Positions 1-29,623 of a DNA stretch of 29,623 bases are shown piece after piece. This stretch comes from a virus: positions 1 to 29,623 of IMG/VR virus record IMGVR_UViG_3300025120_000344. The stretch is one strand, 5' to 3'. The notes under the pieces are model-generated. The model saw only the letters and a list, made by a program, of their open reading frames with translations. It searched no databases and was not told where the DNA came from. Positions within the stretch are counted from its first letter, which is position 1; each line of letters starts with the position of its first letter. The position numbers and the translations under genes were made by a program.

Positions 1-1307
1 GTAATCATAGGTATTACAGATTCTTGGGCACGAATAGTGATAATAGTGCAACGGCTACGAGACAAGCTTTTTCAGAAATACATTTAATTGATGATAGTTC
101 TACCACTTTTCCAACTTCAGACTTTGGTAGTGGTCCATCTCCAGATGACGGAGGTAATGATGTCACTGGCCCATTTACAAATGGTGGAATAACTGTAAGC
201 GCGGGATATAGTAATAGTTCATATCCCCCACATAAAGCTTTTAATGGACTTGGAGGCGCTAATATGTGGTGGACTATAAGCTTATCTGACGCCTCTTTAA
301 ATTATTTAGATGTTGATTTTGGATCGGCTAAAAATATATCACAAATTCAAGTATCAGCTGCTGCTTCTTTCCACCAATGTCCAAAATTAAGAATATTAGC
401 TTCTAACTCTGCTGATTTTAGTAGCTTTGAAGTATTTGGAGAAATAGACTATCAATCACAAAGTAATATAAATGATTTGCTTGGAGATACGTTAACAGTT
501 AATGTTGATGATATAATAACAGTTGGTGCATCTAAAAGCACATCTACAACCTCAATAGGTCGTGGTAGTGTAGATTCTATAGCTATAGAAAATACAATAA
601 ACATAAACAGCATAGACAATAACTCTTTTGTTTACGCACCTAGTGGTCAAACTGGACAGGCAGATTTATATAATGAAATTGCAAAAGGCGGGCTAGTAAA
701 CAACCAAAGATTAAATGCTTTTGATGCACCACAAATAAGTAAAATACAAATAGCTTCTACAGAATTAAGTGGCAACAATGCAATCAAATTAAATCTAACA
801 AACACATCTGGCCAAACAATGAGTTTGTTGAAAACTGATTCTTATATCAATATAAACTTAAAGAGCAGATCCCAAGAAACTTATAGAGTATTAAAGATAA
901 CGCCAGAACAAGATAATTTATATTCTATAGAAGCTACACAATACAATAGCGGAAAATTTAATTTTATCGAACGTGGTGATGAGGATTTTAATTTATCTCA
1001 AGAAACCCCTTATAACATTGGTGTTTTAGAAAATGAAATAAAACAAATAACAGAGCCTATTAGTTTTTCCCATACAAAAACGCAAAATAATGTAGGAAAT
1101 TTTGATTTGAATTTTACTATCAATGGTGACACTTTAGGAACTGAAGAAAAATATTTAATCACTGTTGTGTTACCCAATGGAATAAGAAAAGAAAAAAGAG
1201 TATTAAAAGGCACGACTACAGCAGGAGGTTTTATAGTGACCACGGTATCGTTCAAAAATTTATATATATATGGAACTCATAACGTTTTTGTTAAATCAAT
1301 AGAATAA
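1..1307 (+). CDS. Tail-module protein with discoidin-like domains and a J-like C-terminus (5' end missing)
   Basis: The frame is open to the left edge, so this is the C-terminal end of a longer protein; a TTG at base 24 is the first possible start inside the window but is probably internal. The first residues (RYYRFLGTNS...FSEIHLID) look like the end of one F5/8 type C (discoidin) domain. About residues 50-145, counted from base 24, look like a second (YPPHKAFNG, WWTI, LDVDFGSAKNISQIQV, LRILASNSADF); such domains usually bind sugars. From about residue 235 to the end (bases ~727-1304) it resembles residues ~1283-1480 of the J-like protein downstream, sharing QISK, a LYSIEATQY-like stretch, KFNFIE.GDEDF and YNIG. 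It may therefore be a second J-type or accessory tail-tip protein. Its TAA stop overlaps the next ATG (TAATG). Family-level call; the exact role is inferred. Confidence 0.75.
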   Translation, partial: NHRYYRFLGTNSDNSATATRQAFSEIHLIDDSSTTFPTSDFGSGPSPDDGGNDVTGPFTNGGITVSAGYSNSSYPPHKAFNGLGGANMWWTISLSDASLNYLDVDFGSAKNISQIQVSAAASFHQCPKLRILASNSADFSSFEVFGEIDYQSQSNINDLLGDTLTVNVDDIITVGASKSTSTTSIGRGSVDSIAIENTININSIDNNSFVYAPSGQTGQADLYNEIAKGGLVNNQRLNAFDAPQISKIQIASTELSGNNAIKLNLTNTSGQTMSLLKTDSYININLKSRSQETYRVLKITPEQDNLYSIEATQYNSGKFNFIERGDEDFNLSQETPYNIGVLENEIKQITEPISFSHTKTQNNVGNFDLNFTINGDTLGTEEKYLITVVLPNGIRKEKRVLKGTTTAGGFIVTTVSFKNLYIYGTHNVFVKSIE

Positions 1308-1687
1308 TGTTGCATCAAGAAATAAAAATTTTACCCCCTCAAAAGGAAAAAGTATTTATATCAAAAATAAATAATGAAAGTAATCCGTCTGGTTATTCTA
1401 TTTCTGCAAAAAAAATTGAAATAAAAATGCAGGATAAAATGTTCATCGGATTTTCTATATTTAACGAAACTAGATTTAAAAACGAAAGGATAAAGTATCC
1501 AAACTTATGGATCCAGATAGATTTGTTAAATGAAAATCTAGAGACTGAAAAAGAAGCATTTCAAACAGTAAAAGAGATGGGCGCAATTATTAATAAAAAA
1601 TTAATAAATTTAAAAAAATTTAATTTTAAAGTTATTTTAAAGCAACAAGACGAATCAATAGATGAAGCTATCGTATTTGTAGTGTAA
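1307..1687 (+). CDS. Small tail-module protein of unknown function
   Basis: A 126-residue protein with no motif I recognise, rich in Lys and Ile with alternating polar and hydrophobic stretches that suggest a beta-rich fold; no signal peptide or membrane segment. Its ATG overlaps the stop of the upstream discoidin-domain gene (TAATG), so translation is probably coupled. It is in the same reading frame as the J-like gene, separated from it by one TAA (1685-1687) and 12 bases, so read-through would give a fused J protein. Its place between two tail-tip proteins suggests a virion or tail-assembly role (inference). Confidence 0.7.
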   Translation: MLHQEIKILPPQKEKVFISKINNESNPSGYSISAKKIEIKMQDKMFIGFSIFNETRFKNERIKYPNLWIQIDLLNENLETEKEAFQTVKEMGAIINKKLINLKKFNFKVILKQQDESIDEAIVFVV

Positions 1688-1699
1688 TATATTTTAGGC

Positions 1700-4600
1700 A
1701 TGAAGGACTTCAAGGAATATCTAGAAAAAAAATTAAGGGCGCAACCAAATATTATTGGTCAAGCGGAGCTTAAGCCACCAGAACAAACAAATGCTTTACA
1801 ATCCTCTTCCGCACTATCTGTTCTAGATTTACTTGGAGAGGGGCCAATTGAGGGTTTAGTGACTCCAAATGGCAAATACGCTAAAGGCTTAAGCGAGTTT
1901 GAGTCCCTTTATTTAAACAAGACTCCAGTTAAAGCCCCAGAAAATTTAAATGCAAATAGTCAAAAACTACCATTCTCTAAGATTAAAGATGTCGATAGGT
2001 TGACTACTGGGTCTATTAGCAGAATATTGGATAATATTAAGTCTAGACTTACTAGTGCAATAGCAAGTTCAACCGCTCCTAATGCTTATCTAGCAACCAA
2101 AAAAAAAGAAGATATAGATGCATACAAACCACAATTGGTTGATTACATATCTCAAAATTCTGGTTTAGCTAGATTTGGTATAGCAGAATATGACATCAAT
2201 GGCATATTTAACGACTCTCAGTATGCAGGTCTCCCAGTTGATCACAATGCAATTTCTGGAAGAATATCAACTAATCGGGGAGATGATGTCGTTAATCCTT
2301 ATTTAACGACAGTTTTTGATTTTCAAAATTTATTGTTTCAAGGAAGTGGAAACTCTATACCTGGCACACCAATAAAACGTCAAATACAAATAAATGACAG
2401 AGACACAATAAATGTACCAGAGGATTTTAATTTTATAGCCCCAGTTTTTAATCAGAGTCAAACTCGTGAATTAAGAAAAACTGGACAAATTAATAATTTA
2501 ACTAAGGTTACGGATTTTGTAGGTGGCGGTGCATTCTTTTTTCATATTGGAGATGTAGATACTATACACCCAGTGAGTGGCGCTTCTGACACAACAGAAA
2601 ATAAATTAAGTTTTAATACAGGTATATTTTTTGTTAAAAAGGATGATGATGATTTAATTTTACCTACGAATGGTGGAGGTAGTGCAATAGCAAGTGGCAC
2701 AACAGGGGAACATGACGTTTTCGTTTTTGATAATGATGGCATATCCTTAGAATCAGCTAGTACAAATCAAATATCGCCAGTTAAGGGATTAACAGATGGT
2801 GCCGAGTTAAAGATTGGTTTTGTAAGTGATTTAAATTCAAAATACAATTACTCAAATGTTAGTTTTGATTTTAGAAATGGAGAAGAGCAACAACCAGTTA
2901 CAGATGGATATCAACAAGGTAGTCAAGATTTTCAAGCTAGACAGATTTTACTAGGGCCATTAAAGTATGGTGGTAAGGCTACTGGAATAAATGATGATAA
3001 CGCAACAGATCCAGGGGCGACTGGATCAGAGGGGGGATATGCAGATAACAGAAATGCTGGAGACTTTTCAGCTTGGATGGCTAGCCAACCATTACAGCAT
3101 GACAGTTATGGTTACAGGCATATTATAAGAAGAATGGAAGTTGATCAGTGTTATCCATCAATATCAATAGATTCTTTATTTGACACTCTTGATGCTGGAG
3201 ACGATGCAGGCATTCAAAGACCTGCGACTTTAGATCTACATATACAATATGGATTTGAAGGAGATATTAGTGAGTCTGGTGAAATTGGAAATGACACAAT
3301 AGGTAGTTCTGTAGGAGCGCTTCTTTCTGGTGGAAATGATATTAAAAATATAGCATTGAGCCAATTCAGAGAAAGACTGAATAAACAATACACTTCTTTA
3401 ATACAGTCTTCTTATATGTCGACAATAGATGAATTAGAAGATTTGCCCAAGAATACGGAATTAAAAAATTTAAAGATAGATCAAGTAAGTGTACCAGGAT
3501 TAACTGATGATTTGGTTACAGAATTTAATCTTGCAACTGGAGAATATTTATTTCCTGGCAATTCTTGGAGAGATGTAAATAGATATGTAGAAATAAATAA
3601 ATTAAGTCACGAAACAGATTCTACTCTAATAAGAAGGGATGTATCTATAAGCTATTTTACGGAAACCACTAAACAGAATTTCATTTATCCATTTAGTGCA
3701 ATCGCTGGATCAACATTTGATGCAAGAACTTTTAGTAGCCAACCATCTAGGGAATTTGATGTGAGACTTAAGAAAGTTTTAATACCGTCAAACTATCAGC
3801 CATTAAATACAGATGGAAGTGATAAAAGGTTTGTTGATAATTCTAATCTTTACGGTAAAAGAGATATATATAAATGGACATTAGGCGATGTAGCACGCGC
3901 TTCAAAAAGGATATATTTGGGTGATGACAATTTCGAAGTTAGAGTTAAGGTAAAATTTGGAACAATTTTTTTTGGTAGTGGCGATGACGATGGAAGCCAA
4001 TATGTTTATGATACATTTGACCCTTCAAGTACAACCAATGCAAATAGATTAGCGTTAATACAAAGGGGTGAAAATACAACTGATGCTATGATTATTATCT
4101 TTAGCCCAACTGGGGGTGATGTAAAAGTAAAAATAGGTGAATCAAACTTAAACTCAATAATATATGATATAAGAGTTAAAAGAACAGGCGGTAACAATAT
4201 GTTAATTGTTGTTAGGAATTTTGAAACGGGAGAAATAATAGGTTCAAACACAGACACTGGCTGGACAACAAGTTATGACATGGATCCTGGAAATCAAAAC
4301 AATTTTCAAATTGGGGCATATACAAACGGCTTCAATTCTAGAATAACAGCTAACTCAAAAATTGTTGATTTAAAAATTTATAGAAACAATCAATTAATAA
4401 ATTGGTATGATGGAACAGTAATACAAACAATTAGATTGGGCACAGCGCTAAAAGATAAAATTGGTGGGGCTCATGCTGGGTTAATTATTGCTAGTAATAC
4501 TTATGGTTTAGGAACTGTAGAAACTGATTCTAGTTTTGAATTTGGCAAAAATAAAGAAGTTCTTTACAATGGAGATTGGGACGGCACCTTTAAATTAGGT

Positions 4601-6541
4601 TGGACAGATAACCCCGCTTGGATCTTATACGATCTAATGATAAATCCAGTTTATGGAGTGGGTAATAACTTAGATGACAGAGAAGATGTTAATATATTCA
4701 AGCTTTATGAAATAGGTAGATTTTGTGATGCAGTCGATAGTGATGGTTTGTATGATGGTGTACTGGATTCAAGTTTAGGTTTAGAGCCTAGGTTTTCCGC
4801 AAATATAAGGCTAACTGCTAGCGCAAACGCTTTTGAGATTTTAGGAAACATAGCGTCTATATTTAGAGCTATATCTTTTTGGGATGGAGCATCTTTAACC
4901 TTTAACGCTGATAAGCCTAAAGAGTTAGCTGCAATTTTTAATAATGGAAATGTTTTCGATGGAGTTTTTAATTATGGAGATATAACTTCATCTGCTAGAT
5001 TTACAAGAGTCGAAGTCCCATACTCAGATGCTAAAGATCAATTTGTTACTAAGTACGAATACATAGAAGACGAAGAAAGAATAAGGCAGTACGGTATAGT
5101 CACAAATAAAGCTAATGGTATTGGATGCACATCTAAATCACAAGCTAGACGTTTAGGTAAATACATAATGTTATCTAATAAACTAGAGACAGAATTAGTT
5201 AATTTTAAAGCTGGTAGAGAGGCTTTATTTCTAGAACCAGGAGATATCATTAGAATTGATGACGAAGTGAAAAACTTTGAAATTAATTACGGAAGAATTT
5301 TAGAAATAGAAACAGGTAAACCTAATAGCACACCTCCATATTTTATTATAGAAGACCAAATTAATACTGGCTCTATATTAACAGGGGAACAAAACGGGGG
5401 TTTATACGCCTACAACAACAAAAAACAAACAGAATTGCATACTCTTTACGATGTAGTTAATTATGATAGAGTGCAAGTATTTGGAATTGATCAAGATAAG
5501 TACACTGGTAGACTGCCAATATCAGAAATAGAAAACTCAGATGCAGAACAAATTTCTAAGTTTTATTTGACTGGGGTATTAAAAGAAAACAATGGAATAA
5601 AAGTTTTTTTAAACAGTGGCGATTCTAATTTTAAAGACATTACTGGAGTTCAAGTAGGTTCGTACTTTAATGTAGAATTAAATAATCAAGTAACTGGAGA
5701 ATTTAAAATAGTAAAAATAAGCGCAGAAGAAGATAACCTATTTAACATAGACGCCCTTCAGTACGAGAGAAGGAAATTCAACATGATAGAAGATGAAGAT
5801 TTTGATCTAGAAGAAAACACATATAATATAGGTATACCTAAACACGAAATAAATAGACCGACTGCACCAGTGTTTAATTTTGAAATATTCCAAAACAACA
5901 ATTTAACTTACAGCATAACTGGTGATATAAATTCAGTTGGAGATGGAATTGAAACTTCGTATAGGGTAACAGTTTTAAAAACAAATAGATCATCACCTTA
6001 TTTTCAAAAAGAAGTTCAAAAAGATACAACTGAAGCTTCAGACGGTGCGGGAACACCTTTCAGAATTAATGGATTGATGGACGGCAATTACTCAATCAAT
6101 ATAGCTGCTTTAAAAAATCCAGAATCTGTTATGGGTAATCCAAAAACTTTTTCAATCTCACCGCCAACTCAAAGATACATAAAACCTCTAATTAGAAAAA
6201 TAGACGGAGATGTTATTTTTGGACAAGTGAGAGTCGATGGAACAGGTTATGGAAGTGGGCAGTCTTTAAGTAATGATTGCTCTTATTTCATAAATTCCGT
6301 AGACGAATACGCTAGAAATTTAGACTTATCTACATTAAGTTTCAGCGTCAATGTATACGCTAAGACTGGAGACAACTATAATATGGTTGCAGAGAATCAC
6401 AAACAAAACCAATACACATTTACTGAGGTTCAAAATAGATTGACCTATGGGCAAATGAATACTGGCTTTGATCTTAGATTCGATTTAATCCAAAACGAAG
6501 ATGTTGTAGATACCAGTTTTTATAAAACTACAATAACTTAA
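1700..6541 (+). CDS. Lambda J-like tail tip / host-specificity protein with a LamG-like insert
   Basis: A 1613-residue central tail-tip protein, expected to contact the receptor at the end of the phage tail. The N-terminus has the J signature LDLLGEGPIEGL (~43-54). The J core at ~925-1250 is recognisable: LIIASNTYGLG, NPAWILYDLMINPVYGVG, IASIFRAISFWDGASLTF, VTNKANGIGCTSKSQARRLG, then EPGDIIRIDDE. Between them, ~735-910 looks like a concanavalin/LamG jelly-roll domain, an insertion relative to lambda J (about 1130 residues), which helps explain the length. The C-terminal ~1283-1500 contains the J segment LFNIDALQYERRKFNMIE followed by fibronectin-like strands. The ATG at 1700 is the first start after an in-frame stop. 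The 3' end overlaps the opposing annealing-protein gene by 14 bases. J proteins are typical of siphovirus tails. Confidence 0.9.
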   Translation: MKDFKEYLEKKLRAQPNIIGQAELKPPEQTNALQSSSALSVLDLLGEGPIEGLVTPNGKYAKGLSEFESLYLNKTPVKAPENLNANSQKLPFSKIKDVDRLTTGSISRILDNIKSRLTSAIASSTAPNAYLATKKKEDIDAYKPQLVDYISQNSGLARFGIAEYDINGIFNDSQYAGLPVDHNAISGRISTNRGDDVVNPYLTTVFDFQNLLFQGSGNSIPGTPIKRQIQINDRDTINVPEDFNFIAPVFNQSQTRELRKTGQINNLTKVTDFVGGGAFFFHIGDVDTIHPVSGASDTTENKLSFNTGIFFVKKDDDDLILPTNGGGSAIASGTTGEHDVFVFDNDGISLESASTNQISPVKGLTDGAELKIGFVSDLNSKYNYSNVSFDFRNGEEQQPVTDGYQQGSQDFQARQILLGPLKYGGKATGINDDNATDPGATGSEGGYADNRNAGDFSAWMASQPLQHDSYGYRHIIRRMEVDQCYPSISIDSLFDTLDAGDDAGIQRPATLDLHIQYGFEGDISESGEIGNDTIGSSVGALLSGGNDIKNIALSQFRERLNKQYTSLIQSSYMSTIDELEDLPKNTELKNLKIDQVSVPGLTDDLVTEFNLATGEYLFPGNSWRDVNRYVEINKLSHETDSTLIRRDVSISYFTETTKQNFIYPFSAIAGSTFDARTFSSQPSREFDVRLKKVLIPSNYQPLNTDGSDKRFVDNSNLYGKRDIYKWTLGDVARASKRIYLGDDNFEVRVKVKFGTIFFGSGDDDGSQYVYDTFDPSSTTNANRLALIQRGENTTDAMIIIFSPTGGDVKVKIGESNLNSIIYDIRVKRTGGNNMLIVVRNFETGEIIGSNTDTGWTTSYDMDPGNQNNFQIGAYTNGFNSRITANSKIVDLKIYRNNQLINWYDGTVIQTIRLGTALKDKIGGAHAGLIIASNTYGLGTVETDSSFEFGKNKEVLYNGDWDGTFKLGWTDNPAWILYDLMINPVYGVGNNLDDREDVNIFKLYEIGRFCDAVDSDGLYDGVLDSSLGLEPRFSANIRLTASANAFEILGNIASIFRAISFWDGASLTFNADKPKELAAIFNNGNVFDGVFNYGDITSSARFTRVEVPYSDAKDQFVTKYEYIEDEERIRQYGIVTNKANGIGCTSKSQARRLGKYIMLSNKLETELVNFKAGREALFLEPGDIIRIDDEVKNFEINYGRILEIETGKPNSTPPYFIIEDQINTGSILTGEQNGGLYAYNNKKQTELHTLYDVVNYDRVQVFGIDQDKYTGRLPISEIENSDAEQISKFYLTGVLKENNGIKVFLNSGDSNFKDITGVQVGSYFNVELNNQVTGEFKIVKISAEEDNLFNIDALQYERRKFNMIEDEDFDLEENTYNIGIPKHEINRPTAPVFNFEIFQNNNLTYSITGDINSVGDGIETSYRVTVLKTNRSSPYFQKEVQKDTTEASDGAGTPFRINGLMDGNYSINIAALKNPESVMGNPKTFSISPPTQRYIKPLIRKIDGDVIFGQVRVDGTGYGSGQSLSNDCSYFINSVDEYARNLDLSTLSFSVNVYAKTGDNYNMVAENHKQNQYTFTEVQNRLTYGQMNTGFDLRFDLIQNEDVVDTSFYKTTIT

Positions 6542-7262
6542 GAAGTTTACGGCACTCTTTGGCTGGTATATCTTTAAAAGCGTTCCAAGTTTTAACTTGT
6601 TCTGCATCTCCGCTATATGTCCCGTCTTTATACAGAACTCTTAGCCAGTCCTTAAAGCCTTCAAAATCGCTTACCCCTAACTTGTCCATAAGATTCTTAG
6701 CTAAGATGCCTTGGGGACTAATATCAGTTGATTTAGGGGTGCTTACGTCAATAGGCGCTTTGTTTTTTGAGCTATCTATCTCATCAGCACCGACTATGTG
6801 AATATTTAGGAAGTTGCGAACACAACGAACAAAGGCACGATTCTCAGCTATGCATTCTAAAAATTTAGCTGCAAAACCATTTGTATTATTTGTTGTAGCG
6901 TTAGCAATTGAAGCAAAGGTTTGTGTGCCGTTGCTTTCATAATTTTCAATCCAATTAACCATGCACTGAACAACTACACGGCTATCGGAAGATTCCGTTA
7001 CATCATATGTAACATTGTGGAAACCGCGAAGTCTTGCAAGTTCTTTGATACCGCTTATTTTAATAAGCAATTGATTGTCATTCAAGCCTTCGACAGAATC
7101 TGGTACAGGCATTTTCCTGTACTCAAACCAATCTTTGTTTGGATATAAATGATCTGAATGAATCATGGCTCGCCAATTGACGGAACCATCTTCGTTAAAA
7201 ACATATTCTATAGACTCTAATAAGCCGTGTTCGTTTCTTTTGTATTTTTCTGGACTACTCAT
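6528..7262 (-). CDS. Probable Rad52/DdrA-like single-strand annealing protein
   Basis: A 244-residue protein. Residues ~60-155 resemble the Rad52/Sak/DdrA group of ssDNA-annealing proteins: QLLIKISGIKELARLRGF, an acidic-polar strand region, then AAKFLECIAENRAFVRCVRNF (split here as AAKFLECIAE and NRAFVRCVRNF), which matches the A.AETRA..RALR helix of that group. The rest (~180-244) is a small helical domain, possibly for DNA or partner binding. Such proteins anneal complementary ssDNA during phage recombination and replication. It is the last gene of a leftward unit: its ATG overlaps the GT9-half stop by 8 bases and its 3' end runs 14 bases into the J-like gene. No motif is strictly diagnostic, so the call is a fold-level inference; it could instead be an unrelated conserved phage protein. 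Confidence 0.5.
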   Translation of the reverse strand: MSSPEKYKRNEHGLLESIEYVFNEDGSVNWRAMIHSDHLYPNKDWFEYRKMPVPDSVEGLNDNQLLIKISGIKELARLRGFHNVTYDVTESSDSRVVVQCMVNWIENYESNGTQTFASIANATTNNTNGFAAKFLECIAENRAFVRCVRNFLNIHIVGADEIDSSKNKAPIDVSTPKSTDISPQGILAKNLMDKLGVSDFEGFKDWLRVLYKDGTYSGDAEQVKTWNAFKDIPAKECRKLLKLL

Positions 7263-8382
7263 ATAAATATAAACTTTCTAATTCTTTTGATGAAACTTCA
7301 TCGTAAACGAAGTTATTAGAATTGTCAAGTCTTTTTGCAGAAGATTCAGAAGTAAAAGATTTACCGTCTGTGATAAAGCTTTTTTTAGAAAGGTATTTTG
7401 AAGCTTTAACTTCATTTTTAGGAAATTTAATTTCTGTAACTGCGTAGTCGAAATACTTTAATCTAATTTCAGAAATGTTTTTCGTATGCTCTGCACAAAT
7501 AATAATTAGATTGATTTTTTTATTTTTTAAAATTTTAAAAAATTTGTTTAGATCTTGGTCTTGGTGCTTTTCTGAATAATGAAAAACAATTTGCTTCAAG
7601 TTAACGCAGTTATGTAGAGCTTCTTCTGATATTTCTTGGTTTAAATGCAGGTTAACTAAGCAATACTGACTCCAAGCAATGATGTTATTTAAATCAAAGT
7701 GTAGATCAGCACGCAAGTTAATCGCTTGTTGAAATAATGATTGGGATTCGCCAAAAAAGTTAGGAACAATTTCTACTGATTCATTATGAAACTCTCGCCC
7801 AATTCTTACTGTTTTGAATTCTATTTTTTCTTTAATATCTAATTGATCTAAAATTGATTGGGCTATAATCTCTGGTTTAATTTCATTTATACGCGAGCAA
7901 TTTAAACCAAAAGATGGTTTTTTCTCACTGAAGTCTGGCTCTATGCTTACGCATGTATTTTTTTCATGCCAAATTGGTTTTGAGTTTTCTTTGTAAAGAT
8001 TAAAATGCAAAATTACAGATGGTATATCATAAGAACTTGCTATATGCCCAGGCAAACTATCACAACCGACATGTGTTAAAGAATTATTTATGATATAATT
8101 CATTTGTTTAAATGAGGTACCTATAAGATTTACATCGATCCCTTTTATTGGTTTGTCGTCAGGGCCTCCCACTTGCACCGTTTTAATATTATTTTTACTT
8201 AAATGATCGTCCACAAGCCAAAGCACAATGTCCCAATATTTATAATCCGATGCAACCATTTTATTGGATGAATGTATCGTAATATATTTTTCTGGCAATC
8301 CTGGGTAGAAGTGCTCGGTTATTGTTGGCTTTCCTACTTTAACGCCAAGATCTTTTGCGTAAACTTCAATTATATGACTCAT
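7255..8382 (-). CDS. C-terminal half of a GT9 (heptosyltransferase-like) glycosyltransferase
   Basis: A 375-residue protein. Residues ~1-165 look like the C-terminal, nucleotide-sugar-binding half of a GT9 enzyme: HIIEVYAKDLGV, KYITIHSSNK, an IKTVQVGGPDD strand, then the hallmark THVGCDSLPGHIASSYDIPSVILHF (two parts: THVGCDSLPGHIA and SSYDIPSVILHF), equivalent to the GT9 VG.DSGP.HLA pattern. The N-terminal GT9 half is absent here but forms the last ~105 residues of the gene at 8748-10433, two genes upstream. Residues ~190-375 are an extra region I do not recognise. It overlaps the DUF6165 gene by 17 bases and the annealing-protein gene by 8. GT9 enzymes transfer heptose or other sugars to lipopolysaccharide; here the target could be host surface glycan or a virion component (inference). 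Confidence 0.75.
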   Translation of the reverse strand: MSHIIEVYAKDLGVKVGKPTITEHFYPGLPEKYITIHSSNKMVASDYKYWDIVLWLVDDHLSKNNIKTVQVGGPDDKPIKGIDVNLIGTSFKQMNYIINNSLTHVGCDSLPGHIASSYDIPSVILHFNLYKENSKPIWHEKNTCVSIEPDFSEKKPSFGLNCSRINEIKPEIIAQSILDQLDIKEKIEFKTVRIGREFHNESVEIVPNFFGESQSLFQQAINLRADLHFDLNNIIAWSQYCLVNLHLNQEISEEALHNCVNLKQIVFHYSEKHQDQDLNKFFKILKNKKINLIIICAEHTKNISEIRLKYFDYAVTEIKFPKNEVKASKYLSKKSFITDGKSFTSESSAKRLDNSNNFVYDEVSSKELESLYLYE

Positions 8383-8758
8383 ATGATTTTTCTTCTACTA
8401 TTTCTGATTGGGTAAGTTTATTGATTTTTGTTTTTGTTTCGAATCTTTTGTCGTTAGTTTTATAAACATCTCTAGCTAATTTAACAAACTCTTCGTCGAA
8501 CTCTTTGTTTTTTTCTTTTATTCTTATGGCGTCTTCTATCGCCCACAAGCCCCTATTAATTTGATAAAGCACGTCGCGTAAGGCCTCTACATCAACAAAC
8601 TTATGATACCATTTTTGTTCGTACAAGTGTTGTAAATGCGTTTTTTCGTATTTTATATTAGAAATTTTATTTTTATCTTTAATGTTTTCTATCTTTATGT
8701 CAAGAATGGTTAGCTTGTCAACTAATTCTCCTGCAGAAACTGGTATATTAATTTTCAT
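8366..8758 (-). CDS. DUF6165-like small protein of sugar-transfer clusters
   Basis: About 130 residues. The N-terminus MKINIPVSAGELVDKLTILD followed by IKIENI is the pattern I associate with the DUF6165 family, found near glycosyltransferases in bacterial surface-sugar loci; its biochemical function is unknown to me. The rest is charged and helical. I chose the ATG at 8758; a TTG nine bases further upstream would add NY and is less likely. It sits precisely between the two halves of the split GT9 enzyme, overlapping the upstream gene by 11 bases and the downstream one by 17, so it is probably translated with both. No signal peptide or membrane segment. Confidence 0.7.
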   Translation of the reverse strand: MKINIPVSAGELVDKLTILDIKIENIKDKNKISNIKYEKTHLQHLYEQKWYHKFVDVEALRDVLYQINRGLWAIEDAIRIKEKNKEFDEEFVKLARDVYKTNDKRFETKTKINKLTQSEIVEEKSYESYN

Positions 8759-10433
8759 ATAATTCAAATTGAGTTTTATCTAATCCATTATGGTGGTAAT
8801 TATGAAATCTTTGAGTTCCATAGTGAGGCAAGAATGCCATTTCAAAATATCCTTTGTGCAGACTTTTACCCTCCAAGAAATGCAAGTTATCTATTTCTGG
8901 AGCATAAGGTAATACTTTGTGAACATGTGGGTGGTCTTCAATGTAATCAAAAAAATGTTGTTTAGTGAATACGTAAATATCGTGATCTGGATAAAGCTTT
9001 TTAGTATTATCCATCAAACTATTAATCCACAAAACATCACCAGCGGACTCTGGCATGACAACGGCCAATCTTCTGCCTGGATCTAATAGTTCTTCTAAGT
9101 CTTTGTTTTTTTTATCATCACCAAAAATATAATCATATTCAATATCTGGCATGTTATCAATAATATTTTCTAGTTTTTTGCCGACAGATTCTATTGAATA
9201 ATTTTTAATTGTAAATTCTCGAGCTTTCTTGCCGATTTCTCTTATTTTGTCTCTTTTCATTTGCCAAACTTTTTTTAGTTGTTTGGCTATGCTAGATGCG
9301 TAAGTGGAAGCTTTAATAAATTGAGTACCAGGTTCTCTGTATTCAGCCCACTCAAGTGGAAGTCCTCCGCTTTCAGAAGTGCAAGAATCTTCACCACATG
9401 AATAATTTGTTACTAGAGTAATTAGCTCCGTTAATTTAGCTTCAAAGATTGGTATTTCCATACCTCCACTTGTAAACGGATGACAGTAAACATCCATCAT
9501 ATTATAGATTTCATTTAGTTGTTCTTCGCTAACGCCAGCGCCAACATTAGTAGTGTTCAATGTTTCCTTTGCTCCACAATGACCACATGTTTGTTTTTGA
9601 CCAGTAAATGGACGGATTTCATATTGATTGCAAGCAGTGCAGAAATAAGTAGTCAACACATCTTTGTTGTCTATACCTTTTTCTTTTATTAATCTTGGTA
9701 TGTCCCAACCTTCTGACCAATGAGTGTGTAGAAGTAATTTAGCGTTCCTACAGTCTTTTTTAAAAGTTTTAAAACCATCTAATAAGTTAGGAACACTTTT
9801 GCGAAGTTGATTTCTAAATACAAAACCAACAATATAATCATTGGATATGCCAAATTTATTTCTTAATTGAAATCTTTGAGTGTCTGACAATCTATGAAAA
9901 TCTTGGGTGTTGACTGTGCCATGCAATGTTTTGACATGATCATGACCTTCTTTAGCCATATCTTTTTCTGCAAAAGAGGCCCAAGTAAAAAAGTTTTTTG
10001 TTTTTGGTGCAGCTTCTAAGGCTTGAGGCAAAATTGGTTGACTATCTAATGTAGTCCAAATCATATTATTTATATTATTCCACCAAGGTCTGTCCCAATA
10101 ACCTCCAAAACCCCATATATCTTCGACCCCAATATAAAGATCTGGTTTATATTTTTTAATAGCTTCATCTACCATCTCACCTCCATAACCAGCCGCACGA
10201 GCTCGGTTTGGGTCATTGTTTAATTGTTGTAAAACTGATGGATCGTCTGGTAAACTACCTTTGCACTCCCAGGGTTTGAATTGGTTCGATGGGTCGTTCC
10301 ATTTGGAGCCGTTTGCAAATTCAACTATTTTATACTTACCAGTTTTTTGTAGGTATTTTAAAATATTTTTACAATGCTTACCAAAACCAGTAAAAGCTTT
10401 AGAGTTATTTGAGTGGTAAAGTATCGTTTTCAT
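8748..10433 (-). CDS. GT4-like glycosyltransferase with zinc knuckle, fused to the N-terminal half of GT9
   Basis: A 561-residue protein. Residues ~1-430 look like a GT-B, GT4-type glycosyltransferase: a TGFGKHCKNIL loop near the N-terminus, the central strand YIVGFVFRNQLRKSVPNLL, and HPFTSGGMEIPIFEA, matching the acceptor/donor E...E region. A four-cysteine knuckle (FCTAC ... TCGHC) sits inside the C-lobe and probably binds zinc. Residues ~455-561 look like the N-terminal half of GT9 (VVMPESAGDVLWINSLM, YPDHDIYVFTK, HPHVHKVLPY), whose partner half is encoded at 7255-8382. The ATG at 10433 overlaps the upstream TGA as ATGA; an ATG at 10439 is also possible. The protein probably modifies surface or virion glycans, but donor and acceptor are unknown. 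Confidence 0.8.
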   Translation of the reverse strand: MKTILYHSNNSKAFTGFGKHCKNILKYLQKTGKYKIVEFANGSKWNDPSNQFKPWECKGSLPDDPSVLQQLNNDPNRARAAGYGGEMVDEAIKKYKPDLYIGVEDIWGFGGYWDRPWWNNINNMIWTTLDSQPILPQALEAAPKTKNFFTWASFAEKDMAKEGHDHVKTLHGTVNTQDFHRLSDTQRFQLRNKFGISNDYIVGFVFRNQLRKSVPNLLDGFKTFKKDCRNAKLLLHTHWSEGWDIPRLIKEKGIDNKDVLTTYFCTACNQYEIRPFTGQKQTCGHCGAKETLNTTNVGAGVSEEQLNEIYNMMDVYCHPFTSGGMEIPIFEAKLTELITLVTNYSCGEDSCTSESGGLPLEWAEYREPGTQFIKASTYASSIAKQLKKVWQMKRDKIREIGKKAREFTIKNYSIESVGKKLENIIDNMPDIEYDYIFGDDKKNKDLEELLDPGRRLAVVMPESAGDVLWINSLMDNTKKLYPDHDIYVFTKQHFFDYIEDHPHVHKVLPYAPEIDNLHFLEGKSLHKGYFEMAFLPHYGTQRFHNYHHNGLDKTQFELYEN

Positions 10434-10897
10434 AAACATTCATAACTAAATAATGTAATTAAATATAATTCCAATAATGTTTTAAAAGTTCTGGCTTCGC
10501 CCTTTTCAATACCTATGCCGAATTTTAAAGCGGAATTTTTAATCACACCAAAAGACCAAGCTTCTGCGCCATTTGGTTTTGTGTACGGTTTGAATGACAT
10601 TGTTGTTTTATCATCGTTATAAGTATGGTACGCTGACCAATCTGTATACTTTTCAATAGCGTCAATGATTGCGCCAACTTCGTTTTCATTGATTTTGCAA
10701 TAAATATTTTTTTCTGGATCTTTGGCATTGGCACTAAAAGACCCTGTTTTTTTACTGGAATTCCAACTGGCTTGTTTAATCGCTTGAATTAAAAATGTTG
10801 GCTTTGATGGATTGCCTTCTTTATCTTTTGTGATGATTTTAAAAGAAAAAGCGCAACCTGTTGATTTGGCGTTTGGTTTATATAAATTGTATTGCAT
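10430..10897 (-). CDS. Small protein, possibly ssDNA-binding (Pur-alpha/Whirly/PC4-like)
   Basis: A 155-residue protein. It begins MQYNLYKPNAKSTGCAFSF and has alternating strands with basic and aromatic residues (SWNSSKKTGSF, TTMSFKPY, SWSFG-like WSFGVIKN), ending in a helix (EKGEARTFKTLLELYLITL). The pattern resembles Pur-alpha/Whirly/PC4-type nucleic-acid-binding folds, but I see no diagnostic motif. If correct it could be the phage ssDNA-binding protein, otherwise missing from this window. A TATAAT lies 7 bases before its ATG, so it may head the leftward sugar-transfer operon; its TGA overlaps the next ATG. The pairing with a glycosyltransferase is odd and weakens the functional guess. Confidence 0.5.
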   Translation of the reverse strand: MQYNLYKPNAKSTGCAFSFKIITKDKEGNPSKPTFLIQAIKQASWNSSKKTGSFSANAKDPEKNIYCKINENEVGAIIDAIEKYTDWSAYHTYNDDKTTMSFKPYTKPNGAEAWSFGVIKNSALKFGIGIEKGEARTFKTLLELYLITLFSYECL

Positions 10898-10954
10898 TTG
10901 GATTATTATATAACAAAAAGTGTAAAATTCTATAGTAAATTTAATATATTTTAT
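10898..10954. promoter_or_regulatory. Divergent intergenic region with a - strand -10 element
   Basis: A 57-base AT-rich gap between a leftward and a rightward gene. On the - strand, TATAAT (10910-10905) is a perfect -10 hexamer 7 bases before the ATG at 10897, implying a leaderless or nearly leaderless mRNA; no good -35 is seen (TAGAAT lies 16 bases upstream). On the + strand only weak TATA-like sequences precede the ATG at 10955. Chance occurrence is possible in such AT-rich DNA. Confidence 0.45.
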
Positions 10955-11611
10955 ATGCCTTATTTAACTCACAACTTACCAACATTTACATGTTTCATTA
11001 GAAACGAATATTTATATAACCACAAAAAAGGACACGAAGAATACACAATGTGTGATGTTCATTCAGTTACATCAATGGAAAAAAGAGTGCCATTGTTTGA
11101 GTGTTATTTAGACAATGGAGTGAACTGGACTAGAAGACCGATTACAGCGCTATGTTGGAAAGAGTGTGACCCAGTACCATTAGAAGAAGCTATGTACTGG
11201 GACTGTTTTTCGCCCTATGTTGATGTAGGGGTGAGGTCTAGACTTAAAGGTCTTAGAGGTGTCCTTATAACCCCTTCAAACAAAAGAGAATGGGGAGAAT
11301 ATATGTTTACAATAGATTGGGGCTGGGAAAACAAAGCAATTTTAGATACAAATTTTTCTGAACATCCAGAACACAAATGCGCCCATATGTTTAAAATGGA
11401 AAATGGAAACTTTTACGCATACCCCAACAATAGAATTGTATGGCATGATGACGCTTGGGTAGAAGAGCCTTTAACTAAAAATCCTGGGTACGAAATAGAT
11501 CAAAATTTTTACAGTGTAGAAAATAAGAGAGTCAAGTATACCGACAACTCTTTTATGACAGAGTTTAAGGATTTAGATTATACTGAAAAAGAATCAAAAA
11601 ATGAATTGTAA
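10955..11611 (+). CDS. Conserved-looking protein of unknown function on the opposite strand to its neighbours
   Basis: About 218 residues from the ATG at 10955. A TTG at 10892 gives a longer frame but would lie inside the divergent gene, so I reject it. The protein is rich in Trp, Tyr and Cys (CWKECDPVP, YWDCFSPYVDVG, TIDWGWENKA, HKCAHMFKMENG, IVWHDDAWVEEP) and has no signal peptide, membrane helix or motif I recognise. Many aromatic and acidic residues suggest a compact globular fold. It is the only + strand gene between 6542 and the right edge, matching the strand of the tail genes, and its 3' end overlaps the opposing ATE-like gene by 34 bases. It could be a late or virion-associated gene, but that rests on strand alone. 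Confidence 0.7.
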   Translation: MPYLTHNLPTFTCFIRNEYLYNHKKGHEEYTMCDVHSVTSMEKRVPLFECYLDNGVNWTRRPITALCWKECDPVPLEEAMYWDCFSPYVDVGVRSRLKGLRGVLITPSNKREWGEYMFTIDWGWENKAILDTNFSEHPEHKCAHMFKMENGNFYAYPNNRIVWHDDAWVEEPLTKNPGYEIDQNFYSVENKRVKYTDNSFMTEFKDLDYTEKESKNEL

Positions 11612-12342
11612 GAACCAATTAAATCTTCAACGGAAATTATTTTCTCATCTTGATCCAATAAGTCAAAGTATTTTGATTCATCAGAGCACCATTTTCTACC
11701 TGTCCAAAACTCAAATCCTGGAAATGAGCTTTTGTACCTTCCATGGCTTTCGTAACTTGGCCCAAGATATAAATATTTTAAGCCTAAGTCTTTAGCTAAA
11801 CTTATTTCTTTATATGTAGAAAATCTGCCTAAACCTAATACTTTATCTTCATAACCCCAGCAAAATTGATAAGCTAATAAGCTTTTTCCTACTTTTTGCA
11901 CGACACTGAAAGCGACGTCTCCATAAATTAAAAAAACGTGATTTCCTTTTTCGTAAACTTCAATAAACTCTTCTTGAGACAATACTGAAGAAAATTTTTT
12001 ATAACAAACATAGTTTTTATAAATTTTATATAATTTTTTAAAATCTGGGTCAGTAGTTATTTCTGTTTTAACATTCCCCTTGGCGATTTTTTTCCAAGCT
12101 TTTTTTTCGTTCTTGGTTTCCGTGTACTTGCTTAAATCTAGTCGAGTTTGTCTGCTTTGGTACCAAATGATTTTATTTTGTTTAACAAAATTTGTATCTT
12201 GTTTGTACCATATATTAGATGGGCACCAGCCGTTATCTAAAGCTTCTTGTTCTTCTTCTTTATTTACTGTGGCACTGACTAAAGTGTGTATGAAGTCAGT
12301 ATCTGCTTGTTTACCACAAATATGGTCAAAAAATAATTTCAT
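11578..12342 (-). CDS. ATE/Bpt-like aminoacyl-tRNA-protein transferase homologue
   Basis: A 254-residue protein. The C-terminal half matches arginyl/leucyl-tRNA-protein transferases: LLAYQFCWGYEDKVLGLGRF (~155-174), STYKEISLAKDLGLKYLYLG (~175-194), then RYKSSFPGFEFWTGRKW (~202-218), equivalent to SLGTF...EI.LA...GL.YLYLGY...MNYK..F.P.E. The N-terminal part also fits (ALDNGWCPSNIWY ~34-46; TRLDLSKYTETKNEKKAWKK ~66-85, like the RV..F..SRSQ.R segment). It lacks the paired cysteines of cellular ATE N-termini, having only C40 there. The family has a GNAT-like fold and adds Arg or Leu from tRNA to protein N-termini, creating N-degrons. Its ATG overlaps the stop of the kinase-like gene (TAATG). Substrate and amino acid are unknown; another GNAT-type transfer is possible. 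Confidence 0.7.
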   Translation of the reverse strand: MKLFFDHICGKQADTDFIHTLVSATVNKEEEQEALDNGWCPSNIWYKQDTNFVKQNKIIWYQSRQTRLDLSKYTETKNEKKAWKKIAKGNVKTEITTDPDFKKLYKIYKNYVCYKKFSSVLSQEEFIEVYEKGNHVFLIYGDVAFSVVQKVGKSLLAYQFCWGYEDKVLGLGRFSTYKEISLAKDLGLKYLYLGPSYESHGRYKSSFPGFEFWTGRKWCSDESKYFDLLDQDEKIISVEDLIGSYNSFFDSFSV

Positions 12343-13424
12343 TAAATTTTATTAAAATCGCCGAACATTGGGTCTAATATCTTTGTATACATTGGAAATT
12401 CATTTAATATCAATGGCCTAATAGTTTCATACGCAAAGAACAAACTTTCAAGAGATCTATCTTCTTTTGTAATGATTATTTTATAAAAGTAAACGCATAT
12501 AATTTCATACAAAATTAATTTATAACAAACGTCTTTATATGCTGGTAAGATGTTTTTTATATGATGCATGTTTTCTTTGGAGTAATGCTTAATAAATTTT
12601 TCTTCTAATTTGGGGTGACTGTTAAACCCAAGATTTAAAGAGGTCATTGCTAAATCCCAAAGCGGGTTAAGATTAAAAGATTTATGAAAATTACATAATT
12701 TAAATAACCCACCTCTATACAGTATATTTGATTCCGTTAAGTTCATGTGGCATATGCAGGGATCCTGCTCTACCATTGATGGAACTTGAATCTTTATTGT
12801 GTCTTCTAGTCCCTTTAGTATCTGCTCACATTTTTCAAAATTCCCAAAAGATCTTAAAGCATTTAATTGTTTTTGATCTAAAATTTCATTGAAAGCCCCC
12901 ATTGAAATATACATATCAATGAACATTTCTTTTTCGCTTGATTCCGTCTTAGAAGATTCATGAATATCTTTTAAAGTCTTAGAAAAAAGTTTTATATTAG
13001 ATATCAAAAACGATATACCTAATTGTTTTATTGATTCGCTAAATTCATAGGTGGTAATTAAGTACGAATAATCTTTACCCCTTCCATTCAATATGGGTCT
13101 TGGCGATATTTTTTTTTCTTTGATTTTGTCTAAAAAAGAATACTCTCTTTTAAATATGTAATTGTCGTGTCTGTCTCCAAGTTTTAAACAATATCCTTTC
13201 CCCTCGCATTTAAACCTGTAAATATCATAAAAGAAATTTCTGTCTAAAAGCTCTATTGAATCTATTTTTTTAAATTCATGTTTTATTTTGGGGTTTTTCT
13301 CGAATATGTCCTTTAGAAAAGATTTTTCTACATCACTCATGGTAAAATCAAAAGTGCTAGTTATTAAACGCCCTTTCAATATTTCAGAAAAATTTACATT
13401 TGGATTTAAATCTTCTTCAAGCAT
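12342..13424 (-). CDS. Aminoglycoside-phosphotransferase-fold protein with both catalytic Asp replaced (likely pseudokinase)
   Basis: A 360-residue protein with APH/choline-kinase architecture. The N-lobe has YCLKLGDRHDNYIFKREYSF (~78-97), with the ATP-binding Lys at K81 and an E in the helix, and the hinge SYLITTYEFSESIKQL. The C-lobe has HMNLTESNIL (226-235), which is the HGDLHPGNIL loop with the catalytic Asp changed to N228, and LCNFHKS, the metal-binding IDFE position changed to N245; LWDLA (~255-259) is kept. Both Asn codons are clear in the sequence. This suggests a binding or scaffold protein rather than a kinase, though weak activity cannot be excluded. It begins just after a terminator with TATAAT 6 bases before the ATG, and is coupled to the ATE-like gene by TAATG. 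Confidence 0.75.
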   Translation of the reverse strand: MLEEDLNPNVNFSEILKGRLITSTFDFTMSDVEKSFLKDIFEKNPKIKHEFKKIDSIELLDRNFFYDIYRFKCEGKGYCLKLGDRHDNYIFKREYSFLDKIKEKKISPRPILNGRGKDYSYLITTYEFSESIKQLGISFLISNIKLFSKTLKDIHESSKTESSEKEMFIDMYISMGAFNEILDQKQLNALRSFGNFEKCEQILKGLEDTIKIQVPSMVEQDPCICHMNLTESNILYRGGLFKLCNFHKSFNLNPLWDLAMTSLNLGFNSHPKLEEKFIKHYSKENMHHIKNILPAYKDVCYKLILYEIICVYFYKIIITKEDRSLESLFFAYETIRPLILNEFPMYTKILDPMFGDFNKI

Positions 13425-13430
13425 AAGTAT

Positions 13431-13458
13431 ATTATAAATAAAAAAGGTGGTATTTCTA
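13431..13458 (-). promoter_or_regulatory. Putative promoter of the kinase-like/ATE-like gene pair, overlapping a terminator
   Basis: On the - strand TAGAAA (13458-13453) and a perfect TATAAT (13436-13431) are separated by 16 bases. The -10 ends 6 bases before the ATG at 13424, so the message would be essentially leaderless. The -35 candidate lies in the loop of the terminator hairpin. It explains how genes just past a terminator could be expressed, but there is no experimental support. Confidence 0.45.
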
Positions 13459-13465
13459 CCACCTT
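13441..13465 (-). terminator. Rho-independent terminator after the 69-residue gene
   Basis: On the - strand a perfect 9-base stem AAGGTGGTA / TACCACCTT closes a GAAA tetraloop and is followed by a further TTT and AT-rich sequence. The hairpin begins 5 bases after the stop of the small basic protein gene, so it most likely ends the transcript of the replication/Clp operon. Confidence 0.9.
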
Positions 13466-13470
13466 CGTAA

Positions 13471-13680
13471 TTAGATACTAACTGTACCCATTTTTAAGCC
13501 AGTCAAACTAGCTTTTGCAAATGTTCGTCGACAACCAGCATTTCTATCGTGAATAACGATATACTTTGGGGTCTCTTTGACGAATTGAGCGTTGTAGCTA
13601 TTTCCACTTTTTGTCCGAAGACCGAAGAAACGACCTCCGCTTTTTTTCATTGTATTTACTATACGATTTATTTTTCTCAT
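13471..13680 (-). CDS. Small basic protein of unknown function
   Basis: A 69-residue, strongly basic protein (MRKINRIVNTMKKSGGRFFG, later AGCRRTFAKASLTGLKMG). The sequence alternates short strands with Lys/Arg, suggesting a small beta-barrel or SH3-like fold that could bind nucleic acid, but no family is recognised. It starts 2 bases after the Clp-like gene stop and is the last gene before a strong terminator, so it is co-transcribed with the replication genes. Its tight spacing and clean reading frame make it a real gene. Confidence 0.7.
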   Translation of the reverse strand: MRKINRIVNTMKKSGGRFFGLRTKSGNSYNAQFVKETPKYIVIHDRNAGCRRTFAKASLTGLKMGTVSI

Positions 13681-13682
13681 AA

Positions 13683-15059
13683 TTAAAAACCTATTTTATT
13701 GCCTACATTTATATTGGTATTTGTTTTTACATTGTCAATACTTGTATTTAGTTTTTGTGCAAAAATTTCATATATCGTGTCGGCCTCAACCCTTTTACCC
13801 TCTTCCTCTTTAATGTTTTGTATTTTTGTTTTTGCCCCAGCTTCATCTAAAATATCAAAAGCTTTGTCTGGGAATTTTTTAGTAGGTAAATATTCTGAAC
13901 ACAAGTCAATAACTTTTTTAATAATTGATGGAGTGAATTTTATATTGTGAAATTTTTCATATGAAAGTTTAGCTTTTTTCATTAGAGTTAAAGTTTCTTC
14001 TTTGCTTGGCTCTAACACATCTATCTTTTCAAAACGACGATTTAGGGCAGAGTCTGTTTTAAAGTATTTGTCGTACTCATCTTTTGTTGTAGCCCCAATA
14101 CAAGCAAATCCACCTCTAGATAGGACTGGTTTTAAGCTATTAGCTAAGTCTAAACCACCCTCAGAATTTCCTGCTCCGACAATCGTGTGTATTTCATCAA
14201 TAAACAAAACATATTCATCGCTACTAGATATTTCATCTATTATGGATTTTACCTTTTCTTCCATTTGACCACGATACATTGTGCCAGCTAAAACAGAAGT
14301 CATGTCTAAAGAAAGTATTTTTTTGTTTAATAAGAATTTGGGGCATTTTTTTTGTAGTATATTTTCAGTTAACCCTTCCACAATGGCAGTTTTGCCAACA
14401 CCAGCTTCTCCAACTAAAATAACATTGCTTTTGTTTTTTCTTAAAAGAATTTCGAAAGTTCTATTTATTTCTTTTTCTCTACCAAAAATTTCAAACGTCC
14501 CACGTTCTTTGATGGTTTTGTTCATGTTTTCGCACCAATCACCTATATCTTGTTTTGGTTTTTGTTGATTTTGCACATTGTTGCTTGGAATAGGGGGAGG
14601 TGTGGAGTAATCTATTCCGTATTTAATTGTGTATAAAAGAGACGCACATAATTTTATAACATCAACTTCAAGACCTATAAAGAAAGCTCTTAATTCTTTT
14701 CTTGTTTGTAATATAGATATAAAAATATGATCGACTCCTATAAATTGATCTTCATTTTTATCTGCTGTTTTTTGGGCTTCGTCTAAAATGTCGAATATTT
14801 CTGGAGCAAATATTTTCTTTTTTCTTTTTGGCTCTTTGTATCTTTCCAATACTAAAAGTATAGACTCAGAAAAACCTTCCTTTAAAAGACCATTAGACTC
14901 CATGCAAAAATCAATATTGGCATGATTCAAACAAAGCACGGAATAAATCAAATGGACGTCTATCACTTTTAAGTGGCCATGCTCCTCCGCTATGTCTTGA
15001 GCTTGCACTAAAGCATTTTTAGCCGAAGGTGTTAAATTATAATTTGAAAAATCACTCAT
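13683..15059 (-). CDS. Single-ring Clp ATPase (ClpA/B/C D1-type AAA+ unfoldase)
   Basis: A 458-residue protein. Residues ~1-145 resemble the Clp N domain (LTPSAKNALVQAQDIAEEHG; DQFIGVDHIFISIL). A D1-type AAA+ module follows: Walker A GEAGVGKT (217-224), pore-loop MYRG (261-264), Walker B VLFIDEIH (284-291), sensor GATT (322-325) and arginine fingers R341/R342, then the small lid ending near DILDEAGAKTKI. Cellular ClpA/B/C carry a second AAA ring and are about 750-860 residues; this protein stops after the first. Its last residues are KIGF; IGF/IGL is the tripeptide with which ClpX/ClpA dock on ClpP, though it normally lies in a loop. ATP-driven unfolding is likely; a link to host ClpP is speculative. 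It is coupled to the polymerase gene by ATGA. Confidence 0.9.
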   Translation of the reverse strand: MSDFSNYNLTPSAKNALVQAQDIAEEHGHLKVIDVHLIYSVLCLNHANIDFCMESNGLLKEGFSESILLVLERYKEPKRKKKIFAPEIFDILDEAQKTADKNEDQFIGVDHIFISILQTRKELRAFFIGLEVDVIKLCASLLYTIKYGIDYSTPPPIPSNNVQNQQKPKQDIGDWCENMNKTIKERGTFEIFGREKEINRTFEILLRKNKSNVILVGEAGVGKTAIVEGLTENILQKKCPKFLLNKKILSLDMTSVLAGTMYRGQMEEKVKSIIDEISSSDEYVLFIDEIHTIVGAGNSEGGLDLANSLKPVLSRGGFACIGATTKDEYDKYFKTDSALNRRFEKIDVLEPSKEETLTLMKKAKLSYEKFHNIKFTPSIIKKVIDLCSEYLPTKKFPDKAFDILDEAGAKTKIQNIKEEEGKRVEADTIYEIFAQKLNTSIDNVKTNTNINVGNKIGF

Positions 15060-17632
15060 TTTATTTCGGATAATCTTGTATAGATTTTTTCGTCCAGGAT
15101 ATTTATTTTTTCTCCGAATATTATATCATCACCCTTACTGCCATATATAAATACAATCTGCCCTTCTTTAGGTTTTTTACCACCTCTCTCTAAGTAAATG
15201 TCTAGCGCGGCAGATCTTCTGTTATTGGCCATCATAAATTTAATTTTTCCATAATCATCCTGTATTTCGACCATCATATATTTGTTTCCAGCCCTACTTT
15301 TTCTTGACACACAATCTGTCACAACTCCGACAAACTTTACACGGTCGTTAAGATCAACGGACTTTAATTCCAATGTGTTTACTAAGTTTTTAGTCTCTTT
15401 AAAAACTTTTTTAATTTCATTAGAATGACTATATCCCAAATACTTGCGTTCAAAGTACCAGTTAGCGAAAACTAAATGCTCTTTATTTTTGTCATAAATT
15501 TGACGGTACTTATCGTAATCTCTTTTGAAAGTTTTAAATCTAGAGTCTTTCATTAGTGGCTTAGAGTCATCTCCTGGATAGTTTTCTTTTTTAACGTAAG
15601 CAATAGAATTAAGAATGTCGTAATCAAGTCTATCGCCTAAACTAATAAAGTTTCTTTTTTCTCTGTCTGTCAGAAGGTTAAATGCTTGAGCCTCTAAGAC
15701 TAGACGGCATCTGTTTGGAACACCATCAACAAAATTACAGAAAGAGTCCATCATTCCGCCTTGTATTAAGCCAGATACAATACCAATATTGATACCAGAT
15801 TGTTTAGCTGAAACAAAAACATCATATTTGGTTTGTTGCAGTAATTCAGATTTTCTAAACTCAACTAAGTTTTCTAATGTTTTTTCAGAAACACCTTTTA
15901 TACTGTTAATTCCATAACGAATGTTTTTATCCTCAATAGAAAACTCAACGTCAGACTTGGATAAATCTGGTGGCAAAAGCTTCATATCAAAGAGACAGAG
16001 CTCTTGGCTAATTAAAGAAATTTCTGCATGAGAATCTGGTTCATGCTTTGTCATTTTAAGCAGTGATAAAAAGAACTCTTTGGAATGATTAAATTTCAAG
16101 TATGTTGTTATCGCAGCTAATGTAGCGTAGCTAATTGAGTGTGATTTATTAAAAGAATAATTAGCTGAATCTTCTGCCACCTTCCATAAAACGTCACCGA
16201 CCTGTTTTGGTAAATCTTTTTCTTCTACTTTTTCTTCAATCTTAGCTTTCCAAGCTGGCATTAAATCTACTTTCTTTTTGCCGACAATCCTTCTTAGTTG
16301 TTCCGCTTCATCTAATGTAAAACCAACTTTAACAGCCATTTGCATTAACTGCTCTTGGTATAAAGGTATCCCGCCAGTATACGAAAGTATATCATCAAAG
16401 AACTCATGCACAGAACTGAAAACACCAGTCTTTACATAGCTAGCGTACGTGTCTAAGTAATCAAGAGCACCAGGACGAGCAATAGCGACAACAGCAGACA
16501 GTTCTTCAAGGTTCCTGGGAGCAATTTTCCTAGCTGCCTTAAAGTTTGTGTCCGCTTCAATCTGGAAGAGACCTTTTGGTGCCTCAATGAATTTGAAATT
16601 TTCATATATATCTGTTGATTCGACATCTATAGTTTCTACCTTTTTACCTAATTGCTGAAGTGTATCATAAACAACAGATAAAGTTCTTAGACCTAAAATA
16701 TCGAACTTAACCATCAAAGATGCCACATCATTCATATCATACCCCGAAACATAATTGCCATCGTTTGTTTTTTGCATTGGCATTACCTCGTCGATATTAT
16801 AGAAACTAATCGCAATCCCCGATGGGTGAACGCCAGTGTTCTTATTTAATCCTTCTAGTTTTCTGGCTATTTTAAATACTTTTGGGTTGTCATCACAAAA
16901 CTTTTTAAGTTTTTCGCTTTCATCGTAAGCTTTATTTAACTTAAATACCTTACCGAACTGCTTTGGAATAGAGGCGCTAATATCATTAACATCTTCCTCT
17001 GAAAAACCCCCTACGATCTTACCGCACTCCTTTACACACAATTTGCTACTCAATGTGTTGAGAGTTAAAATTTTACATGTTTTACCTTTATGCTTATCTT
17101 CGATATATTTGATTACCTCGGCTCTTCTATCGTAACTGATGTCATTGTCCACGTCAGCCAACAAAGAGCCGTCTAGGTACGTTATATCGTCAACAATGGT
17201 CTTTTTAGCTCTGCTCTTAGATACAAATCGCTCAAAAAAGAGATTATACTGAATTGGATCAATATTTGTTACTTTTAATAAATATAATACCAAAGAACCT
17301 GCGGCAGAGCCTCTACCTGGGCCAGTTGGTATGTCGTTTTCGTGACAAAAATTAAGAATATCCCAATTTAGAAGTATGTAATCAATAAAACCAAGCTCTT
17401 GCAAGACGGTTAATTCCATTTTCACACGATCGTAATACTCTTGTTTGTTCTTGAGCTTATATATTTCTCTTTGTTGCACACCTTTCAAACATAATTCACG
17501 CAACAAGTCATAATTAGACGAGGTATTTGATATGTTTAACTCGTCATAAAAGCGTTGTTCTACCTCAATTTCTGGTAGTCTAACGCCAACTGGCATAGGT
17601 GTTTTAAAGGATTTTAAATTTGCTAAAGACAT
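15056..17632 (-). CDS. dnaE: DNA polymerase III alpha subunit, polymerase part (DnaE-type, PHP domain encoded separately)
   Basis: An 858-residue replicative polymerase without its N-terminal PHP domain (bacterial DnaE is about 1160). Palm and catalytic features are intact: GPGRGSAAGS (104-113), D160 and D162 in LADVDNDI (the PDIDVDF site), ARKLEGLNKNTGVHPSGI, and D311 in VKFDILGLRTL. Fingers and beta-binding regions show YQEQLMQMAVKVGF, LRRIVGKKK and NYSFNKSHSISYA. Near the C-terminus ERKYLGYSHS matches the E..LG.YLS.HP pattern, and ~765-850 is an OB fold. It should extend phage DNA, using the separately encoded PHP protein (19390-20085) and exonuclease (18803-19432). The start overlaps the coiled-coil gene by 29 bases. 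I see no intein sequence at the break. Confidence 0.95.
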   Translation of the reverse strand: MSLANLKSFKTPMPVGVRLPEIEVEQRFYDELNISNTSSNYDLLRELCLKGVQQREIYKLKNKQEYYDRVKMELTVLQELGFIDYILLNWDILNFCHENDIPTGPGRGSAAGSLVLYLLKVTNIDPIQYNLFFERFVSKSRAKKTIVDDITYLDGSLLADVDNDISYDRRAEVIKYIEDKHKGKTCKILTLNTLSSKLCVKECGKIVGGFSEEDVNDISASIPKQFGKVFKLNKAYDESEKLKKFCDDNPKVFKIARKLEGLNKNTGVHPSGIAISFYNIDEVMPMQKTNDGNYVSGYDMNDVASLMVKFDILGLRTLSVVYDTLQQLGKKVETIDVESTDIYENFKFIEAPKGLFQIEADTNFKAARKIAPRNLEELSAVVAIARPGALDYLDTYASYVKTGVFSSVHEFFDDILSYTGGIPLYQEQLMQMAVKVGFTLDEAEQLRRIVGKKKVDLMPAWKAKIEEKVEEKDLPKQVGDVLWKVAEDSANYSFNKSHSISYATLAAITTYLKFNHSKEFFLSLLKMTKHEPDSHAEISLISQELCLFDMKLLPPDLSKSDVEFSIEDKNIRYGINSIKGVSEKTLENLVEFRKSELLQQTKYDVFVSAKQSGINIGIVSGLIQGGMMDSFCNFVDGVPNRCRLVLEAQAFNLLTDREKRNFISLGDRLDYDILNSIAYVKKENYPGDDSKPLMKDSRFKTFKRDYDKYRQIYDKNKEHLVFANWYFERKYLGYSHSNEIKKVFKETKNLVNTLELKSVDLNDRVKFVGVVTDCVSRKSRAGNKYMMVEIQDDYGKIKFMMANNRRSAALDIYLERGGKKPKEGQIVFIYGSKGDDIIFGEKINILDEKIYTRLSEIK

Positions 17633-18806
17633 CTTTGATTTTTTGTAGTATAGATTTTTTCTTTGTTACTATATCTGTATCCTTATGATACTTTTCTTTC
17701 TCTTTGTCAAGTTTAATTTCAAACTTTTTGATTAGGTTGTTCTTCTCTGTCTCAAAATTGTTTTTAATTTCCTCTATGTGTTTTTGATGATGTGAATTTT
17801 TCTCTACTATTTTTGTGGAGAAATCGTTATCTCTTTTGTATTTATCCAATACTTTTAGTTGATTAATTTCTGATTCAAATTTAGCTTTTAAGGATTTTAT
17901 TTCTAAGTCTTTAAATTTAGAATCATCCTTTTGAGCGCTTAAAAGTTTTAAATTGATATCTTTTTCTTTAGCTAACTCTTTTTTAAAGTGCTCTTTTCTT
18001 TCTTCTATAAACTCAATGTCTCCCAATAGTTGATCTATCGTGTCAGAGAGCTTACCAATTCTTTCTTCATTCGTCTTGATACATTTCGATGAGTTTGATA
18101 AAGTGTCGGTATATTTTTTTTTTCGCTTTTCAAATTCTAGCTTTTGGTCTTCTAGAGCTTTGTCTTTCTCTTTTAAAGCTTCTTCTTTCTCTTCGGCTAG
18201 TTTTTGTTTTTCTTCAAATACTTTTTCTTCTATTTGTTTTTGCTCTTCCTCGAATTTTAATTTTGCAGATACTAACTTTTCTCTAAAGATGTTTGTGGCA
18301 GATTCTAAGGAATCTTGCATTTCCTTTAAAGTCTTAGATTGTTCTTTCGATTGATTCTTTTGGTCTCCAATTAAAGATTCTTTGTCTGATTCGTGAGACG
18401 AAAGAGCTTCTTTTAAATTAAATTCATGTCTTCTTTGTAGCTCTTTAATGTTTATGTTTACTTTTTTAACTTCGATACAATTAGCTTTTGCTAAAGAACC
18501 GTTTTGAAAAGTAGCTTCGAACTCTATAATAATATTGTTAGAGATTGTGCTTATTTTTATTTCACCATTAAGCGATTCAGAGGCCCAATCTACCTCTCCC
18601 TCTCTAGACATTAAGATTCCAGATTCATTAATTTTATAGGTAAGATTAGAATTATTTAGGTTTTCAGTTTGAAACAAATTGGTTTGTTCAATGTCTGCGA
18701 GCATTTCACGAGGTAGGACAAATGAACCCCACTGAACTAAATGCATAAAGCGATCTGGTCTTTCAATAATAATTGAGTTAAAATTTGATGTAAAATCTAT
18801 ATTCAT
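17604..18806 (-). CDS. Long coiled-coil protein in the replication operon
   Basis: About 400 residues. The first ~115 form a beta-rich globular domain (FMHLVQWGSFVLPREM, EGEVDWASESLNGEIKI, NIIIEFEATF). Residues ~120-390 are an almost continuous heptad-rich coiled coil full of Glu and Lys (for example EEEQKQIEEKVFEEKQKLAE), ending in a basic tail (KIKDVFSKFKIL). There are no Walker motifs, so it is not a complete SMC/SbcC ATPase. I take the ATG at 18806 because it overlaps the exonuclease TGA as ATGA; an ATG at 18821 would add five residues. Lying between the exonuclease and polymerase genes and overlapping both, it may be a structural or tethering part of the replisome, but this is inferred from position only. 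Confidence 0.7.
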   Translation of the reverse strand: MNIDFTSNFNSIIIERPDRFMHLVQWGSFVLPREMLADIEQTNLFQTENLNNSNLTYKINESGILMSREGEVDWASESLNGEIKISTISNNIIIEFEATFQNGSLAKANCIEVKKVNINIKELQRRHEFNLKEALSSHESDKESLIGDQKNQSKEQSKTLKEMQDSLESATNIFREKLVSAKLKFEEEQKQIEEKVFEEKQKLAEEKEEALKEKDKALEDQKLEFEKRKKKYTDTLSNSSKCIKTNEERIGKLSDTIDQLLGDIEFIEERKEHFKKELAKEKDINLKLLSAQKDDSKFKDLEIKSLKAKFESEINQLKVLDKYKRDNDFSTKIVEKNSHHQKHIEEIKNNFETEKNNLIKKFEIKLDKEKEKYHKDTDIVTKKKSILQKIKDVFSKFKIL

Positions 18807-19432
18807 ATTTCTAATTCCCATATTTGTTTTTGAAAAATATCAAAGTTCTTTTCTATGTCGTATAAGGCATCATGGAGTTTATTTTCGTCAAAGTCAATAT
18901 TATAATGTTGTAATAGATGTTTTTGATTTGTTTTTAAACCGCGTCTTCTAAAATTTAAGTATCGCATTTGCCAAGCAAGAAGATCATCTTCTGGTTTTCT
19001 ATTATCTTCCGCAATAGCTTTAGCCAAAATATTTGTATCTAAAAGTTGACCAATAAAGTTTTCGTGATTTAATCTTTGACCTATTTTTCTAGCCCAAATA
19101 CCCAAGATGTAAATATCATAACCAAGGATATTATGACCAAGGATAATATTATTGCCATACAAAACTTTTTCAAAATCTGCCCAAACAACCTTTGGATCTT
19201 CTGCAACAGATTCGTAATAAGCCCTATCGAATCCAGTGACTCGAGCAGCATCTGGTGAAACGTTTAGATCGTCCCATTTAATAAAGCGATTATGTTTCTT
19301 GATAACCTTTTTGCCTTCACACTCAATCCAAGCTATTTGCCAAGGTTTAGAGGTGATTAAATTTAACCCCTCTGTTTCGGTATCGAAAATTATATAGCGC
19401 TGTTTAAAGTTGTATCTGAGTAAGTCTTCCAT
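18803..19432 (-). CDS. DEDDh 3'-5' exonuclease (DnaQ-like proofreading subunit)
   Basis: A 209-residue enzyme with all DEDDh motifs: Exo I IIFDTETEGL (D17, E19), Exo II LGHNILGYDIYIL (D106), Exo III HDALYDIEKN (H187, D192). This family removes mispaired 3' nucleotides; bacterial DnaQ binds the PHP region of DnaE. Here the gene sits between the separately encoded PHP domain (overlap 43 bases) and, after the coiled-coil gene, the polymerase part. The exonuclease plus PHP plus polymerase set recalls the contents of Gram-positive PolC, but on separate chains. Proofreading is the most likely role. No clamp-binding motif is evident. Confidence 0.92.
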   Translation of the reverse strand: MEDLLRYNFKQRYIIFDTETEGLNLITSKPWQIAWIECEGKKVIKKHNRFIKWDDLNVSPDAARVTGFDRAYYESVAEDPKVVWADFEKVLYGNNIILGHNILGYDIYILGIWARKIGQRLNHENFIGQLLDTNILAKAIAEDNRKPEDDLLAWQMRYLNFRRRGLKTNQKHLLQHYNIDFDENKLHDALYDIEKNFDIFQKQIWELEI

Positions 19433-20085
19433 GATTCAAAGCAAAATTCATCACTACCAAAGTGATCTAGTCCAGGGTTTGATAGATCGTAAGTTCTACC
19501 TATCCTGCGGTTACAAATTAATTTATAAGTCTGAAAAGCCAAAACATCTTCTTTGTTTTCGTAGTATATTGACTTACCATAAAAATGCTGATTTGGATTG
19601 TTTTTGCAATAGCTTAATATTTTATCTCCGATTAAACAATCGAACGGTAGATTGTTATCCTCAAGCATAAAAGGAACATCAAACGGCAAATCAATAACAC
19701 AGTTAGAAAAGGTCGTTAAATTCTTGTGTAAAAAAGAATCGTAAAAAGGCACTATATACTGTAACTCTTTAGTAAAGTCCCAAGGTTTTGAAATTTTAAT
19801 GTCAGACTGCTCTGTGAATAACCTATATAATTCTTTTGCCCCCGCATCTCCATTGGCGAATGCAATCATTTTACTTTCAGATTCTTGGTTTCCATCTTCG
19901 TTGTACATGGAAAATCTTAAACCAAACCGCAACCTATCTCCAAATTTCCTAAACGCTTCTGGAAAGCCTGTCATACTGTCTTCAATGAAATAAACTTCAT
20001 CAAAGTCTTTTGTTAGTTCGTAGACATCATCTATGCGTAAAATGCTTTTACCGATAGATGCATGTGTTTTAAAGAATGGTATCAT
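19390..20085 (-). CDS. Separately encoded PHP domain of DNA polymerase III alpha
   Basis: A 231-residue protein matching the N-terminal part of DnaE. It begins IPFFKTHASIGKSILRIDDV (the LH.HS.YS...G region), continues with YFIEDSMTGFPEAFRKFGDR and LRFGLRFSM (the A.TDH..L.G...F....GIKPI.G.E region) and KMIAFANGDAGAKELYRLF (the L.LLA.N..GY.NL.KL region). It ends with SIYYENKEDVLAFQTYKLIC and the FESW stretch, which correspond to the DnaE region just before the palm. The usual metal-binding His cluster is largely missing, so it is probably structural, bridging polymerase and exonuclease. A good promoter lies directly upstream, so it may head the polymerase transcript. The separated polymerase part is at 15056-17632. 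Confidence 0.8.
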   Translation of the reverse strand: MIPFFKTHASIGKSILRIDDVYELTKDFDEVYFIEDSMTGFPEAFRKFGDRLRFGLRFSMYNEDGNQESESKMIAFANGDAGAKELYRLFTEQSDIKISKPWDFTKELQYIVPFYDSFLHKNLTTFSNCVIDLPFDVPFMLEDNNLPFDCLIGDKILSYCKNNPNQHFYGKSIYYENKEDVLAFQTYKLICNRRIGRTYDLSNPGLDHFGSDEFCFESWKTYSDTTLNSAI

Positions 20086-20086
20086 G

Positions 20087-20102
20087 TCACCAATATAGGT
20101 GA
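20087..20102. promoter_or_regulatory. Inverted repeat overlapping a -10 element (candidate operator)
   Basis: TCACC-AATATA-GGTGA is a perfect 5-base inverted repeat with a 6-base spacer that is itself the -10 hexamer (TATATT on the - strand). A repressor bound here would cover the -10. The GGTGA next to the ATG could alternatively pair with the 16S rRNA tail as a ribosome-binding site. Confidence 0.45.
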
Positions 20103-20119
20103 TAATTTTAATTTGTCAA
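20092..20119 (-). promoter_or_regulatory. Putative sigma70-type promoter of the polymerase III (PHP) gene
   Basis: On the - strand TTGACA (20119-20114), a 16-base spacer and TATATT (20097-20092) form a near-consensus promoter. The -35 lies within the last codons of the upstream nuclease gene. The -10 ends 6 bases before the ATG at 20085, implying a leaderless message unless GGTGA acts as a ribosome-binding site. Confidence 0.6.
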
Positions 20120-21103
20120 GTGTTTTGGACAACCTTTATAATATTTAATTGAATGGCTACCGCCTTCTGGAACAATACTTTTATCAAAATCATCTTGAAA
20201 GGATGACATTATGTGTTCTCCTAGGTGGTTTAACACTTCTACATAAAAAAAATCAAACTTAAACGGACAATGCCACATTTTTGTTCCGTCTTTCTTGAGT
20301 TGATTTTTTTCTTTGGCAAACCCACACTGCAATTTGCCGCTAAATGTTCCATCGTCTGGAAAACCTTTGTCATATGCAAAACTGCTTTTAGCATCAGACT
20401 CGCTAAAATTTTCTAAATAGTTTTGTATATTTTCTAACTGCATTTCAAAGCCTTCTAAATCATCCTCGTCTAGTGGCTTCATTTTCATTAAGCCTTTTTT
20501 CTTTAGATCAAACTTTAAAAACAAAAATTCTGCATTTCTGTTTACATATTCTGGGAATAAATGTTTTACAGCTAAACAGTACATGTAGTCTTGAAGGTTA
20601 TCATCTTTTTCTTTACCCTCAAACATCTTCTTGCTTGTTTTGTAATCTCTTATGATAGCGATTTTTTTTTCTTTGTATAAAAACAGTTGGTCAATAAACC
20701 CACGAATGTGGTAACCATTTTTTTCTATATCAAAATCTAATTCTGCATGAGCTTCATCTGGGACACCCAAATCTTCTCCGTGAAAATTACAACTCAAACC
20801 ATTGAGAATCATTTGTTTGATAAGGTTCATATTATCCTCGTCCGTGACTCCAAGTTCAGTAGCATCAGACATAATTAAATCTTCAACAGCCTTCGATGCA
20901 AACGGATCTTTAGCTTTAACTATTTTGTTAAATTGATTTTTGGTTTTTTGTTTAGATAAATGCTCAAAAACATTATGGCACACGGTACCTCTTCTGGCGC
21001 CGTCATTGCCTCGCTCTGGCAACTTTAATTTATATTTTGACCAATATAACCAACTGCAAGATTGAGCTGTTTTTATACGACTTGCTGATAATTTAACTTC
21101 CAT
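20108..21103 (-). CDS. Cas4/RecB-like PD-(D/E)XK nuclease with a probable iron-sulfur cluster
   Basis: A 331-residue protein. It opens LSASRIKTAQSCSWLYWSKY, typical of the AddB/Cas4/RecB nuclease family, then RGTVCHNVFEHL. The catalytic core is GFIDQLFLY followed by AIIRDYKTSKKM (the GxxD ... DYKT motif), with the later LQDYMYCLAV matching the Q...Y motif. One cysteine near the N-terminus (C16) and three near the C-terminus (LQCGF, WHCPF, KGCPK) match the four-Cys pattern that holds a [4Fe-4S] cluster in Cas4 and AddB. Such enzymes process DNA ends; in phages they are usually replication or recombination exonucleases. It overlaps the primase stop by 11 bases and there is no CRISPR context. 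Confidence 0.88.
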   Translation of the reverse strand: MEVKLSASRIKTAQSCSWLYWSKYKLKLPERGNDGARRGTVCHNVFEHLSKQKTKNQFNKIVKAKDPFASKAVEDLIMSDATELGVTDEDNMNLIKQMILNGLSCNFHGEDLGVPDEAHAELDFDIEKNGYHIRGFIDQLFLYKEKKIAIIRDYKTSKKMFEGKEKDDNLQDYMYCLAVKHLFPEYVNRNAEFLFLKFDLKKKGLMKMKPLDEDDLEGFEMQLENIQNYLENFSESDAKSSFAYDKGFPDDGTFSGKLQCGFAKEKNQLKKDGTKMWHCPFKFDFFYVEVLNHLGEHIMSSFQDDFDKSIVPEGGSHSIKYYKGCPKHLTN

Positions 21104-22118
21104 CTAAAATTTTTAAAAGTTTTTTACAATTACCGTTCTTGAGCAGAACCTTGTTTGTCTTAATTTGATTAACTATCCAATCTTGGGTTTTTTTGTCTCC
21201 CAAATTCCACTTACATTTTCTCTTATACCAATCTGAGAAGATATTAATATTAGAAGAATTTGATTCCAACATGTCGCCGAAATCATTCATGAGGGGCGGA
21301 TTAATGCATATTTGATTTAAATCGTATATTTGAGCTAATTTTGCTGCAGTTTTAATGGTAGCTTGGCCACCAGAGTTCATTTGTTTCTCTTGGTCGTTGT
21401 TCATTGATATAATGACACGCTCTAGATTAAAACTATTTATAAAAGAGATGAGCTTAGAAGATGCGTCTAAACCGAAAGCCACTAATACATTATGAAAGCC
21501 AGCTTCATGTAAAGCTAAACAGTCGCCTATACTTTCTACTATAATAACTTCTTTGTCTGTTTCTATAAGGTGATTTGGAAATATCCAATCTGTTTTTCTT
21601 CCCATGTGTTTCCATTTGGGTATGCCATCTCCCTCTAACACTGTACGTCCAGAAAAGCCGTGTATTTGGCCGTTTAAATTGTAAATTGGGAAAACCATCC
21701 TGCGGTACATTTTACCACTACCTGCGTACCCACATTTAAACTTTTTCTGAGTATCGCTAGATATATTCTTTTTTTCATAGAAATTTCTAATTGGCAATAA
21801 TTTATCCAAATAAGATTCGGGGTATATTTTTTCCATTTCTATTTTTTCTATTTTAGGTTCACTATTAACCTCTTGTGGCAAAGAATTTAAATATTCTGCA
21901 AGAACTTTTGGATTATCAGTTTTTAATGTTTCTCTAACCAAAGCTGAAAAAGGTTTAGCTTGATCGTCTAAACCAAAATCTTTCCAAACTCCAGAGTCTT
22001 TATATATTATAATAGCGGTTTTGTTTTTTCCACTTCTATATACAGCTCTAGTTCTCCAATGAGAACCACAATCTTGTAATTGGTATCCCAATTTTTCTAA
22101 TGTATCCTTATAGGTCAT
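21093..22118 (-). CDS. DnaG-like TOPRIM primase
   Basis: About 341 residues. The N-terminal ~60 residues (GYQLQDCGSHWRTRAVYRSG, then SGVWKDFG) resemble a CHC2-type domain that has lost its zinc cysteines. The middle has KFKCGYAG and RRMVFPIYNLNGQIHGFSGR, the DnaG core signature. The TOPRIM fold follows: VIIVESIGDCLALHEAGFHN with the catalytic Glu, then ISMNNDQ, where the first Asp of the usual DxD is Asn while the second is present, and GGQATIKTAAKL. It would make RNA primers for the adjacent helicase. Bacterial DnaG is nearly 600 residues, so this is a compact form without a long C-terminal helicase-interacting domain. I use the ATG at 22118; a TTG sits one codon upstream. It overlaps the helicase gene by 11 bases. 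Confidence 0.88.
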   Translation of the reverse strand: MTYKDTLEKLGYQLQDCGSHWRTRAVYRSGKNKTAIIIYKDSGVWKDFGLDDQAKPFSALVRETLKTDNPKVLAEYLNSLPQEVNSEPKIEKIEMEKIYPESYLDKLLPIRNFYEKKNISSDTQKKFKCGYAGSGKMYRRMVFPIYNLNGQIHGFSGRTVLEGDGIPKWKHMGRKTDWIFPNHLIETDKEVIIVESIGDCLALHEAGFHNVLVAFGLDASSKLISFINSFNLERVIISMNNDQEKQMNSGGQATIKTAAKLAQIYDLNQICINPPLMNDFGDMLESNSSNINIFSDWYKRKCKWNLGDKKTQDWIVNQIKTNKVLLKNGNCKKLLKILDGS

Positions 22119-23625
22119 CAAAAGAAGGCAAATCTGATTGTGTGTTAATTAAATCTCCGCCAGAGTTTCTAAAAGAGACGATATCTCTTAAGTCTCCGCA
22201 TTCAGTGATGTTGAAGTTTTTAAAATGCAAGTTGATAAAATTCTTTCGTAAATTATCGTCTACTTGAACTGGTTCAACTGCACCTGCAATATCTTTACCT
22301 AAATGTCTAGACTTTACGTTTATTAATTTATGAGTACCAAAGGAAGATCCATCGTCAGCAATCTCATCTGTAGTTTTTTGACGCAAGATAAACATATGAG
22401 AACAGAATTGGGTGATTCTATCTGATAAAGAAACGATAGATTCATCGTCAACAATGTTTTGCGCATTTCTGTTTGTTGTGATGCCACTACGATTTGATTG
22501 AACAGACGTTATCATTGGTATAACTGGAGCGCCATCTTCTAGTATTTCTTTTTGAATACATTTTTTAAACTTATCTACCATTTCACCAACCAACTGCCAC
22601 TCGTTTTTGTTTCCACTTATTCCATCTGAAGATGTTTTAATATAATCAAAAGAGAAAATCATCTTGTTGCCGCGACCGACTTGTGAAAAGTAAAATCTTT
22701 TAAGAGTGTTGATCATTGAATCTACATCCATTCCCCCGACATTATAATAATAAAATTTAAGTTTACTTATTTTAGACCAAACAGAACGCACTTTCTTTAC
22801 AACGTCATCTCCAGCTTGTCTCCATTTGCCGCTTTCTAATAGATGGGAAGCTACTCCCGATATTGCCGCGCACTGTCTAATAATCAACTCTTCTTTGCTC
22901 ATCTCTCCATTATCAAAATGTAATACAGGCACATCGTATTTTAACGCAACTTTTGTTGCATAGTCCATGCAAAATTGTGTTTTACCAACACCAGAGCGAG
23001 CCACTATAACAGTTATGTTGCCTGGCCTAAGAAGAGAGCCATATATGTCATTAATTTTTTCATGAGGGCCAAACATGCCAAATTCTTCAACTGGGTTGTT
23101 ACCTCTGTCTTCGATGAAACTCTCCATCTCGTCATAAATATTTTGTGGGACATCATCCCCCACTTCAAAAAGATTAATCTGATCATTATAAGTTTTGTCT
23201 GCTAATTCAATTATTTCTAAATATGGCACGTCCGTATTCAATGATTTCATTTGCTCTGTGATTTTTTGACCAGTAGCAGATATTTCTCTTCTAACGCTTA
23301 GTTTTTTAAGCTCTTTTATAGAGCTTTCTATCTTGTCGTCGGAATGTATTTTCCTCATTGATAAAGACCTAACATAATCTAGGATGTTTATATCTTCCTC
23401 GAACTTAATCCCAAGATCTTGAATCCTTTGAACAATAATCACATCATCAATGTTTTCGTTCTTTTCCAAAGACTTGCTTAAGATTAGAAACAAAGTTTTA
23501 TGTAACAATGAGTTTTTATCGTAGAAGTCTTTCTGATTTAAGACATTTAGATAATTAATAAATATCTTTGGTTTTTGCAAAAAGGCCGCTAAAACCTGCT
23601 TTTCAATTTCGTAACTATAAATCAT
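22108..23625 (-). CDS. DnaB-like replicative DNA helicase
   Basis: A 505-residue hexameric-type helicase. The N-terminal domain begins EKQVLAAFLQKPKIFINYL, typical of DnaB. The RecA-like motor has Walker A VARSGVGKTQF (~204-214), HFDNGEMSKEELIIRQCAA (motif 1a, as in DnaB SLEM...L..R), Walker B MIFSFDYIK, and ITSVQSNRSG and RITQFCSHMF near the remaining motifs. It unwinds DNA ahead of the polymerase and recruits the primase encoded just downstream. It is the first gene of the leftward replication run, with a TTGACT promoter candidate upstream and GGGG five bases before the ATG, one of the few plausible ribosome-binding sites here. Confidence 0.93.
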   Translation of the reverse strand: MIYSYEIEKQVLAAFLQKPKIFINYLNVLNQKDFYDKNSLLHKTLFLILSKSLEKNENIDDVIIVQRIQDLGIKFEEDINILDYVRSLSMRKIHSDDKIESSIKELKKLSVRREISATGQKITEQMKSLNTDVPYLEIIELADKTYNDQINLFEVGDDVPQNIYDEMESFIEDRGNNPVEEFGMFGPHEKINDIYGSLLRPGNITVIVARSGVGKTQFCMDYATKVALKYDVPVLHFDNGEMSKEELIIRQCAAISGVASHLLESGKWRQAGDDVVKKVRSVWSKISKLKFYYYNVGGMDVDSMINTLKRFYFSQVGRGNKMIFSFDYIKTSSDGISGNKNEWQLVGEMVDKFKKCIQKEILEDGAPVIPMITSVQSNRSGITTNRNAQNIVDDESIVSLSDRITQFCSHMFILRQKTTDEIADDGSSFGTHKLINVKSRHLGKDIAGAVEPVQVDDNLRKNFINLHFKNFNITECGDLRDIVSFRNSGGDLINTQSDLPSFDDL

Positions 23626-23626
23626 G

Positions 23627-23662
23627 TATACCCCATAGTGTGGGATAATAGTTAAAAGTCAA
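23627..23662 (-). promoter_or_regulatory. Putative promoter and operator-like repeat before the helicase gene
   Basis: On the - strand TTGACT (23662-23657) is followed after 16 bases by a weak -10, CACTAT (23640-23635). The -10 is covered by an imperfect inverted repeat (CCCA-TAGTG-TGGG with outer TA/TA pairs, 23629-23647). The layout and the shared CTTGAC...TTATC core resemble the promoter at 20092-20119, suggesting common control. Confidence 0.45.
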
Positions 23663-23672
23663 GTATTTTCTT

Positions 23673-23912
23673 TTATTCTTCCTCTAATGGGAATGTAGAC
23701 TGATCGTAATCCGATATGTAAGACTCTAAAGCTTTATGCAAACCGTACTCTGTAACTTGACTGTCGCATTTTGTATGGACTATCGGTTCTCCTTTTTCTG
23801 AAGAATAGGCTATTATAAAGCCTTTATAAGCTCCAGACCCTCCAGTCAATTCATATAATTGGTCTAATACTTTTTGTGGCACATCAAATCTTTTAAATTT
23901 TGGTTTGCTCAT
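23673..23912 (-). CDS. Small protein of unknown function
   Basis: A 79-residue acidic protein (MSKPKFKRFDVPQKVLDQLY; YKGFIIAYSSEKGEPIV; ends PLEEE). The start resembles a short helical adaptor, followed by a small beta hairpin and a helix (HKALESYISDYDQ). No family recognised. It lies 14 bases after the nuclease gene and 47 bases before the helicase gene, in the same direction, so it is probably expressed with the early replication genes. Clean frame and tight spacing support a real gene. Confidence 0.65.
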   Translation of the reverse strand: MSKPKFKRFDVPQKVLDQLYELTGGSGAYKGFIIAYSSEKGEPIVHTKCDSQVTEYGLHKALESYISDYDQSTFPLEEE

Positions 23913-23926
23913 ATCTGTATTTACAC

Positions 23927-24328
23927 TTAACCTAAAATCTTTTCAAAATATTCTTCAGACAATTCGTCATCTGGATAAATTTGGATTAATTCAATATCAT
24001 TTAACTCGCAAAAATCCATTTTTTTGTCGTCTCTTCTTATTTGGCGTACAAAATTAGCCCTAGTTTTGTGAAAATGCTTAACAAATTTAAGATGTTGGGC
24101 ACCTTGAACTTCTATAGCGATCTTTTTAGTGTGATTATAGAAGTCTAAGCTAAGTTGTGTGCCCGCAACCTTAAACTCCTCGTATACAGCGTCATAGCGC
24201 CAATGCTTGTATAAATAAGACCTAACGTTTTTTTGGAATTTACTACGGCATTTGCCATTCCATTTAATTTTATACCTATGAGGGTTTCTAATAGGTTTTT
24301 CTTTGCCGTATAAAGTTATAAATTTCAT
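23927..24328 (-). CDS. Small PD-(D/E)XK-type nuclease
   Basis: A 133-residue protein. The core reads QLSLDFYNHTKKIAIEVQGA QH in two pieces (LSLDFY with D62; AIEVQGAQH with E73 and Q75), followed by NFVRQIRRDDKKMDFCELND and IELIQIYP. This is the pattern of small restriction-like endonucleases related to Vsr/DUF559 enzymes and several phage nucleases. A basic N-terminus (CRSKFQKNVRSYLYKHWRYD) could bind DNA. It may resolve junctions, nick DNA or attack host DNA; I cannot tell which. Its ATG directly follows the T-run of the terminator at 24329-24357, with no visible ribosome-binding site or leader. Confidence 0.7.
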   Translation of the reverse strand: MKFITLYGKEKPIRNPHRYKIKWNGKCRSKFQKNVRSYLYKHWRYDAVYEEFKVAGTQLSLDFYNHTKKIAIEVQGAQHLKFVKHFHKTRANFVRQIRRDDKKMDFCELNDIELIQIYPDDELSEEYFEKILG

Positions 24329-24357
24329 AAAAAAAAGCCCCCACAGATGTGAGGGCT
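24329..24357 (-). terminator. Rho-independent terminator after the outer-membrane protein gene
   Basis: On the - strand AGCCC-T-CAC / GTG-G-GGGCT forms a stem with one mismatch around a 4-base loop (24357-24336), followed by a run of Ts (24335-24329). It lies 14 bases after the stop at 24371 and should end that transcript. The T-run touches the next ATG. Confidence 0.85.
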
Positions 24358-24370
24358 CTTTAGGTTAACA

Positions 24371-25081
24371 TTAGAAATTGAGGGCTACCCCAAAGTCGGT
24401 AGTGGATTTCCACTCTCCGTCAGTGCCTTGAGCTGTGTTTAAATCATTGTTTAGATAATTTAAATTAGCATACACTGTAAGGTGATCTAAAGTTGTTTGA
24501 ACACCAATTGTGGCTAAAGTATAAGTATAATCTACATCATATTCAAATGATTGACCATATTCTACTCCAACAGAAAATGCAAAATGCTCTGTGACGTCTA
24601 AGTCTGTTCCTACTGCAATGTCTGCTGTAGATGCACCATTTTCTTCCATTGTGTATGAAACAACGGAATCAATGCCAAATAAGCTTACATCGTAAGAACT
24701 TACTACCTCGTAAGCATTTACATCATCAATAGAAGTAATGTATAATTCTGTAGCTACATCACCAATGAATGTTGATAGATTAGTACCAATAGTACCATAT
24801 AACTCTTCAACATCAGCGTTAACGTGCTCAACAGAACCAATTAGTGATAATCCACCAATTACTCCTAATTCAGAAGATGCTTTCACATAGTCTGCATCTT
24901 GCGCTCCGTAAAGTCCTCCGTCAATACGTTTTTCGTAGTTACCTACTTGAACGTCAATATCCCATGACTTTACCGTTTCAGTGAGGTCTTGTGCTTCCGC
25001 TTTGTTTCCAAAAAGGAAGAAAGCCGCGATTACCGCGACAACAAGTCCCACTTTAATTTTGTTTTTCTTTAGTATTTCCAT
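24371..25081 (-). CDS. Secreted beta-barrel-like outer-membrane protein
   Basis: A 236-residue protein. Residues 1-30 are a clear Sec signal peptide: basic start (MEILKKNKIK), hydrophobic core (VGLVVAVIAAFFLFG) and an AEA cleavage site before Q31. The mature ~206 residues are acidic and show repeated alternating hydrophobic strands (ATELYITSI, FAFSVGVEYGQSFEYDVDYTYTLATIGVQ, TVYANLNYL) and end FGVALNF; a terminal Phe in an amphipathic strand is the signal read by the BAM machinery. It probably forms an 8-10 strand barrel in the host outer membrane. Lambda Lom is a phage precedent. Possible roles are blocking superinfection, masking the receptor or changing host uptake. It is bounded by terminator-like hairpins, hence probably a separate transcript. 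Confidence 0.75.
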   Translation of the reverse strand: MEILKKNKIKVGLVVAVIAAFFLFGNKAEAQDLTETVKSWDIDVQVGNYEKRIDGGLYGAQDADYVKASSELGVIGGLSLIGSVEHVNADVEELYGTIGTNLSTFIGDVATELYITSIDDVNAYEVVSSYDVSLFGIDSVVSYTMEENGASTADIAVGTDLDVTEHFAFSVGVEYGQSFEYDVDYTYTLATIGVQTTLDHLTVYANLNYLNNDLNTAQGTDGEWKSTTDFGVALNF

Positions 25082-25085
25082 AACT

Positions 25086-25110
25086 TAAAAATAACCCCTA
25101 CTGAGGGCTT
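25086..25110 (-). terminator. Weak terminator-like hairpin after recA
   Basis: On the - strand AAG-CCCT-CAGT-AGGG-GTT pairs as two A-T pairs, one G-G mismatch and four pairs around a 4-base loop, followed by ATTTTT. It lies just past the recA stop (25118) and just before the outer-membrane protein ATG (25081). The stem is short, so termination may be partial. Confidence 0.45.
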
Positions 25111-25117
25111 CATAACA

Positions 25118-26230
25118 TTACACTAGTTCTGCTATATTTTTTTTGAAATAATCGATTAAGAAACTGCAAAGAGCTTCGTTTTCTTCGATTAATTTAAATA
25201 GATTAGCTTCTCCCTGTATCTTTTCTGGTAGATCTGGAGCGGATTCCTCCACTAATTCGCGAAATTCTTCTTCAATTGTTATCCAAGCGCCTTTTTTTGT
25301 AACAAACTCCCACATATACAATAAATCCACTAGTTCTTTTTCGACCCAAACTGATTTTCCACCAGTTCTGCCGTATCTAATTGGGTAGGCAATCGTGTTA
25401 TTAGTTTTTTCGTTAGGTGATTTTTTGATTGTGGCTTTTGCCCAATGACCGATAATGGGGTTAGTTTTGGGATCTGGCTGTTTAATTGACGCATTTTGTA
25501 GTATTAAGTCTGATTTAAACCTTGGTTCAAACTCTATAATGTAATTAGCAAAGTGCAATAAAGCATTACCGCCCGTTGCTGACGTCTGACGTATCGGAGC
25601 CTTCGTGTATGGGTCTAGTTTGATGTCTGCCCTTACTTGGCTAATGAAAATGGCCATATGGCCCCTTTTTGCAAGAGATATGGACATTCTCTTCATAAAG
25701 TTAGCTGCGATGACTGCGCCACCAGCGACTTTATTGGAATCATAAAAGGATTTGTCTATATCTTGTTTAGAAATTAAACCATCTACAGAGTCTAAGATGA
25801 AGCAATATTTGTGTTCCTCTTCGTTTTGCTCTACCATTGTTTTGATTGCATCAACTACAACCTCATATATATTGCTTTCAAATACGAAGCAAGTACCTGT
25901 TACCCATTCTTTTGCATCGTATACAAACTTAATACCAGATCTAGCTACCATTTCGTTTGAAAGGCGTCCTTCCGCTTTAATGTAAAAGCCTTTTGCATCA
26001 TTTTGGGTGTTAAGCATATTTTTCATAACTTCCAAAGCGGCGCTTGTTTTGCCACCTTCGTTCATGCCAACAAATCTGTGGAGGCCTGGGCCAAATCCAC
26101 CGTTTAGGTTTAAATCAAGCTGTAATGAACCGCTTGACGCTTTATAATCAACTGATTTCTCAAAGTTATAATGGTCGTCTTTCTTAGCTTTAAGAAACTT
26201 TTCTAGTATTTCTGAATCTGTATCACTCAT
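25118..26230 (-). CDS. recA: RecA-like recombinase
   Basis: A 370-residue strand-exchange ATPase. Walker A is GMNEGGKT (55-62); YIKAEGRLSNEM carries the catalytic Glu region; Walker B is YCFILDSVDGL (~142-152); the L1/L2 region shows FISQVRADIKLDPYTKA and TSATGGNALLHFANYIIEF, matching RecA NQIR...GG.ALKFYAS. It forms filaments on ssDNA and pairs it with homologous duplex, serving phage recombination, repair or recombination-dependent replication. The protein is RecA-like rather than T4 UvsX-like in the GGNAL region. It is coupled to the preceding gene by ATGA, at the end of a nucleotide-sugar operon, an unusual setting. A weak terminator follows. Confidence 0.92.
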   Translation of the reverse strand: MSDTDSEILEKFLKAKKDDHYNFEKSVDYKASSGSLQLDLNLNGGFGPGLHRFVGMNEGGKTSAALEVMKNMLNTQNDAKGFYIKAEGRLSNEMVARSGIKFVYDAKEWVTGTCFVFESNIYEVVVDAIKTMVEQNEEEHKYCFILDSVDGLISKQDIDKSFYDSNKVAGGAVIAANFMKRMSISLAKRGHMAIFISQVRADIKLDPYTKAPIRQTSATGGNALLHFANYIIEFEPRFKSDLILQNASIKQPDPKTNPIIGHWAKATIKKSPNEKTNNTIAYPIRYGRTGGKSVWVEKELVDLLYMWEFVTKKGAWITIEEEFRELVEESAPDLPEKIQGEANLFKLIEENEALCSFLIDYFKKNIAELV

Positions 26231-26583
26231 TTAAATAAATCTTTTGTATTTTTGGGTTTGTTATATATGGACTCGTAATCTTTACCACATTTTTCAGATA
26301 TATCATATACGGTGTATTTTGAAAAGTCAACTTTAAAGTTAAAATTTCTCCATTTTTTATCCATAGTTTCTTTTAATGCCTCTGACACTAGGTATGCCAG
26401 GCTATCATATTTTTTAGGAAAAGTAACAATTTCTAAGAAATCTAAAGAATATCTTTCCTCTAAATTTTTAAGCATTTTCATTTGAGCCGCCCAAAAAAAC
26501 TTTTTTTGTAGTTTGGGCACTTCAACTAATCTTTCAATAATTAGTTGCTTTCTCCTATGTGGCGTTAATTTCTTCGATGTCAT
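26227..26583 (-). CDS. Small basic protein encoded directly before recA
   Basis: A 118-residue basic, mostly helical protein (KKLTPHRRKQLIIERLVEVP; LQKKFFWAAQMKMLKNLEER; DSLAYLVSEALKETMD). No family recognised. Its stop overlaps the recA start (ATGA) and its start overlaps the gmd stop by 29 bases. Immediate coupling to recA suggests a recombination accessory or loading role, like that of T4 UvsY beside UvsX, but there is no sequence motif to support this. Confidence 0.65.
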   Translation of the reverse strand: MTSKKLTPHRRKQLIIERLVEVPKLQKKFFWAAQMKMLKNLEERYSLDFLEIVTFPKKYDSLAYLVSEALKETMDKKWRNFNFKVDFSKYTVYDISEKCGKDYESIYNKPKNTKDLFK

Positions 26584-27598
26584 GATTAACCATCCTACGA
26601 ACTAATAAAGAAAAGTCAACACTATTTTCCCAGTGCAAATCTTTTTTCGCTTCGCTTGGGTCACCAAGCAATAACTCAACTTCTGCTGGGCGGTAGAAAG
26701 CTTTGTTAATCTTCATTAAAATACTACCAGTTTCTGGGTGCATTAATTTAGTGTGCAAGGGGTTTTCTTCTTCATGCCAGCGAGTTTTGATTCCAGCGTA
26801 TTCAAAAGCTTTCTCAACAAACTCTCTCACTGAATGAGTTTCACCAGAAGCTAATAAATAATCTTTAGGTTTTTTAGCGATCAACATTAACCAAACAGCT
26901 CTAACAAAATCTTCGGCATGACTCCAGTCTCTTTGAGAGTCTATGTTGCCCAATTCAAATACTTTTGGTTTTTCACCTTTATCTAAAGCTTTTTTAATTT
27001 TAGCTACATTCATTGTAATCTTTCTTGTAACAAACTCTTCCCCTCTTCTTTCTGATTCGTGATTAAATAGGTATCCTTGGATAGCAAATAAATCATAAGA
27101 ATCACGCCATACCTTCACAATCTGCCTGGCCGAGACTTTAGAGGCTCCGTATGGACTTCTTGGTCTTGACGGATGATTTAGGTCTTGTGGGCTATAAGCG
27201 ACATCACCAAACTCCTCAGAGGAGCCAGCGTTATAGTAACGACATTTTGGACAATGCTTTCTAATAGCCTCTAATTGATGTAAGACACCCATTGTATTAT
27301 TTTGAAAATGATTTACTGGCATTTTCCAACTTAAACCAACAAATGAATTAGCCGCGAAATTAATAAAGTAATCGGGTTTAATTTCTTCTATACAGGTATT
27401 GATGCTGTGTTCGTCTCCCAGATCCATTTCAATAAGCTCAAAATCTGGATTCATTTTTATTTTTTCTATATGTTTGTGGTTAGGGACGCTTAATCTTCTG
27501 ATAGCGCCATAAACTTTTACATCTTTATGTTTTAATAAAAACTCGGCCATATAAGAACCGACTTGACCTGTTACTCCTGTTACAATTACTTTTTTCAT
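26555..27598 (-). CDS. gmd: GDP-mannose 4,6-dehydratase
   Basis: A 347-residue extended short-chain dehydrogenase, the usual length for Gmd. NAD(P)-binding motif TGVTGQVGSYMAE (~7-19); catalytic GSSEEFG and YGASK (Y...K); LFNHESERRGEEFVTRKIT and FYRPAEVELLLGDP are hallmarks of Gmd. It converts GDP-mannose to GDP-4-keto-6-deoxymannose, precursor of GDP-fucose, GDP-rhamnose and GDP-perosamine. It is coupled by ATGA to the HAD phosphatase gene and overlaps the pre-recA gene. No reductase or aminotransferase for the next step is in the window, so the final sugar is unknown. Confidence 0.95.
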   Translation of the reverse strand: MKKVIVTGVTGQVGSYMAEFLLKHKDVKVYGAIRRLSVPNHKHIEKIKMNPDFELIEMDLGDEHSINTCIEEIKPDYFINFAANSFVGLSWKMPVNHFQNNTMGVLHQLEAIRKHCPKCRYYNAGSSEEFGDVAYSPQDLNHPSRPRSPYGASKVSARQIVKVWRDSYDLFAIQGYLFNHESERRGEEFVTRKITMNVAKIKKALDKGEKPKVFELGNIDSQRDWSHAEDFVRAVWLMLIAKKPKDYLLASGETHSVREFVEKAFEYAGIKTRWHEEENPLHTKLMHPETGSILMKINKAFYRPAEVELLLGDPSEAKKDLHWENSVDFSLLVRRMVNHDIEEINAT

Positions 27599-27888
27599 TT
27601 AAAATATTCTTCTGAGTTAATGTTTTTATCATCTATAAATAAATCATAGACTGGTTTTTTCAATTTAAGTTCGTGGTATTTTACTCCATATTTGTCTAAT
27701 TGGTTTTTTGTCAAATCGTAATAATCAATTTTGCTTTTAGTTCCTCGAGCTGTCCAGTAAATAACTGTGTGGCCTTCGTCATAAAGTTTGTTAATTTTTT
27801 CGATCCTGTCATTCATTGGTAGTGAGCTTTCGTAATCCATGCCATTTGTATCGAAAATTGTATGATCTATATCAACGTAAACTATCAT
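27595..27888 (-). CDS. Small HAD-family phosphatase
   Basis: A 97-residue capless HAD enzyme. Motif I is YVDIDHTIFDT (D6 nucleophile, D8), motif II is VIYWTARGT with its Thr, motif III/IV is KKPVYDLFIDDKN with Lys and the Asp pair. Such short HADs in capsule and LPS loci act on sugar phosphates, similar to KDO-8-phosphate phosphatase. It is coupled on both sides by ATGA to the cytidylyltransferase and gmd genes, so a phosphate-removal step on a nucleotide-sugar precursor is likely. Confidence 0.82.
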   Translation of the reverse strand: MIVYVDIDHTIFDTNGMDYESSLPMNDRIEKINKLYDEGHTVIYWTARGTKSKIDYYDLTKNQLDKYGVKYHELKLKKPVYDLFIDDKNINSEEYFK

Positions 27889-28568
27889 AAATTATTATAA
27901 AGTAATTCTGCGATTTTAAACTGCCATTCGTAATCTATATCAAAAGCTTCTAATTCATCCATAACAAATAGTTCTGGCTCTGCTGGGGACTTATTATCCA
28001 TCCATAGACCTTCACCTATCCAATCCATACGACTTGCATATAAGCAGTGAGCTGCTTCATAAACTGGCTCAACATACTTTGTGTTCATTATGGTTGATCC
28101 TTGCCAGTCTGTTATAGGATTAAGCTTCTTATCCCAGTAATAAGTCTTTTTTTCGAAAACCGCAAAACCACCATCTTTTTTTGACTTAATGTAAGATTCA
28201 ATAAAAGAGTCAATTGTTTCGATCTTTAAAAGAGGATTGCAGGCGCTAACTAAAACTACATATTTGTAAGGAAGTTTATTGTACCATTCGTATATCTCAG
28301 ACAAAGGTTGGCCTTCAGACATCGCTGATTTTTCGGATCTATCAAATATTTTGATTCCGTGTTTGTTTCCTATTTGTTTTAATTCTTCTTCGTAAGCGGA
28401 AAAATATATATCTTCGTTGCTTATTACTTTTGATTTTTTTAGTTTTTCAAAAAGCAAGTCAACCAAGGTTGTTTCGGCAAATGGCCTAATCATTTTACCA
28501 GGAACTCTTTCTGATCCAAGTCTAGCTTGAACCACCACGCACACATCTTTTATATTTTTATTTTCCAT
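27885..28568 (-). CDS. NeuA/SpsF-like cytidylyltransferase
   Basis: A 227-residue nucleotidyltransferase. The N-terminus has VVVQARLGSERVPGKMI (~10-26), the CMP-sialate/CMP-KDO synthetase and SpsF-type nucleotide-binding signature, followed by TLVDLLFEKLKKS. VVLVSACNPLLKIETIDSFI matches the acidic, metal-binding region of that family, with Ala-Cys replacing the more common Cys/Thr/Pro pattern. The C-terminus has MDELEAFDIDYEWQFKIAE, typical of NeuA-like enzymes. It probably makes a CMP-activated acidic sugar; the exact sugar (sialic, legionaminic, pseudaminic or KDO-like) is not shown, as no NeuB-type gene is present here. Confidence 0.82.
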   Translation of the reverse strand: MENKNIKDVCVVVQARLGSERVPGKMIRPFAETTLVDLLFEKLKKSKVISNEDIYFSAYEEELKQIGNKHGIKIFDRSEKSAMSEGQPLSEIYEWYNKLPYKYVVLVSACNPLLKIETIDSFIESYIKSKKDGGFAVFEKKTYYWDKKLNPITDWQGSTIMNTKYVEPVYEAAHCLYASRMDWIGEGLWMDNKSPAEPELFVMDELEAFDIDYEWQFKIAELLYNNL

Positions 28569-28758
28569 TGTTAGCTAATTCTGTTAATAGTGCTGAAATC
28601 CTACCATCATATTCGTTAACTCTGCCCATTAATGTTCTTGCGTCTTCGGGGGCGTGTTTAAAAGCAAGTCTTAAAATATCCATCCAGTTAACATTATTTT
28701 TTGTTCTGATATTTTCTACTTCGTCTATAATTTCCAAATCTGTTCTTTTTTCTTTCAT
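28558..28758 (-). CDS. Small protein of sugar-synthesis loci, function unknown
   Basis: A 66-residue helical protein (IIDEVENIRTKNNVNWMDIL; RLAFKHAPEDARTLMG; DGRISALLTELANN). I recall similar small proteins in surface-sugar clusters, but without an assigned function; this is memory, not a search. It is coupled by ATGA to the formyltransferase gene and overlaps the cytidylyltransferase start by 11 bases, so it belongs to the same operon. It may act as a small partner subunit. Confidence 0.65.
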   Translation of the reverse strand: MKEKRTDLEIIDEVENIRTKNNVNWMDILRLAFKHAPEDARTLMGRVNEYDGRISALLTELANNGK

Positions 28759-29303
28759 AATTTATTTATTTTTGTGTCCCAGTTTTCAGTTAAAATGTGT
28801 TTGTATTTTTGTAAATCTTTTTTGTAATGAAAGGTGCCCTTTTCTTTTTGTTTTGTAGGTTTTAAATCGCCGTTCAATATCTTATTTATATTATTAATGA
28901 ATAAATTTTGTATTTCTTCTATTAATTTATCGTATGTTTTAGATAAAGTGTCATCGTTTTTGGAAAAGTCAATTTTTTTTTGAATTAAAATGTCCCCCGT
29001 GTCTATTCCTTCATCAACCAAATGAATAGTTACTCCTTTTGGGGTCTTATCTTTGAAAGACCAAAAGTTAGGATGATACCCTTTGTTATAAGGTAGGTAA
29101 GATATATGCAAATTTATTATATTTGTTTTAAACAAATCAATGATAGATTTACTAATTATATGTTTGTAGCCAAAGCTAATAATATAATCAACATCTTTAT
29201 AATCGTCAAAAGTTATTTTGTTCTCAGTTTGCCTTACTTCGTATTTTGTTGATAACAGCTTATGTAATTTGCAACCTTTGTATCCTAAAAATAAAATTTT
29301 CAT
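28755..29303 (-). CDS. Sugar N-formyltransferase (10-formyltetrahydrofolate-dependent family)
   Basis: A 182-residue protein of the PurN/FMT formyltransferase fold. The core reads NLHISYLPYNKGYHPNFWSF, with catalytic N64 and H66, then GVTIHLVDEGIDTGDILIQ, with the catalytic Asp at D101. It lacks the C-terminal tRNA-binding domain of methionyl-tRNA formyltransferase and is shorter than that enzyme, fitting formyltransferases that act on amino-sugar nucleotides. It follows a PIG-L-type deacetylase gene by ATGA, which could expose the amine to be formylated. An N-formyl sugar product is therefore likely, though the substrate is not shown. Confidence 0.85.
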   Translation of the reverse strand: MKILFLGYKGCKLHKLLSTKYEVRQTENKITFDDYKDVDYIISFGYKHIISKSIIDLFKTNIINLHISYLPYNKGYHPNFWSFKDKTPKGVTIHLVDEGIDTGDILIQKKIDFSKNDDTLSKTYDKLIEEIQNLFINNINKILNGDLKPTKQKEKGTFHYKKDLQKYKHILTENWDTKINKL

Positions 29304-29623
29304 ACAACCTCTCTTATAAGTTTAAATTTTTCACAATATAACAAACCTACTTCAGAGCCCCAAACTTTAATAAGGTTATGCACATTTTCATAGCTTCTGG
29401 TGTGGGGATATTTTCTCATTTCTTTATCATAATGCCGTAGAGATTTTAGTTTGGCGGCTACATTTTTTTTATTTAATTTAAAATATGAATTTCCGTCAAA
29501 ATAAGATATAGGATTATAATCTGTTGATGATGGCACATAATAAGAATATATTTTTGTTTTATTTCCGTTTTGAGGCCTAAAAGCAGTTAATAAAGCTTTT
29601 GTTACTAACTGATGGTCTATATT
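29300..29623 (-). CDS. PIG-L/LmbE-type deacetylase (N-terminal part beyond the window)
   Basis: The frame is open to the right edge; a GTG at 29536 is internal. The visible ~107 residues match the C-terminal half of PIG-L (LmbE) zinc deacetylases: NIDHQLVTKALLTAFRPQ (the H.DH...V..A...A.RPQ motif), YVPSSTDYNP, KLKSLRHYDKEMRKYPHTRS and GSEVGLLYCEKFKLIREV (the G...G..YAE.F.L.R ending). The HPDDE zinc motif should lie outside the window. These enzymes deacetylate N-acetyl sugars. The stop overlaps the formyltransferase ATG (ATGA), supporting a deacetylate-then-formylate pair. Confidence 0.85.
   Translation of the reverse strand, partial: NIDHQLVTKALLTAFRPQNGNKTKIYSYYVPSSTDYNPISYFDGNSYFKLNKKNVAAKLKSLRHYDKEMRKYPHTRSYENVHNLIKVWGSEVGLLYCEKFKLIREVV

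What the first reader, a model, noticed from the sequence alone, without database searches (positions are those of the whole stretch)
15056..20085. DNA polymerase III alpha is split into PHP and polymerase genes, with an exonuclease and a coiled-coil gene between
The 231-residue protein at 19390-20085 matches the PHP part of DnaE and ends where the palm region begins; the 858-residue protein at 15056-17632 resumes there and keeps all three catalytic Asp residues (D160, D162, D311). The DEDDh exonuclease and a ~400-residue coiled-coil protein lie between, in overlapping frames. The cut falls at a natural domain boundary and no intein sequence is visible, unlike the known cyanobacterial split DnaE, which is broken further downstream and joined by an intein. 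The PHP protein may act as a bridge between polymerase and exonuclease.
Basis: partly seen in the sequence, partly recalled or inferred. Interest (0 to 1): 0.78.

Follow-up and report, generated by a model that had tools for sequence, protein, structure and literature searches.

The report
Phage replicase with detached PHP subunit
In a large group of uncultured, mostly aquatic phages, the DNA-copying enzyme that is normally one long protein is made as separate pieces: a PHP domain without its metal site, a proofreading exonuclease, and the polymerase itself, which suggests a replicase assembled from parts.

Summary
The 231-aa protein (19390-20085) is a DnaE-type PHP domain. Its family profile hits the Taq DnaE PHP (E 5e-9), its predicted fold matches only DnaE/PolC, and it aligns just upstream of where the 858-aa polymerase resumes. 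The cut lies between E. coli DnaE residues ~236 and ~287; the helix that joins PHP to palm is missing from both proteins. In 183 loci (130 distinct), PHP, DEDDh exonuclease and polymerase are three separate genes on one strand in the order PHP-exo-pol. None is fused, and the same search does find fused DnaE in bacteria and other phages. The split polymerases form one clade. All nine PHP metal-ligand positions are replaced in 131 PHP proteins, whereas the DEDDh residues (133/133) and three polymerase aspartates (121/121) never vary. Two corrections: the coiled-coil gene is optional cargo, absent from close relatives; and the 'bridge' idea is untested, since the exonuclease lacks an epsilon-like C-terminal tail. 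No intein lies at the PHP/pol cut, but three relatives have a split intein inside the polymerase. Split phage DnaEs cut elsewhere are known, so this is a new variant of a known kind.

The parts
19390..20085 (-). Stand-alone DnaE PHP domain protein, 231 aa; none of the nine PHP metal ligands kept by alignment
   Evidence: profile and fold match to DnaE PHP; ligand positions; split in 130 distinct loci
18803..19432 (-). DEDDh 3'-5' exonuclease, 209 aa, no C-terminal tail; overlaps the PHP gene by 43 nt
   Evidence: RNase_T E 1e-13; DnaQ/PolC exonuclease chains; D17, E19, D106, H187, D192 invariant in 133 sequences
17604..18821 (-). 405-aa protein, partly coiled coil, between exo and pol; optional cargo, not a core part
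   Evidence: present, shortened or absent among close relatives
15056..17632 (-). PHP-less Pol III alpha (DnaE) polymerase, 858 aa: palm, fingers, HhH, OB; catalytic D160, D162, D311
20108..21103 (-). Conserved neighbour upstream of PHP: PD-(D/E)XK nuclease
   Evidence: PDDEXK_1 E 4e-18; conserved position
21093..22121 (-). Conserved neighbour: DnaG-like primase
   Evidence: phrog_47 DNA primase E 1e-23
22108..23625 (-). Conserved neighbour: DnaB-like helicase
   Evidence: phrog_19 E 4e-39
13683..15059 (-). Conserved neighbour downstream of pol: Clp-like AAA+ ATPase, 458 aa (about 800 aa in many relatives)
   Evidence: (phrog_4871 E 1e-101)

Best explanation
This is a phage-encoded C-family (DnaE-like) replicase whose catalytic subunit underwent fission, most likely once, at the PHP/palm junction in the ancestor of a large uncultured phage clade. 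It is made as separate proteins: a PHP domain that has lost its metal site, the polymerase proper, and a strictly conserved DEDDh exonuclease encoded between them. Shown: the three separate genes, their conserved order, loss of the PHP metal ligands, retention of the polymerase and exonuclease active sites, and absence of a fused or second alpha subunit in the records searched. Inferred: the PHP protein docks non-covalently on the polymerase in the place of the covalent domain and acts as a structural and exonuclease-recruiting subunit, while proofreading is done by the DEDDh protein, giving a three-part alpha-epsilon-like core.
For: Separate genes in the order PHP-exo-pol on one strand in 130/130 distinct loci, 0 fused; fused bacterial and phage DnaE are detected by the same profiles. 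Profile alignment puts PHP at E. coli DnaE 14-236 and POL at 287-1055. Fold match to DnaE PHP, including the E. coli alpha-epsilon chimera 4gx8/4gx9. One clade with 100% branch support. PHP ligand positions replaced by fixed residues such as K, K, D, R, K, S, Y; DEDDh and Pol Asp residues invariant. Exactly one PF07733 match in each of 24 larger relatives. Precedent: the PHP domain of DnaE binds the proofreading subunit (PMC3919608).
Against: No physical interaction is shown. The co-variation test was too shallow (about 35 effective sequences) and gave no clear signal. The exonuclease lacks the C-terminal tail by which E. coli epsilon holds PHP, so any contact must be of another kind. All large relatives are linear records of unknown completeness, so an unseen second alpha subunit cannot be fully excluded. 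PHP metal ligands of E. coli DnaE are also partly lost, so ligand loss does not depend on fission.
Confidence: 0.72

Rival explanations
1. The detached PHP protein no longer belongs to the polymerase: it has become a separate factor (for example binding the nuclease, primase or a host protein), and POL plus exonuclease work alone.
For: POL lacks the joining helix and models well on its own (pLDDT 87); PHP metal ligands are gone; genes are inserted between PHP and exo in 42 of 130 loci.
Against: Where contigs reach far enough PHP is found with the same two partners in the same order; its DnaE-PHP fold and core motifs are kept.
Confidence: 0.15
2. The pieces are joined after or during translation, by trans-splicing or by programmed frameshifting through the overlapping genes, to give a continuous PHP-exo-pol or PHP-pol chain.
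For: Overlaps of 4 to 56 nt are common, and split inteins do exist in the polymerase gene of three relatives.
Against: No intein half seen at the PHP C-terminus or the POL N-terminus (9-33 variable residues before GVRLPEI among the common lengths); overlap length and frame vary; 53 of 130 loci have no PHP/exo overlap and 42 have an insert between them.
Confidence: 0.04
3. Ordinary gene fission, perhaps by mobile-nuclease insertion, with no functional meaning; the parts simply reassemble and nothing about proofreading changed.
For: Split phage DnaEs with other cut points exist (PMC7824862); nuclease-like and other genes sit between the parts in some loci.
Against: The cut is fixed clade-wide, the joining helix is gone, and most PHP ligands have been replaced by a conserved residue, which points to long settled use. 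It does not contradict the best explanation, only its importance.
Confidence: 0.25

Closest known systems
Bacterial DnaE / Pol III alpha with PHP domain and separate epsilon (E. coli)
   Same: PHP and palm/fingers/HhH/OB order; PHP without a complete metal site; proofreading by a separate DEDDh protein
   Different: There PHP and polymerase are one chain; epsilon has a C-terminal tail that binds PHP. Here PHP is a separate gene, the joining helix is missing and the exonuclease has no such tail; no tau-binding C-terminal region is seen in POL (alignment ends at E. coli 1055 of 1160)
PolC
   Same: A DEDDh exonuclease lies between PHP and polymerase elements
   Different: In PolC all are one chain and the exonuclease is inserted inside PHP; here they are three genes, and POL is nearer DnaE than PolC
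Cyanobacterial DnaE split by a split intein
   Same: DnaE made from two genes; three relatives of the window carry a split intein close to that site (FNK|SHS)
   Different: The PHP/pol cut studied here is further upstream and has no intein
Split DnaE of cultured phages (Cellulophaga phi13:1 and phiST, Rossellomorea phiT1)
   Same: Phage DnaE encoded as two genes
   Different: Cut inside the polymerase (about POL position 140, or 322), with PHP kept on the N-terminal piece
Split minimal Pol III alpha of jumbo phage group 2.2 (PMC7824862)
   Same: Phage Pol III alpha in separate proteins
   Different: That form is a minimal catalytic pair without other Pol III domains, accompanied by a family B polymerase and encoded by distant genes

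Membership tests
C-family DNA polymerase, DnaE type (polymerase protein) | Pol III alpha palm and fingers domains | tested here: met
   PF07733 E 7e-63, PF17657 E 6e-27; Taq DnaE E 1e-86; fold E 4e-39
C-family DNA polymerase, DnaE type (polymerase protein) | Three catalytic aspartates | tested here: met
   D160, D162, D311 in 121/121 sequences
C-family DNA polymerase, DnaE type (polymerase protein) | N-terminal PHP domain on the same chain | tested here: not met
   POL begins shortly before GVRLPEI; PHP is a separate gene in 130/130 distinct loci
C-family DNA polymerase, DnaE type (polymerase protein) | Beta-clamp binding motif and tau-binding C-terminal domain | not tested
   Profile alignment stops at E. 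coli 1055 of 1160; motif not examined
DnaE PHP domain (231-aa protein) | Sequence homology to DnaE PHP | tested here: met
   Profile vs Taq DnaE E 5e-9; PF02811 over cut-off in 12/24 relatives
DnaE PHP domain (231-aa protein) | PHP fold | tested here: met
   AF2 pLDDT 85; top 20 PDB hits all DnaE or PolC, TM to query up to 0.75
Active PHP exonuclease | Nine metal ligands HHDHEH[C/H]DH | tested here: not met
   All nine positions replaced or absent in the 131 clade sequences by alignment; the first HxH position is alignment-sensitive, as a two-residue shift would keep one His
DEDDh exonuclease | D, E, D, H, D catalytic residues | tested here: met
   Invariant in 133/133 sequences
Epsilon (DnaQ) subunit of E. 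coli type | C-terminal tail that binds alpha PHP | tested here: not met
   Only 17-18 residues follow the last catalytic Asp in all 133 sequences
Intein-split DnaE | Intein halves at the break | tested here: not met
   None seen at the PHP/pol cut; present inside POL in L118, L198, L204 only
Three-part replicase core | Physical complex of PHP, POL and exonuclease | not testable with these tools
   No complex prediction available; co-variation test inconclusive

The most novel reading that the evidence does not exclude
A C-family replicase core with an obligate, non-covalently bound PHP subunit: the PHP domain, stripped of its metal site, has become a separate assembly or exchange subunit that recruits a tail-less DEDDh exonuclease to the polymerase, a subunit architecture not described for any DnaE or PolC in the literature searched.
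Probability: 0.45. Interest if true: 0.68.

Novelty: new variant of a known kind. Interest (0 to 1): 0.56.

Why it matters
The role of the PHP domain in replicases that no longer use its metal site is an open question: exonuclease anchor, scaffold, or relic. A natural clade in which PHP is a free protein lets that be tested by leaving it out or swapping it, without cutting a covalent enzyme. It also shows where a bacterial-type replicase can be taken apart and still serve a lineage.

Tried and rejected
Sequencing error or a local frameshift: rejected, as the same layout holds in 130 distinct loci. A second, complete alpha subunit elsewhere: not seen in 24 larger relatives. Intein at the PHP/pol break: no motifs. 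Programmed frameshift fusion: overlap and frame vary, and whole genes intervene in many loci. The coiled-coil gene as a core part: rejected by presence and absence among relatives. Cultured relatives: none close; best tblastn identity for POL about 32% and no hit for the window PHP protein. Stand-alone DnaE PHP in known viruses: the BFVD search gave fused or N-terminal-half DnaEs, plus one weak 175-aa PHP protein. Co-variation between PHP, exo and POL: about 35 effective sequences, inconclusive. A careful ML tree did not finish; the quick tree was used. The literature searches found no description of a PHP/pol gene split, but subscription papers are not held.

Full report
What was claimed. The open reading frames are exactly where it said, all on the minus strand. 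In transcription order they are PHP 19390-20085 (231 aa), exonuclease 18803-19432 (209 aa), coiled-coil 17604-18821 (405 aa) and polymerase 15056-17632 (858 aa). Overlaps are 43, 19 and 29 nt. The window is a 29.6-kb virus record; a longer contig with an identical polymerase and PHP protein is 84.8 kb.

The polymerase. Pfam gives Pol III alpha palm (PF07733, E 7e-63), fingers (PF17657), HhH and a sub-threshold OB match, and no PHP. It aligns to Taq DnaE 385-948 at E 1e-86, and its model (pLDDT 87) matches DnaE structures first and PolC next. D160, D162 and D311 are invariant in 121 distinct sequences.

The PHP protein. Alone it matches nothing in Pfam and nothing credible in the PDB by sequence. 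A profile of 29 relatives matches Taq DnaE residues 94-252 at E 5e-9, and PolC more weakly. The predicted structure (pLDDT 85, pTM 0.83) finds only DnaE and PolC among its 20 PDB hits at E<=0.001, including the E. coli alpha-epsilon chimera. PF02811 passes its cut-off in 12 of 24 larger relatives, in ORFs of the split gene's size. Profile-profile alignment puts PHP at E. coli DnaE 14-236 and POL at 287-1055, so the two proteins are complementary. The helix that follows the SEEEM-like motif in DnaE (IPEALANTVEIAKRC in E. coli) is in neither protein. The break is thus a settled domain boundary, not merely a stop codon in a linker.

How general it is. Scans of IMG/VR and of genome contigs gave relatives with 46-100% polymerase identity. 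In 183 loci, 130 of them distinct, PHP, exonuclease and polymerase are three genes on one strand in that order, without exception. No fused form occurs in the clade, while the same profiles detect PHP and polymerase on one chain in bacterial DnaE and in phages outside the clade. Each of 24 larger relatives has exactly one PF07733 match. In a quick maximum-likelihood tree the split polymerases form one clade with 100% branch support and a long stem, which fits a single fission. Cultured phages are distant: the best polymerase identity is about 32% and the window PHP protein has no hit.

Active sites. By alignment to an intact bacterial PHP, all nine ligand positions (HHDHEHCDH) are absent or replaced in 131 clade sequences, several by fixed residues (K 120/131, D 126/131, R 119/131, K 129/131). 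One caveat: shifting the first motif by two residues would keep a single His. By contrast, all five DEDDh residues are invariant in 133 exonucleases. Proofreading therefore most likely rests with the DEDDh protein (inference). E. coli epsilon binds PHP through its C-terminal segment (PMC3919608). Here the exonuclease ends 17-18 residues after its last catalytic Asp in every sequence, so that tether is absent and any recruitment through PHP would need another surface.

The gene between. The coiled-coil gene is optional. Relatives with 89-93% identical polymerases have exo and pol overlapping by 19 nt with nothing between; others have shorter relatives of the gene. Elsewhere in the clade the gaps hold nuclease-like, SET-domain, cupin, radical-SAM-like or other proteins, judged by eye from sequence.

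Inteins. No intein half is visible at the PHP/pol break. Three relatives (L118, L198, L204) do have a polymerase broken at FNK|SHS by what reads as a split intein: an N-half that begins with Cys directly after FNK, and a C-half ending VTSN before Ser. In L204 a nuclease-like ORF lies between the halves. By general knowledge of the cyanobacterial DnaE intein, whose C-extein begins CFNKSHS, this is three residues downstream of that site. In those phages the alpha subunit is encoded in three pieces, besides the exonuclease.

Mechanism. Most likely PHP docks on POL non-covalently and the DEDDh protein proofreads, giving a three-part core. The separate genes, order and residue patterns are shown; the complex is inferred. 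A co-variation test had only about 35 effective sequences and was inconclusive.

Novelty. Split phage Pol III alpha is not new: Cellulophaga and Rossellomorea phages are cut inside the polymerase with PHP kept on the first piece, and jumbo phages have a split minimal form (PMC7824862). A clade-wide cut exactly between PHP and palm, with loss of the joining helix and the metal site, was not found in the papers or structure libraries searched. I rate it a new variant of a known kind.

Noticed in passing
L118:9614-12598, L204:3989-7873, L198:3980-6863: Apparent split inteins inside the polymerase of three relatives at FNK|SHS, close to the cyanobacterial DnaE intein site; in L204 a nuclease-like ORF lies between the halves, as in fractured genes.
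   Followed up: partly
L118:4822-7545: A ribonucleotide-reductase-like protein that appears to carry an intein (CVTGDQRVV ... GIVTSNC).
   Followed up: no
L212 and L218 (contigs of a Lokiarchaeota MAG): DnaE-like genes broken at nearly the same position (about POL 321-343) as in Rossellomorea phage phiT1, in a MAG labelled as an archaeon; probably binned viral contigs.
   Followed up: no
L046:7989-9344: A PHP protein of 451 aa with a C-terminal extension of about 200 aa that looks nuclease-like.
   Followed up: no
L018:8713-9282, L020:8719-9282, L073:6791-7324, L074:6797-7336, L083:6833-7354: SET-domain-like proteins encoded between PHP and exonuclease in several relatives (judged by eye).
   Followed up: no
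window 13683-15059: The Clp-like AAA+ gene is 458 aa here but about 800 aa in many relatives, so the C-terminal AAA module seems to be missing.
   Followed up: no
L019:7021-9619: Polymerase broken into 148- and 731-aa overlapping frames, which may be a frameshift or assembly error.
   Followed up: no
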